From Occallatibacter sp. (lineage in GTDB: Bacteria; Acidobacteriota; Terriglobia; Terriglobales; Acidobacteriaceae): a DNA stretch of 64,000 nt. Below are positions 1 through 64,000 of this stretch, in pieces (the first letter of the stretch is position 1; the number at the start of each line of letters is the position of its first letter). Under the pieces are notes generated by a model. The model searched no databases, was not told the DNA's origin, and saw only the letters and a list, made by a program, of their open reading frames with translations. A program made the position numbers and the translations under genes. The DNA is taken from NCBI GenBank assembly GCA_031296215.1, contig JARLGE010000114.1:1-64000 (forward strand). Reading direction: 5' to 3'.

Positions 1-192
1 CATGCGCGCCGCCACGAACGGGCGCAGATGGAGAAGGAATTGGAGGACCTGACGCGCGTGGCCCTCGACACGGTGCGCAAGACCAAGGGCGGCGACCTGG
101 TGGATGTGGCGCTGGTGGTTGCTCCCCTGCGCATCGACGGCGCCGGCGTGGGCTACGTGCTCAGCTTCCGCGACGTCTGCGTGCACGCCTAG
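1..192 (+). CDS. 3' end of an uncharacterised protein (start outside window)
   Basis: The reading frame is open from base 1 to a TAG at 190-192, giving 63 visible residues. The piece begins with a charged, probably helical stretch (HARRHERAQMEKELEDLTRV) and ends in a beta-rich tail (GVGYVLSFRDV). An internal ATG at 28 could be a start of a very short protein, but nothing decides this. I recognise no family from so little. It lies just upstream of rapZ on the same strand and may share its transcript. Confidence 0.45.
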   Translation, partial: HARRHERAQMEKELEDLTRVALDTVRKTKGGDLVDVALVVAPLRIDGAGVGYVLSFRDVCVHA

Positions 193-254
193 AGCCTGTC
201 GCCATCGCAAAGGCCGCGGTGCAACACGGCCCCTCCCGGTGTAGGATGTTCGAC

Positions 255-1175
255 ATGACACCCCGAAAGCCGGCGGCGCAGCCCCCTGCGGCCGCCAGAA
301 CAGCCAGGCGCTCCAATCGGCCGAAGAAGGAACTTGTCATCGTCACCGGAATCTCCGGCTCGGGCAAGGCTTCGGCGCTCCGGGCCTTCGAGGATCTCGG
401 CTATCACGCCGTCGACAACCTCCCCCTCGAGCTCCTTCCGGGCTTTGCCGCGCTGGTCGAAAAATCCGCCGAAGTGCGCCAGGCGGCCATCGTGGTCGAC
501 GTGCGCGAGGGCTCCACGCTCGACCGGCTCCCCGAAATCCTCATCGGCGTGCGCAAGCTGCTGCCCACCCGCGTGGTCTTTCTCGACGCCCAGGACCAGG
601 TGCTGGTCCGCCGCTACTCGGAGACCCGCCGCCCCCACCCCCTGGGCCGCTCGGAGACCGTCTCCCGCTCCATCGTCGAGGAGCGGCAGATGCTCGACGC
701 CATCCGCAACGTTGCCGACACGCTGATCGACACCTCTACCTTCAACGTTCATCAACTGCGCGCGCACATCGTCGAACGCTTCGGTCACGAAAAGCTGAAA
801 ACGCAGCTGCTGGTCTGCTGCCTCAGCTTCGGCTTCAAGAACGGCGTCCCCCTCGATGCCGACATGGTCTTCGACGTGCGCTTCCTGCCCAATCCTCACT
901 TCGTGGCCAAGTTCCGCAAGCTCACCGGCCTGGACCCCGCGGTAGCCGCGTTTGTGCGCAAGTTCGCCCAGACCCGCGAATTCCTCGACAAGGTCACCGA
1001 CCTGATGCTTTACCTGCTGCCGCATTATGTGGAAGAGGGCAAGAGCTACCTCACCGTAGCCTTTGGCTGCACCGGCGGCCAGCACCGCAGCGTGATGATG
1101 GCCGAGGAGATGAACAAGCGGCTGAAAAAAGCCGGCTACCAGGTCAAGACCGTCCACCGCGATATTCCGCGTTGA
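255..1175 (+). CDS. rapZ: RapZ family nucleotide-binding protein / RNase adapter
   Basis: Homolog of RapZ (YvcJ), which in Enterobacteria senses glucosamine-6-phosphate and guides RNase E to the GlmZ small RNA, and in other bacteria is an NTP-binding regulator of unclear target. With the ATG at 255 the protein has 306 residues; family members are about 285-300. The P-loop is at residues 32-39 (GISGSGKA), and the C-terminal domain carries the conserved CTGGQHRSV motif. The Walker A ends in GK-Ala instead of GK-Ser/Thr. ATG 246 and GTG 219 are alternative starts; an AGGAT sequence 8 nt before 255 favours the chosen one. An 18-27 residue basic, Pro/Ala-rich tail precedes the P-loop. The target in this organism is unknown. 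Confidence 0.9.
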   Translation: MTPRKPAAQPPAAARTARRSNRPKKELVIVTGISGSGKASALRAFEDLGYHAVDNLPLELLPGFAALVEKSAEVRQAAIVVDVREGSTLDRLPEILIGVRKLLPTRVVFLDAQDQVLVRRYSETRRPHPLGRSETVSRSIVEERQMLDAIRNVADTLIDTSTFNVHQLRAHIVERFGHEKLKTQLLVCCLSFGFKNGVPLDADMVFDVRFLPNPHFVAKFRKLTGLDPAVAAFVRKFAQTREFLDKVTDLMLYLLPHYVEEGKSYLTVAFGCTGGQHRSVMMAEEMNKRLKKAGYQVKTVHRDIPR

Positions 1176-1206
1176 ATGCGCTGCACAGCGTCCGCTAACT
1201 CGCCAA

Positions 1207-1221
1207 TTCCGCGAAGCGGAA
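1207..1221. other. Palindrome between convergent rapZ and AraC genes
   Basis: TTCCGC-GAA-GCGGAA forms a perfect 6-bp stem with a 3-nt loop in the short space between rapZ (plus) and the AraC gene (minus). A GCTAACTCGCC sequence at 1194-1204 just before it resembles the repeated element near 49.2 kb. No T-run follows, so a terminator role is only possible. Confidence 0.4.
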
Positions 1222-1258
1222 GCGGACTCGCTACCACCGCGAGCCATCGCTAAGCTCG

Positions 1259-3449
<2,191 letters not shown>

Positions 3450-3475
3450 GCGGCAATCGGCGGGAAAACGCGAAG

Positions 3476-3952
3476 ATGAAAGCTCTGCGGTACGGTGTGT
3501 TCGCGATGGTGGTAGCAGTCGCCGCCATCGCCCAGGCTCAAACGGCAAAGGCCGGAGACCAGCCCTCGGCAAGAGAACGGCTGATCGGAGCGTGGCGCTT
3601 GGTGCACATCGATGCGCCGGGGCCGGATGGCAAGCCGAGCCCCATCCCTCAGCCGAAAGGCATGCTGATCTATACGCGTGACGGCCATGTGTCAGTGCAG
3701 CTCATGTACCCCAAGCCGGCAGGTGCTGTCTCCAACGAGTACGTCCTGAATGGGTACGAGGCTTCCTTCGGCAGCTACGACGTGGACGAGGCAACGCACA
3801 CGGTGACCCATCACGTGCAGGGCTCGGTCACCGGCGACCTTCTCGTCGGCAAAGACCTTCCTCGTGTTTACGAGTTCACTGCGGACCGGCGCTTGATCAT
3901 CCGGTCGGCGCGGCCCGATGAGCACTGGTCCGTCACCTGGGAGCATTACTGA
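3476..3952 (+). CDS. Secreted lipocalin-like protein
   Basis: A 158-residue protein with a typical signal peptide (residues 1-21, MKALRYGVFAMVVAVAAIAQA) followed by a lipocalin-like domain, seen in LIGAWRLVHIDAPGPDGKPS and GMLIYTRDGHVSVQL, the pattern of the Lipocalin_5-type small barrels. A GTG at 3446 would add ten residues and overlap the preceding stop; the ATG at 3476 is preferred because it gives a clean signal peptide. It is the second gene of the AKR run. It probably binds a small hydrophobic ligand in the periplasm, but no ligand is known. Confidence 0.8.
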   Translation: MKALRYGVFAMVVAVAAIAQAQTAKAGDQPSARERLIGAWRLVHIDAPGPDGKPSPIPQPKGMLIYTRDGHVSVQLMYPKPAGAVSNEYVLNGYEASFGSYDVDEATHTVTHHVQGSVTGDLLVGKDLPRVYEFTADRRLIIRSARPDEHWSVTWEHY

Positions 3953-4003
3953 GCTGGCTGCGCTCTTTAAGGCGCGGTGCCACGTCTCTTGAGAGGACCG
4001 AAT

Positions 4004-4456
4004 ATGATTCCATGGGCTAAAGACGAACTACGCAAGATCGCTACGGCCGATGATCTGCACATTGCGCCGTTCCGTGAGGACGGGATGACGTACGGAACCC
4101 CGACTTGGATCTGGTCCGTCGCGGTCTATGACGCTCTTTACGTGCGCGGTTACAACGGGCAGAGCTCCCGCTGGTACCAGGCCGCGCTACGACAGAAGGC
4201 GGGACGGATCATCGCCGCCGGCATGACGAAGGAAGTCACCTTCGAGCCGGTGGACGGACCGGGCAATGACCGCATGAATGACCGCATCGACGACGCCTAC
4301 CGGGCGAAGTACCGCGGCAGTCCGTATCTGAGCCCGATGATCGGCAAACGCGCCCGCTCCGCGACAGTCAAGATCATGCCGCGCGATTCCCATGCATGGT
4401 CGATCGCAGCGTACGAGACCGCCGTGAGAGATTGGGAGACGACAGACAACGACTGA
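4004..4456 (+). CDS. DUF2255 family protein
   Basis: A 150-residue cytoplasmic protein of the DUF2255 type: it shows the family pattern W-x-V-x-V-x-D-x-L-Y-V-R-x-Y-N-G-x2-S-x-W-Y (around residues 29-55) and a C-terminal [14 protein letters not shown] motif. The family resembles split-barrel flavin/nitroreductase-related proteins, and no activity is established. ATG 4004 has a GAGAGG ribosome site 8 nt upstream; GTG 3977 is an alternative. It lies between the lipocalin-like and cupin genes and is likely cotranscribed with them. Confidence 0.8.
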
Positions 4457-4469
4457 GAGGATAGAGCAC

Positions 4470-4865
4470 ATGGAAATCAAGAGAGCTGGCCAACAGCCTT
4501 CCGCCAAAGGGCCCTTTGAGTGGTTCACAGGGACCGTGCGCATCGATCCACTGTTTCAGGCGCCCGATCCCGCGCGTGCCGTGGGCGCCAGCGTCACCTT
4601 CGAGCCGGGCGCACGCACCGCCTGGCACACCCACCCCCTCGGGCAAACGCTCGTCGTCACCGCCGGCTGCGGCCGCGCGCAACGCTGGGGCGGCGCCATC
4701 GAGGAGATCCGCCCCGGTGACGTGATCTGGTTTGCGCCGGGAGAAAAGCACTGGCACGGCGCTGCGCCGGCCACGGCCATGACCCACATCGCCATCCAGG
4801 AGAAACTCGATGGCAAAACCGTCGATTGGATGGAAAAAGTCAGCGAAGCGCAGTATCAGCCATAG
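4470..4865 (+). CDS. Cupin domain protein
   Basis: A single-domain cupin of 131 residues. The metal site of the first cupin motif is visible as H53-x-H55-(3)-Q59 ([13 protein letters not shown]), and His94/His96 (GEKHWHG) supply the second motif. Such small cupins occur with carboxymuconolactone-decarboxylase-like and oxidoreductase genes and may act as dioxygenases, isomerases or ligand binders. It starts 13 nt after the DUF2255 stop with a GAGAGGA ribosome site, so the genes are translationally linked in one operon. The substrate cannot be read from sequence. Confidence 0.88.
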
Positions 4866-4886
4866 CCCCGGGCCCGGGCCGGGGCT
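4864..4886. terminator. GC-rich hairpin between convergent cupin and hydrolase genes
   Basis: AGCCCCGG and CCGGGGCT form a perfect 8-bp stem around a 7-nt loop, starting inside the cupin stop codon. The genes on either side converge, so a bidirectional terminator is plausible, but no T-run follows on either strand. Confidence 0.4.
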
Positions 4887-4953
4887 GAGCGCCGTTGGCT
4901 CTTGTGCCTGTTGCGGAGGCGGGCTGAGTGCGGGGTGGTCTGGGGGGTACCGT

Positions 4954-5919
4954 TCAGGGGACGACGGGGTTTTCCGCGAGACCGTGGAGCCAGCGCCACA
5001 GCAGATCCTTGCCATCAGGATGCGATGAATCAACCCAGCCCACCATGTAGCGCGAAGAAGTTGCCTGCAACGCCTCAGGATATTCAGATGCGTCCCCTCT
5101 TGTTTGGGTCGAAGCCGGGAGAAACCACAACGATGGAATGAGCAACGCAAGCGCAGCGGCTCTTTCGTCGAAGCGGTCTTTGCAGAGCAATCGAGCCGGA
5201 ACCAGCTTCGCGCGCGGGTCGCGGAAGATGGCGTCGGCGGGATCGTCGAGCGGCTCGTGGAGCACCACGCCGGCCAGCTCCGGGTGGGCTGCTGCGACTT
5301 CGAGCGCAAGGTTGGCGCCGAGACCTTCGCCGTCCACGACGATTGATCCCGCCGGCACGTGGCGTGTTGCGGTCAGGTACTGGAGCGCCCATTCGGCATC
5401 CTCGCGCCAGTGCACCTCGCTGGGGTGGGCGAACTGGCTCTGCCCGTAGCCGCGATAGTCGAAGGCCAGCACGTTCACGCCGGACTCGTGCAGCGCGGCA
5501 AGTTCGTCCACCGCGTCACCGAGGTTGCCGGTCTGGCTGTGCAGATAGAGAACGGTAAAGCGGGCGTAGCGCGCGCCGGGCTCGGCAGCGATCCACCAGC
5601 CCTTGAGCCGCGGCTCGCCGGCCTCGGTCGTGGCAAAGCCGACCGGATCGAAGGCCAGCGCCACGCTGGCCGGGGTGCGAGTAACGGCGGATGTGGGGTG
5701 GTAGAGCAATTGCCAGTTGCCCTGCCAGAAGACGAAGCAGAGCGCCAGCCAGGCGCAGGCCGCCGCGGCCACCAGCGCCAGGCTCGCCGCCGTGAGCAGC
5801 CAGCGCGCGCTGACCGTGGGCGGCGGAGTCTGAGGAGCGCGCATGCTGCTCCAGGCCTGCTCGAAAGCCGAGGAGGACAGCGGCGGGATGGGCCGGGAGG
5901 GGGGCTTCTTGCGCGGCAT
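4954..5919 (-). CDS. Membrane-anchored alpha/beta-hydrolase-fold protein lacking the nucleophile Ser
   Basis: A 321-residue protein with a Pro-rich cytoplasmic head, one membrane segment (residues 40-64) and a BEM46-like alpha/beta-hydrolase domain: LYLHSQTGN (oxyanion region), LAFDYRGYGQS, and the elbow region VVDGEGLGANLALEVA. The canonical elbow G-x-S-x-G reads G197-E-Gly199-L-G201, so the nucleophile Ser is absent, and the expected acid position falls in LWFLPASTQ, which has no Asp. A C-terminal His (SSHPDGKD) remains. ATG 5919 precedes the hydrophilic head; the frame extends to 5961 without better evidence. It lies downstream of tpiA on the same strand. It may be a non-catalytic family member. 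Confidence 0.75.
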   Translation of the reverse strand: MPRKKPPSRPIPPLSSSAFEQAWSSMRAPQTPPPTVSARWLLTAASLALVAAAACAWLALCFVFWQGNWQLLYHPTSAVTRTPASVALAFDPVGFATTEAGEPRLKGWWIAAEPGARYARFTVLYLHSQTGNLGDAVDELAALHESGVNVLAFDYRGYGQSQFAHPSEVHWREDAEWALQYLTATRHVPAGSIVVDGEGLGANLALEVAAAHPELAGVVLHEPLDDPADAIFRDPRAKLVPARLLCKDRFDERAAALALLIPSLWFLPASTQTRGDASEYPEALQATSSRYMVGWVDSSHPDGKDLLWRWLHGLAENPVVP

Positions 5920-6038
5920 GGGCGTTCTTTCGTTTGCGGCCCGCAGCCAGGCCGCCCACACATGCTAAACGTACCGGCCGCGCCGCGGCACCCTGCGTTG
6001 GGCTTGGTTGCGCGGCCGGGCGAATCGCTCGGGAGAGC

Positions 6039-6791
6039 TTAGTACTTGACGATGGCGGTAAACGAGTCGGGCTTGAGGCTGGCGCCGCCGACCAGGGCGC
6101 CGTCAATCTCTTCCTGTCCGATGAGGCTGGTGGCGTTGTCGGGCTTGACGCTGCCGCCGTAGAGAATGCGGATGGCCACGGCGACATCCGCGCCTAGGAG
6201 CTTGGCCACTTCTGCGCGGATGATCCGGTGCGCGTCGGCGGCCATCTCCGGCGTGGCCGTCTTGCCCGTGCCGATGGCCCACACCGGCTCATACGCGATG
6301 ACAATAGGGCCGGCGGCTTCGGGGGTGATGCCGGCAAACGCGCCCGCAATCTGCGTCTTCAACACGTCGGCGGTGAGGCCGGCCTCGCGCTCGGCCAGGA
6401 CCTCGCCGATGCAGACTACCGGGCCGATGCCGTGCTTGAGCGCGGTGTGCAGCTTCTTGTTCACGATCTCGTCGGTCTCGGCGAAGTACTGGCGGCGCTC
6501 CGAATGGCCGATCAGCGTGTGCGTGCCGCCCACGGCCTTGAGCTGGCCGATGGAGGTCTCGCCGGTGTAGGCGCCCTCCTCGGCGAAGTGAATGTTCTGG
6601 CAGCCCACCGAGACATTGGAACCCTTGGCGGCGGCGATCACGGTGGGCAGCAGCACGGGCGATGGAAACAGGGCAATCTCGTCGCGCGTGTGGCCGGCAA
6701 CGAGGGGCAAAAAGGCATCGACGAAAGCCTTGGCTTCGGCGGGCGTCTTGTACATCTTCCAGTTGGCGGCAATGAGTGCTTTACGGGACAT
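6039..6791 (-). CDS. tpiA: Triosephosphate isomerase
   Basis: Interconverts dihydroxyacetone phosphate and glyceraldehyde-3-phosphate in glycolysis and gluconeogenesis. The protein has 250 residues, the family norm. The substrate-binding AANWKMYK start, the catalytic IGHSERR and the active-site AYEPVWAIGTGK with its Glu, plus the phosphate-binding LYGGSV near the C-terminus, are all present. The start at 6791 is set by homology and by a GAGGAG ribosome site 8 nt upstream, although the frame is open much further. It is the last enzyme gene of the gap-ridA-pgk-hypothetical-tpiA series. Confidence 0.98.
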   Translation of the reverse strand: MSRKALIAANWKMYKTPAEAKAFVDAFLPLVAGHTRDEIALFPSPVLLPTVIAAAKGSNVSVGCQNIHFAEEGAYTGETSIGQLKAVGGTHTLIGHSERRQYFAETDEIVNKKLHTALKHGIGPVVCIGEVLAEREAGLTADVLKTQIAGAFAGITPEAAGPIVIAYEPVWAIGTGKTATPEMAADAHRIIRAEVAKLLGADVAVAIRILYGGSVKPDNATSLIGQEEIDGALVGGASLKPDSFTAIVKY

Positions 6792-6881
6792 TTTGGTCAA
6801 ACTCCTCAGGCTGATTCTAGTGGATGGAATTGGCGGGGCGGGGTGACGGCGGGCACAATGTGGAATTGGAATTCCGCAGCA

Positions 6882-6900
6882 GGGAATCGGTTCTATTCCC
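6882..6900. other. Small hairpin at the 3' end of the hypothetical gene upstream of tpiA
   Basis: GGGAAT-(7)-ATTCCC is a perfect 6-bp stem that covers the stop codon at 6893-6895. It lies 91 bp before the tpiA start, in the same transcript. It may mark an RNA processing or stabilising site; there is no T-run. Confidence 0.3.
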
Positions 6901-7543
6901 GTGAGTCGGCCCCCGGCACAGCCGTCAGGTCGTCCGGCACTTCGCCGGCAAGGAAGGCGGCACGGTGGTCGGGGTCGCCCAGGTCCATCTTGAAGTGGTG
7001 CCACAGATCGTCTTTCCAGACGCCCATGTTCCAGGGGCCGGAGACGGAGTCGGAGAACTGCCAGACGATGTGGAAGCCCTCCTCGTTGGTGAAACCTTCG
7101 TTGTCGGCTTGGAGGATCGCCTCGCCGCGCTCGCCGAGGTGGGCGCGCAGGGCGTGGAGAGCGTTGCCACCGTCGACGAGCTCCGCGCCTTGCAGATGTT
7201 GGAAGGCGTAGATGGTCTTCACCTCGGCCAGATATTCCGCAAGCCATTGGACGCCGGATTCCGGCTTGCAGTCGCGGAGGTCTTCGAGGAAGTCGGCGAT
7301 CTCGTCCTGGCCGCGGGAGCCGATTTCGACTGGGTTGCGCTCGATGACCGCGACCTCGACTTCGTCGTTGCTCGACAGCAGCAGCGACTCCCATTCTTCC
7401 TCCTCGCCGCTTTCGAGGGTCAGCCTGTAGTCAGGGTGCGCGGCGCGAATAAAATGCGCGAGTTCTTCGAAGGAAGGGAATTCATCGTCTTTCGAAAGGA
7501 CGCGCGTGTAGTAGGGCACAGTTATCTCCGGGTTTTTGAACAT
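6893..7543 (-). CDS. Conserved hypothetical protein in the glycolytic operon
   Basis: A 216-residue acidic, soluble protein with no signal peptide or membrane segment. It starts FKNPEITVPYYTRVL, carries an acidic patch (SGEEEEWESLLL) and a second half with HIVWQFSDSVSGPWNMGVWK followed by a likely WHHFKMDLGDPDH tail. I do not recognise a family. Its position between pgk and tpiA, 52 nt after pgk with a strong intercistronic hairpin between them, implies coexpression with glycolytic enzymes. Codon use matches its neighbours, so it is a resident gene. Confidence 0.8.
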   Translation of the reverse strand: MFKNPEITVPYYTRVLSKDDEFPSFEELAHFIRAAHPDYRLTLESGEEEEWESLLLSSNDEVEVAVIERNPVEIGSRGQDEIADFLEDLRDCKPESGVQWLAEYLAEVKTIYAFQHLQGAELVDGGNALHALRAHLGERGEAILQADNEGFTNEEGFHIVWQFSDSVSGPWNMGVWKDDLWHHFKMDLGDPDHRAAFLAGEVPDDLTAVPGADSRE

Positions 7544-7547
7544 GAGA

Positions 7548-7575
7548 CTGGCCCGGATTAAGGTATCCGGGCCAG
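7548..7575. other. Perfect 11-bp intercistronic hairpin after pgk
   Basis: CTGGCCCGGAT-(6)-ATCCGGGCCAG is a perfect 11-bp stem. On the transcribed (minus) strand it sits 20 nt after the pgk stop and 4 nt before the next gene's start codon. No T-run follows in that direction, so an mRNA-stabilising or processing hairpin, or translational control of the next gene, fits better than termination. Confidence 0.6.
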
Positions 7576-7595
7576 CGGAATCCGCCCCAAAATTA

Positions 7596-8810
7596 CTATT
7601 TGTTCGTCAGCGCTTCTACGCCGGGGAGCTTTTTACCTTCTAAGAACTCGAGACTCGCGCCGCCGCCAGTGCTAATGTGAGTGATCTGGTCGGCTACGCC
7701 AGCCTGGTTGATGGCGCTCACCGAGTCGCCGCCGCCGATGATGGAGATGGCTGCCCGGTTGGCCGCTACCGCATGGGCGATGGCGTTGGTGCCTACGGCG
7801 AAGCGCGGGAATTCGAAGACGCCGGCGGGGCCGTTCCAGACGATGGTACGGGCGGTCGAGACGACCTCTTCAATCGCGGCGATGGACTTGGGGCCGATGT
7901 CGAGACCTTGCCAGTCGGCAGGGAAGTCGACCGAGCAGTCCCATGGCTGGGTCTTGGCGTCGGGCGTGAAGCTGTCGGCCAGAATATTGTCGACCGGCAG
8001 CAGCAGTTTGACGCCCTTGGCCTTGGCCTTGTCGAGCGCGGCCTTGGCCATGTCGATCTTGTCTTCTTCGACCAGGCTCTTGCCGGTGGCTACGCCCAGG
8101 GCGCGCTGGAAGGTGTAGGCCATGCCGCCGACGATGACCAGCGTGTCGACCTTGTCGAGCAGGTTATCGATCACGTCGATCTTGCCGGAGATCTTTGACC
8201 CGCCGATGATGGCGACGAATGGTTTTTCCGGGTTCTCCAGCGCTTTTCCGAGATAGGTGATCTCCTTTTCCATCAGCAGGCCGGCGACGGCGGGCTTGAG
8301 GAAGTGGGTGATGCCTTCTGTCGAGGCGTGGGCGCGGTGGGCTGAGCCGAAGGCATCGTTGACGTAGACGTCGGCCAGCGAGGCGAGGGCCTTCGAAAAC
8401 GCCGGATCGTTGGCCTCTTCCTCGGCGTGGTAGCGCAGATTCTCAAGTAGCAGCACCTGGCCGGATTCGAGCTGGCGCGCCATCTCGCTCGCCACATCGC
8501 CGATGCAGTCCGGCGAAAAGGCGACGTTCACGGATTCGCCCAGCTCCTTGTCGAGCAACTCACGCAGCCGGACAACCACAGGGCGCAGCGAGTACTTGGG
8601 GTTCGGCTTGCCCTTGGGGCGGCCCAGATGCGAGGCGAGGATGACCTTCCCCTTGTGGCGCAGGGCGTAGACGATGGTGGGCAGCGTGGCCACGATGCGG
8701 GTGTCGTCGGTGATGGCGGAGCCGTCTTCGGTGAGCGGCACGTTGAAGTCGACGCGGATAAAGACCCGCTTGTTGGCCAGTTCGATGTCGCGGATGGAAA
8801 GCTTGGGCAT
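7596..8810 (-). CDS. pgk: Phosphoglycerate kinase
   Basis: Transfers a phosphate between 1,3-bisphosphoglycerate and ADP, the first ATP-yielding step of glycolysis. The protein has 404 residues (family about 390-415). Visible landmarks are RVDFNVPL near the N-terminus, SHLGRPKG, the hinge region [12 protein letters not shown], and the nucleotide-binding WNGPAGVFE and GGGDSVSAI near the C-terminus. The start at 8810 begins with [20 protein letters not shown]; the open frame upstream is fortuitous. It lies 31 nt after ridA, with a heptamer repeat array in between. Confidence 0.98.
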
Positions 8811-8828
8811 GGGGCAAGAACCTTTCTT

Positions 8829-8857
8829 AGGGACTGAGGGACTAGGGACTAGGGACT
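8829..8857. repeat. Heptamer array (AGGGACT)4 overlapping the 3' end of ridA
   Basis: Four copies of AGGGACT, with one extra G after the first, cover 8829-8857. Read on the minus strand the array encodes the last residues and the stop of RidA (V-P-S-P-stop). The 19 bases 8830-8848 recur exactly at 40694-40712. Confidence 0.85.
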
Positions 8858-9228
8858 GCGCCTTCGACCACGGCGTCCATCTCGATCTCGATGCGCCAGG
8901 CGGGGTTGAGCAGCGCGGCGACGACGACCATGGTGGCGGCGGGACGGGTCTCAGAAAAGAACTCGCCATGGACGCGGCCCACGGCCTCCCAATCTTCGGT
9001 GTGGGTCAGATACATGCGGGTACGGACAACATTTTTCAAGGTTGCCCCGGCTTCGGCGAGAGCCTTTTCGGCGATGGCGAAGATGCGGCGGGTCTGGCCG
9101 GCGGCGTCTTCCTGGTCGGCGCCAACCGGGCCTGTTCCCGCCAGATGCACGGAGTTCCCCACGCGCACGGCACGGGAGAAACCGATGATTGGCTCGTAGG
9201 GAGAGCCGCCGCTGATGTTCGTGCGCAT
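8842..9228 (-). CDS. RidA family protein (reactive imine/enamine deaminase type)
   Basis: A 128-residue RidA/YjgF/UK114 family member. The family hydrolyses 2-aminoacrylate-like enamines or acts in related small-molecule hydrolysis, as a trimer. Visible features are the N-terminal SGGSPYEPIIGFSRAVRVGN, VHLAGTGPVG, the central VVRTRMYLTHTEDWEAVGRV and the C-terminal RIEIEMDAV strand. The start at 9228 is chosen because the upstream part of the frame is encoded by repeat DNA. The final V-P-S-P-stop is supplied by the AGGGACT repeat. It sits between gap and pgk, an unusual partner for glycolytic genes. Confidence 0.9.
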   Translation of the reverse strand: MRTNISGGSPYEPIIGFSRAVRVGNSVHLAGTGPVGADQEDAAGQTRRIFAIAEKALAEAGATLKNVVRTRMYLTHTEDWEAVGRVHGEFFSETRPAATMVVVAALLNPAWRIEIEMDAVVEGAVPSP

Positions 9229-9248
9229 GTGAGCTTTCAGAGATTGGA

Positions 9249-9304
9249 GATCAGGGATCAGTGATCGGTGATCGCAAAGACCGACCACTGATCACTGATC
9301 ACTG
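9249..9304. repeat. Inverted heptamer arrays forming a hairpin between gap and ridA
   Basis: The left part reads GATCAGG-GATCAGT-GATCGGT; the right part reads ACTGATC-ACTGATC-ACTG. The inner halves 9257-9269 and 9280-9292 pair over 13 bp with one mismatch around a 10-nt loop. The array begins 3 nt after the gap stop codon on the transcribed minus strand. It could cap the gap mRNA or attenuate downstream expression. Confidence 0.85.
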
Positions 9305-9307
9305 TCG

Positions 9308-10312
<1,005 letters not shown>

Positions 10313-10471
10313 GAGTATTCTCCTTCGTAATGGATGAAGCTGTGGGTTTTGAACCGCAAGAGTTCGGCGTCCGAAATGAGTCCAGAATCGAAATCCACCA
10401 AACCCATGATGGTAACACCGCTGTCAACGGAAATCGGATGAAAACTCCTCGATTTCCGCTAGCGTGAGCAG

Positions 10472-10492
10472 AAACTTCCTCACTGGAAGTTT
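10472..10492. promoter_or_regulatory. Hairpin/operator candidate in the gap divergent promoter
   Basis: AAACTTCC-TCACT-GGAAGTTT is a perfect 8-bp inverted repeat in the 283-bp region between gap (minus) and the kinase-like gene (plus). It is 160 bp before gap and 104 bp before the ATG at 10596. It may be an operator or a leader hairpin; no regulator is assigned. Confidence 0.35.
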
Positions 10493-10595
10493 GCCATTCC
10501 TGATATTGAACGGGATGTGACCTGGTGCACAGCATTTGCAGCCGCTGCGGCAAGTGTGGTATTCGCTTAGCAAGACTCAAGGTGTCGAAGGCTGC

Positions 10596-11411
10596 ATGAG
10601 AAGACGTTCAAGACGCGCCCCCAATACTTCGGAATCCACAGGCAAGATTGGCCAGGAACTCCCTTCGAATCAACTAGCTCCGCTGGTGCCGTTCTATCCC
10701 GATGCGGCCCCGGCCGCAAAGCCGGCTGAGCCCCAGCGCGCGGCTCACCCGCCCGTCCATCCGCCGGCTCAGCAACAAGCCCCTGGTTCAGCCCAGCGGC
10801 CGGCGGCCGCGCCGCGCGTGCCGCGGAGCGAGCGGACGCCGCGGCCGCAGTGGAATGAGCCGGAGGGGTCGGGCCGTTTTGAGCTCGAAACCCAGCCGGA
10901 GACGCCCAGCGTGCCGCCGCCGGAGGCCGAGGCCGCAGGACGCTCGCCGCAGGCGCCCAAGGGTTACGTGGTACTGGCCATCGGCCTGCCCGGCTCGGGC
11001 AAGACCACTTGGTTCCGCAGGCGCGGGGTTACGCCCTTATCCAGCGACCTGCTGCGCAACATTCTCTTCGACGATGTGGAGGAGCAGCGCTACCAGGGGC
11101 TGGTTTTTTCCACGCTCCGCTCGCTCTTGCGGGCGCGGCTGATTGCGCGCATGCCGTGGAACTATGTGGACGCGACCAACCTGTCCATCCACGAGCGGCG
11201 GCAGTGGATCAAGATGTCCAAGAGCTTCGGCTACGAGGTGCAGGCGGTCTTTTTCGATGTGCCGCTGGAGGTTTGCCTGGAGCGCAACAGCAAGCGCGAC
11301 CGCTCGGTGAGCGAGGACGTGATGCGCAAGATGGCCGAGAAGCTCAAGCCGCCGGTGTTTGAAGAGGGGTTCGAGAAGATCACCGTGGTGCGGGTGAAGA
11401 GCGCGGGGTGA
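10596..11411 (+). CDS. P-loop kinase-like protein with Pro/Ala-rich N-terminal arm
   Basis: The 271-residue protein has a long low-complexity arm (residues 1-120, rich in Pro, Ala, Gln and Arg) and a C-terminal AAA_33/polynucleotide-kinase-like domain. The Walker A motif is at 130-138 (GLPGSGKTT), followed by PLSSDLLRNILF, YVDATNLSIHERRQWI and a lid-like region with LERNSKRDRSVSEDVM, as in T4 Pnk-like and zeta-toxin-like kinases. It may phosphorylate a nucleic acid end or a small molecule; the substrate is not known. ATG 10596 is chosen over an upstream TTG at 10536. The disordered arm could bind a partner or nucleic acid. The next gene overlaps its stop only through an alternative GTG. Confidence 0.8.
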   Translation: MRRRSRRAPNTSESTGKIGQELPSNQLAPLVPFYPDAAPAAKPAEPQRAAHPPVHPPAQQQAPGSAQRPAAAPRVPRSERTPRPQWNEPEGSGRFELETQPETPSVPPPEAEAAGRSPQAPKGYVVLAIGLPGSGKTTWFRRRGVTPLSSDLLRNILFDDVEEQRYQGLVFSTLRSLLRARLIARMPWNYVDATNLSIHERRQWIKMSKSFGYEVQAVFFDVPLEVCLERNSKRDRSVSEDVMRKMAEKLKPPVFEEGFEKITVVRVKSAG

Positions 11412-11428
11412 GAACGGCGAGAGCCCCA

Positions 11429-12079
11429 ATGCGGATTTCTCTTCACCTTGATCGATTGCCGTTTTGCCATAATCATGTGCGCATAGCGACGCCAACAAGG
11501 GCCCTTGCCGTTGGAATGCTGATTGTGGCCATGACCGCAGCTTCCTGCCGAAAAGCTGCACCGGTCCCTGCGGTAGAGGCCTATCGCCCAGCAACTCCAC
11601 AGTCGATGGAAGCCAATCTGCCGAGCCTGGAGGAGCGATCGTGCCAACAGTTTGTGCAGAAGTTCTACGACTGGTATTGGAACCAGTTTGCGGATAAGGC
11701 AGACGACCTCAACTTTGACTTGCGCAAGTTGCACAGCGTTCGGGACGTTTTGAGGCGGAGACCTGCCGTCTTAAACCTGGAACTCGATCGATTGCTTGAG
11801 GATGAAGAGAAGCAGATGGAAGCCACTCGCGAGATTGGCAATCTGGATTTCGACCCATTCTTGAACAGCCAGGATCCTCGCGGAAAATACCTGGTCGAGC
11901 GTGTGGCGATTGCCAGCGACAGTTGCCTGGTAACGATCGATCAAGGGCACGAGGTCGCCGAGTTGAAGAAATCAGGCTCAAGCTGGCTGTTTGTCAATTT
12001 CCGCTATAGCTACTATTCCGTGGACGGAAAGAAGAGAGAGTCTCCGGACGACGATTTAATCGATATTCTGAAGAGGTAG
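11429..12079 (+). CDS. Putative lipoprotein of unknown function
   Basis: A 216-residue protein with a long hydrophobic signal ending in LIVAMTAASC, where Cys40 could be lipidated; the -3 Ala makes the lipobox weaker than standard. The mature part has the pattern CQQFVQKFYDWYWNQF, reminiscent of DUF3828-type periplasmic proteins, and a basic-acidic C-terminus (SPDDDLIDILKR). GTG 11408 would overlap the previous stop; ATG 11429 is preferred. Its codon use is less GC-rich than the neighbours. It converges on mscS. Confidence 0.65.
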   Translation: MRISLHLDRLPFCHNHVRIATPTRALAVGMLIVAMTAASCRKAAPVPAVEAYRPATPQSMEANLPSLEERSCQQFVQKFYDWYWNQFADKADDLNFDLRKLHSVRDVLRRRPAVLNLELDRLLEDEEKQMEATREIGNLDFDPFLNSQDPRGKYLVERVAIASDSCLVTIDQGHEVAELKKSGSSWLFVNFRYSYYSVDGKKRESPDDDLIDILKR

Positions 12080-12161
12080 CGCGCAAGCGACAGAGATCTC
12101 CCTGCGAGCGTTTTCCCGATTCCTGCCGCCTGCGCTGAGCCTTGATGCGCAGAATTCACGT

Positions 12162-13184
12162 CTACTCGCTTGTAAAGGGGCTTCCGTTCTCCGGCTTGAG
12201 CGTGGTCGGGTCTGGTCCGGAAGCGGACTCCGCGACTGGCTGGTCGGGTTTCGCCCTTTCCGTCTCGACAAACGTGCTGAAGATGCGGTTGGGATCGCCG
12301 GGGAGCAGGTGATGCTCCTCAAGCGCCAGGCGGACGCGGCGGCGGAACTCGCGCACCGGGCCGTACTGCTTGGTGGCCAGGGTCTTGAAGACCACCGGAA
12401 AGATCATCTCCGAGCCTTTGACCTGATCGACGCCGAGGATCTGCGGATCGGCGACGAACAGGTTGTGGAACTGGTCGCTGGAGCGGATCTCCGAGGCGAT
12501 CTCCTGCAACAGGTTGAGCACCGTGTCGGGGTTGGCGGAAAAGTCGACGCTCACCTGGATGGTGGCCACGGAGTAGCCCGCGCTCTGGTTGGCGACGGTG
12601 GTGATTTGGGAGTTGGGGATGACGTAGAGGGTGCCGTCGGCGTCGCGGACGGTGGTCTTGCGCAGGGTCATGGACTCGACGACGCCGGCCAGGCCCGCGA
12701 GGCGCACCGTATCTCCAACATTGAACTGGTCTTCGATGAGGATAAGAATGCCGTTGAGCACATCCTTGACAATGTTTTGCGCGGCCAGGCCGATGGCGAT
12801 GCCGGCCACGCCGGCCGAGGCCAGCAGCGGGGCCAGGTTGACGCCCAGAGCGTCAAGAAACTGCAAGCCGGCGATGAGGCCGATCACAGCGATTCCTGTT
12901 GTCCGGATCACGCCTGAGAGGGTTTTGACCTGGCCGACCCTGGCAGCGCCGGCTGCGTGCTCCACGGCAACGTGAACCATGCGCGCGGTGATGAGACGCA
13001 GCAAACGGCTGAGCACGAAGGCGATAACGGCAATCACCAGCAAGTGTGGCAGCTTGCGATGGACGAACTCCTCGGCGTCGATCGCCCACTCGTCCAGCAC
13101 CTTGCCCAGGAACCTGCCTTCCTGGAACCAGCCAAACCTCGCAATCATCAAAGCAAATCGGGCGGAAGCGAAAAAAGGATGCAT
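12162..13184 (-). CDS. Small-conductance mechanosensitive channel (MscS family)
   Basis: A 340-residue inner-membrane channel that releases solutes on hypo-osmotic shock. Several membrane helices cover about residues 45-140. The pore-lining helix is recognisable as LLASAGVAGIAIGLAAQNIV, followed by the MscS beta domain (GDTVRLAGLAGVVESMTLRK and TLYVIPNSQI). A C-terminal tail rich in Pro and acidic residues extends past the usual MscS core. It is divergent from the tandem secreted-protein genes that begin at 13279. Confidence 0.93.
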   Translation of the reverse strand: MHPFFASARFALMIARFGWFQEGRFLGKVLDEWAIDAEEFVHRKLPHLLVIAVIAFVLSRLLRLITARMVHVAVEHAAGAARVGQVKTLSGVIRTTGIAVIGLIAGLQFLDALGVNLAPLLASAGVAGIAIGLAAQNIVKDVLNGILILIEDQFNVGDTVRLAGLAGVVESMTLRKTTVRDADGTLYVIPNSQITTVANQSAGYSVATIQVSVDFSANPDTVLNLLQEIASEIRSSDQFHNLFVADPQILGVDQVKGSEMIFPVVFKTLATKQYGPVREFRRRVRLALEEHHLLPGDPNRIFSTFVETERAKPDQPVAESASGPDPTTLKPENGSPFTSE

Positions 13185-13278
13185 CCCAAACTCCTCTCTC
13201 TAGACTAGACTGTGCGCAGGGAGTCGATAGTCCTCCAGCGTGCGCGGCCTATTCATGAGAAAGATCATGGGAGGTTTT

Positions 13279-13746
13279 ATGCAAAGGTCAAGGAACGATC
13301 TCCCCGCCCTAGTGCGGGTGGAAACAGTGGGCATGAGCCGCGCCCTGCGGGCCATGGCGTGGCTTTGCATGGCAGGTTTTTTTTCCCTGATGCCGGTGAC
13401 TGCCAAGGCGCAGAATAACTCACAGACACCCCTGTCCAACCCACCCCCAAGACCGACCGGCGTTCTGCTTCCCGAGGCCAACCGCCCGCTGGACGCCAAC
13501 CAGGTAATGGAGATGCGCGAGCAACAGGCCAAGGCGCAGAATTACGCGGCCGCTAACGCCGAGCGGAAGAAGCAGATCTCCGACGACAGCGCCCTGCTGC
13601 TCAAACTGGCCGCCGATTTGAAGGCGGAAGTGGACAAGACCAGCAAGGACACCCTTTCACTGGCCGTGATTCGCAAGGCGGACGAGATCGAGAGGTTGGC
13701 CCACGCGGTGAAGGAGAAGATGAAGCTGACCGTTGGGGCAAATTGA
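13279..13746 (+). CDS. Secreted helical protein, paralog 1 of 3
   Basis: A 155-residue protein with a signal peptide (hydrophobic stretch around residues 22-44, ending VTAKAQ) and a mature part predicted to be mostly helical. The core NAERKKQISDDSALLLKLAA and the C-terminal KADEIERLAHAVKEKMKL recur almost unchanged in the next gene and in weaker form in the third. GGGAGG six nt before ATG 13279 decides the start over upstream GTG 13240 and ATG 13255. No family is recognised. It is the first of three tandem copies. Confidence 0.75.
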   Translation: MQRSRNDLPALVRVETVGMSRALRAMAWLCMAGFFSLMPVTAKAQNNSQTPLSNPPPRPTGVLLPEANRPLDANQVMEMREQQAKAQNYAAANAERKKQISDDSALLLKLAADLKAEVDKTSKDTLSLAVIRKADEIERLAHAVKEKMKLTVGAN

Positions 13747-13844
13747 GGGCAATGGCCCTGAAGCCGGCGCGCGCAACCGAGCGAGAATCGGGCAACGGAC
13801 CAAACAAGGAAGCGGGTGAAGAGAAACGACTGAGGAGGTTGCCC

Positions 13845-14306
13845 ATGGCGGCGTGGAAGAACCCGAATGGGGCGGGCGGCAGCGGCGCCCGGTGCGCGGC
13901 GGCCAACGCACGCTTGCCGCGCTGGAGACGCCGATGCGTCAGCTTGATCCTGCTCGCGACTCTGGGCGGAATAGCGCAGAATCCAATCACGCCTGGTGGA
14001 GCGCTGCGCACCGATCTGGTGGACATGGCCACGCCCATCAACCAGGCTCCTGACTCCAATGCGCAAATGCAGATGCGCGACCAGCAGAGCAAACAACAGA
14101 ACTTTGCCGCGGCCAATGCCGAGCGCAAGAAACAGATCGCGGAAGACTCTGCCAGGCTGCTAAAGCTGGCCAACGACCTGAAAGCGGAAGTGGACAAGAC
14201 CAGCAAGGACACGCTGTCGCTGACCGTGATTCGCAAGGCGGACGAGATCGAAAAACTGGCCCACGCCGTAAAGGAAAAGATGAAGCTGACCGTGGCCGCC
14301 AACTGA
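13845..14306 (+). CDS. Secreted helical protein, paralog 2 of 3
   Basis: A 153-residue paralog of the preceding gene. After a basic stretch (RWRRR) and a hydrophobic signal (CVSLILLATLGGIAQ) comes a mature region with NAERKKQIAEDSARLLKLAN and KADEIEKLAHAVKEKMKL, nearly identical to copy 1; the sequence EVDKTSKDTLSL is shared exactly. GAGGAGG at 13833-13839, before ATG 13845, makes this start stronger than ATG 13752 or TTG 13743. The pair must come from a recent tandem duplication. Function unknown; the heptad-like charge pattern suggests self-association. Confidence 0.75.
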   Translation: MAAWKNPNGAGGSGARCAAANARLPRWRRRCVSLILLATLGGIAQNPITPGGALRTDLVDMATPINQAPDSNAQMQMRDQQSKQQNFAAANAERKKQIAEDSARLLKLANDLKAEVDKTSKDTLSLTVIRKADEIEKLAHAVKEKMKLTVAAN

Positions 14307-14363
14307 GCTGGATTCGCTCTCCATGCAGTGGCGATATTCCAGGGGTCAGATTGGGGTGGAAGG

Positions 14364-14831
14364 ATGAATCCGGCGCCGAGGTTGAAGAGCGCGGAGCAGA
14401 CCGCCTTGCGATGGGTTGCCACGGCCGTTGTGTGGGCTTTATGCCTGGCGGCGTTCGCGCCATTGCAGGCGGGCGCACAGTCCCAATCGGGAGACGCGGC
14501 TCCAGGGGCTCCGGCGCCGCCGTCGCTGGGCCACGCCTTTGGCGGCCGGCAGGACGGATTCTCCGACAGCTCGCCTTTTGAGGAGGCAAAACGGCTGCGC
14601 GCTCTGAACGCCGAACGGCAAAAGTCCCTGGTGGCCGACACCGAAAAGCTTCTGCGGCTGGTTCACGAGCTCAATGAGGAAATCGCTGCCAACCCCGCGG
14701 ATTCGCTGACCCCCGTGCAACTGCGCCAGGTGGCGGAGATTGAAAAGCTGGCTCACAACGTGAAAGAAAAGATGAGCACTTCGGTCGTTTCGACGCCGGT
14801 TTTTCAGCAGCCGCTGTTTCCCGTGCATTAG
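14364..14831 (+). CDS. Secreted helical protein, diverged paralog 3 of 3
   Basis: A 155-residue protein with a signal peptide (hydrophobic core WVATAVVWALCLAAFAPLQA) and a mature part that keeps the paralog core in weaker form: NAERQKSLVADTEKLLRLVH, then VAEIEKLAHNVKEKMST. It has a Gly/Pro-rich linker after the signal and an added hydrophobic C-terminus (VFQQPLFPVH) absent from the other two copies. AAGG before ATG 14364 supports the start. The three genes probably arose by duplication followed by divergence of this last copy. Confidence 0.72.
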   Translation: MNPAPRLKSAEQTALRWVATAVVWALCLAAFAPLQAGAQSQSGDAAPGAPAPPSLGHAFGGRQDGFSDSSPFEEAKRLRALNAERQKSLVADTEKLLRLVHELNEEIAANPADSLTPVQLRQVAEIEKLAHNVKEKMSTSVVSTPVFQQPLFPVH

Positions 14832-14969
14832 CGGGGGGAATGGCCGGGGCGCAGTTCGGTCTCGGGGCAGGCGCCGCCGCGCGGATTCTCCGCTGTCCTC
14901 TGCTGCGCCGGGTTGGTACAATCAGGTTGGCTTTTCGTAGGAGTCCGCAATTTTTGGGGAGAGAGGGGA

Positions 14970-17192
14970 ATGGGAGTGGCGATTTCCAGCACGCGCCTGG
15001 GCGAGCCGGCAGCTGAGCGCGGCGGCCTGAGCACCGAGCAGGGCCCCGTCAGCCCCGAGCAACTGGTCAAGATTTACCGGCTCATGTATCTCTCCCGCCA
15101 GGTGGACGATCGTGAGATCCTGCTCAAGCGCCAGCAGAAGATCTTCTTCCAAATCTCCGGAGCCGGCCACGAGGCGCTGCAGGTGGCGGCGGCTTTGGCG
15201 TTGCGTCCCGCCTACGACTGGTTTTTCCCCTACTACCGCGATCGCGCGCTGTGCCTGGCGCTGGGCGTGACGGCCACCGAGATGATGCTGCAGGCGGTGG
15301 GGGCGGCCACCGATCCGGCCAGCGGCGGGCGCCAGATGCCGACCCACTGGAGCAGCAAGCCGCTGCACATTGTGAGCACCTCTTCGTCGACCACCACGCA
15401 GTTGCTGCATGCGGTGGGATGCGCGGAGGCAGGGCGCTACTTCAGCCGCCATCCCGAGACCGCTGAAAAGGCCGAGGGCGATTACCGCGCCTTTCACGAC
15501 GTTGAGTTCCACGGCGATGAGGTGGTGTTGACTTCGCTGGGCGAGGGTTCGACCTCCCAGGGCGAGTTCTGGGAGGCGCTCAACACGGCCTCCAACCAGA
15601 AGCTGCCGGTGATCTTCCTCGTGGAAGACAACGGCTACGCCATCAGCGTGCCGGTGGAGGTGAACACCCCGGGCGGAAACATCTCCCGCCTTGTCGCCAA
15701 CTTCCCCAACTTCCATTTTGCCGAGGTGGACGGAACCGATGCGGAGGCCTGCCTGCGCGCGTTTCAGGCGGCAGCGGCCCACTGCCGCGCCGGCCTGGGC
15801 CCGGCGTTTGTCCACGGCCACTGTGTGCGGCCTTACTCCCACTCGCTCTCCGACGACGACAAGCTCTACCGCTCGGCGGCCGAACGCGAAGCCGACGCCA
15901 TGCGCGATCCGATCACCCTGCTGCAGATGCGCCTCTTGCGCGAAGGGATTCTCACTGAAGAGGAGATCAACGCCCTCGAGCAGGAGCTGGACCGCGAGGC
16001 AGAAGAGGCAGCGGGGCGCGCGCTCGAAGCGCCGTTGCCCACCGTGGAGTCGATCACTGACCACATTTATTCGCCCGACCTGGACCCGACCAGCGGACGG
16101 TTCGCGACCGAGCACGCGCAGGCGCCGGGCTCGGCAGGCGGAGGCAAGACGGGCGGCGAAAAGGGAAGCGCCCCGCGCACCATGGCCGATCTCATCAACG
16201 CCTGCCTGCACGACGAGATGCGGCGCGACCCGCGCATCGTGGTCTACGGCGAAGACGTGGCCGACGCCAGCCGCGAAGCGGCTCTGGAAGAGGTCAAGGG
16301 CAAGGGCGGCGTCTTCAAGCTGACCGCCGGCCTGCAGACCGAGTTCGGCTCCGAGCGCGTCTTCAACTCGCCGCTGGCCGAGGCCAACATCGTGGGCCGG
16401 GCGGTAGGCTATGCGGTGCGCGGCATGAAGCCGGTGGTGGAGATTCAGTTCTTCGATTACATTTGGCCGGCCATGCACCAGATCCGCAACGAGCTGGCGC
16501 TGATGCGCTGGCGGTCGAACGGGGCGTGGGCCTCGCCGGCGGTGATTCGCGTGCCTATCGGCGGCTACCTGACCGGCGGCTCCATCTATCATTCGCAGTC
16601 GGGCGAGAGTATTTTTACCCACATTCCAGGACTGCGCGTCGCGTTTCCCTCCAACGCCCTGGACGCCAACGGCCTGCTGCGCACCGCCATTCGCTGCGAC
16701 GATCCGGTTCTGTTCCTGGAGCACAAGCGCCTCTACCGCGAGACCCACGACCGCGCGCCCTATCCCGGCCCGGATTTCGCCATCCCCTTCGGCAAGGCCC
16801 GCATCGTCCGCCCCGGCGCCGACCTCACGCTGGTGACTTACGGCGCCATTGTGCCGCGCGCGCTGCAGGCGGCGCAGAAGGCAAAGCAGCAGGGGGTCGA
16901 AGTCGAGATTCTCGACCTACGCACGCTCAGCCCCTATGACTGGGAGGCGATTGCGGCCTCGGTCAGGAAGACTAGCCGGGTGATTGTGGCCCACGAGGAC
17001 ATGATCAGCTGGGGCTACGGCGCGGAGATTGCCGCGCGCATCGGCGACGAGCTTTTCGAGCACCTTGACGCGCCAGTCCGCCGGGTGGGCTCGATGGACA
17101 CGTTTGTGGCCTATCAGCCGCTGCTCGAGGATGCGATTCTGCCCCAGCCGGAGACGATTCTGAAGGCAATTTTGGAGCTGAAAGCCTACTAA
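14970..17192 (+). CDS. 2-oxoacid dehydrogenase E1, alpha and beta chains fused
   Basis: A 740-residue thiamine-diphosphate enzyme that decarboxylates a 2-oxoacid (pyruvate or branched-chain type) and transfers the acyl group to lipoyl-E2. The N-terminal half is E1-alpha: [29 protein letters not shown], and the ThDP motif [18 protein letters not shown] to [10 protein letters not shown] linker around residues 365-400 (Gly/Ala-rich) joins the E1-beta half: [45 protein letters not shown] and the C-terminal transketolase domain. ATG 14970 follows a GAGAGGGG site. No E2 or E3 gene lies nearby in the window, so the cognate complex is encoded elsewhere. Confidence 0.93.
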
Positions 17193-17283
17193 GGCCAGCC
17201 GGATACAATACGAAGATGATGTTTTGCATTCCAACCCCGCGGGTTGAGTCGCGGTCCAGGGTCCGCGAGGCGGATCCGGCGGC

Positions 17284-19179
17284 ATGAAGAACTTTTTGCG
17301 CTTGTTGCGCTACGGGCTGCCGTATGTGCTGGAGTGGCTGCCGGGCGTGGTGCTGCTGGCCGCCGTGGGCCTTCTGGACACCTTTCGCACCCTGTTGTTC
17401 CAGCCCATCTTCGACCAGGTTCTCAGGCCCGATGCGCCCGAGGGGCCCATCCTGCTCGGTCTGCGCAACAGCCGCTGGCACTTCGACCTGAGGGTGGTGG
17501 TTCCCCATTTCCTGCACATTCATAATGCGTGGGATGTGGTGGCCTTCGCGCTGGTGGTCTCGACCATTGCCAAAGGCCTTTGCGATTACCTGGGCACCTA
17601 CCTGGTCAATTACGCCGGCTTCGGCTTGATTACCGACCTGCGCAACCATCTGTACGAGGCCACGCTGCGCCGCTCATCGAGCTTCTTTCACAAGTATCCG
17701 ACGGGCACCATCCTTTCCACGCTCATCAACGACGTGGACAAGGTGCAGTTCGCCGTCAGCTCTGTGATCGGCGAATTTCTGCAGCAGTTTTTCACGTTCG
17801 TTGTCGGGCTCATCATCGTCATCAACATGGGCGGACACCTGAGCTGGGCGCTGCTGTTGTTTGTGCCGGTGGTGATTACATCGTCGCGCAGGATCGGCAG
17901 GGAAGTCCGTACCCGCACCCGCACCGGCCAGGACAAGCTCGCCGAGATTCAGAACATTCTGCACGAAACCGTGACCGGCAACCGCATCGTCAAGGCCTTC
18001 AGCACCGAACTGTGGGAGGTTCTGCGCTTCAAGAAGGCCGCCAGCCGCCTGTTCCGCGCCAACCTGCGCAGCGTGCGGATCCAGTCCATGAGTTCGCCCC
18101 TGATGGACACGTTCGGCGCCATTGCCATCGCCACGTTCCTGTTCATCGGGCGCAATGAGATCATGCACGGCCACATGACCATGGGAGTCTTTGGCGCGTT
18201 CATCATCCTGCTCTTCAAGCTCTACGATCCGGTGCGCAAGTTCGCCTACTTCTACAACTTCTTCCAGCAGGCCATGGGCGCATCGTCCTCGATCTTCGCG
18301 TTCTTCGACACCGAGGACGACGTGAAGGAGCGGCCGCACGCTTTCAGCATGGAGCGGTTTCACAAGTCCGTCCGCTTCGAGAATGTGGGCTTCTCGTATT
18401 CCACCGAGGAAGGCGAGCACCAGATTCTGCACAACGTGGATTTGGAGATGCACGCGGGCGAAGTGCTGGCGCTGGTGGGGCCGAGCGGGGCGGGCAAGTC
18501 GACGCTGGTCAACCTGATTCCGCGCTTCTTCGACGTCACCTCGGGCTCCATTCTCATCGACGGCCACGACCTGCACTATCTGACGCTTGGTTCGCTGCGC
18601 CGCCAGGTGGCGCAGGTGACGCAGGAGACGATCCTCTTCAACGACACGGTGCGCAACAACATTGCCTACGGACAGCCGGAGGTGAAGGCCGAGGTGGTTG
18701 AGCGCGCAGCCAGGAACGCACTGGCGCACGAGTTTATTCTGCGCATGCCGCAGGGCTACGAGACGGTGATCGGGGAAAAGGGATTTCGTCTCTCCGGCGG
18801 CGAGCGGCAGCGGCTGGCCATCGCCCGCGCCATCCTCAAGGACGCGCCCATCCTGATTCTGGACGAGGCCACCTCGGCGCTCGACGCCGAGAGCGAGTCG
18901 CTGGTCCAGGAGGCGCTCGGCAACCTCATGCAGGGGCGCACGGTGCTGGTGATTGCGCACCGGCTCTCCACCATTCGCCGCGCCAACCGCATTGCCGTGC
19001 TCGAAGACGGGCGCATCACCGCGATCGGTTCGCACGAGGAGCTGCTGGTTTCCTCGCCCACCTATCAACGGCTCTACCAGTTGCAGTTCCGGGACATGCC
19101 CGAGACGAATGGATCGGACTCGCAGGAGCAGGACCCGTCACAATTGCAACTCGCTCTCTCAACCGGCCAGGAGGAATAG
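17284..19179 (+). CDS. ABC exporter, MsbA-like (permease-ATPase fusion)
   Basis: A 631-residue half-transporter with an N-terminal six-helix ABC exporter domain (about residues 15-330) and a C-terminal ATPase: Walker A GPSGAGKSTLVN, signature LSGGERQRLAIARAIL, Walker B ILILDEATSALD and the switch His in VIAHRLST. The overall layout and the QVTQETILFNDTVRNNIAYG segment match lipid A/multidrug exporters of the MsbA group, so export of lipid A core or another lipid is likely, working as a homodimer in the inner membrane. It is followed after 6 nt by yicC, so the two are likely cotranscribed. Confidence 0.92.
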   Translation: MKNFLRLLRYGLPYVLEWLPGVVLLAAVGLLDTFRTLLFQPIFDQVLRPDAPEGPILLGLRNSRWHFDLRVVVPHFLHIHNAWDVVAFALVVSTIAKGLCDYLGTYLVNYAGFGLITDLRNHLYEATLRRSSSFFHKYPTGTILSTLINDVDKVQFAVSSVIGEFLQQFFTFVVGLIIVINMGGHLSWALLLFVPVVITSSRRIGREVRTRTRTGQDKLAEIQNILHETVTGNRIVKAFSTELWEVLRFKKAASRLFRANLRSVRIQSMSSPLMDTFGAIAIATFLFIGRNEIMHGHMTMGVFGAFIILLFKLYDPVRKFAYFYNFFQQAMGASSSIFAFFDTEDDVKERPHAFSMERFHKSVRFENVGFSYSTEEGEHQILHNVDLEMHAGEVLALVGPSGAGKSTLVNLIPRFFDVTSGSILIDGHDLHYLTLGSLRRQVAQVTQETILFNDTVRNNIAYGQPEVKAEVVERAARNALAHEFILRMPQGYETVIGEKGFRLSGGERQRLAIARAILKDAPILILDEATSALDAESESLVQEALGNLMQGRTVLVIAHRLSTIRRANRIAVLEDGRITAIGSHEELLVSSPTYQRLYQLQFRDMPETNGSDSQEQDPSQLQLALSTGQEE

Positions 19180-19185
19180 CACGAC

Positions 19186-20079
19186 ATGCCGATTTATTCG
19201 ATGACCGGGTTTGCGCGGGTGCAGATGCGCGCGCACGATCAATTGAGCTACACGCTGAGCCTCAAGAGCGTCAATCACCGCTTTCTCGATGTGCAAGTGC
19301 GCATTCCCAACGGCCTGGACGTACTGGAGGTGGAGCTGCGCAAGGCGCTCAAGGATGCGCTGGTGCGCGGCCACGTGGATGTGACGCTCAACGTCGATCG
19401 CACCGCGCAGCAGCGGGCCGGCTACGATCGCGAGCTGGTAGCGGGTTACGTGGCTGCCTTTACCGCGGCGCGCGACGAGTTTGGCCTGACGGGCGAACCG
19501 GACCTGAACGCCATTCTCCGCCTGCCGGGCGCCTTGCAGAGCGACAATCGCGGCGACGACGATCTGACCATTCTGGCCGACAGTGTGCGCGAGCAGATTC
19601 ACCCACTGCTCGAGGAGTTGAAGATCATGCGCGCGCGCGAGGGCGAGGCGCTCAAGCAGATTCTCATTGCCACGCTCGACCGGCTCACCCAGGCCACCGA
19701 CGGCGTGGCCGAACTGCGGCCGGAGATTGAGCAGCGCTTTCAGGACCGGCTCACGCAGCGGCTGCTTGCCGCCACCGGCCCCGAGTTCAACCGGCAGCGG
19801 CTCCTTGAAGAGGTCGCGGTGATTGTGGAGCGCAGCGATGTGTCCGAGGAGCTGGCGCGCATGCACACCCACATTGGGCACTTTCGCGAACTGCTCGAGG
19901 GCGGGGGCGAGGTGGGCAAGAAGCTGGACTTCCTGCTGCAGGAGATGAATCGCGAAGCCAACACCATGCTCTCCAAGACCGGCGGCGTGGGCGGGAAGGG
20001 CACGCGCATGACCGAATTGGGATTGGCCATGAAGGCGGAGATCGAAAAGGCACGCGAACAGATTCAAAACGTGGAATAG
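19186..20079 (+). CDS. yicC: YicC family endoribonuclease-like protein
   Basis: A 297-residue member of the YicC family, whose E. coli member has been linked to small-RNA turnover. It begins with the family signature SMTGFAR, continues with LSLKSVNHRFLDVQVRIP, and ends with GKKLDFLLQEMNREANTMLS and the EIEKAREQIQNVE tail. The family is usually next to gmk, as here, although an extra gene intervenes. It starts 6 nt after the exporter. A heptamer repeat begins right after its stop. Confidence 0.95.
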   Translation: MPIYSMTGFARVQMRAHDQLSYTLSLKSVNHRFLDVQVRIPNGLDVLEVELRKALKDALVRGHVDVTLNVDRTAQQRAGYDRELVAGYVAAFTAARDEFGLTGEPDLNAILRLPGALQSDNRGDDDLTILADSVREQIHPLLEELKIMRAREGEALKQILIATLDRLTQATDGVAELRPEIEQRFQDRLTQRLLAATGPEFNRQRLLEEVAVIVERSDVSEELARMHTHIGHFRELLEGGGEVGKKLDFLLQEMNREANTMLSKTGGVGGKGTRMTELGLAMKAEIEKAREQIQNVE

Positions 20080-20100
20080 AACAGGGAACAGGGGTCAGGG
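20080..20100. repeat. Heptamer array after yicC
   Basis: AACAGGG-AACAGGG-GTCAGGG, the same AGGG-NNN heptamer family as at 8829 and 40694, starts directly after the yicC stop (20077-20079). Confidence 0.7.
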
Positions 20101-20149
20101 CGGAGCAGACGATTGGGAATGCGCTGATCGACACTGATCGAAGGGGAGA

Positions 20150-20617
20150 ATGCGGATGAACTATCTTCCGTTTGTCTGGACCGAGAAGGCGTCGCTTGCG
20201 GATGAACTGAGAAGGCCTGTACGGAGGGTTTCCATTGGGCAACATTACCCTGCCGCGTGGGGGCCAGATTCCTTAGTGCTCTGGCATTCAGACGGGACCG
20301 GGCTAGAGATTTTCTCCAAAATGAACTACATTGCCGAGCGACTGGAAATTGGCGTTCTTAGATTTGAAACTGTCGCCGCACAATCAGTGGGGGAAATGTC
20401 CGAACTTTTGCCTGCTTCATTCGACTGCGAGATCGAGGCATTTAAGCTAATCCTTGATGAGGAGGGTACCAGAGCCGAGTGCGGAGTGGCCCTGCGAGCG
20501 AGCAACGGAGAGGACCTCGTGATCGTTCCAAGCGGCGGGCCCTGCCATCTCGCAATTCTCGGCGCGTTTGCATCGACGCCCCACGTTTTTGAACCCGAGT
20601 GCGAATTGGAAAGATAG
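20150..20617 (+). CDS. Hypothetical protein inserted between yicC and gmk
   Basis: A 155-residue soluble protein with no signal or membrane segment. It starts MRMNYLPFVWTEKASLADEL; an in-frame ATG at 20156 is also possible, and AAGGGGAG lies before 20150. I recognise no family. Its third-position GC is visibly lower than in yicC and gmk, and yicC and gmk are adjacent in most genomes, so this gene was probably acquired later. The size and isolated, foreign look recall small immunity-type proteins, but no toxin gene is present and this is only a guess. Confidence 0.6.
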   Translation: MRMNYLPFVWTEKASLADELRRPVRRVSIGQHYPAAWGPDSLVLWHSDGTGLEIFSKMNYIAERLEIGVLRFETVAAQSVGEMSELLPASFDCEIEAFKLILDEEGTRAECGVALRASNGEDLVIVPSGGPCHLAILGAFASTPHVFEPECELER

Positions 20618-20675
20618 GCCCGCGTTCAGCTTATATAGCGGGGAAAAGCGCGACATCAGAAAACAAAGGACAATC

Positions 20676-21437
20676 GTGGCAGGAATTCTTTTTATTATTT
20701 CGGCGCCTTCGGGCTCGGGCAAAAGCACGCTGGTGAGCGAGCTTCGCAAACAGGTCAGCGGCGTGGACTTCGCCATCTCCTGGACCACCCGGTCGCCGCG
20801 CGGCTCGGAAGAGAACGGGCGCGAGTACAACTTCACCGCTCGCGCCGAGTTCCAGCGCATGATCGACACCGAGGTCTTCCTGGAGTATGCCGAGGTTTTC
20901 GGCAACTTCTACGGGACGGCGCGCGCGTCCCTGGACGAGGCGCGGGCCGCCGGCCACGATCTGCTGCTGGACATCGACGTGCAGGGCGGAGCCCAGGTGC
21001 GGGCCAAGATGCCGGAGGCGGTGAGCATCTTTGTGCTGCCGCCTAACCCCAAGGTTCTGCGCACCCGGCTGCGCAATCGCAGCCGCGCCGAGGGAGTGGT
21101 GGTGGAGGCCGAACTCTATCGCCGCCTGTCGGAGGCCAGCAAGGAGATTGAGAATTATCGCCAGTACGGTTATATTCTGGTCAACGACATTCTGGACCGG
21201 GCGGTCGCGCAGTTGGAGGCTATTGTGCTGGCCGAACGCTTCTATCGCAATGGCGAGTCCATTGCCTACCGTTCGCGACGGGTGTTGGAGGTGGCCGCGG
21301 CCTGCCTGCAGATGAACGCGCAGGACAGGCTCAAGCCGGTGCTGGAAGCCTTTGGGATCGATGGCTCCGATGGCAGCCAGCGGCAACTCGACTTTGGGGA
21401 TGATCCCAGCCAGGACGACCCCCAGGACGACGACTAG
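20676..21437 (+). CDS. gmk: Guanylate kinase
   Basis: Phosphorylates GMP to GDP. The P-loop ISAPSGSGKSTL is at the N-terminus, followed by the GMP-binding SWTTRSPRGSEENGREYNF, the LDIDVQGGAQVR segment and the lid with RLRNRSRAEG. The start is taken as GTG 20676, with AAAGGA upstream; there is no ATG in a suitable place, and the frame extends to a TTG at 20568 inside the previous gene. At 253 residues it is about 45 longer than most Gmk because of a C-terminal extension ending in an acidic tail (DDPSQDDPQDDD). Confidence 0.95.
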   Translation: MAGILFIISAPSGSGKSTLVSELRKQVSGVDFAISWTTRSPRGSEENGREYNFTARAEFQRMIDTEVFLEYAEVFGNFYGTARASLDEARAAGHDLLLDIDVQGGAQVRAKMPEAVSIFVLPPNPKVLRTRLRNRSRAEGVVVEAELYRRLSEASKEIENYRQYGYILVNDILDRAVAQLEAIVLAERFYRNGESIAYRSRRVLEVAAACLQMNAQDRLKPVLEAFGIDGSDGSQRQLDFGDDPSQDDPQDDD

Positions 21438-21456
21438 AACGAGGACAAGGACAGCC

Positions 21457-21687
21457 ATGACGATTGAGACCAAGTTCGACTCGAACTACCGCAAGGTTCT
21501 GGTGGCCGCACGCCGGGCTCGCCAGTTGCAGAGCGGCTCCCACGCTCTGGTCCCCAGCCGTTCCAACAAGGTCTGCCGCATCGCCCAGGAAGAGATCGAA
21601 GCCGGCAAGATTGCCTACGTCAAGCTGGAAACCGAGGTGCAGAAGCCGCTTGTGGAAGGTCCGGCGATTCCGATTCTGCTGAGCTAA
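21457..21687 (+). CDS. rpoZ: RNA polymerase omega subunit
   Basis: A 76-residue protein following gmk by 19 nt, the usual gmk-rpoZ order. It contains the omega pattern NYRKVLVAARRARQLQSGS and NKVCRIAQEEIEAGKI, with the short C-terminal tail of this phylum. Omega helps assembly and stability of RNA polymerase and in proteobacteria forms part of a ppGpp site. ATG 21457 is set by homology; the longer open frame overlaps gmk. Confidence 0.9.
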   Translation: MTIETKFDSNYRKVLVAARRARQLQSGSHALVPSRSNKVCRIAQEEIEAGKIAYVKLETEVQKPLVEGPAIPILLS

Positions 21688-21731
21688 TCCACAGGCCGCC
21701 CGGCGGGCTCGAAAACAGCTACAATCGAGCC

Positions 21732-23045
21732 ATGAGGGTCACGGTGGGTGTCTCGGGCGGCATTGCCGCCTACAAGGCGGCGGAACTGGTGCGGGCTTTG
21801 CAGCGCCAGGCGCTGGAAGTTCACGTCGTGATGACGGCTGCGGCGACGAAATTCATCCAGCCCCTGACCTTTGCCTCGCTGACCGGCCACAAGGTCATCA
21901 CCAGCTTGTGGGATGAGTGGGATTCGGCCGAAGCCACGCCCGAGCAAAACGGCATTGAGCACATCGGCGAGGCGCTGTGGGCCGAAGCCCTGGTCGTTGC
22001 TCCCGCCACGGCCAACATCCTGGCCAAATTCGCGCACGGCATTGCCGACGATTTTCTGACGACCATGTATCTGGCTACGCGAGCTCCTGTGCTGGTGGCT
22101 CCGGCCATGAACGTGAATATGTGGGAGCACAAGGCCACCCAGGCGAACCTTGAAATTCTGCGCCAGCGCGGCGTGCGCGTCGTTGATCCGGGCGCCGGCT
22201 CGCTGGCCTGCGGCATGGTGGGCGTCGGGCGCATGGCCGAGCCCGAGGCGATTGCCGACGCGGTGCTGCATGCGCTGGGGCGGCGCCACGATTTGGCCGG
22301 CGAGATTGTGCTCATTACCGCGGGCGGGACGCGCGAGGCGCTGGATCCGGTGCGATTCATCGGCAACCGCTCCAGTGGAAAGATGGGCTACGCCCTGGCC
22401 GATGCGGCCGAGAGCCGCGGGGCCAAGGTGATTTTGATCAGCGGCCCATCTGCGCTGCATCCGCCGGCGCACTGCGAGGTGATCCGCGTGACGACTGCGG
22501 AGCAGATGCGGAACGCCGTTCTTTCGCGCATGGAGGAATCCACGCTGATCATTAAGGCCGCCGCCGTGGCCGACTATCGCCCGGTGAATGTGGCCGACCA
22601 TAAGCTGAAGCGCACCGGGCCCATCACGCTCGAACTCGCGCCTACCGAGGACATTTTGGCCGAGGTGGTGCGGCGCCGGCGGCCGGGGCAGCTCATTGTG
22701 GGCTTTGCCGCGGAAACCGAGAACCGCATGGAGAACGGCCGCGCCAAGCTGCTCTCGAAGGGCGCGGACGCGATCGTGGTGAACACCGTGACCGGCGACG
22801 GCATAGGCATTGAGGCCGACACCAACGCGGCTACCTTTCTCACGCTGACCACTTCCATCGAGCTGCCGGAGATGCCCAAGCGCAGTCTCGCCGATCGCAT
22901 CCTCGACGAGATTGTCACCCTGCGCCGTCCGCGCACGCTGGTGGTGGAAATGGACGAGCACGTGGACGAGAAGACGCGCCAGGATGCAGTTCTGAAGCAG
23001 GCCGAAGCGCCCGCCTCAACGCGCCGGCAACTGATTGTGGAGTAG
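21732..23045 (+). CDS. coaBC: Bifunctional phosphopantothenoylcysteine decarboxylase / synthetase
   Basis: Two steps of coenzyme A synthesis in one 437-residue protein. The N-terminal CoaC flavoprotein domain has the SGGIAAYKAAELVRAL start, the active-site His in NGIEHIGEA, PAMNVNMWEH and the lid with ACGMVGVGRMAEP. The C-terminal CoaB domain has ITAGGTREALDPVRFIGNRS, the KAAAVADYRP segment and the lysine-rich KLKR motif, and VGFAAETENRMENGRAKL. It follows rpoZ as part of the yicC-gmk-rpoZ-coaBC-udg run. Confidence 0.97.
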   Translation: MRVTVGVSGGIAAYKAAELVRALQRQALEVHVVMTAAATKFIQPLTFASLTGHKVITSLWDEWDSAEATPEQNGIEHIGEALWAEALVVAPATANILAKFAHGIADDFLTTMYLATRAPVLVAPAMNVNMWEHKATQANLEILRQRGVRVVDPGAGSLACGMVGVGRMAEPEAIADAVLHALGRRHDLAGEIVLITAGGTREALDPVRFIGNRSSGKMGYALADAAESRGAKVILISGPSALHPPAHCEVIRVTTAEQMRNAVLSRMEESTLIIKAAAVADYRPVNVADHKLKRTGPITLELAPTEDILAEVVRRRRPGQLIVGFAAETENRMENGRAKLLSKGADAIVVNTVTGDGIGIEADTNAATFLTLTTSIELPEMPKRSLADRILDEIVTLRRPRTLVVEMDEHVDEKTRQDAVLKQAEAPASTRRQLIVE

Positions 23046-23051
23046 AATCCG

Positions 23052-23873
23052 TTGGCGCCAACGCTCGACCCTGCAACCCGCGAAGCACTCCTCGCCCGCG
23101 TCCGCTTCTACCGCGAACTGGGGCTGACGGAGTTTTATCGCCGCCCGGTCGACCCGGCCCTGTTGGCCCAATGGGAAGCCGCGGCCGATGAGCCGCAACC
23201 GGCATCCGTTCAACACACATCGACCCAGGAGGATTCTCCCATCGCGCCCCGCAAACCGTTTCCCGCGCCACCCACCATCGCAACCGCCGTCCCCGCCGCA
23301 GACCGCGCCGCCGCACTCGCAATCGTCCGCGAAGAGATCGGCGACTGCACCCGCTGCGCACTGCACAAGGGCCGCAACAAGTTGGTCTTTGGCGACGGCA
23401 ACGCGGCCGCGCGCCTGATGTTTGTGGGCGAAGGCCCGGGCGCCGACGAAGATGCGCAGGGCATTCCCTTCGTGGGCAAGGCCGGGCAGTTGCTCAACAA
23501 CATGATCGCCGCCATGGGCCTGAAGCGCGAGGAAGTCTACATCGCCAACGTGGTCAAGTGCCGTCCACCGGGCAACCGCACGCCGGAGCCGGAGGAGGGC
23601 AATACGTGCTCGCCATTTTTGTTCCGCCAGATCGACGTGGTGCGACCGCAGGTGCTGGTGGCGCTGGGAGCAACGGCCGCCACCTATCTGCTGGGCGCGC
23701 GCCAGCCGCTGGCCGGGTTGCGCGGGCGGGTGCATGCGTTCCGCGGAATGCAGCTCATCGTCACCTATCACCCGGCGTATCTCTTGCGCGATCCGCGGCA
23801 GAAGAAAGAAGCGTGGGCGGATTTGCAGATCGCCATGCGCGAGCTGGGGCTGAAGCCGCCTGCCAAGGGCTGA
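23052..23873 (+). CDS. Family 4-type uracil-DNA glycosylase (Fe-S)
   Basis: Removes uracil from DNA. The 273-residue protein has a variable N-terminal arm (about 95 residues) then the UDG-4 core: GDCTRCALHKGRNKLVFGDG with the first two cluster Cys, the catalytic-pocket GEGPGADEDAQGIPFVGKAG, NVVKCRPPGNRTPEPEEG with the third Cys, and the C-terminal HPAYLLRDP motif. A fourth Cys (NTC) follows. The start is TTG 23052, 6 nt after coaBC; no ATG exists before the core domain. It closes the housekeeping operon. Confidence 0.9.
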   Translation: MAPTLDPATREALLARVRFYRELGLTEFYRRPVDPALLAQWEAAADEPQPASVQHTSTQEDSPIAPRKPFPAPPTIATAVPAADRAAALAIVREEIGDCTRCALHKGRNKLVFGDGNAAARLMFVGEGPGADEDAQGIPFVGKAGQLLNNMIAAMGLKREEVYIANVVKCRPPGNRTPEPEEGNTCSPFLFRQIDVVRPQVLVALGATAATYLLGARQPLAGLRGRVHAFRGMQLIVTYHPAYLLRDPRQKKEAWADLQIAMRELGLKPPAKG

Positions 23874-24153
23874 GTCGATCCTTCGCGAGCTGGTGTTCTA
23901 CCTTTTTCACTCGCCCATTTTGATGGCCTGATTGCCGTGTACTTCGCAGGCTGGATGCGTTAGCCTGACATTCAACCCGGATCATTCCCGAGGGGTTCAT
24001 GCGTCTTCATCTTTCTCTATGTCCGCATTGAAAACAAAAAACTCGCCGTTCAAACTGCGGAAGTTGGACTAGAAACCTGGGACCCGCCCAATCGGCAGAG
24101 CAAAAGGTCCTCGCAATGTATGGGGCACTTTCGCTCGACGATGCGCTGACTCT

Positions 24154-26730
24154 CTAATTGAGCGTCAAGTCGGCAGTGAGCGGCGTGTTTTCGCTGGAGT
24201 CGCCGACGCGGAGCACGAACTTGCCGGGGTCGATGGTCCACTTTTTCGCGCCCTCGTCCCAGTAACTGAACGCGCGGGCGTCGAGGGTGAGGGAGACGCG
24301 CTTGGTTTCGCCGGGGGCGAGGCGGACTTTGGCGAAGCCCTTGAGTTCGCGCTCGGGACGAGTGGCCTTGGCTGACGGATCGGAGACGTAGAGCTGGGCG
24401 ACCTCGGCCCCGGCGACGCTGCCCGTATTGGTCACGTCGAAGCTGACTTTCACAAGTGAGCCTGCGGCCGCTGTGGCAGGCGCCTGAAGCTTCGAGAAGC
24501 TGAAGGTGGTGTAGCTCAATCCGAATCCAAACGGATAGAGCGGGGGCTTGCCCGTGGTGGTCCAATAGCGATAGCCGACCATCAGCTTGTCGTCGTACTT
24601 TACGTGAGGAATGACGTAGTCGACCTTCTTACCGTCCGTTTCGGTTACGTGCAGCGCGGTGTCGGCGCCCTGGATGGGGTAGTAAAGGTTGTAGGATGGG
24701 TTTTCTTCCCAACTGCGGTCGAAGCTGACGGGGAGTTTGCCCTCGGGGTTGTGATTGCCGAAGAGCACCTGGGCAATGGCCGTGCCGCCTTCCTGGCCGG
24801 GATACCAAACGTGGAGCAACGCCGGCACCTTGTCGAGCCAGGCGCGGGTGTCCATGCCGCCGCCGCCGGTGAGGGTGACGATGGTATGCGGGTTGGCGTG
24901 GGCGGCGGCTTCGATCAGCGCGTCCTGGCCCCAGGGCAGCGCGAAGGTGCGGTCCCCGCCTTCGCTCTCTGTGTTTGTGTTGAAACCGGCGGCGACCAGC
25001 ACCACATCCGCGGCGGCGGCGAATTGCCGGGCCTCCTCCGAGACCAGGTCGGGCTGATAGGCGATTCCAAAGCCGAAGCGGACGCCGACGAAGCCGGGGA
25101 GATAGTCGGCGACCACGTTGATGGTCTGCCCTGCATTCAGATCGATCGTCCAGAACTGGGGCGCCTGGCCTTCGGCGTGCGGCGGTGAAACGAACGACTT
25201 GCTGTCGATCTTGACGGTGAAGTCGTCGCTCCCAGAGGCGGCGGCCAGGACCAGATATTTGCCGGCCTTGTCCGCTTTGTACGAAGCGGTGTAGCGGATG
25301 CTGCGCGGGGTCTTGTCCTCGGGTCCCCACCACTCGTTTTTGTAGTCGGCAATGGTGTTCGCGGTGGTCGAGTCCGGCGCGCCGGTAAAGTTCTTGCTGG
25401 GGTAGGTGGCCACCTTGACAGCGCCGTCCCAATGGGTACGCCAGAAGACTTCGTTCATCTCCGGCAGGCCGCGGGCGTAAAGGACGCGCACGTTGGGGCC
25501 GACCAGGTTGGCGATGCCGGTGACGGTGGAGACGGGCTCAAAGGCTTGTGCTTCGGACGACCCTCCCCCGCCGGGAACCGCAGGCCAGGCGTTGGGACCC
25601 AGGATGGCAATGGTCTTGATTTTGGCCGCGTCGAGCGGGAGCAGGGAACCCGCGTTCTTCAGCAGCGTGATGCTTTCCAACGCGCCCTCAAGGGCCACCG
25701 CACGATCGGCGACGGAGTAGGTGGAGCTCGCCGGATCGAACTGCGGCCGATCGAGGAAGCCGTAGCGGAGTTCGGTGCGGAACAGGCGCAGCAGCTTCTC
25801 GTCGATCATTGACTCTTTGATGGAGCCGGCTTGAATGGCTGCCAGCAGCGCCTTGGGGTTCATGAAGCGGGGACCGGGCATTTCCAGATCCAGTCCGTTG
25901 TTGGCCGCGCCCACCGTGTCGTAGGTCGCGTCCCAGTCCGACATCAGGATGCCCTGGAAGCCCCACTCGCCCTTGAGCACCTTCAGGTTGAGAAACTCGT
26001 TCTGCGTGGCGTGGACGCCGTTGATCAGGTTGTAGGAGTTCATCACCGCGTCGACGTGGCCCTGGGTGACGGCGGCCTCGAAGGCGGGCAGGTAGATTTC
26101 GCGCATGGTGCGCTCGTCGATGTCGGACGAGACGTTGTGGCGGTTGTACTCCTGGTCGTTGAGGGCATAGTGCTTGACGGTGGCGATGACGCCTTGGGAC
26201 TGCACGCCCTGGATGAAGGGGACGACGATGGTCGAGTTCAAAAAAGGATCTTCTGACAGGTACTCGAAGTTGCGGCCGGCCACGGGCGAGCGGGCGATGT
26301 TGACGCCGGGGCCGAGCAGGAAGTTGACGCTGCGGGCGCGAGCGTCCTTGCCCAGCGACTCGCCCAGCTTGCGGGCGAAATCGGTGTCCCAGGTGGCGGC
26401 CAGGGCCACCCCGCCGGCGTAGGCGGTGGTGGGTCCCCAGGTGCGCACGCCCACCGAGGCGTCGGACATTTTGAAGCGGGGCAGGCCGATGGCGGGCTGG
26501 GCGTTGGTAAACATGCCGTCGACGCCGCCCACCAACTCCACCTTCTGCTCCAGGGTGAGCTTCTGAATCCAAGCATGGGCCTGGGCCTCGATGGCCGGCG
26601 AGTCAGGAGCCGGCGCCTGGGCGCGCGCCGTCAACGACAAGGCCAGGGCAAAGACCAGAAGGGCGGGCAGGAAGAGAGCGAGACGGGAGTGATCAATCGA
26701 TTGCGTAGTGGGTTTTTGCGCGTTTTTCAT
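24154..26730 (-). CDS. Secreted glycoside hydrolase family 3 beta-glucosidase with PA14 insert
   Basis: An 858-residue exported glycosidase (signal peptide about 1-38, ending LTARAQA). The GH3 N-terminal domain covers about 50-330 and includes ATVKHYALNDQEYNR and the nucleophile Asp in GILMSDWDATYDT. The GH3 C-terminal domain is split by a PA14-like insert around residues 420-560 (VFWRTHWDGAV through ADYLPGFVGVRFGFG), as in enzymes where PA14 shapes substrate choice. A fibronectin-III-like domain ends the protein (SFDVTNTGSVAGAEVAQLYV). Probable substrate is a beta-linked plant oligosaccharide; stands alone on the minus strand. Confidence 0.93.
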   Translation of the reverse strand: MKNAQKPTTQSIDHSRLALFLPALLVFALALSLTARAQAPAPDSPAIEAQAHAWIQKLTLEQKVELVGGVDGMFTNAQPAIGLPRFKMSDASVGVRTWGPTTAYAGGVALAATWDTDFARKLGESLGKDARARSVNFLLGPGVNIARSPVAGRNFEYLSEDPFLNSTIVVPFIQGVQSQGVIATVKHYALNDQEYNRHNVSSDIDERTMREIYLPAFEAAVTQGHVDAVMNSYNLINGVHATQNEFLNLKVLKGEWGFQGILMSDWDATYDTVGAANNGLDLEMPGPRFMNPKALLAAIQAGSIKESMIDEKLLRLFRTELRYGFLDRPQFDPASSTYSVADRAVALEGALESITLLKNAGSLLPLDAAKIKTIAILGPNAWPAVPGGGGSSEAQAFEPVSTVTGIANLVGPNVRVLYARGLPEMNEVFWRTHWDGAVKVATYPSKNFTGAPDSTTANTIADYKNEWWGPEDKTPRSIRYTASYKADKAGKYLVLAAASGSDDFTVKIDSKSFVSPPHAEGQAPQFWTIDLNAGQTINVVADYLPGFVGVRFGFGIAYQPDLVSEEARQFAAAADVVLVAAGFNTNTESEGGDRTFALPWGQDALIEAAAHANPHTIVTLTGGGGMDTRAWLDKVPALLHVWYPGQEGGTAIAQVLFGNHNPEGKLPVSFDRSWEENPSYNLYYPIQGADTALHVTETDGKKVDYVIPHVKYDDKLMVGYRYWTTTGKPPLYPFGFGLSYTTFSFSKLQAPATAAAGSLVKVSFDVTNTGSVAGAEVAQLYVSDPSAKATRPERELKGFAKVRLAPGETKRVSLTLDARAFSYWDEGAKKWTIDPGKFVLRVGDSSENTPLTADLTLN

Positions 26731-26840
26731 GGCGCCGCAAGGCTATCCCATTTGGCCCTTCGATGTACACACCTTCTCTGTGCTCGAATCGCTTTGGGGG
26801 CGCAACAGTTTGAGGGCGCAGAAGTTCCCCAAAGCAGCAT

Positions 26841-26854
26841 GTGATCCGAATCAC
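26841..26854. promoter_or_regulatory. CRP-type palindrome upstream of the Usp gene
   Basis: GTGATCCGAATCAC is a perfect inverted repeat matching GTGA-N6-TCAC, preceded by T as in the CRP consensus. It is 107 bp before the Usp start at 26961. A CRP/FNR-family gene with a CRP-type recognition helix lies 1.9 kb downstream. Confidence 0.55.
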
Positions 26855-26960
26855 TGCGTGGGGTGCATGGTGTCACTTACTGCTGTCTTACCGGGAGCGC
26901 AGACTCAGATTTCGACAGGGTGACGTGTAGGAGGCGTCGTCAGGACGCCGGGAGGCAATT

Positions 26961-27860
26961 GTGAGTTTTGCGAGCAGAATGAAGACCATTGTGGTTGCCA
27001 CGGATCTGGATGGCCAATCGGAGGCAGCTCTGGAGTATGCCCGCAAGCTGGCGGGGGCTTATGGGGCTCGAATTGTGCTCGCCCACGGGATTGACCCCAA
27101 GGGCTATGCGGCTGTGGATGCGGTACCGGGGCGGGTGTTGAGCGGCCTGAGCGAAGAGGCGCGTGAAGCGCTGGACAAGCTGGCCGGTGATCTGCTGCGG
27201 GAGGGCATTCCCAGCCATTCGGAGATCCGCCAGGGCGCTGTGGCGCAGATGCTGGTGGATGTGGCGCGGCAGTACGAGGCCGGGTTGATCGTGATAGGGA
27301 CCGAAGGGATGCAGGGCGCGGGGCCGGTGATCGTTGGCGCGATTGCCGAGCACCTGGTGCGGCTGGCGCCGTGCCCGGTGCTGGCGGTGGCGGCGGACTG
27401 GAATGCGGGCCCGTTCAGGCCCACACCGGGGGGGCCGGTTCTACTGGCCATGGAGCGCAATGAAGCTACCCAGGCGGCGGTCTCGACGGCGGTTTCTCTG
27501 GCTGAAGTTTTTCATCGCACGCTGGTCGTGGTGCACGCACGCAGCTCGGCTGAGGCTGCGGCGTTCCTCAACCCCGGCGCCACGACTCTGGAGGAGTTCG
27601 GGGTGCGGTCGAGCGGGCGTTTTCCGGTGCGTTGCATCGTCAAAGACGGCAGTCCCGCCGACGCCATTGTGGAAGCGATCGCGCAACACCACCCCAGCAT
27701 CCTGGTGGCGGGCGTGAAGCGCGTGAGCGGCACGCCCGGACCCCACGGGACGGCGTTTGCGCTACTGGCCCGTTCCCGCTGTCCGGTATTGTGCGTTCCA
27801 CCGGAAACGGCGCCGGCGGTGAGCCGGCAAGAGGCGCGTGTCCATGCGGAGGTTGGCTAG
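26961..27860 (+). CDS. Tandem universal stress protein
   Basis: A 299-residue cytoplasmic protein with two UspA domains (about 8-145 and 158-285). The first keeps the nucleotide-binding pattern in LIVIGTEGMQGAGPVIVGAI; the second reads SILVAGVKRVSGTPGPHGTA, which is more degenerate, so only one site may bind ATP. GTG 26961 has a GGAGG six nt upstream; ATG 26979 lacks one. Such tandem Usp proteins are often induced at low oxygen or energy stress. The upstream CRP-type palindrome and the linked regulator genes fit that role. Confidence 0.9.
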   Translation: MSFASRMKTIVVATDLDGQSEAALEYARKLAGAYGARIVLAHGIDPKGYAAVDAVPGRVLSGLSEEAREALDKLAGDLLREGIPSHSEIRQGAVAQMLVDVARQYEAGLIVIGTEGMQGAGPVIVGAIAEHLVRLAPCPVLAVAADWNAGPFRPTPGGPVLLAMERNEATQAAVSTAVSLAEVFHRTLVVVHARSSAEAAAFLNPGATTLEEFGVRSSGRFPVRCIVKDGSPADAIVEAIAQHHPSILVAGVKRVSGTPGPHGTAFALLARSRCPVLCVPPETAPAVSRQEARVHAEVG

Positions 27861-28114
27861 CAATTGGGCCTGGCAGTCATCGCCGGGTGCAAAAAGGGGG
27901 GCTGATGAGGGTGTGGAAGCTCAACTGACCGCGCCTCATCTCAAGGATTCGTTTCTCTCAAACCGATGTTTTCGAGGGGTTACAGGATATGGAACCCGGC
28001 GCGTGGCAAATCCGCAAGACCCGGAACGGCTCTGACAGGCCGGCCGGGAGGGTCAGTGCAGGCGTCACTCGCCGCGAGACGGCGATTTGGGCGCAACCCA
28101 AGGAAGAGGAAAGC

Positions 28115-28630
28115 ATGCATGCTGAGGCAAGGGCTTTGCGCACCACCGCGGTTCAGGCACATCCGCTGAGCGAATTGCTCGAGTGCCCGGCGGCGACGGG
28201 GAAGGTGCTGAATGCCGCGGCGGTGTGCCTGGATGTGGAAGCCGGGCAGGTGGTCTTTCGCCAGGAGGAAATCTGCCAAGGCCTGTATGTGGTTGTTTCT
28301 GGGCATTTTCTGCGTCGGACGGAACGACTTGACACGCGCCTGACGCTGGGCATGGCGCGTCCAGGGGACCTGGTGGAACTGGCGGCTGGGCTGGGGGATG
28401 GTCATCACACGTACACGCTGAGCGCGCAGACGCCGGGGTCGCTTCTAATGCTCCCCATTGAAGCACTGAACCAGGCGTTCGCGTCCCATCCCCCGCTGCG
28501 GATGCGGCTGCTGGAGGAGCTTGCCCGCGAGGTCTCGCGAGCCTACGACGCGAGCTGCCAGAACCGCACACCCAAGACGCGCCAGCGCAGGCCCGCAGGC
28601 CCGGCGTTGTCTCCGCGAGGCTTCGCATAG
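28115..28630 (+). CDS. Cyclic-nucleotide-binding domain protein without a DNA-binding domain
   Basis: A 171-residue protein consisting of a CRP-like cNMP-binding beta-roll (about residues 22-145: GQVVFRQEEICQGLYVVVSG through LMLPIEALNQAFASHPPLRM) and the following dimerisation helix (LLEELAREVSRAYDAS). The chain ends in a short basic tail where a helix-turn-helix would begin. AGGAAGAGGA precedes ATG 28115. It stands directly before the full-length CRP/FNR gene and may have arisen as a truncated copy that dimerises with or competes with it. The phosphate-binding cassette residues are not clearly kept, so the ligand is uncertain. Confidence 0.75.
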   Translation: MHAEARALRTTAVQAHPLSELLECPAATGKVLNAAAVCLDVEAGQVVFRQEEICQGLYVVVSGHFLRRTERLDTRLTLGMARPGDLVELAAGLGDGHHTYTLSAQTPGSLLMLPIEALNQAFASHPPLRMRLLEELAREVSRAYDASCQNRTPKTRQRRPAGPALSPRGFA

Positions 28631-28685
28631 ACACACTTCCGAGCCGGGGCCTCTCCCCTTGGGCGGAAGTTGGAAGAAAAACCGT

Positions 28686-28715
28686 TTCTTGTGCTTGACT
28701 AAAGTGCGCTATACT
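28686..28715 (+). promoter_or_regulatory. Possible promoter of the CRP/FNR gene
   Basis: A good -10 hexamer TATACT (28710-28715) lies 24 nt before ATG 28739, with a weak -35 TTCTTG at 28686-28691 and an 18-bp spacer. The weak -35 would suit an activated promoter. Confidence 0.35.
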
Positions 28716-28738
28716 CCAATTTGACTTGCGGGAAAACT

Positions 28739-29452
28739 ATGGCATCGTTTCACCCTCATCACCCCCCGGAAGATTGCATTAACTGTGAGCACCGCCATCT
28801 GCGCATGTTCTGCAATCTCACGCCCGAAGCGCTCCACGATTACGACGGAATTGGGATCATGATGAGCCATGCACGCGGCGCCAAGCTGTTTTCAGAGGGC
28901 GACGCGGCACGCAATGTCTTTGTCATCTGTTATGGCCAGGTGAAGATCTCCGCCACCTCGCGCGACGGCAAGACCATGATTCTGAAGATTGCCGGTCCCG
29001 GCGATGTGATGGGTTTGAGCGCGGTTCTGGCCAATGTTCCGCACGAAGTGACCGCCGAGGCGATCGAGCCGTGTCAGGTGAAAACGGTGCGCAAGCAGGA
29101 GTTTGTCGATTTCCTGGGCCGCCACGGCATCGCCAGCATGCATGCCGCGCAATCGCTTTCCGGCGAGTACCTGACGGTGTTTCACGACGCCAAGCGCTTG
29201 GCGCTCTCCGGCTCGGCCGCGGGCCGTCTGGCACGTCTGCTGCTGGACTGGGGACGGGCTTCGGCCAACGGCAAGCCTGAGATCCGGTTCACCATGGCGC
29301 TCACGCACGAGGAGATCGCCAACATGGCGGGAACTTCGCGGGAAACCGTAACGCGGCTGCTGAATCAGTTTCGCCGCGACCAGTGGATCACGATCAAGGG
29401 CTCCAGCATGACCATCACCAAGCCCGATCAGCTAGAGCGGTTGACCGCCTAG
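28739..29452 (+). CDS. CRP/FNR family regulator with N-terminal cysteine motif
   Basis: A 237-residue regulator: N-terminal Cys-x2-Cys-x8-Cys (C13, C16, C25), a cNMP-like beta-roll (about 40-125) that also carries C112 near the position of FNR Cys122, a dimer helix, and a C-terminal HTH (LTHEEIANMAGTSRETVTRL). The Cys layout suggests an FNR-like Fe-S cluster or redox sensor, although the third spacing differs from FNR (x8 against x5). The recognition helix is R201-E202-T-V-T-R206, the CRP pattern for GTGA half-sites, not the FNR pattern for TTGAT. ATG 28739 is preferred to TTG 28721. It lies among Usp, cNMP and CheX-like genes. Confidence 0.9.
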   Translation: MASFHPHHPPEDCINCEHRHLRMFCNLTPEALHDYDGIGIMMSHARGAKLFSEGDAARNVFVICYGQVKISATSRDGKTMILKIAGPGDVMGLSAVLANVPHEVTAEAIEPCQVKTVRKQEFVDFLGRHGIASMHAAQSLSGEYLTVFHDAKRLALSGSAAGRLARLLLDWGRASANGKPEIRFTMALTHEEIANMAGTSRETVTRLLNQFRRDQWITIKGSSMTITKPDQLERLTA

Positions 29453-29622
29453 GAATAGGACTCCCTCCTTCGAAAACTCCATCCCAATTCAGGTTTAATC
29501 AGAGAAGAATCTCATCTTTCTCGCGAACGATCTGTCCTCTCTTGCTTACGCTCATTTTTTTTTGACAGGAATTGGAGCGGGGCGGTTCGTTGGATGCCTG
29601 GCAAGGAACCTGCCTTGTTCGC

Positions 29623-30675
29623 TCAGCCGTACGTGGCCATCTGCCCTGTGTGCGCGCCGGCCGCAACGGCCTGCTGATCGCGAAGGGTGAGGACGGGGCA
29701 GCGGGCGTGGGCCAGGACACGGTAGATAGTGCGGTCGCGGGCCAGGTCCTGGAAGAGCGAACGATGGCGTGCTCCGAGCACGATCAGGTTCGCCTGGCGC
29801 TCCGAGGCCATGGCCAGGATCTCGATGGCGGGATTGCCGTGGACGACGTGGGGCTCGACCCGGACATTGCAGGCGGCCGCCGTCTCCGTGGCAAGGATGC
29901 GGAGTTCGTGCAGGGCCGCCGAATCCAGGGCGGCGGGCTGGCCGCTACGACCGCCCGATGGGTCTGAGAGTTCGGCCGCCGGCGGCAGAACGTGCAGCAG
30001 CAGCAGCTTTGCGTTCAGACTTTCGGCGATCCGACAGGCAAGCGCTGCGCCCGGGCGGGAGGTCTCTCGCAACGTGGTGGCGTGGAGCACGGCGCTTTCT
30101 CCGTTGCTCGCGGCCACCGGGATATGAGCCTCGGGACCCACGGTGATGACCGGGAGGTTGACCGAGCGCAGCACTTGTTCTGCCACGGAGCCGAGGAGCA
30201 ACTTGCCCAGCTTGCTCCGGCTCCGGGTACCGAGGAGCAGGCGGCCGGCCTGGAACTGGCGGGCCGCGGCTCCGATCTGCTGAGAGGCGCTTCCTTCGCG
30301 CACCAGGGCGTCGCAGGCAAGGTTCTGCCGACGGGCCAGGGCGCACCAGGGCTCAAGGGTGTTGGCGGCAAAATCCAATGCGCCGGCCGGGTCGTAGTAG
30401 GGCATTCCGGCGGCGTCGGCGGTCATGGACGCGGAGGTGGCCAGCACATGGAGCAGCAGCAGGCGCGCTCCGCTCTGCGCCGCCTGCTGCAAGGCAAAGG
30501 GCATCAGGCGGTCCAGTTCCGTCAGGTCGGTGGCCACAAGAATCACCGCGGGATGAATCCACCGTTCCATCGATTGATCCATCCAAAGATCGGAGCTTCG
30601 ATCCGTCAATCCATCCGGGCCTTCCAAAGGATCCGGGACCGGGCCCGTTGGGGAAGCAGGAGCTGAATCCGTCAT
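29623..30675 (-). CDS. Tandem universal stress protein
   Basis: A 350-residue protein with two UspA domains after a 45-residue disordered, Pro-rich head. Domain 1 (about 45-185) contains RLLLGTRSRSKLGKLLLGSV, close to the ATP-binding G-x2-G-x9-G-S/T loop; domain 2 (about 195-335) contains NLIVLGARHRSLFQDLARDR, where the loop is less conserved. The start is taken as ATG 30675, because the upstream stretch contains the divergent promoter region. It is divergent from the CheX-like gene and is the second double-Usp protein in this island. Confidence 0.88.
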   Translation of the reverse strand: MTDSAPASPTGPVPDPLEGPDGLTDRSSDLWMDQSMERWIHPAVILVATDLTELDRLMPFALQQAAQSGARLLLLHVLATSASMTADAAGMPYYDPAGALDFAANTLEPWCALARRQNLACDALVREGSASQQIGAAARQFQAGRLLLGTRSRSKLGKLLLGSVAEQVLRSVNLPVITVGPEAHIPVAASNGESAVLHATTLRETSRPGAALACRIAESLNAKLLLLHVLPPAAELSDPSGGRSGQPAALDSAALHELRILATETAAACNVRVEPHVVHGNPAIEILAMASERQANLIVLGARHRSLFQDLARDRTIYRVLAHARCPVLTLRDQQAVAAGAHTGQMATYG

Positions 30676-30724
30676 GGCCTTCACCTCACACCAGAAATCG
30701 TGGCACCGATTGGATGGGGGAGAT

Positions 30725-30760
30725 GTGACATGGGACACCCCAATCGGTGATTTGCCCCAC
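30725..30760. promoter_or_regulatory. Two imperfect CRP-type half-site pairs between Usp and CheX-like genes
   Basis: GTGA-N6-ACAC at 30725-30738 and GTGA-N6-CCAC at 30747-30760 each match seven of the eight positions of GTGA-N6-TCAC. They lie 50-85 bp before the Usp start. Single matches of this quality arise by chance, so confidence is low, but two within 36 bp in the regulator's own neighbourhood are worth noting. Confidence 0.25.
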
Positions 30761-30951
30761 TCGTCTCCAAGCCGTCGGCGCCGTGTCCGCGGTGCCTCGG
30801 TTTGGTTTCCCGGATGGCCGATTGCCTAACCGCTTTCCAATGACCACAGACGCAGGCGGAGGGCGCAGATACTTAACACTTTCAGAGAATTGCCCGATGA
30901 AATGGAGTAGGAGCTGGAAGATTGAATCGACTTGTTGGGCAGTAGGGAGCC

Positions 30952-31416
30952 ATGCGGGCACAGTTAGACGAACAAAGCGTAATCAAGGCCAATGCACAAT
31001 TCTGGGAGCAGATGCTGGCCATGAATCTGGAAGCGCTGCCGTCGGCCGGGGAGTCTTGCCTGAAGGCGGGACACTTGTACGGCTGGGTGGCGCTCACAGG
31101 CGTGTGGATGGGGCGCGTCGAGGTGCGGATGACGACCAGCCTAGCCTACGAGGCCACCTCGGCCATGATGATGCAACCGGTGGATACGGTGGCCGAGGCG
31201 GACGCCTTGGACGCCGCCAAGGAGATCGCCAACATGATTGCCGGCACCATCAAGTCCTCGCTGCCGCGGCCCTGCTCCATGACGGTGCCGGAGTCTGTTG
31301 TCGTCCCGGAGGGCTTCTGCGGCCCGGACCGGACCGAGGACACGCTGCTGGTCGCCTTCCGCCATGCAGCCGGCGACCTGTTGGTCCGGATCTGGGAGCA
31401 GGAGTGCACCGCCTGA
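30952..31416 (+). CDS. CheX-like chemotaxis phosphatase domain protein
   Basis: A 154-residue single-domain protein of the CheC/CheX/FliY phosphatase type. The catalytic pair E91-x2-N94 stands in DAAKEIANMIAGTIKSSLP, the typical helix that dephosphorylates CheY-P; CheX has one such helix, as here. It starts with ATG 30952 after AGTAGGGAG. No other chemotaxis gene is in the window, so the partner response regulator is unknown. Proximity to Usp and CRP genes suggests it may dephosphorylate a stress-related receiver domain instead of CheY. Confidence 0.8.
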   Translation: MRAQLDEQSVIKANAQFWEQMLAMNLEALPSAGESCLKAGHLYGWVALTGVWMGRVEVRMTTSLAYEATSAMMMQPVDTVAEADALDAAKEIANMIAGTIKSSLPRPCSMTVPESVVVPEGFCGPDRTEDTLLVAFRHAAGDLLVRIWEQECTA

Positions 31417-31738
31417 CGGAGGGTTAGGGAGAAGCCGGGGCGCAAGCGCGATCGGGGGGGGCGAGACTGGCCGCCGTTAGATTGCTGGCGCGCGGCCTTC
31501 CGGCGCCGAGTCGGTTGGCGCGAGAAATTTGAATTTCTTTATTGATTCCTTATCCGGTTCTTTTGTAAGGTTAGCTATGGAAATACAACTACACACATTC
31601 CATCCTTGTCGACTCCCCAAGAAAAAATAAGCTGAATTGCGTAGAAGAGCGCCTGCTCGTTTGCATTTATTTCCCCTTTTCGATGGGCGCAAAAAGATAC
31701 TGGAACTTCAACTGCAATCTCCCTGGAGGATAGGCGCA
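31417..31738. other. Leader region of the first TonB receptor
   Basis: This 322-bp space changes from GC-rich near the CheX-like gene to AT-rich in its second half, as expected for a promoter region. It contains the 14-bp palindrome GAAATT-TG-AATTTC at 31524-31537, a possible operator. I see no riboswitch pattern and no convincing open frame. Confidence 0.5.
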
Positions 31739-34700
31739 ATGGTGTATCGAATCGCTCGAAGTGTATCTACGGCGGTGTTGCTGGCGCTGGCGGTGCTGAT
31801 TGCATTGCCGGGCACGGTGGTTGGCCAGACGTTCCGCGGCGGCATCAACGGCACAGTGACGGATCAATCGGGAGCAGTGGTGCCCGGCGCAACGGTGGAA
31901 GCGACGGACACGGCAACCAATGCCGGACACAAGACGATCAGCTCGAGCGCCGGCGAGTTCAGTTTTCAGGACCTTCCGCTGGGCAGCTACACGATCACGG
32001 TAACTGCCTCCGGCTTCAAATCGACAACCGTGACCAAGGTCCCGGTGACCGCCGGCGTCATCTACACGCTGCCGGTGAAACTGGGCGTTGCGGCGGCCGG
32101 CGAAACGGTGGAAGTGAACGCCTCCGGCCTGGCGCTGGACACCACTTCAACGACGCAGACGACCGACATTCCTGAGATCACTGTGCAGGACATTCCGCTG
32201 AATGGCCGCGACTTTACCCAGCTGATCGGCTTGGCGCCGGGGTTTGCCGGCTACTCGCTGGGCGGCTTCGGCTCGGTGAACGGAACCCGCGGCAACCAGG
32301 TGAACTGGCAGATTGACGGCGCCGACAACAACGACTGGTGGCACAACATTCCCGCGGTCAATCAGGGGGGCGTCGAGAACATTGCCGGCGTTACCCTGCC
32401 CATCGATTCGATCGCCGAGTTCAGCCTGCAGACGCAATCCTCGGCGGAGGTGGGCCGCAACCCTGGCGGCAGCGTGAATCTGGTCACCAAATCCGGCACC
32501 AATGCCCTTCACGGCTCCATTTACTACTACGAGCGCAACCAGGCCCTGGCCGCGAAGAATCCTTTCAACACCCTGGGCTCGCTGCCCCTGGAGAACGTGC
32601 AGTGGGGCGCATCGCTGGGCGGTCCGTTCTGGAAGGACCACACCTTCTGGTTCACCAACTTCGAGAAGCAGAAGTTCAACATCGCTACCGGAGACACCGG
32701 GTACGAACCGAACCAGTACTACCAGTCGGCGGCTCTTGCGCTGCTGGCCAACAAGAACAACGCCTATGGCACGTATGCGCCGATCCCTGTGAATTCGGCC
32801 ACATCGCAGCTGCTCACCATTCTCTGGCCGGCCAGCCTGCTCACCGGCACTTCGCCGGGCGGAATTCAGAACGCTGCGCCGGAGTTCGGCTACAGTTACA
32901 ACGGCGTGGCCAAGGTGGACCACACCTTCAGCGACAAGCAGAGCATCTACGGCCGGGCATTCCTGGGCCAGGGAAACCAGACGGCTCCGGTGGACACCAC
33001 GGCCATCAACCCCTACTTCTTCGAGATTGGCCCCATCCACGTGTACAACTATTCGGCCGGTCACAACTGGTCGATTACTCCGGCCATCAGCAACAGCATC
33101 ACCGCAGGTGTAAACTACTTCCACCAGACCTTCTCCGACGGCAAGAGCGACTTTGCCAGCGTCGCAACGGCCGGCTTTATCACCGGCTCCCCGTTCGCCA
33201 ATTCCCCCAATATCAACATCGGCTACGACTTTGAGCCCACCGGCAACACCCCGCCGGAGGGTCGCCAGGATGTGACCGGCGCACTCGACGACGCCTTCAA
33301 CTGGACCAAGGGTAAGCACCAGTTGCGCATGGGCGGCGAATACCGGCGCGCGCAGGTGGACGAGTTCTACCATCGCCATGCCATTGGCTCTTTCAACTTC
33401 CTGGGCGGCCAGGGGCCGATCGGAGACGGCTCGGTGGCCTGGAACACCCCCGATTCCGATGTCGCGGCGCTGGCGGATTTCCTGGCCGGCTATCTGACCA
33501 AAGGCTCCATCGCGGTGGGGAACCCCGAGCGCCTGGTCGTCTCGCACGGATTCGACATCTTCGCGCAGGACAGCTATCAAGTCACCTCTGCCTTGAATGT
33601 GAACTTCGGCTTCCGCTGGGACTACATGCAGCCGATGAGCGACAACAAGAAGGATCTGTCGGTCTTCCGCCCCGGCCTTACACCGACCGGCCTCGCCTTC
33701 GTGGGACAGGACATCGGCCAGATCTTCGCCAGCGACTGGCACAGCATTAGCCCCCGCGTCGGATTCAGCTATCAGCCCAAGGGCATGCAGGGGCTGGTGA
33801 TCCGCGGCGGCGGTGGCCTGTTCTTCGACTCGCCCAACGCCAATCCCTTCCTTGACAACCGCCCCGGCAACAGCGCCCCGAACGGGCTGGAAGGCAACCC
33901 CGGCGGTTCCAGCCCGGTCTTCACCATTACCACCGGGGCTACCACGATTGTGCCCGGCCAGGAAATTATCCCGACGCAAACGCTGGCTTGCACTCAGTCC
34001 AATCCCTGCGGCGCTTTCAGCGTGTCGCCAAACTTCCGCTCCCCATACAACTTGAACTTCAACATCCAGATCGAGCAGTCGCTGGGCTCGAAGGCCTTCA
34101 TGCAGGTCGGCTACGTCGGCAGCGAGGGACGCAAACTGCTCAGCCTGCTGAACATCAATCAGCCCTACCTGGGCGGCGATCCGGGGCCTTACAGCGGCAG
34201 CTTCGGCGGCAACTACTACTCCGATATCAACCAGGTGCAGAGCATCGGAACCTCCAACTACAATTCCCTGCAGGCTATCTTCCGCACCACCGATTGGCAC
34301 GGCCTTACCTCGCAAGCCGCTTATACATGGGGCCACAACCTGGACGAAGTGACGGCCTATCGCGGCGCCCTGCCGCAGGACAGCTACAACTTCAAGAGCA
34401 AGATCCCGCACGATGCCGGCGACTACGGCAACTCCGACTTCGATACCCGCAACTCCATGGTGGGATACATCAACTACGACGTTCCCACCTTGGGTGGTCC
34501 GAAGGCGCTCACCGGCGGCTGGTCGCTGAACTCCGCCTTCGGGTTCAAGGGCGGCCAGCCCATCACCGTCTACAACAGCGGCGACACCAGCGGCACCAAC
34601 GAATACACCCAGCGCGTCAACCAGATCGCCAACCCGTTTGCCGGGGTCAGCCACGCGATCCAGACCAACTCCAGCGGCGGCAAGTATGTGCAGTGGCTCA

Positions 34701-35044
34701 ACCCCAACGCATTTGTTGCCCCGCCCAACAACACCTGGGGCACCATCGCCCGCAACAGCATCTTCGGGCCAGGCTACGAGGACTTCGACCTTTCGGTGTT
34801 CAAGAACACCAAGTTCGAAATCCACGATTTCCCCATCGACACGCAGTTCCGCGCCGAGATGTACAACCTGTTCAACCGTGTGAACCTGGCCAGCCCGGCG
34901 TGCACGCAGCTGTGCAGCGACTACTTCGGGTCCGGCTCGGGATTCGGCACCAGCGGATCGACGATCGGCTCCGGCAATTACTCTCCAGGCATCGGTCCCG
35001 GCGAGCCGTTCAACGTGCAGCTGGCGCTGAAGATCATCTTCTAG
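31739..35044 (+). CDS. Oar-like TonB-dependent outer membrane receptor
   Basis: A 1101-residue outer-membrane transporter. A signal peptide (1-30, ending GTVVGQ) precedes a carboxypeptidase-regulatory-like Ig domain (about 33-115, GTVTDQSGAVVPGATVEATD), then a plug domain (about 140-255, with VQDIPLNGRDFTQLIGLAPG and QIDGADNNDW), then a large barrel ending in NVQLALKIIF with the terminal Phe needed for BAM assembly. This architecture is expanded in Acidobacteria and imports oligosaccharides or other large nutrients. GGAGGA precedes ATG 31739; the open frame begins earlier without function. No SusD partner follows. A terminator and heptamer arrays end the unit. Confidence 0.95.
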   Translation: MVYRIARSVSTAVLLALAVLIALPGTVVGQTFRGGINGTVTDQSGAVVPGATVEATDTATNAGHKTISSSAGEFSFQDLPLGSYTITVTASGFKSTTVTKVPVTAGVIYTLPVKLGVAAAGETVEVNASGLALDTTSTTQTTDIPEITVQDIPLNGRDFTQLIGLAPGFAGYSLGGFGSVNGTRGNQVNWQIDGADNNDWWHNIPAVNQGGVENIAGVTLPIDSIAEFSLQTQSSAEVGRNPGGSVNLVTKSGTNALHGSIYYYERNQALAAKNPFNTLGSLPLENVQWGASLGGPFWKDHTFWFTNFEKQKFNIATGDTGYEPNQYYQSAALALLANKNNAYGTYAPIPVNSATSQLLTILWPASLLTGTSPGGIQNAAPEFGYSYNGVAKVDHTFSDKQSIYGRAFLGQGNQTAPVDTTAINPYFFEIGPIHVYNYSAGHNWSITPAISNSITAGVNYFHQTFSDGKSDFASVATAGFITGSPFANSPNINIGYDFEPTGNTPPEGRQDVTGALDDAFNWTKGKHQLRMGGEYRRAQVDEFYHRHAIGSFNFLGGQGPIGDGSVAWNTPDSDVAALADFLAGYLTKGSIAVGNPERLVVSHGFDIFAQDSYQVTSALNVNFGFRWDYMQPMSDNKKDLSVFRPGLTPTGLAFVGQDIGQIFASDWHSISPRVGFSYQPKGMQGLVIRGGGGLFFDSPNANPFLDNRPGNSAPNGLEGNPGGSSPVFTITTGATTIVPGQEIIPTQTLACTQSNPCGAFSVSPNFRSPYNLNFNIQIEQSLGSKAFMQVGYVGSEGRKLLSLLNINQPYLGGDPGPYSGSFGGNYYSDINQVQSIGTSNYNSLQAIFRTTDWHGLTSQAAYTWGHNLDEVTAYRGALPQDSYNFKSKIPHDAGDYGNSDFDTRNSMVGYINYDVPTLGGPKALTGGWSLNSAFGFKGGQPITVYNSGDTSGTNEYTQRVNQIANPFAGVSHAIQTNSSGGKYVQWLNPNAFVAPPNNTWGTIARNSIFGPGYEDFDLSVFKNTKFEIHDFPIDTQFRAEMYNLFNRVNLASPACTQLCSDYFGSGSGFGTSGSTIGSGNYSPGIGPGEPFNVQLALKIIF

Positions 35045-35050
35045 AGGCGG

Positions 35051-35074
35051 TGGTCAGTGATCAGTGGTCAGTGA
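35051..35074. repeat. Heptamer array TGGTCAG after the TonB receptor
   Basis: TGGTCAG-TGATCAG-TGGTCAG starts 6 nt after the receptor stop codon. It is the inverted counterpart of the array at 35216-35260, on the other side of the hairpin terminator. Confidence 0.8.
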
Positions 35075-35134
35075 ACGCCTGCCAACTGATAGCCCGCCGG
35101 CGAAGACGGAAGTGGATTGAAGACTTCAAACGAA

Positions 35135-35170
35135 CAAGAAAACCCCCACTACAAGGCGGGGGTTTTCTTG
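35135..35170. terminator. Strong bidirectional hairpin terminator
   Basis: CAAGAAAACCCCC and GGGGGTTTTCTTG form a perfect 13-bp stem with a 10-nt loop. The A-rich and T-rich stem flanks allow intrinsic termination in both directions, fitting the convergent TonB receptor (plus) and aminotransferase (minus) genes. Confidence 0.85.
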
Positions 35171-35215
35171 CGCTGCGGGGGTCGATGAAATGAAACCGCA
35201 GTTGCCGGTGGAGAA

Positions 35216-35260
35216 CTGATCACTGACCACTGATCGCGGACCACCGACCACTAACCACTG
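35216..35260. repeat. Heptamer array CTGACCA before the aminotransferase stop
   Basis: Six units of the CTGACCA family (CTGATCA, CTGACCA, CTGATCG, CGGACCA, CCGACCA, CTAACCA) plus CTG end 3 nt from the aminotransferase stop at 35264-35266. They are inverted relative to the array at 35051-35074. Confidence 0.8.
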
Positions 35261-35263
35261 CTT

Positions 35264-36484
35264 TTACGACAGATGGCTGAACGGGTGCTCGGCCAGTCTG
35301 CCGGGGAGCTGGGGCGGGACCAGGCCGGAGGTGTTGGTCGCCATGACTTCCTTGAATGCCTTGCGGAAGGCGAGCATCTCGTCGTGGGTGCCGACGGTGA
35401 TGCGCACCTGGGTGGGCCAGGCCGGCCAGATGCGGCCGATGTAAATCTCCTTGGCGGCCATGGCGGCCAGCACCTGCTTGCCGGGCCGCCCGGTTTCGAG
35501 CATGAAGCAATTGCTCTCCGACGGCGTGGTCGCATGGCCTTCGCTCTTCAGCCAGGCGATCGTGTCGACGCGGACATCGCCGATGATCTTCTTGCGCGAG
35601 GCCACCAGGTCCGGTTGCAACAGGCTGGTCTTGGCCGCGGCTACCGCGGTGATGGGCAGCGCGTTGAACCCACCGTGCACGGAAATCTTCTTCAGCAGGT
35701 CGGGGCGTCCAATGGCGAAGCCCATGCGGATTCCCGCCATGCCGTAGAGCTTGGAGAAGGTGCGAAGAACGATAACGTTTTTGCCTTGCTTCACGAAATC
35801 CAGTGAGCGCGGCTCGTCGCAGAGGTGGATGTAGGCTTCGTCGATGAGCAGGATCGTGTCCTTGGGCGCGTTGGCCACGGCGTACTCGATGTCGGCGCGG
35901 GCGGTGCAGGTGCCTGTGGGGTTGTTGGGGTTGCAGATATAGAGGACGCCGGGCGTGGAGGAAGCGGCGAGCATGGCCTTGATGTCGTGCGCGGCCGCGC
36001 CCTTGGGATCGGCCAGCGGGACCTTGATGACCGGAGCGCCGGAGACCTGCGCGGCCCACATGGGCGCTTCGTAGCCCGGGTCGGCGATCACAAGCGGCTT
36101 GTTTTTATCGGTAAAGGTCAGCACCGTGTAGTGGAGCGGCTCGCTGGAGCCGGAAAACGCCATCACCGAATCGGGATCCAGGCCCTCCATCTTGGCGAAG
36201 GTCCCGGTCAGGTCTTCCTCCATGTCCATCAGATACCGCCCGCCCCTGGGAATAATGTCGGCAATGGCCTGGCGCGCGGCTTCGCAGGGTCCGAGAGGGT
36301 TCTCGTTGGCGTCGATATGAATGCCCTTGTTGGGGTCTGCGAAATGGGGGCGCTGAGCCAGGGCGAGATGGGCTTCGGTGAGGATGGGCATGGTCGCCAG
36401 CGCCGAGGCGCCGGCGGCAAAGCGGAAGAAGGTGCGGCGGGAGAAACCGCTCGAGGCAATGGAGTCAACAACAGGCGAGGTCAT
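35264..36484 (-). CDS. Tat-exported class I/II aminotransferase (HisC-like)
   Basis: A 406-residue PLP-dependent fold-type I protein similar to histidinol-phosphate aminotransferases: DANENPLGPCEAARQAI, ICNPNNPTGT, the Asp of LLIDEAYIHL and the PLP lysine in RTFSKLYGMAGIRMGF are all present. Unlike cytosolic HisC it begins with a twin-arginine signal, S15-R-R-T-F-F followed by AAGASALATMPILTEAHLALA, so it should be folded with cofactor and exported. ATG 36484 has AGGAG nine nt upstream; a TTG at 36493 is the alternative. A periplasmic aminotransferase is rare; the substrate is unknown. It converges on the TonB receptor. Confidence 0.88.
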   Translation of the reverse strand: MTSPVVDSIASSGFSRRTFFRFAAGASALATMPILTEAHLALAQRPHFADPNKGIHIDANENPLGPCEAARQAIADIIPRGGRYLMDMEEDLTGTFAKMEGLDPDSVMAFSGSSEPLHYTVLTFTDKNKPLVIADPGYEAPMWAAQVSGAPVIKVPLADPKGAAAHDIKAMLAASSTPGVLYICNPNNPTGTCTARADIEYAVANAPKDTILLIDEAYIHLCDEPRSLDFVKQGKNVIVLRTFSKLYGMAGIRMGFAIGRPDLLKKISVHGGFNALPITAVAAAKTSLLQPDLVASRKKIIGDVRVDTIAWLKSEGHATTPSESNCFMLETGRPGKQVLAAMAAKEIYIGRIWPAWPTQVRITVGTHDEMLAFRKAFKEVMATNTSGLVPPQLPGRLAEHPFSHLS

Positions 36485-37059
36485 GATCGGCAAGGCTCCT
36501 TGAGGCGAGGATGGGCTGAACAGGCGCTGGGCTCGTGCGCGGGAGCGCCAGGGCAGGAGTATCGTTACGGGGATTGAGGACGGGGAAAGAGGGTCCCATA
36601 CCTGAAGGTAACGTTGAATGGCCTTAAAGACAAGGGGAAATGCGGATTCGAAGCCGCGATGGGAAGGCGCGCCAGGCGCGGGAACCCGGTGCGGCGGTGC
36701 CGCCGGAAGGAAGGGTCAGTCGCCGCAGCCGAGCGGCATCCCGTTTGGGCTGGAGCGATGCGCAGCGGGCAGAGGGCCTGGCGTGTCCCGCCGGCGGGTA
36801 ACGGCGCGATCCCCATCCGGGAATGAGCAGTGTTCGCCGCTGTGGGCTGTGTGGTACACTTCGTCCGGTAAACGCTTTCTGCCCGCTGAGCGCGTTCTAG
36901 GGCGCCGCCTTGCGGGCTTTTGGACCAGGCCGGGCCGGGGCGCGCGGGTTTTTTATCCGGAAACGCCTTGCCGCTTGACAAGTACAGCAGTAAAGCCATT
37001 TACTCAAGGGCGAAGGTCCGCGGGCTACAGGAACAAATTCACTCCTTTCAGGTGACGCA
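36485..37059. other. Intergenic region between aminotransferase and symporter
   Basis: This 575-bp divergent space holds no gene I can support; a 145-codon open frame in it (36618-37055) has a composition typical of chance frames (many Arg, Gly, Pro). Near its end GCCCGC (36881-36886) can pair with GCGGGC (36912-36917) followed by TTTT, a weak attenuator candidate, and then comes a sigma-70-like promoter. Confidence 0.5.
36975..37004 (+). promoter_or_regulatory. Sigma-70-like promoter of the symporter operon
   Basis: A consensus -35 TTGACA (36975-36980), an 18-bp spacer and -10 TTTACT (36999-37004) lie 55 bp before ATG 37060. This is the only perfect -35 hexamer I noticed in front of a gene in the window. 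Confidence 0.55.
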
Positions 37060-38952
37060 ATGTTCGGATTGGTCCCAGCTCTCCACAATGCCGGCTCCCT
37101 GCCGGCCCTTCTCGCCTTCAGCACGGAACCCCTGGCGCACCTGCGCGCGCTCGATATCGCTGTCATCGCAATCTACTTCGTGATGGTGATCTGGATCGGC
37201 TTCTACCTCAAGGGCCGCTCCAACACCAGCGAAGAATTCTTCATGGCCGGCCGCGAAATGACTGCATGGATCGCGGGTTTGAGCTTCGTCTCGGCCAACC
37301 TCGGCTCGCTGGAGCTGATGGGCTGGGCCGGCTCGGCCTACCAGTACGGCATCCTCGCCACCCACTGGTATTGGATCGGCGCCATTCCCGCTATGATCTT
37401 CCTCGGCCTGGTCATGATGCCCTTCTACTACGTGTGCAAGACGCACTCGGTCCCCGGCTATCTCGACCTGCGCTTCGGAGGAGGCGCACGCAGCGTGGCC
37501 GCCTTCTCCTTCGCCATCGAAATGATTCTCATGAGCGGCGTCAACATGTTCGCCATGGCTGTGGTCATGAAGGTCGTCCTGGGCTGGGACATCAGCTTCA
37601 GCATCTTCGTTTCATCCATCGCGGTGGCCATCTACGTCGGCCTTGGCGGCCTCCGCTCCGCAATCTTCAACGAGGTTCTGCAATTCGTCCTCATCTGGGG
37701 TGGCGCGCTGCTAGTCCCCATCCTCGGACTCATTCAGACAGGTGGTGTCGGCGGCCTCAAGCGGCAGATCATGGTCAACATGCAGTCGATGACCGGCGTG
37801 CATTCTGACAGTTATTTCCACCTCTGGCGCGACACCGGCAGCTTTGCCGCCAATCCCATGGGCGTGCATTGGACAGGCATCGTCTTCGGCCTCGGCTTCG
37901 TCATCAGCTTCGGATACTGGACAACGGATTTCCTCGTCGTCCAACGCGTGCTCGCGGCCCACAATCTGCGCGCCGCCCGCATGGCCCCGATCATCGCTTC
38001 GTTCTTCAAGATGGCCGTGCCCTTCATCGTCATTCTGCCCGGTCTGCTTGGCCTCGTGCTTCTGCAGAATCCCGATGGCAGCCGCCGTCAACTCGTCGGC
38101 GAAGACGTGGTTGCCGCCTGCACCGCCTCCTCAAGCGGCCAGGTCGCGGATTCCGCCGCCTGCTCGGCCGCAATGTCCAAGACAAGCCTACCCGCCGCCT
38201 ACCAGCAGAGGGTTCTCAGCGGCGCGCCCGACGCCGAACTGCACAGCTACAACCAGGCCCTTCCATTGATGATGGTTCGCTACCTCGGCCCCGGACTTCT
38301 CGGCCTTGGCATCACCGCCCTCATTGCCGGATTCATGAGCGGCATGGCCGGCAACGTCAGCGCTTTTTCAACAGTCTGGACCTACGACATCTACAAACCC
38401 CTTATCAACAAGAAAGGTTCCGACAGTCACTACGTTTTGGTGGGGCGTCTCTCCATCTTGATTGGCGTGGCGGTCTCCATCGGCGCGGCCTACCTGGTCA
38501 TGCACGCGCACGGCATCATGGACTACGTGCAGGCGCTGTTCAGCATCTTTGTCGCGCCGCTGCTGGCTACCATTCTCTTCGGGATGTTCTGGAAGCGCGC
38601 AACCAAGTGGGCAGGCTTTCTCGCCCTGCTGCTCGGCATCGTCTTTTCCGCAAGCTTGTTCATGTGGGTCAAGCTCGTTCCTTCCGCATTGGCCAGTGTC
38701 GCGCTATCGCCTGACGCCAAGCCCATGGCCGAGAATGTATTCAGAGCGCTCTGGGCGTTCGTATTCGCCGCCATTGTCTTGGTCGTGGTCAGCTTGCTCA
38801 CCAAGCCGCGGCCTGTGGCTGAGCTTGACGGCCTCGTTTATGGCGCAACAGTTTTGCCCAAGGAAGAGCCGGTTCCGTTTTACCGCAACGAATACGCATG
38901 GGCTCTTCTTGTGGTCGTCCTCTTCGCAGCACTGAACATGATCTTCTGGTAA
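37060..38952 (+). CDS. Sodium:solute symporter (SSS family)
   Basis: A 630-residue inner-membrane transporter with about 14 hydrophobic segments, of the SSS/SGLT-like family: EEFFMAGREMTAWIAGLSFV, SANLGSLELMGWAGSAYQYG and ITALIAGFMSGMAGNVSAF are typical family regions. It imports a solute with sodium. A 60-residue hydrophilic insert (about 345-405, Ser/Ala-rich) lies between membrane segments. It begins a plus-strand group with a 73-residue membrane protein, a fucose-isomerase-family protein and an M24-fold protein, so a sugar or sugar acid is the likely solute. Confidence 0.93.
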   Translation: MFGLVPALHNAGSLPALLAFSTEPLAHLRALDIAVIAIYFVMVIWIGFYLKGRSNTSEEFFMAGREMTAWIAGLSFVSANLGSLELMGWAGSAYQYGILATHWYWIGAIPAMIFLGLVMMPFYYVCKTHSVPGYLDLRFGGGARSVAAFSFAIEMILMSGVNMFAMAVVMKVVLGWDISFSIFVSSIAVAIYVGLGGLRSAIFNEVLQFVLIWGGALLVPILGLIQTGGVGGLKRQIMVNMQSMTGVHSDSYFHLWRDTGSFAANPMGVHWTGIVFGLGFVISFGYWTTDFLVVQRVLAAHNLRAARMAPIIASFFKMAVPFIVILPGLLGLVLLQNPDGSRRQLVGEDVVAACTASSSGQVADSAACSAAMSKTSLPAAYQQRVLSGAPDAELHSYNQALPLMMVRYLGPGLLGLGITALIAGFMSGMAGNVSAFSTVWTYDIYKPLINKKGSDSHYVLVGRLSILIGVAVSIGAAYLVMHAHGIMDYVQALFSIFVAPLLATILFGMFWKRATKWAGFLALLLGIVFSASLFMWVKLVPSALASVALSPDAKPMAENVFRALWAFVFAAIVLVVVSLLTKPRPVAELDGLVYGATVLPKEEPVPFYRNEYAWALLVVVLFAALNMIFW

Positions 38953-38974
38953 CAAGAGGAAAGGGGTTACATAC

Positions 38975-39196
38975 ATGCATGGTTCCGGAATTCCCATTTG
39001 GTTCTTTATTGGAGTGCTGCTGCTGATCTATGGCGGAATGGCTCTCGGTTATGGCCTCTATGAATGGCAAACCGGAAGCTACCCGCCGCTGGTCGAGTTG
39101 ACCAAACTGCACACACCGGTGTGGTGGGGCGGCGTGCTGGCTCTCCTCGGGTTGTTCTACGTCGTAAAGTTTCGTCCGGGACGCGCAGGCAAGTAG
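38975..39196 (+). CDS. Small two-helix membrane protein, possible symporter partner
   Basis: A 73-residue protein with two membrane segments (about 7-28 and 49-65) and a basic C-terminus (KFRPGRAGK). It begins 22 nt after the symporter stop with AGAGGAAAGGGG upstream. I know no family name for it. Several SSS transporters are accompanied by a small membrane protein (for example ActP with the DUF485 protein YjcH, PanF with YhdT), so an accessory-subunit role is inferred from position and size only. Confidence 0.75.
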   Translation: MHGSGIPIWFFIGVLLLIYGGMALGYGLYEWQTGSYPPLVELTKLHTPVWWGGVLALLGLFYVVKFRPGRAGK

Positions 39197-39262
39197 ATTT
39201 CTGCGCGCCGCAAATAATAATGAAACGCCGCGAAGGCGGTCACGCAAAAGGGAGTAATTGAC

Positions 39263-40687
39263 ATGGCAGCGCAACGAGGTATGACATTTGGAATTGTCGT
39301 AGGCAATCGCGGTTTTTTCCCTGACCACCTGGCCAAGACCGGCCGCGAAGAAATCATTTCGGTGCTGGAAGCAGCAGGAGCACGGGCCATCGTGCTCGGG
39401 CCCGAGGATTCGAAGTACGGCGCGGTGGAAACCTACGCCGAGTCGCAGAAGTGCGCCGCGCTGTTCAAGAAGCACGCGGAAGAGATTGACGGCATTATTA
39501 TTACCTTGCCCAACTTCGGGGAAGAGCGCGGCATCGTGGACGCTATCCGGCTGTCGGGGCTGAAGGTTCCAGTGCTGGTGCAGGCCACGCCGGACCGCTC
39601 CGACGCGATGACCATCGCCACCCGCCGCGATAGTTTCTGCGGCAAAATGAGCGCGTGCAATAACCTGATGCAGTACGGCATTCCTTACTCGCTGACCACG
39701 CTGCACACGGAGAGCCTGACCTCGGCCGAGTTCACCGCGGATCTCGAGTGGTTTTCGCAGGTCTGCCGCATCGTGAAGGGGCTCAAGAATCTGCGCATCG
39801 GCGCCATCGGCGCGCGTCCCACGGCTTTCAACACGGTGCGCTACTCCGAGCGCATCTTTGAAACCAGCGGCATCACCATCGAGACCATTGATTTGTCTGA
39901 GATCTTTGGCCGCATCAACAAGATGAAGGACACGGACGACGCCGCGCAGGCGAAACTGGCCGCCATCAAGAGCTATGTCTCCACGCACGGGATCGCCGAC
40001 GCGGCGCTGATGAAGATGGCCAAGTTGGGTGCGGTCATCGACGGCTGGATGAAGCAGGCCAACGTGACCGTGAGCGCCGTGCAGTGCTGGACCTCGATGG
40101 AGGAGTTCTTCGGCGTGGTCCCCTGCACCATCATGAGCATGATGAGCAACAACCTGATTCCCTCGGCCTGCGAAGTGGATGTGCCGGGCACGCTGAGCAT
40201 GTACATGCTGGCGCTGGCTTCGGGAACGCCCTCCGCGCTGCTGGACTGGAACAACAATTACGGCAATCATCCCGACAAGTGTGTCTGCTTCCACTGCTCC
40301 AACCTGCCCAAGCATTTCTTCAAGGAAGTTCGCATGGACTACCAGGAGATCATCGCCGGCACGGTGGGCAAAGAGAACACTTTCGGCACTTGCGTGGGCC
40401 GCGTGAAGGCCGGCCAAATGAGTTACGCGCGCTACTCCACCGACGATCGCCGCGGCGTGGTGCGCGGCTACACGGGCGCGGGCAAGTTCACCGACGATCC
40501 TCTGGAGACGTTTGGCGGCGCAGGCGTGGCGGAGATTCCGCAACTGCAGAAACTGCTCAAGTACATCTGTCGCGAGGGCTTCGAGCACCACGTGGCGGCC
40601 AACTTCAGTGATGTGTCGAAGGCCATTCACGAAGCTGCGCGCTACCTGGGCTGGGAGAGCCACTATCATCCGGCGCTGGAAGACTGA
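39263..40687 (+). CDS. L-fucose/L-arabinose isomerase family protein
   Basis: A 474-residue protein of the fucose/arabinose isomerase fold, which interconverts aldoses and ketoses with a divalent metal. Family-like regions are the N-terminal GIVVGNRGFFPDHLAKTGRE, DGIIITLPNFGEER, the central QCWTSMEEFFGVVPC with its acidic pair, and SACEVDVPGTLSMYMLALAS, where the metal-binding Glu and Asp are expected. The length and the C-terminal part differ from classical FucI (about 590) and AraA (about 500), so it belongs to a divergent subgroup; the substrate may be a modified or acidic sugar. It is flanked by symporter genes and an M24-like gene. Confidence 0.85.
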   Translation: MAAQRGMTFGIVVGNRGFFPDHLAKTGREEIISVLEAAGARAIVLGPEDSKYGAVETYAESQKCAALFKKHAEEIDGIIITLPNFGEERGIVDAIRLSGLKVPVLVQATPDRSDAMTIATRRDSFCGKMSACNNLMQYGIPYSLTTLHTESLTSAEFTADLEWFSQVCRIVKGLKNLRIGAIGARPTAFNTVRYSERIFETSGITIETIDLSEIFGRINKMKDTDDAAQAKLAAIKSYVSTHGIADAALMKMAKLGAVIDGWMKQANVTVSAVQCWTSMEEFFGVVPCTIMSMMSNNLIPSACEVDVPGTLSMYMLALASGTPSALLDWNNNYGNHPDKCVCFHCSNLPKHFFKEVRMDYQEIIAGTVGKENTFGTCVGRVKAGQMSYARYSTDDRRGVVRGYTGAGKFTDDPLETFGGAGVAEIPQLQKLLKYICREGFEHHVAANFSDVSKAIHEAARYLGWESHYHPALED

Positions 40688-40693
40688 AAAGCT

Positions 40694-40721
40694 GGGACTG
40701 AGGGACTAGGGATTAGGGATT
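40694..40721. repeat. Heptamer array after the isomerase gene
   Basis: GGGACTG, then AGGGACT, AGGGATT, AGGGATT, starting 6 nt after the isomerase stop. The first 19 bases equal those at 8830-8848. Confidence 0.85.
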
Positions 40722-40751
40722 AACCTGGATGCGCCGCACACCGTTGGGTGT

Positions 40752-40791
40752 CCCAAACTTGGCACATTCTTGTTTTTGTGCCAAGGGTGGG
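40752..40791. repeat. Hairpin element between isomerase and M24-like genes
   Basis: CTTGGCACA (40758-40766) pairs perfectly with TGTGCCAAG (40777-40785); outside a 2x2 internal loop CCCA (40752-40755) pairs with TGGG (40788-40791). A second small hairpin ACACC/GGTGT stands just before it. The form recalls dispersed hairpin repeats of bacterial intergenic regions. The T-run is in the loop, so it is not a classical terminator. Confidence 0.55.
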
Positions 40792-40831
40792 GAAGCACGA
40801 AGCTCGACCGGCAAGTTCCTGTTTTTTCTTG

Positions 40832-40852
40832 GTCCCTGATCCCTGATCCCCG
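40832..40852. repeat. Inverted heptamer array upstream of the M24-like gene
   Basis: GTCCCTG-ATCCCTG-ATCCCCG, the reverse complement type of the AGGGAT array at 40694-40721. The two arrays flank the hairpin at 40752-40791 in inverted orientation. Confidence 0.75.
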
Positions 40853-40875
40853 CCACTGGAAAAGGAAGCACGGAA

Positions 40876-42030
40876 ATGAGCAAGAGAATCGGCAAGAGCC
40901 TGGTAGTGAACGGCGCCACTCTGGTGGCAGAAGCCGCGTGGAATGCAGAGCTGAACACAAAGCAAGAGCAGCTTGTCGCGTGGATGCAGGAGAAGAATCT
41001 GGCCGGCGTTCTCATCCGCCGCAACGAAAACGTGGCCTGGGTGACGGGTGGCGCGGTAGAACTGCGCGTGCTCACACCGGGCGAGACGGGCGTGGCTTCG
41101 CTGCTGGTGACCGCGGCGGGCAAGCGCTACTACCTCACCACCGAGAACGAAGCGCCACGCCTGCACGATGAAGAATTCGGCGCGCTGGACTTTGAGCCGG
41201 TGCTGTTTCCGTGGTGGGCGGACGACACGGCAGCTGCCGCGGCCAAGCTGGCCGCCGGGCCGTTGGGGTCCGACACGCCGGGCGTCGGGACGAATGTGAA
41301 TCTTGCCCCGCTGCGCGCCGCCTTGCAGGAGAGCGAGATCGCGCGCTACCGCTGGCTGGGCGCGGAGACCGCCGCGGCCACGGTGGAAGCGTTGCATGAA
41401 GTTGAACCGGGGCTGAGCGAATTCGATTTGGAGGCCATCACGGCGGGCGGACTTCTGCGGCGCGGCATTCTGCCTTCAGTGGCGCTCTACGCCGTGGATG
41501 AGCGGATCATGAATTACAAGCATGCGGTGCCGCGCGGACGCCGGCTGAAGCAATATGGGATGCTGAATCTTTGTTCGCGCAAGTGGGGACTCGCCATCTC
41601 CATCACGCGCTTCATTCACTTCGGAGCGCTGCCCAGGGAACTTGGCGATCGGTTCAACTCGGCTGCAAAGGTGAACGCAGCTTTGCTCAACGCAAGCCGT
41701 GTGGGCGCGACTTCGGCGGAGTTGTTCAAGGTGGCGCAGGCGGCATATGCGGCGGAGGGCTACCCCGGCGAAGAGCGCTTCCATCACCAGGGCGGGCCTA
41801 CCGGCTACGGCGAGCGCGAATGGGTGGCTACGCCGCAGGGAACTGAGGTTGTCGTCAACAACCAGGCCTTCGCGTGGAACCCGAGCATCCGCGGCGGCAA
41901 GGTGGAGGACACCGTGATTCTGCGCGACGGCGTAATCGAGAACCTGACTGTCACTCCAGAGCTGCCCGTGCTGACAGAAGCGATTGTGGACGGCAGTGAT
42001 TATGCGGCGGCCGGGGTGCTGGTGAAGTAG
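40876..42030 (+). CDS. Peptidase M24 (pita-bread) fold protein lacking most metal ligands
   Basis: A 384-residue protein with a creatinase-like N-terminal domain (about 30-140) and a C-terminal M24 fold. In active aminopeptidase P-type enzymes five residues (D, D, H, E, E) bind two metals. Here the first Asp is Asn in GMLNLC, the second is Ser in LAISITRF, the His is kept near HHQGGPTGYGERE, the first Glu is Asn in FAWNPSIR, and only the last Glu remains (KVEDTVIL). It therefore should not be a dinuclear peptidase; a creatinase-like metal-free hydrolase is an alternative. It follows the isomerase gene and may act on the same pathway. Confidence 0.85.
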   Translation: MSKRIGKSLVVNGATLVAEAAWNAELNTKQEQLVAWMQEKNLAGVLIRRNENVAWVTGGAVELRVLTPGETGVASLLVTAAGKRYYLTTENEAPRLHDEEFGALDFEPVLFPWWADDTAAAAAKLAAGPLGSDTPGVGTNVNLAPLRAALQESEIARYRWLGAETAAATVEALHEVEPGLSEFDLEAITAGGLLRRGILPSVALYAVDERIMNYKHAVPRGRRLKQYGMLNLCSRKWGLAISITRFIHFGALPRELGDRFNSAAKVNAALLNASRVGATSAELFKVAQAAYAAEGYPGEERFHHQGGPTGYGEREWVATPQGTEVVVNNQAFAWNPSIRGGKVEDTVILRDGVIENLTVTPELPVLTEAIVDGSDYAAAGVLVK

Positions 42031-42036
42031 AACTAC

Positions 42037-42064
42037 AGGGAATAGGGATTAGGGAATAGGGACA
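42037..42064. repeat. Heptamer array between the M24-like and zinc-ribbon genes
   Basis: AGGGAAT-AGGGATT-AGGGAAT-AGGGACA begins 6 nt after the M24-like stop and, on the minus strand, encodes V-P-I-P-stop of the zinc-ribbon protein. Confidence 0.85.
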
Positions 42065-42444
42065 TGATCCTTTGGATCAGACGAGAGATTCAAAGTCGTC
42101 AAGTGACTTTCAAAAGGGCGCCGTGGGACAAGGGTGGGGCGTACCAGAAACGGAGCAATCCGACACAGAAACGACAAAATTAGAAATGTGAAGGGCAAAC
42201 AAAGCAGATAAAAATACGACGGAATGTCCATAAAGCAAAATCGTGGACCGCGCATCGTTGCTACCCACGCAAGTGCATATCCCAGCAAAACACCCAGGAG
42301 AACAACCAGTCGCGTGTACGGCGGCGATACTTTCAACTCCGCGCCGCAATGCGGACACCGGAAATCAAGACGAAAAACAGATAGAGTCACCTCAACGGGG
42401 CTGGAGCATGCGGGACACGGCGTCGATTTGCGGTCGAACATCAT
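42049..42444 (-). CDS. Zinc-ribbon membrane protein
   Basis: A 131-residue protein with an N-terminal zinc ribbon, CPACSSPVEV to RCPHCGAEL (two C-x2-C pairs), followed by two membrane segments (about 45-65 and 75-100) and a basic C-terminal tail. The start MMFDRK at 42444 is chosen because the ribbon begins within ten residues; the frame is open to 42600. Codon use is less GC-rich than in neighbours, suggesting a more recent arrival. The last residues and the stop are encoded by the heptamer repeat. Function unknown. Confidence 0.65.
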   Translation of the reverse strand: MMFDRKSTPCPACSSPVEVTLSVFRLDFRCPHCGAELKVSPPYTRLVVLLGVLLGYALAWVATMRGPRFCFMDIPSYFYLLCLPFTFLILSFLCRIAPFLVRPTLVPRRPFESHLTTLNLSSDPKDHVPIP

Positions 42445-42633
42445 TCTATAAAGTCCAGTATAGAACCTTCTCGAACCAAGAAGAAACCCGTCGAGGTCCC
42501 TCCCTCCACCTTCGGTGAGTCCTGCGGTGTTGCGAGACTGCCCCGGTAAGGCCATCATTTTGGAAAGGCGAAAAAGCAATTTGCCGCGCAACCGATCCAT
42601 TTCTGCTAATAATCTGATCCTCCTCCCAGTTCC

Positions 42634-43602
42634 TTAGTCCCCCGCCCCCGCTTCGCGCGGCTGCAATGTCAGGCGAGCGGTAAGGACGACGAGTGAAGCC
42701 CACAGCGTGTCGGCGGCGAGCAGGTGGGCTACCTGCAGCCAGAGCGGCGCAAGCAGCACGACATCGAGCGCTCCCAGTGTGTAAGCAACAGCGAGCAGCA
42801 GGAGAACCAGCGCGGAGAGGCGGCGGTTGTCCCCGTGCGTTTTGTGTTGCGCGGCGCGGACCAGCAGCCAGATGAGGCAGATGCTGGCCAGGAAGGCGAC
42901 GGTGGGGTGCATCCAGCGCCAGCGCACGAGCCAACCGCTGGTGGCGGAGAAGTCCTGCGCCAGCGCCAGCCCCAATGAAGACGCGGGGAAGAGCGTGTCG
43001 CCGAGGGCGGCGAGCGAGCCGGTGATGCCCACAACCATGACAACCAGGACGGCAGCCACAGCGCCGAAGGGCGCAACCAGGCGCACGGTGCCGCGCAGGA
43101 AGCCCTTGCGGCGGCTGAGAAGGTGCGCAGTGAGAGTGAGTGCGGCCAGAAGCAGCAGCGTGTTGGCCAGGTGCAGAGCAAGAAACGCGGGGCGCAGCGG
43201 GGACTGGCTCTGCGCCGTGTAGCCGAGCTTGACCAGCAACGCGCCCAGCACAGCCTCAAGCAGCGTGAAGATCACCGAGGCGACAGCCAACGCACGGGCA
43301 AGATGGCCGCGGACGGTGCCGGCGACGGTCCACGCCAGCAGGGCAAGGACGGAGAGGAGCGAAAGGCCGCTGGTGATGCGGTGGGTGAACTCGATCATGG
43401 TGTCGGCGCGCGGCGAAGCTTGCAGCACAGTGCCGTTGCACAGCGGCCAGTGTGCGCCACAGCCGGCGCCGGAACCGGTGGCGCGGACCAGCGTGCCCCA
43501 AAGAATGACGGCGATGAAGTAAGCCAGCACGCCCCAGGCAAAGCGGCGCAGCGCAGGAGAAGGAAGGCGCTTGGAATCGATGGAGACTGCGGTCACGGGC
43601 AT
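42634..43602 (-). CDS. ctaA: Heme A synthase (COX15/CtaA family)
   Basis: Oxidises heme O to heme A for aa3-type oxidases. A 322-residue membrane protein with eight hydrophobic helices. The heme-binding His residues are visible: EFTHRITSG in the first bundle, LALHLANTLLL, RWRWMHPTVAFL and VAHLLAADTLWASL in the later helices. The extracellular RATGSGAGCGAHWPLCNGT loop carries the Cys pair found in Gram-positive-like CtaA. ATG 43602 follows an AGGAGTCC-like stretch on the minus strand region; an upstream start at 43647 adds 15 residues. It implies an aerobic respiratory chain. Confidence 0.92.
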   Translation of the reverse strand: MPVTAVSIDSKRLPSPALRRFAWGVLAYFIAVILWGTLVRATGSGAGCGAHWPLCNGTVLQASPRADTMIEFTHRITSGLSLLSVLALLAWTVAGTVRGHLARALAVASVIFTLLEAVLGALLVKLGYTAQSQSPLRPAFLALHLANTLLLLAALTLTAHLLSRRKGFLRGTVRLVAPFGAVAAVLVVMVVGITGSLAALGDTLFPASSLGLALAQDFSATSGWLVRWRWMHPTVAFLASICLIWLLVRAAQHKTHGDNRRLSALVLLLLAVAYTLGALDVVLLAPLWLQVAHLLAADTLWASLVVLTARLTLQPREAGAGD

Positions 43603-43700
43603 GAAGGAGGACTCCGGATGGAACCCACCAGTGTAGAACATGCGCACTCAACTTGCGTGTGGTTGCGTTTGAAAGTCAGCACGGAGAGCAGAAGCAGGTC

Positions 43701-43763
43701 CTCTTCGACTTCGCTCAGGTGCAGGCATTCGAATCCGTTGACGAACGCTCCGCTCAGAATGAC
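43701..43763. repeat. Dispersed repeat of the TCATTCTGAGCG/AGTCGAAG type at the ackA 3' end
   Basis: CTCTTCGACTTCGCTCAGGT (43701-43720) and CGCTCAGAATGAC (43751-43763) are two pieces of a repeat motif that is common between genes of many bacteria. The second piece supplies the last residues and the TGA stop of AckA on the minus strand. A related copy is at 51707-51752 in the opposite orientation. Confidence 0.6.
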
Positions 43764-44971
43764 AATTCTGCTGATGGTGTGGCGAGCAGCCGGACGACAT
43801 GATTGACGATGATCAGATCTTCTGCCGGAGGGATGACGCGCACGGTGACGGGCGAGCTCTCAGCGGAGATGACCGCTTCGCCGCGGACGTTGTTGCGGAC
43901 CGGGTCGACTACGATTCCCAAAGCGCCCAAGCCGGCGCAGATCTCGGCGCGGCTGGCAATGTCGTTTTCGCCGATGCCGCCAGTGAAGACGAGCATGTCC
44001 AACCCATTCAATTCGGCCACATAGCTGCCGATCCAGCGGGCGATGGTCCAGGTGAACTTGTCGACGGCCAGCCGGGCTCTGGCATTGCCTTCCTGAATCG
44101 ACTCGCGCAGGTCACGCATGTCGTTGGAGAGCCCGCTGACGCCCAGCAGGCCGGACTGTTTGCTGACCACGTTTTCGAGCTTTTCCGCGGCATCGAGCGC
44201 GCCGCTCGTGGTCTCGGCAATCTTCTTGAGAATGAAGATGAGGACGCCGGGGTCGATGTCGCCGGTGCGCGAGCCGGAGATGATGCCGCTGGTGGGGGTG
44301 AGAGCCATGGAGGTGTCGAGGCACTTGCCGCCCCTGATCGCCGAGATGGATGCGCCGTTGCCCAGGTGCGCCACGATCAGCTTCTCCGGGACGTTGGGCT
44401 GCAGTTGGTAAATGATCGACTCGTAGGAGATGCCGTGATAGCCGTAGCGGCGGACGCCCAGGGCGACGTACTCGTCGGGGATGGGCATCCGCGCAGCCAC
44501 CTCGGGAATAGTGCGGTGGAAGTAGGTGTCGAGGATGGCGAAGTTGGGCGTGCCGGGAAACAGGCGCAGCGCCTCGCGCATGATGTACACCGCGATCGGC
44601 GTGTGCAGAGGCGCCAGCGCGGCGTAACTGTCGATCTCGTCGATCAGCCGCGGCGTGATTAATTGGTTTTCGCGTACAGTGGGCCCGCCACAGACAGTGC
44701 GATGGCCGATGGCGGCCGGAGCAGGGAAGTCGCCGGAGTGGAGCGCGTCGGCGACGATTTTGAATGCAACTGCCCGGTTGGGCAGCGCCGGCGTTTGATC
44801 GACGAGTTTGTTGCCGCCCTCGTCCTTGATCCAGAACTTGCCCAGATCGGTGCCGATGCCGTCGACCGCGCCTTCGAGCAATCGTGTGCGCTCGCCGTCG
44901 CCGGCTTCGTAGATGGAGAACTTGATGGAAGAGGAACCGCTGTTCAAAACGAGAATTGGTAAGGACGGCAT
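43754..44971 (-). CDS. ackA: Acetate kinase
   Basis: Transfers phosphate from acetyl phosphate to ADP, giving acetate and ATP. The 405-residue protein has the ASKHA-fold motifs VLNSGSSSIKFSIYE, IGHRTVCGGP, ILDTYFHRTIPE, the catalytic RRYGYHG, HLGNGASISAI, GSRTGDIDPG and VFTGGIGEN. The motif before GG reads RTVCGG where RVVHGG is usual. It begins 75 nt after phosphoketolase on the same strand, which makes the acetyl-phosphate source clear. No phosphotransacetylase gene is nearby. Confidence 0.96.
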   Translation of the reverse strand: MPSLPILVLNSGSSSIKFSIYEAGDGERTRLLEGAVDGIGTDLGKFWIKDEGGNKLVDQTPALPNRAVAFKIVADALHSGDFPAPAAIGHRTVCGGPTVRENQLITPRLIDEIDSYAALAPLHTPIAVYIMREALRLFPGTPNFAILDTYFHRTIPEVAARMPIPDEYVALGVRRYGYHGISYESIIYQLQPNVPEKLIVAHLGNGASISAIRGGKCLDTSMALTPTSGIISGSRTGDIDPGVLIFILKKIAETTSGALDAAEKLENVVSKQSGLLGVSGLSNDMRDLRESIQEGNARARLAVDKFTWTIARWIGSYVAELNGLDMLVFTGGIGENDIASRAEICAGLGALGIVVDPVRNNVRGEAVISAESSPVTVRVIPPAEDLIIVNHVVRLLATPSAELSF

Positions 44972-45029
44972 GAAGAAAAACCTCTTTGAGTTAGGGCTGA
45001 TCCGCTAAGTCAGGCTGTTCGCAAATCAA

Positions 45030-45054
45030 CGGAGTTAGTTCGAAGCTAACTCCG
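45030..45054. other. Hairpin at the phosphoketolase stop codon
   Basis: CGGAGTTAG (45030-45038) and CTAACTCCG (45046-45054) form a perfect 9-bp stem, extended by two pairs into the loop. The phosphoketolase stop TAG is in the right arm (45046-45048). The arm is the GCGGAGTTAGC element that recurs near 49.2 kb. It may tune transcription into ackA. Confidence 0.7.
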
Positions 45055-47418
45055 CGGCCAGCGCCAGTTCTTGATTTCAGGCAGGTCGTCGCCATTTTCA
45101 GACACATACAGCTTGTGACGTTGAATTTCTTCCGAGTACCACTGCTCGGCCGCGTTAATCTGCGGCTTGAGCCTTGGCACGCGCTTGATGGCGTCGAGCG
45201 CCAGTTGGAAGCGGTCGATGTTGTTGAGCACGCACATGTCGAAGGGAGTCGTGGTCGTGCCCTCTTCCTTATAGCCACGTACATGGATGTTGTCGTGGTT
45301 GCGCCGGCGGTAAGTGAGCCGGTGAATGAGCCATGGATAGCCGTGGAAGGCGAAGACCACAGGAACGCCGACCGGGAAGAGCTGGTCGAAGTCCTCGTCG
45401 GGCAGGCCGTGTGGATGCTCGGAGGTGGGCTGCAGGGCCATCAGGTCGACGACGTTGACCACGCGGATGCGCAGATCGGGAATGCGCTGGCGCAGCAGAC
45501 AGACGGCGGCCAGAGCTTCCAGCGTAGGCACGTCGCCGCAGCAGGCCATCACCACTTCCGGATCCATGTCAGACGCCCACTGCCACACGCCGAGTCCGGT
45601 GGTGCAGTGCGCGATGGCTTCTTCAATCGTGAGCCATTGCGGAGCGGGCTGCTTGCCGGCGACGATGAGGTTGATGTAGTTTTTGCTGCGCAGGCAGTGG
45701 TCGGCTACCGAGAGCAGGGTGTTGGCGTCGGGCGGCAGATAGATGCGCACCACGTCGGCCTTCTTGTTCATCAGGTGATCGATGAAGCCGGGGTCCTGGT
45801 GCGAGAAGCCGTTGTGGTCCTGGCGCCAGACCAGCGAACTGAGCAGGTAATTGAGTGACGCAATCGGTTTGCGCCAGGGAATTTGCCGCGTGACTTTGAG
45901 CCATTTGGCGTGCTGGTTGGCCATGGAGTCAATGATGTGGATGAAGGCTTCGTAACAGGAGAAGAAGCCGTGGCGGCCAGTGAGCAGATAGCCCTCCAGC
46001 CAGCCCTGGCACATGTGCTCGCTGAGGACTTCCATCACGCGGCCGGTCTGCGAGAGGTCTTCGTCGACGGGGAGTGTTTCCGCCATCCACGCTTTTCCGG
46101 TTCCGGTGATCACGTCGCCGATGCGGTTGGAGGCGGTCTCATCGGGGCCGAAGACGCGGAAGTTTTTCGAGTCCATATTGGCCTGCATCACGGCGTGCAG
46201 CAGATGGCCGAGGATGCGGGTGGATTCGAAGTCGTGCTGCCCGCGGCCCTCGATCTTCACCGCGAACTCGCGGAAGTTGGGCATCTTGAGCGGCTTGAGC
46301 AACAGGCCGCCGTTCGAGTGGGGATTCATGCCCATGCGCAGGCGGCCCTTGGGTGCGATCTCGGCCAGTTCTTCGCGTAATTTGCCTTTCTCGTCGAAGA
46401 GTTCCGCAGGCTTGTAGCTTCGCATCCACTCATCGAGCATGTGCAGGTGCTCCGGCTTCTCGAAGATCTCCGCGAGCGGAACCTGGTGGGCGCGCCAGGT
46501 GTTCTCCACCGGCTTGCCGTCGACGAATTTCGGTCCGGTCCAGCCCTTGGGCGTGCGCATGATGAGCATGGGCCAGGCGGGGCGTGTCGTGGATCCTTCT
46601 TCGCGCGCGGCTTTCTGAATTTGGGCGATCCGGTCGAGCATTTTGTCGAAGATTTGGGCAGCCTGCTGGTGCAGCACGGCCGGGTTGTCGCCCTCCAGCG
46701 TGAAGGGCTCGTAGCCGTAGCCGCGCATCAGGTCTTCCAAATCGGCGTGGGGAATGCGCGCCAGGATGGTGGGGTTGGCGATCTTGTAGCCGTTCAGGTG
46801 GAGGATAGGCAGCACCGCGCCGTCGGTGGTGGGATTGAGAAACTTGTTGGAGTGCCAACTGGTGGCCAGTGGGCCGGTCTCGGCCTCGCCGTCACCGACC
46901 ACGCAGGCCACGATCAGGTCGGGGTTGTCGAAGGCCGCGCCGTAGGCGTGCACCAGCGAGTAGCCCAGTTCGCCGCCTTCGTGGATGGAGCCGGGTGTCT
47001 CCGGGGCCACATGGCTGGGAATACCGTAGGGCCAACTGAACTGGCGGAACAGCCGCTTGATGCCGTCTCGATTCTGCTCGATGTGGGGATAGATTTCCGA
47101 GTAGGAGCCTTCGAGATACGTGTTGGCCACAATGCCCGGTCCGCCGTGGCCGGGGCCGATGACGTAGAGCATGTTCAGCCCGCGCTCGCGGATCAGCCGG
47201 TTCCAGTGCACGTAGAGAAAGTTGAGGCCGGGCGTGGTTCCCCAATGGCCCAGCAGGCGCGACTTCACGTCGTCCAGGGTCAACGGGCGCTCGAGCAGGG
47301 GATTGTCTTTGAGATAAATCTGGCCGACGGAGAGATAGTTGGCGGCGCGCCAGTAGGCGTCCATCTTGGCCAGCAACTCCGGGCTCAGGGGGCCATTGCT
47401 CGCTGATTGATCGCTCAC
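45046..47418 (-). CDS. xfp: Phosphoketolase (xylulose-5-/fructose-6-phosphate)
   Basis: ThDP enzyme that splits xylulose-5-phosphate, and often fructose-6-phosphate, to acetyl phosphate plus glyceraldehyde-3-phosphate (or erythrose-4-phosphate). The 790-residue length fits the family. Typical regions are [50 protein letters not shown] and [20 protein letters not shown] in the ThDP domain and [11 protein letters not shown] later. GTG 47418 is chosen: it has GAGGTG upstream and the preceding frame has no homology. With ackA it forms an ATP-yielding pentose-phosphate bypass. A CRP-type palindrome lies upstream. Confidence 0.96.
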
Positions 47419-47485
47419 ATTGCACCTCGCATTTGGGAATTCGCCTGCCCGATTCAAGGCTAGCAGCCCGACGCACCAGTTCTGG

Positions 47486-47499
47486 GTGATTCGTGTCAC
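47486..47499. promoter_or_regulatory. CRP-type palindrome upstream of phosphoketolase
   Basis: GTGATTCGTGTCAC fits GTGA-N6-TCAC exactly and is followed by A, as in CRP sites. It is 68-81 bp before the phosphoketolase GTG (minus strand) and 200 bp before the DoxX-like gene (plus strand). The same eight defining bases occur upstream of the Usp gene at 26961. Confidence 0.5.
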
Positions 47500-47699
47500 A
47501 AGGAAGTGAGACGGCGGCTCATTGGATGGGATACGAGGACTCTCTGTCGTTGGACGCGCGCACTTACGTGCGGTGCCGTGCCGTGCTGCGGCGATCTTGA
47601 CAGGCACCAAGGATCGGGGGTTCAATCGGTTCCTGGCAGAGAATTCCGGGTGTGTGCAGCCCGGATGCGCGGCAACGGTCGGGGAAGGCAGGCGGAGCG

Positions 47700-48068
47700 A
47701 TGAATACCCTGCTGTGGATTACGCAGATTATCTTGGCGGGCGTTTTTCTTTTTACCGGATTCTCGAAAGTCTTTGCCTATGGGCACGTGGTGCAAGTGGT
47801 GGAGGCAAGGTCCAAGGGCGTTCCAATCGGGATGTCGCAGGGACCGGCCGTGCTTCTTGGCCTGGTGGAGATCGCGGGTGCCACCGGGGTGCTGGTCCCC
47901 GTGGACCTGTGGCCGCCCCATGTTCTTCTGCGCATGTCGTGCGCCGGACTCGCGCTGCTGATGGTGGCTGCCGGCATCTATCACATCCGGCGCCAGGCGT
48001 CGGCCGCGCCCAACGTGTCGCTCTTTCTGCTCGCGGTCTTCGTGATTGTGGGGCGCTGGCCGCGCTGA
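47700..48068 (+). CDS. DoxX-like membrane protein
   Basis: A 122-residue protein with four hydrophobic helices, of the DoxX-like type: the first helix ends [12 protein letters not shown], and the second half has [14 protein letters not shown], both usual for DoxX_2-group proteins. These are linked to quinone- or thiol-related functions at the membrane, but no specific reaction is established. GGCGGAG before ATG 47700 supports the start. It is divergent from phosphoketolase. Confidence 0.8.
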
Positions 48069-48148
48069 ATTCGTGAGCCGCCAGTTCTGCTCCAGCCCGG
48101 GTCCCTGGCAAGCGCAGCAGGGATGAGCGCGCGGGCGCGCGGAACAAG

Positions 48149-49246
48149 CTAGAAATAGCGCTTCAGCTTGAGAATGTGCGACTCAAATCCATACCACAGC
48201 GCAGTGGCGGCGATGGTGGAGGCGGCCAGGCGGAAGGCGACGACGGCGAGATTGCCGGGTATGCCGTAGCGGTCCATACGCACATCGAACCAGCCGAAGT
48301 AGATGAACACCGAGATGTGAATCATGTAAAGGCCGTAGCTAATGCGGCCGTAGAAGGCCAGCGGCCCGCTGCGCAGCGCGGCGTTTACGGGCGAGCGCGA
48401 ACCGGTCGACGCGATCAGGGCCAACACCCCGCCGGCAAAGCCGACCGCGAGCGCGGAGTCAAGAAAAGCGGTGCCGCCGGCGATGGTGGCCGCGGCCCAA
48501 AGGCCAAGAACCATTCCGCCCAGGCCCATCCAAAGCCAAACACGGCGGCTCAGGCTGAGCGTATGCAGGCCAATCGCCAGTAGGCTGCCCCAGGCGATGC
48601 CGTCCAGGTGAATCAGCGTGTGCGTCGGAGTCAGCCAATCGTGATGGCCGAGGCGCAACAGCGGCGAACCAACAAGCGCGCACAGCAGCAGGGCGCCGAG
48701 CATCCAGGGCTTGCGCAACACGCGCACCAGCGGCGCCCAAAGGAAGTAATACTGCTCCTCGATGGCCAGCGCCCAGGTGGGACCGAGGGCTGGGGGCAGC
48801 GTCAGGTGAAAAAGATTCTGCACCAGGAAGAGGTACGCCAGCCAGGGTGCGGTCTTGATGGCGTCTATCAGGCTGGGGCCGACGAACCACGGCGCGTTCA
48901 GGTAAACCACTGCCAGCAGCAGGGTGTAGACGGGCCATATGCGCAGCGCTCGGCGGGCATGGAAGTTGTGGAAGTAACGCGGCTTGTCCCGCGTTGTCAG
49001 CAGAATCGACGTGATCAGGAATCCGCTCAGTGCAAAGAACAGAATCACCCCTGCCCATCCCCAAAGCGAGGCGGAATTGATCCATGTGCCCTCCAGCCGC
49101 GGGTGGCAGTGATAGAGGACCACCCAGAGAATCGCCAGGCCGCGCAGGCCGTCGAGTTCCGGCAGGTAAGTGGGAAGCCAGTTTGGGCGTTGGATGGGCA
49201 AGGCAAGCGGAGTTAGCGTTGTTAGCGCGGTTCGCGGAGTTAGCAA
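48149..49246 (-). CDS. Acyltransferase family 3 membrane protein (OafA/YrhL type)
   Basis: A 365-residue integral membrane protein with about ten helices that transfers acyl groups, often acetyl, to cell-surface sugars. The family hallmark LPELDGLRGLAILWVVLYHC with its catalytic His, FFALSGFLITSILL, and RRALRIWPVYTLLL are present. No SGNH domain follows. The start is uncertain: the TTG at 49246 is inside repeated GCGGAGTTAGC DNA, and the first 20 residues (Leu/Thr/Pro-rich) are translated repeat. The true start may lie elsewhere nearby. Confidence 0.88.
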   Translation of the reverse strand: MLTPRTALTTLTPLALPIQRPNWLPTYLPELDGLRGLAILWVVLYHCHPRLEGTWINSASLWGWAGVILFFALSGFLITSILLTTRDKPRYFHNFHARRALRIWPVYTLLLAVVYLNAPWFVGPSLIDAIKTAPWLAYLFLVQNLFHLTLPPALGPTWALAIEEQYYFLWAPLVRVLRKPWMLGALLLCALVGSPLLRLGHHDWLTPTHTLIHLDGIAWGSLLAIGLHTLSLSRRVWLWMGLGGMVLGLWAAATIAGGTAFLDSALAVGFAGGVLALIASTGSRSPVNAALRSGPLAFYGRISYGLYMIHISVFIYFGWFDVRMDRYGIPGNLAVVAFRLAASTIAATALWYGFESHILKLKRYF

Positions 49247-49364
49247 GCCGGCGAGTTAGATTTGGTGGATCCCCAGGTCTCAAAATCGAGCCCTTGGGCA
49301 CCCGGCGAGTCAGCAAGTTGGCGGAGTTAGCCGATGCGAAAACTGCTATCCGGCGGCTAACTCC
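49207..49364. repeat. Cluster of GCGGAGTTAGC elements
   Basis: GCGGAGTTAGC occurs at 49207-49217, 49234-49244 and 49321-49331, with the inverse GCTAACTCC at 49356-49364 inside the end of proC and the variants GTTAGCG and GGCGAGTTAG between them. The cluster spans the space between proC and the acyltransferase and enters both genes. Confidence 0.75.
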
Positions 49365-50200
49365 TTGGCCCTTTGCGTGGCCCGCATGACGGCTTTGATG
49401 AGAGTCACGCGCAGCCCGCCTTCTTCCAGTTCCAGAATGCCGTCGATCGTGCATCCTGCAGGTGTAGTTACGGCGTCCTTCAGCAGCGCCGGATGATAGC
49501 CCGTCTCCAGCACCATCTTGGCGGCGCCGAAGGTGGTTTGCGCGGCCAGTTGCGTGGCCGTGTCGCGCGGCAGGCCCACTTTGACGCCGGCTTCGGCCAG
49601 GGCCTCGATGATGATGTAGATGTAGGCCGGGCCGCTGGCGGAAAGGCCGGTGACGGCGTCCATGTGCTTCTCGTCGACAATGACGGCCCGCCCCACGGTC
49701 TCGAAGATGCGCTGTGCCAGCTCCATCTGCTGCGCGGAGACGAACCGGCCCTTGCACAGTCCGGCAGCGCCCGCGCCCAGCGCCGAGGGCGTGTTAGGCA
49801 TGGCGCGGATGACCCCTATCTCGATCCCCGCGGCCTCTTCGATGGCGCGCGTCTTCACCGACGCCGCAAACGAGACCAGTGTCTTGGCCGTGGTCAGCGC
49901 GGGACGAATCTCCGCAATCAGATCCGGCACCTGGAAGGGCTTGACGCCAATCAGGATCAGGTCGGCCTGGCGCGCGGCCTCCAGGTTGTTGGTGCTCACG
50001 TCCACGCCCCACTGCGTGCTGAGCGCGATGGCCCGCTCCGCATGACCAACAGTCCCGTGAATCTGGTCGGGAGCAAACAGGTTCTGCTTCAGGAATGCCT
50101 GCAGCAGGATGCCGCCCATCTTGCCGGCGCCCAGAACGGCTACGTGGAGGTGGGGCAGTTGCGCGGGTAATTCGGTGGCCTCAACGGCACTCTCCGCCAT
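49346..50200 (-). CDS. proC: Pyrroline-5-carboxylate reductase
   Basis: Last step of proline synthesis, NAD(P)H-dependent. The 284-residue protein has the Rossmann start VAVLGAGKMGGILLQAFL, IGVKPFQVPDLIAEI, VIRAMPNTPSALGAGAAGLC and the C-terminal domain GLSASGPAYIYIIIEALAEA plus TTPAGCTIDGILELEEGGLR. ATG 50200 follows a CGAGGG site and begins MAESAVEATELPAQL. The end of the gene (A-K-E-L-A-A-G-stop) overlaps the GCTAACTCC repeat, so the C-terminus may have been set by the repeat. Confidence 0.96.
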   Translation of the reverse strand: MAESAVEATELPAQLPHLHVAVLGAGKMGGILLQAFLKQNLFAPDQIHGTVGHAERAIALSTQWGVDVSTNNLEAARQADLILIGVKPFQVPDLIAEIRPALTTAKTLVSFAASVKTRAIEEAAGIEIGVIRAMPNTPSALGAGAAGLCKGRFVSAQQMELAQRIFETVGRAVIVDEKHMDAVTGLSASGPAYIYIIIEALAEAGVKVGLPRDTATQLAAQTTFGAAKMVLETGYHPALLKDAVTTPAGCTIDGILELEEGGLRVTLIKAVMRATQRAKELAAG

Positions 50201-50359
50201 TTTTCCCTCGTTTTCGATGAGTTTTGATAAGAATCTTAAGAATACTCGCATTCGCGCGCATATGTCGCGGGCGCCGGTTGCATCCCCTTGGCTTGCAGCG
50301 ATTCGGTGCGATCGGGAGCGGCCCTGTCTTTGCGCCCGGGCCTTCAGCCGGGCAGGTTC

Positions 50360-51502
50360 CTACTGCATGACAAGGCCTTCGCCGGCCAGAACGCTCCTCA
50401 GGTTTGTGTCCAGCAGCTGAGCGCGATCCGCTTGGGGCCATGCCGCGTTCCACAGCAGATAGCCGCCGTAGACCGTCAGGGTCTTTTGACCCGACGCCAC
50501 GGCGCTGAAAGAAGTCGTGGCCCAGGCGCGATACTCCATTTCAAAGAGCCCGTCGTTTTCCGTGCCCGGCGCGGGGTTGCGCAACTGGGCAACCAACGCC
50601 CCGGTATGCACGATGCCCCTGGTGAGCGCGTCGCCCAGCAGCCGCTCCTGGACCAAGGTGCAATTGAACTGCACTGTGTCCGGGGAATCCTGGATGCTCT
50701 TGGAGCCTTCCATCCTGGGCACTTCGTTCTGAACCTTGAACCCGACGACCACGCCATTGTGATCCCCCTGCTTGCCGAAGGCGGCAGCGGCTTTTTCCAA
50801 CTGTTCCCCGGCCGAGTTGCCGGGGCCGAAGGCCTTGGCCGCCAGGTGCGCAGCCGCCACTGGATCGCCGCTGACCGACTGGTCCGCGAAATCGCCCTTG
50901 GTTTGGGTGGCGGCCTTCGCGTAGTCGATCTCCTCGGAGGCGACATCGGAGACCGACTGCAGCACGAGACGCGCGCTGTAGGCGCTCAAGTTGCCGAAGC
51001 CGCTCCAGCTCACGATCTTGCCGGCGCCGTCGCGGCTCACGCCGGCCCTGGCCACGCCGTCGAGGCGGCCGACAAGCGTTGCGCTGACCTTATACCGGAT
51101 GCACCCCAGGCACATCGCGTTCTCTTTAAAGGGCGTCGCAAGCAGGGAATCGAACTGCTTGAAGTCCTTGTTCCTGTCCAGCGTCACCGGCGCGCGTGCG
51201 GCAACGTCCACGGTTCCGGCAAAGTTGAGCGCCGGCTGGAGCTCGATCACGGCCACGGGACCGGCCTTGCCCTTTGTGCCCTCCGGATACGAGAGCCAGA
51301 TATCGTTCACCCTCTGGCCGCAGCCGGGGCCCTCAATCGCGAAACGGTCGAAACTGGCCGCTACCGTGCCTTTCACGCGAACCATTTTCCCATTGAAGGA
51401 CGCGGGGTCCTTGAGGATGTCGCACACGGTTGCATCGATTGCCTGCGCGTGCAAGCAGCAGGGAAAGGCTCCCAGAAGAACGAGGGTGAAGAAGCGCTTC
51501 AT
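50360..51502 (-). CDS. Secreted protein of unknown function
   Basis: A 380-residue exported protein: signal peptide 1-20 (MKRFFTLVLLGAFPCCLHAQ), then a domain with ATVCDILKDPASFNGKMVRV, a pattern seen in small OB-like or bacterial secreted proteins that describe a cost of an allele, here without recognised family. A C-x2-C pair (MCLGCIRYKV) and two further Cys may form disulfides. ATG 51502 is chosen for the signal peptide. It is transcribed alone, between proC and a long non-coding stretch. Codon use is normal for the window. Confidence 0.75.
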   Translation of the reverse strand: MKRFFTLVLLGAFPCCLHAQAIDATVCDILKDPASFNGKMVRVKGTVAASFDRFAIEGPGCGQRVNDIWLSYPEGTKGKAGPVAVIELQPALNFAGTVDVAARAPVTLDRNKDFKQFDSLLATPFKENAMCLGCIRYKVSATLVGRLDGVARAGVSRDGAGKIVSWSGFGNLSAYSARLVLQSVSDVASEEIDYAKAATQTKGDFADQSVSGDPVAAAHLAAKAFGPGNSAGEQLEKAAAAFGKQGDHNGVVVGFKVQNEVPRMEGSKSIQDSPDTVQFNCTLVQERLLGDALTRGIVHTGALVAQLRNPAPGTENDGLFEMEYRAWATTSFSAVASGQKTLTVYGGYLLWNAAWPQADRAQLLDTNLRSVLAGEGLVMQ

Positions 51503-52002
51503 GACTCTCTCTCTTTCGCGGATGGAATGGCCTCCGGCCGCAGACACTTGCGCATCGGCTGTTGCGGAAGGCTCCAAAAAATCAACTGAAAAGGCTATCA
51601 CGGCTGGGGACCTGCCGACAGTGACCGGCCGCTGTTCCAGGGTCGATTCGCGCTCCCATGCTGCCCGGAACGACAGTACGCGTTTGTATGCGCCTCACAA
51701 AGGACTGTCATTCTGAGCGACCCTGAGCGCAGCAAAGGGGAGTCGAAGAACCTTCTTTTGTCTTTCGGAAATCGATCCGCGCGCGCCCGGCAGGCCGGGG
51801 ATTCAAAGCTCGCTGAAGAAACTCGGTCCGGAGGGAGGCGGGGGCTTCGACCCCCGCAAAAGCCCATCCACCCATTCCCAAAAGTCAGTCGGCGCGACGA
51901 GGTCGTGTAGGTTGAGTGCATTGGGCTGTTCTCGACAATTGATAGCCGAGGGTCGCCGCAGGTCAACTTGAACCACGTCCGCCTGGAATCGACGTAGTCA
52001 TG
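51503..52002. other. Non-coding region with a dispersed repeat
   Basis: I find no convincing gene in these 500 bp. An open frame on the minus strand (51598-51966) merely translates repeat DNA. At 51707-51752 stands GTCATTCTGAGCG and GAGTCGAAGAACC, the reverse orientation of the copy at 43701-43763. Confidence 0.55.
51707..51752. repeat. Dispersed repeat TCATTCTGAGCG ... AGTCGAAGAACC
   Basis: GTCATTCTGAGCG (51707-51719) and GAGTCGAAGAACC (51740-51752) flank a variable centre. The motif is known to be widespread between genes in several phyla. It is the inverse of the copy at the ackA 3' end. Confidence 0.6.
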
Positions 52003-52419
52003 TCATCGACTGTTTTCAATTCGTAGGCACCGCAACTCGATTGGCCGATGACACTCTCCATATTTCTTCCCGCTGCAGCACCAGCATTCTTGAGATCGCG
52101 AGATCGATTTGAGATGGTTCTCAATTCCGCTAGGCGCCACCGCTCCAGGCCAATGCCCAGACCAGCGGGAGACCGGCCTTTTAGCGGTCGCAAAATTTGC
52201 GTCGGTCTGAGCAAACGGAAGGTGATCGAAAATTGGCTCTCCCGGCAGTGGAACTCTAAATTTCTCGCCAAGGCGGAGCGGCAGTTGGATTCGCGTCTTC
52301 AACCAGATGATGTGTCGACCGACAAAGGTCGCCGTCTGGTCCAGGAGTTGTACTATTTTGGGCCACATTGGGGAGTATTTGAAATCCGCGCCCAAGGGGA
52401 CATTCTTGCTCAAATTCAC
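52003..52419 (-). CDS. Small protein with C-terminal SEC-C zinc motif (possibly truncated)
   Basis: The frame encodes 138 residues ending in QECWCCSGKKYGECHRPIEL, which matches the SEC-C metal-binding motif (C-P-C-G-S-G-K-K-Y-x2-C-H) at nine of eleven positions; such a match is very unlikely by chance. SEC-C motifs bind zinc at the C-terminus of SecA and many stand-alone proteins. The N-terminal part has no recognised domain, the start is a weak GTG (52419), and a TAG stands just upstream, so the gene may be a 5'-truncated remnant. An overlapping plus-strand frame (52048-52521) ends at a hairpin, which leaves the coding strand of the right half open. GC content is low here. Confidence 0.5.
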   Translation of the reverse strand: MNLSKNVPLGADFKYSPMWPKIVQLLDQTATFVGRHIIWLKTRIQLPLRLGEKFRVPLPGEPIFDHLPFAQTDANFATAKRPVSRWSGHWPGAVAPSGIENHLKSISRSQECWCCSGKKYGECHRPIELRCLRIENSR

Positions 52420-52520
52420 TTGTTTGCAAAATATGTCGATCTATACCAGGACAAAATCGCTGTTTTCGTCGGCCTGAAAATCAAAATGGAGCCAAAATGC
52501 AAGACGAAAACTGAGCCTTG

Positions 52521-52548
52521 AAAAGGTCGGCTTGTGGGCAGACCTTTT
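52521..52548. terminator. Hairpin after the 52.5 kb low-GC segment
   Basis: AAAAGGTC (52521-52528) pairs with GACCTTTT (52541-52548) around 12 nt, leaving an A-run and a T-run at the ends as in bidirectional terminators. It lies 10 nt past the stop of the minus-strand DUF885 gene. Confidence 0.6.
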
Positions 52549-52557
52549 GTCGGCGGA

Positions 52558-54354
52558 TTAATGCCCTGCGGCGGGTTTCTGGCTGGCGATCCAGGCGTCG
52601 ATGCGGTCGCTGAGCACATCGAGCGGCAACGCGCCCGCGTCCAGCACCTGGTCGTGGAAGGCGCGCAGGTCGAACTTGTCGCCGAGAGCCTTCCTGGCGC
52701 GATCCCGCAGTTCCAGAATCTTGAGCTGGCCCACCTTGTAGGCCAGGGCCTGGCTGGGCCAGGCGATGTAGCGATCCACCTCGGCCTGGATGCTGGTGTC
52801 GTCGATGTTGGAGTGGTCGTGGAAGTACTGGACCATCTGCTCGCGGGTCCAGTGTTGGGAGTGGACGCCGGTGTCGACGACTAATCGGATGGCGCGCCAG
52901 ATATCGCCTTCGAGCCGCCCGTAGTCGGAGTAGGGGTCCTGATAGAGGCCCACGTCATTGCCCAGCCGCTCGGAGTAGAGGCCCCAACCCTCGACGTAAG
53001 CGGTATAGCCCTGATATTTGCGGAAAGCGGGAATGCCCTCCAGCTCCTGGGCGATGGAAATCTGCAGGTGATGGCCGGGAAGGCCCTCGTGGTAGGCGAT
53101 GTCCTCGACGCTGTAGAGATTGCGATCGGTGGCGTTGTAGGTATCGATGAACAGGCGGCCCGGCCGGCTGCCGTCGGGCGCGCCGGACTCGTAGTAGGCG
53201 GGCGCCGAGGTCTTCTCCAGGTAATCGGGAACCGGAACCACCTCGAACTTTGCCTTGGGCAGCGTGCCGAATAGTTGCGGCAGGCGTGCCTGCATCGGGG
53301 TAAGGTAGGCGCGATAGGCGTCGAGCAGCGCCTCGCGCGAGGCCGGCTTCAGCTTGGGGTTGGCCTTCAGACTGGCGCGGAAGCCGGCCAGGTCGCTGAA
53401 GCCGAGCTTCTGCGCGATGGCGAGCATTTCGGCTTCGTCGCGCTTGACTTCATCCAGGCCAATTTGGTGAATCTGGTCCGCGGTCAGGTCCGTCGTGGTG
53501 GTGCGGCGGATGAGGAACTGGTAGTACTTCGGGCCGTCGGGCAGGGAAGAGACGCCGGGGTCGGCGCGGCCGGCGGGGACGTAGCTGACCTCGAGGAAGC
53601 GGGCGAAGCGCAGGTAGGCGGGCAGCACGTCGTGCGCGATGGCGTCGAGCATGTCGGCCTTGATGCGCTCCTGGTCGGCGGGCTTGATGTTGGCGGGAAA
53701 CTTCTTGAGCGGCAGCGCCAGCGGCGAGTCTTCGGGCTTCTGCGCGGCCATCTCTTTCACCTGCGCCAGCACCTTGGCCAAAAGGTATTGAGGCGGAACG
53801 CGGTGGTCCTCAATGCCGATGGCCATGTTGGCCGTGACCTGGTCGAAGGCTTTGGGGATCTGATGCAGGCGGGCGATCAAGTCGTCGTAGTCCTTGACGG
53901 TGGTGAAGCTGAGCGAGGCCACCAGTTGCGGATAGGTTGTTTGGATGCCGCCCATCTGGTTGACGGGCATCTCCCATGTCTTGAACTCAGCAGCCTCCTG
54001 GTCTTCGGTCAGGCGGCGCAGCAGCAGGTCGCGGCTGATCTTCTCCTGGCCGGTCAGGCCCGCGGCGTCGATCTCCGCCAGGCGAATCAGAAAGGCCAGT
54101 TCCCGCGCCAGCGTCTCGTTGTAGGCCTTCACGGAGTAATCGGAGATCTGGTCGTTGAAGCGCTTGTCGCCGAGGGTAGAGGCGCGCTCGGGAGAATGGA
54201 CGAGAGTGTCCTCCCAGTAGTCCTGAAAGACCAGGTTGAGGGCCCGGCGGTTGGCCTCGACCGAGGCTGTCGAAGCCTGTGCGCGCACAACTGCGGGAGA
54301 GAGCAAAAGTAAAAATGCGGAGATGGCCAGAAGGGTGAGACGCGAATTTCTCAA
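52558..54354 (-). CDS. DUF885 family secreted protein (putative metalloprotease-like)
   Basis: A 598-residue exported protein (signal peptide 1-26, ending AVVRAQA) of the DUF885 family. The likely zinc motif is IAYHEGLPGHHLQI (H-E-x3-H-H type) with a downstream Glu in AYVEGWGLYSERLG; these give a gluzincin-like site. Family members are secreted and mostly untested; peptidase activity is inferred from the motif. The protein is all-helical in look, with repeated Leu/Ala-rich segments, and ends WIASQKPAAGH. It is transcribed alone towards the terminator at 52521. Confidence 0.9.
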   Translation of the reverse strand: MRNSRLTLLAISAFLLLLSPAVVRAQASTASVEANRRALNLVFQDYWEDTLVHSPERASTLGDKRFNDQISDYSVKAYNETLARELAFLIRLAEIDAAGLTGQEKISRDLLLRRLTEDQEAAEFKTWEMPVNQMGGIQTTYPQLVASLSFTTVKDYDDLIARLHQIPKAFDQVTANMAIGIEDHRVPPQYLLAKVLAQVKEMAAQKPEDSPLALPLKKFPANIKPADQERIKADMLDAIAHDVLPAYLRFARFLEVSYVPAGRADPGVSSLPDGPKYYQFLIRRTTTTDLTADQIHQIGLDEVKRDEAEMLAIAQKLGFSDLAGFRASLKANPKLKPASREALLDAYRAYLTPMQARLPQLFGTLPKAKFEVVPVPDYLEKTSAPAYYESGAPDGSRPGRLFIDTYNATDRNLYSVEDIAYHEGLPGHHLQISIAQELEGIPAFRKYQGYTAYVEGWGLYSERLGNDVGLYQDPYSDYGRLEGDIWRAIRLVVDTGVHSQHWTREQMVQYFHDHSNIDDTSIQAEVDRYIAWPSQALAYKVGQLKILELRDRARKALGDKFDLRAFHDQVLDAGALPLDVLSDRIDAWIASQKPAAGH

Positions 54355-54426
54355 CGGAGTGGGCCTCGGGGTGGAATGTTGTCTTCCAGGTTGAGTTTAG
54401 AGCACAGAGACACCGATCAACTCGTC

Positions 54427-54446
54427 AGAGGTCAGGGATCAGGATC
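54427..54446. repeat. Heptamer array beside the RHS remnant
   Basis: AGAGGTC-AGGGATC-AGGATC, the AGGG-type heptamer family, begins 4 nt past the stop of the RHS remnant (54451-54453, minus strand). Confidence 0.55.
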
Positions 54447-54450
54447 TCAG

Positions 54451-54812
54451 CTACGTATTCAGACGGACGAAAAAAGGAATTCTGCCGGGTTGCAGCACGA
54501 CGGAATGGAGAAAAATGTTTGTTCCAGCGATAGGCGGGCGTGTAAGCGGAGATCTTCTGCATGAATGCCCGGAGGCGAGTCTCCATACTGGGACCACCGC
54601 ATTCCATCGGCGTCGTAGATGTAGCCGGTCGTGGCCGTCGTACCAGGGATGGGGGGTGCTGGCAACGGCGCAGATGCGCCCGCCGCTGGTGTAGAAATAC
54701 TGGTTGATGCCGTCGGCGAGCACGTTGCCTGCCGCGTCGTGAGCCAGCGCTGCGCTAATGTTCAGGCCTGCGCCGCTCACCTGGCTGCTGGCCGCAGTGC
54801 AGGCTGCCAGAC
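54451..54812 (-). pseudogene. RHS/YD-repeat protein remnant, truncated and frameshifted
   Basis: One minus-strand frame reads HDAAGNVLADGINQYFYTSG and RICAVAST; the next frame continues GTTATTGYIYDADGMRWSQY. Together these are the YDAAGN...YDADG repeats of RHS/YD proteins, which in Acidobacteria are large secreted polymorphic-toxin-like proteins. A run of six C (54651-54656, as G on plus) separates the frames; removing one C joins them. No upstream part exists, because the SIS gene begins at once, so this is a 3' fragment left by deletion or recombination. The downstream residues do not look like an active toxin tip. Confidence 0.75.
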
Positions 54813-54814
54813 GG

Positions 54815-55951
54815 TCATGAGCCGGGCTCGGTTTCCACGACGGCTTTGGAGAGGTTGCGGGGGTGGTCGACATTGACGCCGTGGGCCAGGGCCATGAAGT
54901 ACGAGAACAGTTGCAGAGGGATGACTTCCGGGATGGGAAGCAGGTACTCGGAGGCGGGGTCGACAAAGACGCAATCGGTTGCGAGAGCGGAGACTTCCTC
55001 GTCGCCGGTGTTGGCGAGGGCGATGACGCGCGCGCCTTGGGCCCGCATGTCGGCCAGCAGTTGCAGGGTCTTTTCGTACCGGATAACCGAAGCCGGGAGG
55101 GCGCGATCGACGGTGGCCAGGACGACCAGGGGGACGGTGTCGCTGACCAGCGCGTTAGGGCCGTGTTTCAGTTCGCCGGCGGGGTAGCCCTCGGCGTGGA
55201 CATAGGAGGCTTCCTTCAGCTTGAGCGCGCCTTCGCGGGCGATGGCGTAGTGGATGCCGCGGCCGAGATAAAGGAAGGTGTGGGCGCCCGTATATTTCGA
55301 AGCCAGGGCGTGCATCTGCTCGCGCCAGGGGTCGAGCTGGGCCTCGATGCCGGCGGGCAGGGCCTGAAGTTCGCGGATGTGCGCTGCCAGATCCCCGCCG
55401 TCGATGCGGCCCAGGCGCGCGCCTTCGTAAAGCGCCAGCAGATAGAGGACGGCGAGCTGGCAGGTGAAGCTCTTAGTGGCGGGAATGGCCTTCTCGATGC
55501 CGGCGGCGAGGGGCATGGAGACATCGGCTTCGGTGGCCATGGTGGAGGCTTCGGCGTTGGTGATGGCCAGGGTCTTCTGGCCGCGACGGCGGGCTTCGCG
55601 CAGGGCGGCCAAAGTGTCGGAGGTCTCGCCCGATTGGGAAAGAACGAGAACGCTGGGGTGGCGCAGGTCGGTCCTATCGTGACCGCCGCGGCAACTGTAT
55701 TCGCTGGCGTACTCGACGTCCACGGCCAGGCCGCAGAGGTCTTCAAGCAGGATTTCGGCGGCCAGGCCGCTGTGGCGGCTGGAGCCGGAGGCGGCGATGA
55801 GGATTTCGCCCTCGGGAACAGACCAGCCGGCCAGCAGGGCAGCCACGTCTGGCCTGAGGGCGTTGGCGGCAAGGTAGAGCTCCAGGGTGCGGCGCAGGGC
55901 CTGAGGCTGTTGGTAGATTTCGCGCAACATGTCGTGATCGAAAATGGTCAT
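54815..55951 (-). CDS. SIS-domain amino-sugar phosphate deaminase/isomerase (NagB-II/AgaS type)
   Basis: A 378-residue protein equal to the isomerase half of GlmS, without the glutaminase domain: two SIS domains with IAASGSSRHSGLAAEILLED, LSQSGETSDTLAALREAR and FLYLGRGIHYAIAREGALKL, KEASYVHAEGYPAGELKHGP. Such proteins are deaminases of glucosamine-6-phosphate (NagB-II) or act on related amino-sugar phosphates. ATG 55951 has GGAG upstream. It is divergent from a DeoR regulator, the usual partner of sugar-phosphate genes, so breakdown of amino sugars such as N-acetylglucosamine is likely; exact substrate is open. Confidence 0.9.
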   Translation of the reverse strand: MTIFDHDMLREIYQQPQALRRTLELYLAANALRPDVAALLAGWSVPEGEILIAASGSSRHSGLAAEILLEDLCGLAVDVEYASEYSCRGGHDRTDLRHPSVLVLSQSGETSDTLAALREARRRGQKTLAITNAEASTMATEADVSMPLAAGIEKAIPATKSFTCQLAVLYLLALYEGARLGRIDGGDLAAHIRELQALPAGIEAQLDPWREQMHALASKYTGAHTFLYLGRGIHYAIAREGALKLKEASYVHAEGYPAGELKHGPNALVSDTVPLVVLATVDRALPASVIRYEKTLQLLADMRAQGARVIALANTGDEEVSALATDCVFVDPASEYLLPIPEVIPLQLFSYFMALAHGVNVDHPRNLSKAVVETEPGS

Positions 55952-56033
55952 ATTCTCCGTTTCGCGGCCGAGCCCTGGGCAAAGGGGTGGTTGCACTGTC
56001 GATCATACAGCCAGCAATCAGTCAGGATAGTGA

Positions 56034-56045
56034 TCTCCCAGGAGA
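56034..56045. promoter_or_regulatory. Palindrome in the SIS/DeoR divergent promoter
   Basis: TCTCC-CA-GGAGA is a perfect 12-bp palindrome 83 bp before the SIS gene start and 79 bp before the DeoR start, centrally placed between the divergent genes. It may be an operator. Confidence 0.35.
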
Positions 56046-56101
56046 GATTTTTGATAAAAGATTCAAAGAATGCGAAAAAGGGGTTGCGCTGTTGCATGGG
56101 A

Positions 56102-56119
56102 AAGCGATTAGAATCGCTT
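56102..56119. promoter_or_regulatory. 18-bp palindrome directly before the DeoR gene
   Basis: AAGCGATT-AG-AATCGCTT is a perfect inverted repeat ending 4 nt before ATG 56124, in place of a normal ribosome-binding site. A repressor bound there would block its own expression, so it is a good autoregulation candidate. Confidence 0.55.
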
Positions 56120-56123
56120 CGGT

Positions 56124-56909
56124 ATGTCCGACTCCATCAATCGCCGCTCCGAAGTGATCATCAAGTTTCTGCTCCGCACGGGCAGCGCAACCATCGAAGA
56201 AATCCTCGCCGTGGCCGGTTCCTCGGCGCCCAGCATCCGTCGCGACCTGGTGCGCCTGGAGGGCCGCGGGCTGATCCGCCGGACCCACGGGGGAGCCACG
56301 CTGGTGGAACCGCTGCTTTACGAGCCGTTCCGCTACGACAGCTCGTTTCTGGCCCGCGAGCAGCGCTACGCGGAACAAAAACGGCGCATCGGCCTGGCTG
56401 CCGCAGAGCTTGTACAAGCCAATGAAACTATTGGTCTTACAGCAGGTACAACGACGACGCACGTGGGCCGGAGCCTGCGCCACCGGGACAAGATCCAGGT
56501 GGTCACCAACGCCATCAACATCGGCATGGAACTGTGCAACCAGCCGGGCATTCGCACCTATCTTACGGGCGGCGTAGTTCCCTGGGCTTGGTCGTTCTCG
56601 CTGACCGGCAACGCGGCGCTGGATTTTCTCGACGATGTCTATATGGACAAGGTGTTTCTCGCCGTGACCGGCCTAGACACGGAACGGGGCGCGACGACGC
56701 TGGAGACCGATGAGGCTCTAATCTTTCGCAAGATGATCAAGCAGTCCAAGCAGGTGATTGTGACGGCGGATTCGAGCAAGCTGGGCAAGGTGAGCCCGGC
56801 GTTCATCTGCCCCCTGAACGAGATCCATACCCTGATTACCGACCACGGCGCCACGGCCGAGGCCTTGGCTCAGTTCGAGCGCCAGGGCATCCGCGTCATT
56901 CGGGTGTAA
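56124..56909 (+). CDS. DeoR/GlpR family transcriptional repressor
   Basis: A 261-residue regulator with an N-terminal winged HTH (about 8-60: EVIIKFLLRTGSATIEEILA and SAPSIRRDLVRLEGRGLIRR, with the family THGGA turn) and a C-terminal DeoRC sensor domain (about 75-235) that has the ISOCOT-like GLTAGTTTTHVGRSL and AVTGLDTERGATTLETDEAL motifs. The effector should be a phosphorylated sugar. It is divergent from the SIS amino-sugar gene and has a palindrome overlapping its translation start. Confidence 0.93.
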   Translation: MSDSINRRSEVIIKFLLRTGSATIEEILAVAGSSAPSIRRDLVRLEGRGLIRRTHGGATLVEPLLYEPFRYDSSFLAREQRYAEQKRRIGLAAAELVQANETIGLTAGTTTTHVGRSLRHRDKIQVVTNAINIGMELCNQPGIRTYLTGGVVPWAWSFSLTGNAALDFLDDVYMDKVFLAVTGLDTERGATTLETDEALIFRKMIKQSKQVIVTADSSKLGKVSPAFICPLNEIHTLITDHGATAEALAQFERQGIRVIRV

Positions 56910-57555
56910 ATACAAGTCATCAGGACACTTGCAAAGGACTTTGCATGGGGCTCCAAGAGCCCGTGCCCGGTGCCCCGCGCGGGGATCTGCGCCCTCGGTG
57001 CCGCGCTGGCGCTGAGACAGGCTGGAATCGACAATTCAGTCCGGCGGGCCCGCTGTCAGCTTGCAGGGGAAGAATGCATCAAGACCGATTCATTTCTCGT
57101 TTCTGAAGGAGATTTCTCAAAATTATGATCATTCAATGCCATTTCTTTCACTTTCTACTTGCAATCCTCGGGCAAATGGTCTTATTGTTTTCTCATTGAC
57201 GATTGTCCGGTCCGTCGAGAGCCAAACACGACAGTAAGAATGTGTTGGCAGCGGCGTGAAAGCAGGAATCAGGGAAGCTTGCCCGGCGCCTTGTTTTGAG
57301 GGCGTCCGGGGAGCCCATTTGAACCACCTTGGGGGACGTGATGCGGAGGATTGAGGAGATCCAGCGGAGCTCAAACTCCGAAAGGAGAATCCACTTTGTG
57401 CAGCGCGCCAGTTTGAGCCGGGCCGCGGCGCCGAGCACTTCCAGTGAAGGTCCCAGGGTGAATTACCTTCCGGTAAAGTTTCCATCCACAGATTCAGAAT
57501 TCACCTGCCCGCAGCGCACCCGCGCGGGGGCATCCACCGGACTTCAAAGAGAGGT
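56910..57555. other. Leader region of the second TonB receptor
   Basis: No gene is supported in these 646 bp. Near the DeoR end GGGCTC-CAA-GAGCCC (56948-56962) is a 6-bp hairpin without a T-run. The middle (about 57090-57240) is AT-rich and likely holds the receptor promoter. TTACC-TTCC-GGTAA at 57463-57476 is a weak hairpin in the leader. Confidence 0.5.
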
Positions 57556-60500
57556 GTGAAGGCAATGATTGAGATGAATCGAGTTTCCGATCGCCCGTGC
57601 TTCGAGCAACGAATCAACCGCGCCCCGCATGGCTGCGCGAGCCTGGCAAGACTCAGTCCCGGGCGTTTGAGCCTGTTCCTGTTGATCGCGATGCTGCTGG
57701 CATTTGGTTCAGTGGCGGCGCGGGCGCAGGAGCTGGCGGCTACTTTGAGCGGCACCGTAACCGACACCTCCGGCGCCGTAATTCCTCGCGCCGAGGTCAC
57801 CATCGTCGAGAACGGCGTCAACGCCGGGGCTCGCGTCGTGCAATCGGATGGGACCGGCAACTATGTGGCCACCAACCTTCCGGCCGGGACCTATTCGATC
57901 ACGGTGACGGCCGCGGGCTTTGAAACCTACAAAGCCAAGAACATCGTCCTGAATGTGGCGGAAAAGCACGCGGTGAATGCCCAGCTCAAGGCTGGATCGG
58001 TGAGCACCACGGTGACCGTGGAAGACAATCCGGTTTCGGTGGACACGGAGACCAGCGCTCAGGCGGGAACCATCTCCGGCGTGCAGGTACGCGAACTGGA
58101 ACTGAGCAGCCGCAACTTCGAACAGCTGGTCACGCTGCAGCCGGGCGTGGTGAGCGGACTGGGCGATGAGTCCTCGGCGGGGAACACGGCGCTGGTGGTC
58201 AACGGGGCGCGCGCCACGGCGAATAACTGGACGGTGGACGGCGCCGACATCAACGACTCCGGCTCGAACGGCACGGTCATCAACGCTCCCAGCGTGGATG
58301 CGATTCAGGAGTTCACGCTGCAGCGCGGCAACTACGATGCGGGTTACGGCCGCTCCGGCGGCGGCCAGATTCTGGTGGCCACCAAGGCGGGTACGAGCGC
58401 GTTCCACGGCGACGCATACGAATTCGTGCGCAACACGGCGCTCGACGCCAACGAGTTTTTCAACAAGATGACCCAAGCCCAAAACGGCGAGGCGAACAAG
58501 AATCCCGTGAACCATCACAATGTTTACGGGTTCACCATCGGTGGGCCGCTGTACATTCCCAGGGTCTACAACACCGACAAGAAGAAGACGTTCTTCTTCT
58601 GGTCGGAAGAGTGGCACAAGGAGTCGACGCCGGGGGGCGACTCGATGCCGGCCGCCAGCACATCGAATCTGGCGGGCGGATTCACCATCGCCCACACTAC
58701 CGATTCGGAGGGCAATATCGTTCCAGCCACGCTTCCGGCTTCCTATACCAATCCCTATTCCGGCATGACCGGCTGCGTATCAGGCTGGGAGGTCAACGCG
58801 ACGACCGGTGACGGAACGGGAACCATCAACTCATCCTGCTATAGTGCCAACTCGCAGGTCTACCTGACCAACGTCTTCGACAAGTTCCCCGCCAACAGCG
58901 GCGCGAACTACAACATCTCCTTCTCGCAGACCAACAACTTCCGCGACGACATCGTGCGCGTGGATCACTATTTCAACGACAAGATCCACTTCTACGCGCG
59001 CGCCATGAACGATGTGATGCCGGTGAACGCACCTGAGGGGCTGTGGGCAGGCAGCAACTATCCCGGTCTGGTTAACACCCTGGTGGATTCACCGGGCAAG
59101 AACGTGGTTGCCAACCTGACCTGGTCCATTTCGCCGAAGGTTGTCAACGAGGCAGAGTTTGTCTGGTCGCAGGGTACGTATAACTCGACCATCGCCGGCG
59201 GCCAGTTTGCCACAAGCACGACGATCGCCAGCGCGCTGACGGGCAACTGGGCCTATACCGACCCGTACGGCCGCGTTCCCGCCATCGGCATCAACGGCGT
59301 GACGGGCTTCAGCGCGGGTTCGGCGCCGTGGAAGGAACGGAACCTGGACCGCACCTACTTCGACAATCTGGCAATTACGCTGGGCAAGCACACCTTCCGC
59401 ACCGGGTTCCAGATCCAGCAGATGCTGAAAACGGAAAACGCCACCTCCGGCGAGCCGAGCTTCAGTTTCAACTCCTGGGGCGATTTCCTGCTGGGCAACG
59501 TGTCCACCTACTCGCAGTCCAGCCGCGACATTGTTCCGGACCTGCACTTCGTGAATATTGAAGCCTATGTTCAGGACGACTGGAGACTGAACCGCCGGCT
59601 GATTCTGAACCTGGGCCTGCGCTGGAGCCGGTTGCCCAGCGTGACCGACGTGAAGAACACGCTGGCCAACTTCGATCCGGCGCTCTACAGCCCGCTGCTG
59701 GCGCCCATGATCGATCCAGCGAGCGGGAACTTTGTTGCCGGGCAGTTCGCCGGATCGACGGCGCTGTTGCCCGCCACGTACACCAACGGTCTGATCTTCC
59801 CCAAGGGCGCGGCATGCTCGCAGGCGCAGGCCATTTCCCCGCTGGTGCAGTGCTCGCCGTTTGGCGCCTACGTCAATCCGAACGACAACGCAAACTTCGG
59901 TCCGCGCATTGGCTTTGCCTATGACCTGGACGGCCACGGCACCACTTCGGTGCGCGGCGGCTTCGGCATCTTCTACGACCGCGTGCTTGACGGCATCTGG
60001 GAGCAGAACGCCTTCAGCGATCCGCCGCTGGCGCAAAAGTCGACCGTCAACAACGGCTCGTTCGATGCGGTTCTTGGCGGCACCAAGGCCGTCTCGTACG
60101 GGCCGAACTTCATTACCGCGACAGGCACGCCGACCTTCCGCGTGCCCAACTATGCCAACTACAACCTCAGTGTGCAGCGCCAACTGAACAAGGCGACCAC
60201 TCTGGAAGTAGCCTATGTGGGGAACCAGGCACGTCACCTGCTGGGCGAACTGGACCTCAACCAGCCGGCGGTGGCCGCCCGCACGGTAGCCGCCGCGGCG
60301 TCCAGCGTGAACGCCATCCGCCCGTTCCTGGGCTATGGCGAGATACAGGATCGCGCACCCATCTTCACCAACAACTACAGCTCACTGCAGGTGTCGCTCG
60401 ACCATCGTTCCTCGAAGGGTCTGACGGTGGGTATCGCCTACACCTGGTCGAAGGACCTGACCACCAACTCCAACGACCGCGGCTCGGTGGCCACCGATTC

Positions 60501-61071
60501 GCACAACCTCAGGCTGGACTACGGTCCGTCGTCCACGAACACGCCGCAGGTATTTGAAGCCAACTACGTTTACGAGCTGCCCTGGTTCAAGAATCAGGCC
60601 GGAGTGGAGGGCAAGCTGCTGGGAGGCTGGGAGCTTTCGGGCATCACGTCGATGGTTTCCGGCTCCTCCTTTAATGCCTACCAGCCGTGGGATCCGTGGG
60701 ACCCCAACGGCAACAACGTGGGCCTGGGCATGCCGGGCGGAAGACCCGACCAGGTGAGCGCCGTGCACATGACCAAGAAGCTCTCGCAGTGGTTCTCGCC
60801 AACATCGTTCGTGCAGGCGCTGAACCACTTCGGAACCGAGGGATCGAACAACATGCTCGGACCCGGATACCAGAACTGGGATCTGGCGGCCATCAAGAAC
60901 CTGAAGTTCTTTGAGCGTTACAGCTTCCAGTTGCGCGGTGAGTTCTTCAACGCCTTCAACCATGAGAACTTCGCTGGTGTGGACACCAACCTGGCCGACG
61001 GCAGCTTTGGACAGGTTGTCAGTGGGCACGTGCCGCGCAGAATCCAGATCGGCGCAAAGTTCAACTTCTAA
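57556..61071 (+). CDS. Oar-like TonB-dependent outer membrane receptor
   Basis: A 1171-residue outer-membrane receptor of the same type as the one at 31739. The signal is set back behind a 36-residue basic head (hydrophobic core LSLFLLIAMLLAFGSVAARA). A carboxypeptidase-regulatory-like domain (about 60-145, LSGTVTDTSGAVIPRAEVTI) precedes the plug (about 160-280, LSSRNFEQLVTLQPG and NWTVDGADINDSGS) and the barrel, which ends RRIQIGAKFNF with terminal Phe. GTG 57556 has AAGAGAG upstream; ATG 57565 is possible. Linked to DeoR, SIS, TPR and symporter genes, it may import an amino sugar polymer fragment. Confidence 0.94.
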   Translation: MKAMIEMNRVSDRPCFEQRINRAPHGCASLARLSPGRLSLFLLIAMLLAFGSVAARAQELAATLSGTVTDTSGAVIPRAEVTIVENGVNAGARVVQSDGTGNYVATNLPAGTYSITVTAAGFETYKAKNIVLNVAEKHAVNAQLKAGSVSTTVTVEDNPVSVDTETSAQAGTISGVQVRELELSSRNFEQLVTLQPGVVSGLGDESSAGNTALVVNGARATANNWTVDGADINDSGSNGTVINAPSVDAIQEFTLQRGNYDAGYGRSGGGQILVATKAGTSAFHGDAYEFVRNTALDANEFFNKMTQAQNGEANKNPVNHHNVYGFTIGGPLYIPRVYNTDKKKTFFFWSEEWHKESTPGGDSMPAASTSNLAGGFTIAHTTDSEGNIVPATLPASYTNPYSGMTGCVSGWEVNATTGDGTGTINSSCYSANSQVYLTNVFDKFPANSGANYNISFSQTNNFRDDIVRVDHYFNDKIHFYARAMNDVMPVNAPEGLWAGSNYPGLVNTLVDSPGKNVVANLTWSISPKVVNEAEFVWSQGTYNSTIAGGQFATSTTIASALTGNWAYTDPYGRVPAIGINGVTGFSAGSAPWKERNLDRTYFDNLAITLGKHTFRTGFQIQQMLKTENATSGEPSFSFNSWGDFLLGNVSTYSQSSRDIVPDLHFVNIEAYVQDDWRLNRRLILNLGLRWSRLPSVTDVKNTLANFDPALYSPLLAPMIDPASGNFVAGQFAGSTALLPATYTNGLIFPKGAACSQAQAISPLVQCSPFGAYVNPNDNANFGPRIGFAYDLDGHGTTSVRGGFGIFYDRVLDGIWEQNAFSDPPLAQKSTVNNGSFDAVLGGTKAVSYGPNFITATGTPTFRVPNYANYNLSVQRQLNKATTLEVAYVGNQARHLLGELDLNQPAVAARTVAAAASSVNAIRPFLGYGEIQDRAPIFTNNYSSLQVSLDHRSSKGLTVGIAYTWSKDLTTNSNDRGSVATDSHNLRLDYGPSSTNTPQVFEANYVYELPWFKNQAGVEGKLLGGWELSGITSMVSGSSFNAYQPWDPWDPNGNNVGLGMPGGRPDQVSAVHMTKKLSQWFSPTSFVQALNHFGTEGSNNMLGPGYQNWDLAAIKNLKFFERYSFQLRGEFFNAFNHENFAGVDTNLADGSFGQVVSGHVPRRIQIGAKFNF

Positions 61072-61099
61072 AACCGGAACGATTGATCCATCAACGGCG

Positions 61100-61130
61100 A
61101 AGCCCGGGGAGCAACTTCTCCGGGCTTTGC
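61100..61130. terminator. Hairpin terminator between TonB receptor and TPR gene
   Basis: AAGCCCGG (61100-61107) pairs with CCGGGCTT (61120-61127), followed by T and a short T-run. It lies 29 nt past the receptor stop and before the convergent TPR gene's stop at 61196. Confidence 0.75.
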
Positions 61131-61195
61131 ATTGGATGGTTCAACATCCGGGCCGCGAACCATCTCGGCTTCGCCAGAGCATTCTGCCGGGCAGG

Positions 61196-62413
61196 CTACG
61201 GCTCTGCTTTCTTCTCCGGCACCGGCGTCTGCCGCTCGCCGCCAGGAGCTGCGGACATCACCTTCAGCAAGCGCTCGTCCTCTGCCTTGTTCAGGCTGCT
61301 GGCCTTGGCAAACTCGGCCTTAGCATCTGCTGTTCTTCCCATCGCGCGATCGAGCCGCCCCAGGCGCCAGTGCACGTTCACGTCATTTGGATTGAGGGTT
61401 GCGGCAAACTTGAACTCACGCAGTGCGTCGTCGTTCTGACCCCTGTCGGCGTAGACGATTCCAAGGTCGCGTTGCGCCATGGCGTTCGCCGGATTCGCCT
61501 CGATCAGCTTCTCCAGCAGCGGCCGCGCATCCTCCATTCGGTTCATCTGGATATCGGAGTCGGCCAGATAGAGGATTGCTTGCAGGTGGGCCGGATTGTT
61601 GTCGATCTCTGCTTGGAACTGCTGCGCGGCCTCCGGGTACAGCCCCTTGGTCCACAACAGGTAGCCCAGGCCGAAGTGCACGTTCGGCTCCTTGGGATTG
61701 GCTTGAACGGCGGCGCGAAACTCGCGCGTGGCGCCGATAGGATCCTTCATTTCGTCCAGCGCCTCGCCAACCAGCATGTCGGCCTCGGCAGAATCGGCGT
61801 TTAATGCAACCATGCGATGATAGGCATCGAGAACGCAGGGATACTGCTGCGACAGCAGGCAACTGTGCGCCAGCGTTAGCAGCAGGGGAAGGTTTTGCGG
61901 ATCGTGGCTGGATGCATCCTTCAAATAAGGAGCGGCCGTGGCGTATTCGCCCAGCCCGTAGTGCGACATTCCGATGAGGACAGTGAGCCGCTGAGTTTCG
62001 TCCGCATTCTGCGCAGCTTTGAGCAAGGGCGTGAACATCTTTATGGCACTGTTGTATAGGCCGTCCTTGAAGTAGGCCAGGCCCAGGTTCAAGCGCAGGC
62101 CGGGCAGGTCGGGGGCCAGCTCCATGGCCTTGCGGTAGAAAGCAATGGCCTGGGCGTAGTGCTCCTGACGCGCCTCCAGAAGGCCAAGGTGGGCAAACGG
62201 CGCCGGATCGGCGGGGTGAGCGCTCGAGGATGCCTTCCACGCAGCCTCGGCCTCAGTCGTTTTTCCCTGGTGCTCCAGGGCCATCGCTGCCTGGTCGGTA
62301 CTGGTTTGCGGCCCAGCCTGCGCACTCGAAGCTGCCATGGCCAGAGCCAGCGATCCAATGAACCCGAGTCTAGCCAGCCCGCGTCGCAATGTATGTCTCA
62401 CATCGATCTCCAT
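61196..62413 (-). CDS. Secreted TPR-repeat protein
   Basis: A 405-residue exported protein: signal peptide 1-33 (ending MAASSAQA), then about nine tetratricopeptide repeats, for example APFAHLGLLEARQEHYAQAI, PGLRLNLGLAYFKDGLYNSA and NVHWRLGRLDRAMGRTADAK, a scaffold for protein binding. The C-terminus is basic and Pro-rich (GGERQTPVPEKKAEP). It has no catalytic domain. Such TPR proteins are common beside Oar-like receptors in this phylum and may assist assembly of outer-membrane complexes; the link is by position. It is divergent from the next symporter. Confidence 0.88.
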   Translation of the reverse strand: MEIDVRHTLRRGLARLGFIGSLALAMAASSAQAGPQTSTDQAAMALEHQGKTTEAEAAWKASSSAHPADPAPFAHLGLLEARQEHYAQAIAFYRKAMELAPDLPGLRLNLGLAYFKDGLYNSAIKMFTPLLKAAQNADETQRLTVLIGMSHYGLGEYATAAPYLKDASSHDPQNLPLLLTLAHSCLLSQQYPCVLDAYHRMVALNADSAEADMLVGEALDEMKDPIGATREFRAAVQANPKEPNVHFGLGYLLWTKGLYPEAAQQFQAEIDNNPAHLQAILYLADSDIQMNRMEDARPLLEKLIEANPANAMAQRDLGIVYADRGQNDDALREFKFAATLNPNDVNVHWRLGRLDRAMGRTADAKAEFAKASSLNKAEDERLLKVMSAAPGGERQTPVPEKKAEP

Positions 62414-62572
62414 TTGGATTCTCTCGCGTGGACCGCAGTCGGCGCAACCTTCGCTTGAGCTCCGCTAACTTGAGCGTTGTACCGAGATGATAGATTGGAG
62501 TTAGTTTTTCCGGGTTCCGCAACAGACGAGTTCGGTTAGCGAGAGGGTCGCGGGCCGGAAAGGGAGCGGTTG

Positions 62573-64000
62573 ATGGGATTGAATGAGCTAGACTTGGCCG
62601 TCATCGCCGCCTATCTCGCCGGAGTAACTCTGTTCGGGTTGCGCTTCCGACGGAAGCAGCGGACCTTGAGGGACTACTTTCTTGCCGGTAACACGATTCC
62701 GTGGTGGGCTATCTCGCTGTCGATCGTCGCGGCGGAGACCAGTACGCTGACCATCATCAGCGTGCCCGGCCTGGCCTATGAGAAGGACTTCCGCTTCCTG
62801 CAACTGATTATCGGATACTTTCTCGGGCGCGTGGTCGTAAGTCTGGTGCTCATTCCGCAGTATTTTCGCGGCCGGCTAGTAACTGCTTACGAGTTGATCG
62901 AAAGGCGATTCGGCGGCAAGCTGCGATCGTTGACTGCGGGGATGTTTCTGCTGACCCGCGCGGCTGCCGAAGGGGTGCGGGTCTTCGCCGTGGCCATTGT
63001 GATCCGGGTTGCATTGGGCGGTCTGCTGGCGGGCCTGGGCGAAACCCAGCGCGATGTGGCCGCCATCGCCATTGTGACTGTGCTGACTCTGCTCTACACC
63101 TTCGAGGGAGGCATGGCCGCGGTCATCTGGACGGACGTTGTGCAGTTGGCGATCTACCTGACGGGGAGCATGGCAGCCGCCTATTGCATCTTGGGCCTGG
63201 TGCCGGGTGGATGGGAGACGATTCACGGAGTGGCCGGCCAGGCGAGTAAGTTTCGGGTGTTCGATGTCTCCTGGAATCTTTCAGCGACTTATACCTTGTG
63301 GTCGGGAGTGATTGGCGGCGTGTTCTTGACCATGGCCAGTCATGGCACCGACCAATTGATCGTGCAGCGACTGCTTTCAGCACGCAGCGAGCGGCAGGCC
63401 AAGATGGCGCTGATTTCGAGCGGCGTGGCGGTCTTCTTTCAGTTTTTTCTTTTTCTTCTTATCGGCGCCATGCTTTATGTGTTTTACAAGTTATTCCCGC
63501 CCGCAGCGGCGTTTACGCGCACGGATACGATCTTTCCCAACTTTGTTGTTACCCGCCTGCCGCATGGGGTGGGCGGCCTGTTGATCTCCGCCATCCTGGC
63601 GGCGGCCATGTCGAACCTGAGCGCCGCGTTGAATTCATTGTCGTCGACGACAATTGTCGACTTCTATGCGCGGATTTGGCCGCTGGCGACGGAGGAGCGC
63701 CGCGTACGGCTTTCGCGGCTGGCTACGCTCGGCTGGGGGGGTGTGCTATTTGGGCTGGCATTGCTGGCGCGGCACGGAGGAAAGGTCCTGGAGATGGGGT
63801 TGTCGATCGCATCGGTCGCGTACGGATCGCTGCTGGGGGTCTTCCTTTTAGGTGTGCTCACCAGGCGCGCTTCGGAACGCGGCGCAATGGTTGGGATGCT
63901 GACTGGCTTCGTTTTGAATCTCTACCTGTGGCTGTTTACCGGCGTGCCGTTCACTTGGTACGTTGTTCTGGGGAGCATTGCGACGTTTCTTGTTGGCTAC
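62573..64000 (+). CDS. Sodium:solute symporter (SSS family), 5' part
   Basis: The visible 476 codons begin with ATG 62573 after AAGGGAG and run off the window in frame. The product is an SSS-family membrane transporter: LRDYFLAGNTIPWWAISLSI, AAETSTLTIISVPGLAY, TFEGGMAAVIWTDVVQLAIY and ISAILAAAMSNLSAALNSLS are family signatures, the last near the sodium site. About 12 hydrophobic segments are seen. It differs clearly from the symporter at 37060. The context (SIS deaminase, DeoR, TonB receptor) suggests amino-sugar uptake. Confidence 0.93.
   Translation, partial: MGLNELDLAVIAAYLAGVTLFGLRFRRKQRTLRDYFLAGNTIPWWAISLSIVAAETSTLTIISVPGLAYEKDFRFLQLIIGYFLGRVVVSLVLIPQYFRGRLVTAYELIERRFGGKLRSLTAGMFLLTRAAAEGVRVFAVAIVIRVALGGLLAGLGETQRDVAAIAIVTVLTLLYTFEGGMAAVIWTDVVQLAIYLTGSMAAAYCILGLVPGGWETIHGVAGQASKFRVFDVSWNLSATYTLWSGVIGGVFLTMASHGTDQLIVQRLLSARSERQAKMALISSGVAVFFQFFLFLLIGAMLYVFYKLFPPAAAFTRTDTIFPNFVVTRLPHGVGGLLISAILAAAMSNLSAALNSLSSTTIVDFYARIWPLATEERRVRLSRLATLGWGGVLFGLALLARHGGKVLEMGLSIASVAYGSLLGVFLLGVLTRRASERGAMVGMLTGFVLNLYLWLFTGVPFTWYVVLGSIATFLVGY

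Follow-up and report, generated by a model that had tools for sequence, protein, structure and literature searches.

The 35-kb site is located on a 126-kb contig within the 4.17-Mb draft genome of a soil acidobacterium, and was studied in a window of 64 kb (the whole stretch of DNA presented here), the features of which are collected in Table 1. A TonB-dependent-receptor-like gene and a class I/II aminotransferase gene converge at this site. Comparison of the aminotransferase places Acidobacteriaceae metagenome genomes as the closest named relatives. The gap between the two genes contains two heptamer arms with a hairpin between them. The left arm comprises 3.6 copies with a match of 83%, and the right arm 6.6 copies with a match of approximately 74%, adjoining the aminotransferase stop in the coding sense of that gene. 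These arms were described in the first-pass annotation as inverted arrays of (TGGTCAG)3 and (CTGACCA)6. The arrays are indeed present on opposite strands, but they are more degenerate than stated: an exact TGGTCAG unit is found at two places in the left array and, reverse-complemented, at a single place in the right array, the remaining units being variants such as TGATCAG, TGGTCGG, and TGGTTAG. The perfect 13-bp stem that had been reported between the arrays was confirmed, with halves at 35135-35147 and 35158-35170 and a loop of 10 nt. Its GC stem and flanking A-tract and T-tract (AAGAAAACCCCC/GGGGGTTTTCTT) are those of a bidirectional intrinsic terminator. The hairpin was not called in a scan with a strict terminator pattern, probably owing to a loop longer than 8 nt and a T-run that forms part of the stem. 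Folding of positions 35045-35266 as RNA gave -109.2 kcal/mol (z = -9.0), a value reached by none of 200 shuffles, and in the predicted fold the arms are paired with the terminator hairpin nested within, in agreement with the large nested hairpin that had been anticipated. A search of the 64-kb window against Rfam returned no match.

Table 1. Genes, heptamer arrays and hairpin discussed in the text (positions within the 64-kb window).
Feature	Position	Strand	Remarks
Single array, AGGGACT x3	8837-8857	+	3' end of L-PSP-like gene
Second pair, left arm	9249-9274	+	GAPDH / L-PSP-like gap; both genes on minus strand, tandem
Second pair, right arm	9286-9304	-	Directly past GAPDH stop
TonB-dependent-receptor-like gene	31738-35044	+	CarboxypepD_reg + OMP_b-brl_4; start uncertain
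Left heptamer arm, GTGGTCAGTGATCAGTGGTCAGTG	35050-35074	+	Starts ~5 nt past TonB-receptor stop
13-bp perfect hairpin, CAAGAAAACCCCC-N10-GGGGGTTTTCTTG	35135-35170	.	Bidirectional intrinsic-terminator-like
Right heptamer arm	35215-35260	-	Minus-strand reading TCAGTGG/TCAGTGA
Class I/II aminotransferase gene	35264-36484	-	Aminotran_1_2
Third pair, left arm	40694-40722	+	GGGACTA/GGGATTA units; 7 nt past Fucose_iso_C gene stop
Third pair, right arm	40833-40850	-	Upstream of M24 peptidase gene start at 40876
Single array, AGGGAAT/AGGGATT	42037-42062	+	7 nt past M24 peptidase stop, sense strand

Two further pairs are present in the window, and the earlier reading of both held. The second pair folds in the same manner as that at 35 kb (-33.8, z = -6.3), and the third encloses a hairpin near 40752-40790 (-80.5, z = -5.3). 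The neighbouring genes of these two pairs are tandem, not convergent. With respect to the next minus-strand gene, the single array at the end of the L-PSP-like gene is upstream and in reverse orientation. In total, eight period-7 arrays were counted in the window against none in 40 first-order Markov simulations matched to its dinucleotide make-up, while the motif finder yielded nine arrays against a simulated mean of 0.025.

The 35-kb site is one case of a genome-wide class of intergenic arrays. In a scan for exact periodicity over 445 kb of the source genome, a sample in which some contigs were picked because hits were present, 27 period-7 arrays were obtained, against 1-3 for each of the control periods 4, 5, 8, 10, 11, and 13 (neither multiples of 3 nor of 7). 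The common form of the unit is NNYAGKK, for example TCAGTGG, TCAGTTG, ACAGGGA, or CTAGGGA. A four-unit pattern gave 485 hits in the source genome, compared with 41 for the reversed control, and from 0 to 1077 in each of the other genomes of the genus, these hits being overlapping ones and not counts of arrays. Such a spread within one genus indicates that array copy number shifts quickly, and since arrays are gained and lost between relatives, any function must be dispensable.

The architecture of the arrays was surveyed with the motif finder, genes being called by a simple in-house program, in samples of six Acidobacteriota genomes, 1.68 Mb in total. Of 157 arrays, a single one was located within a gene. 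It should be added that the reversed control of the motif finder also yields arrays (14 against 43 in genome G000), which is due in part to units that are similar to their own reversal. Of 142 arrays, 127 are aimed away from the closest gene boundary, and where adjacent arrays lie no more than 400 bp apart, 43 of 47 are convergent (-> <-), with one divergent (<- ->) and three in the same direction. The same behavior is displayed by arrays free of GGG, of which 72 of 77 are aimed away from the gene, 21 of their 22 close pairs being convergent. The GGG-type singles at 8837-8857 and 42037-42062 also obey this polarity, though without a detected partner. The cores of the pairs span 11-210 bp. For the 39 pairs with both neighbours called, the genes are tandem in 35, convergent in two, and divergent in two, so that tandem context is enriched (35/39 versus 583/870, Fisher p = 0.002). 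Between tandem genes, the first arm as a rule begins a few nucleotides past the stop codon, with a median array-to-stop distance of 1 nt, and the second arm usually ends 2-36 nt ahead of the next start. No T-run was found past the second arm (a mean of 2.1 T in 9 nt), and the stems are therefore not ordinary intrinsic terminators.

The two arms of a locus are matched to each other. In permutation tests, arms of one locus were more complementary than arms drawn from other loci of the same genome, the observed value being reached in 6 of 5000 permutations for G000, 20 of 5000 for G050, and 0 of 5000 for G095. Moreover, the order of the units is mirrored between the arms, with a score of 834 against a permuted mean of 750 that none of 300 within-arm permutations attained. 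In the orthologous gap of L119, described below, the unit differs from that at 35 kb in both arms alike. The mirrored order can come from selection on the stem or from fold-back copying. In a comparison of wobble mismatches, which could separate these two, the arms carried no significant signature of RNA (44 G-U against 33 A-C, p = 0.25), so that pairing at the RNA level is putative. Eight brackets occur within 20 kb at one locus (G095:C19:60001-80000), where two inverted cores are 84% identical over 61 nt, which suggests local copying of whole brackets. At G148:C16:21728-21847, a long CAGTAGT array of approximately 10 copies abuts its own inverted copy.

When 297 genomes across the phylum were searched for the CAGT pattern, 35 had it in the convergent arrangement and six in the opposite order. 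The polarity of the AGGACTG unit varies by lineage: genomes of genus g63 begin with CAGTCCT, while G160 begins with ACTGAGG (536 overlapping hits versus 2). The AGGACTG bracket of G160 is thus opposite in polarity to that of G239, G247, and G331, and within each genome the polarity is strict or nearly so. The pattern matches in genus g63 (G239, G247, and G331) have their arms directly around GC-rich, terminator-like hairpins. This is a compact form of the arrangement described in the first-pass annotation, with examples at G247:C3:263013-263087, G239:C9:57945-58011, and G162:C1:1466488-1466552. In a relative, a degenerate GCCGAGAGCCTAGG-like tandem array with a period of approximately 14 nt was observed (positions 3596-3657 of locus L164, G007:C27), possibly a longer-period version of the heptamer class.

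The location of these "heptamer brackets", their fixed polarity, their convergent pairing, and the mirrored unit order of their arms are direct observations. As to their origin, the explanation that we consider somewhat probable is that the paired arrays are the co-evolving arms of intergenic hairpins. The bracket would be a lineage-specific, fast-changing simple-sequence repeat built from NNYAGKK-like units and framing intergenic gaps; one of its strands would always begin at a gene boundary and be aimed into the gap. The arms presumably pair, forming either a transcript hairpin or a DNA cruciform. New units may arise through slippage, while the partner arm may be kept matching by hairpin-templated copying, by selection on the stem, or by both. 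The stem would then lie at the 3' end of one gene, immediately ahead of the ribosome site of its downstream neighbour, a place from which it could shield mRNA ends or keep adjacent messages apart. Under this explanation, the terminator between the 35-kb arms would be an older and independent feature of the convergent gene pair. For many arrays no partner was detected, contrary to what would be expected of a purely hairpin-based function.

In the first-pass annotation, the arrays and the terminator were taken as one device that insulates convergent transcripts, a model now regarded as decidedly improbable. Forty-four orthologous loci were compared, in 15 of which a TonB-type gene is the convergent neighbour. 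Thirteen of these 15 aminotransferase/TonB-receptor gaps hold a perfect stem of at least 8 bp and no arrays. Arrays occur in only one of the 15, L119 (PMXB01000170.1), where both arms are present around two terminator-like hairpins at the orthologous position, with CAGTTC-type units in both compared with CAGTGG in the 35-kb arms. At four other orthologous loci (L075, L090, L106, and L118), an array is found on one side only. Relatives that keep the terminator with arrays on one side only had been named beforehand as refuting the arrangement, and these orthologues, L119 excepted, amount to that refutation. Furthermore, the majority of pairs lie between tandem genes, and strong hairpins are not enriched in 42 pair cores (3 with a stem of at least 8 bp, against 3.8 in random intergenic segments). 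The arms around terminator-like hairpins at the 35-kb site, in L119, and in genus g63 are what the insulating device would lead one to expect, but the array-less orthologous gaps and the hairpin counts of the cores rule out arrays plus terminator as a conserved unit. For the same reasons, the terminator at 35 kb is most readily interpreted as an older feature within the bracket and is probably a bystander there.

The remaining alternatives concern how the arms are generated and what they do. A purely mutational origin, in which slippage expands the arrays, fold-back template switching during replication mirrors the arms, and selection merely excludes them from genes, is rather doubtful, but is the alternative to be taken most seriously. 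It fits the mirrored unit order, the lack of a significant G-U excess, and the fast turnover of loci, the cores of which are unrelated except for a few short matches. It leaves unexplained the fixed polarity, the position of arrays a few nucleotides from stop codons, and the preference for tandem genes. There is little likelihood that the arms serve for "operon stapling", whereby mirrored arms would pair within a polycistronic mRNA and loop out the spacer of 11-210 nt, coupling translation across gaps. The stop codon, at a median of 1 nt from the stem, would be brought close to the following gene's ribosome site, and a lineage-specific factor would fix unit and polarity. An equally small likelihood is given to a mobile element with the arrays as MITE- or REP-like terminal inverted repeats spread by a transposase. 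Such an element would account for dispersed, intergenic arrays with inverted ends, a strict polarity within each genome, and a lineage-specific unit type. Against it, the 11-210-bp cores are not homologous among copies (only three short core-core matches), and placement flush with stop codons is unlike insertion. The number of Y1 transposases correlates with the number of arrays over all 60 genomes (rho = 0.47), among which are array-bearing genomes without a Y1 match, G059 with 204 hits being one; within the genus, the correlation is not significant (rho = 0.23, p = 0.17), and that for reverse transcriptase is 0.10. Neither enzyme tracks array number within the genus, and both were rejected as drivers on that basis. 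Least probable of all is that the arrays are G-quadruplex elements, each G4 being built from four G-tracts close to a start or stop, as has been suggested for the GGGNATC repeats. In Xanthomonas, the positional rule is indeed the same and convergent pairs occur (PMC4692102), and GGG-type units occur in the window, for example at 40694 and 42037, but arrays free of GGG obey the polarity and pair convergently as described above, and neither 35-kb arm has a GGG tract. G4 formation as the general cause is thereby ruled out; it could add to the GGG-type arrays.

No report of heptamer arrays in Acidobacteriota was found in the literature library that was searched. Degenerate 7-mers are known from the cyanobacterial STRR heptamers and from the heptanucleotide repeats in the P6b stem of the tRNA-Leu intron, the latter occupying both arms of the stem. 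These differ from the acidobacterial arrays in being intron-borne or unpaired and in having other units. REP/BIME and MITE elements are likewise dispersed, intergenic, inverted sequences capable of forming stems, but the arms described here are tandem heptamers with no conserved palindrome or core, and no transposase tracks them within the genus.

The closest likeness is to the intergenic heptamers GGGNATC in Xanthomonas and GGGGA(C/T)T in Nostoc (Rehm et al. 2015, PMC4692102), the G-rich strand of which directly follows stops in the sense orientation or directly precedes starts in the antisense orientation. Convergent pairs number 70 and 75 in two Xanthomonas, aligned ORFs are preferred, and the repeats vary between relatives. 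G-quadruplexes were proposed and most copies are transcribed; no function was found. The tandem 7-bp unit, the strongly intergenic location (1/157 arrays in a gene, specific to period 7), the sense strand past stops and the antisense strand before starts, and the convergent inverted pairs (43/47) are all common to the acidobacterial arrays. In contrast, the acidobacterial units belong to a different phylum, are of the form NNYAGKK, often without GGG, and follow the positional rule without G4 capacity; the 35-kb arms, being free of GGG, are not of the G4-capable GGGNATC/GGGGAYT type. Mirrored unit order and co-variation of the arms, in addition, were tested in the acidobacterial set. TAACTGA direct repeats of Beggiatoaceae, Cyanobacteria, and Bacteroidetes are also 7-bp and intergenic and lie shortly before starts, in a single orientation; a binding site of a translational regulator was proposed for them (MacGregor 2015, PMC4679880). 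Their polarity is the same, and the reverse complement TCAGTTA fits the acidobacterial motif class. They consist essentially of one exact unit, which is absent from the 35-kb arms, with inverted pairs in 1 of 170 sets (PMC4679880). The acidobacterial arrays extend a poorly understood class of heptamers known from Xanthomonas and cyanobacteria. Gene-boundary heptamers from Xanthomonas, cyanobacteria, and Beggiatoaceae have been the subject of separate reports and have been explained in different ways. The acidobacterial set unites these reports under one positional rule, excludes G-quadruplexes as the general cause, and reveals that paired arms evolve jointly.
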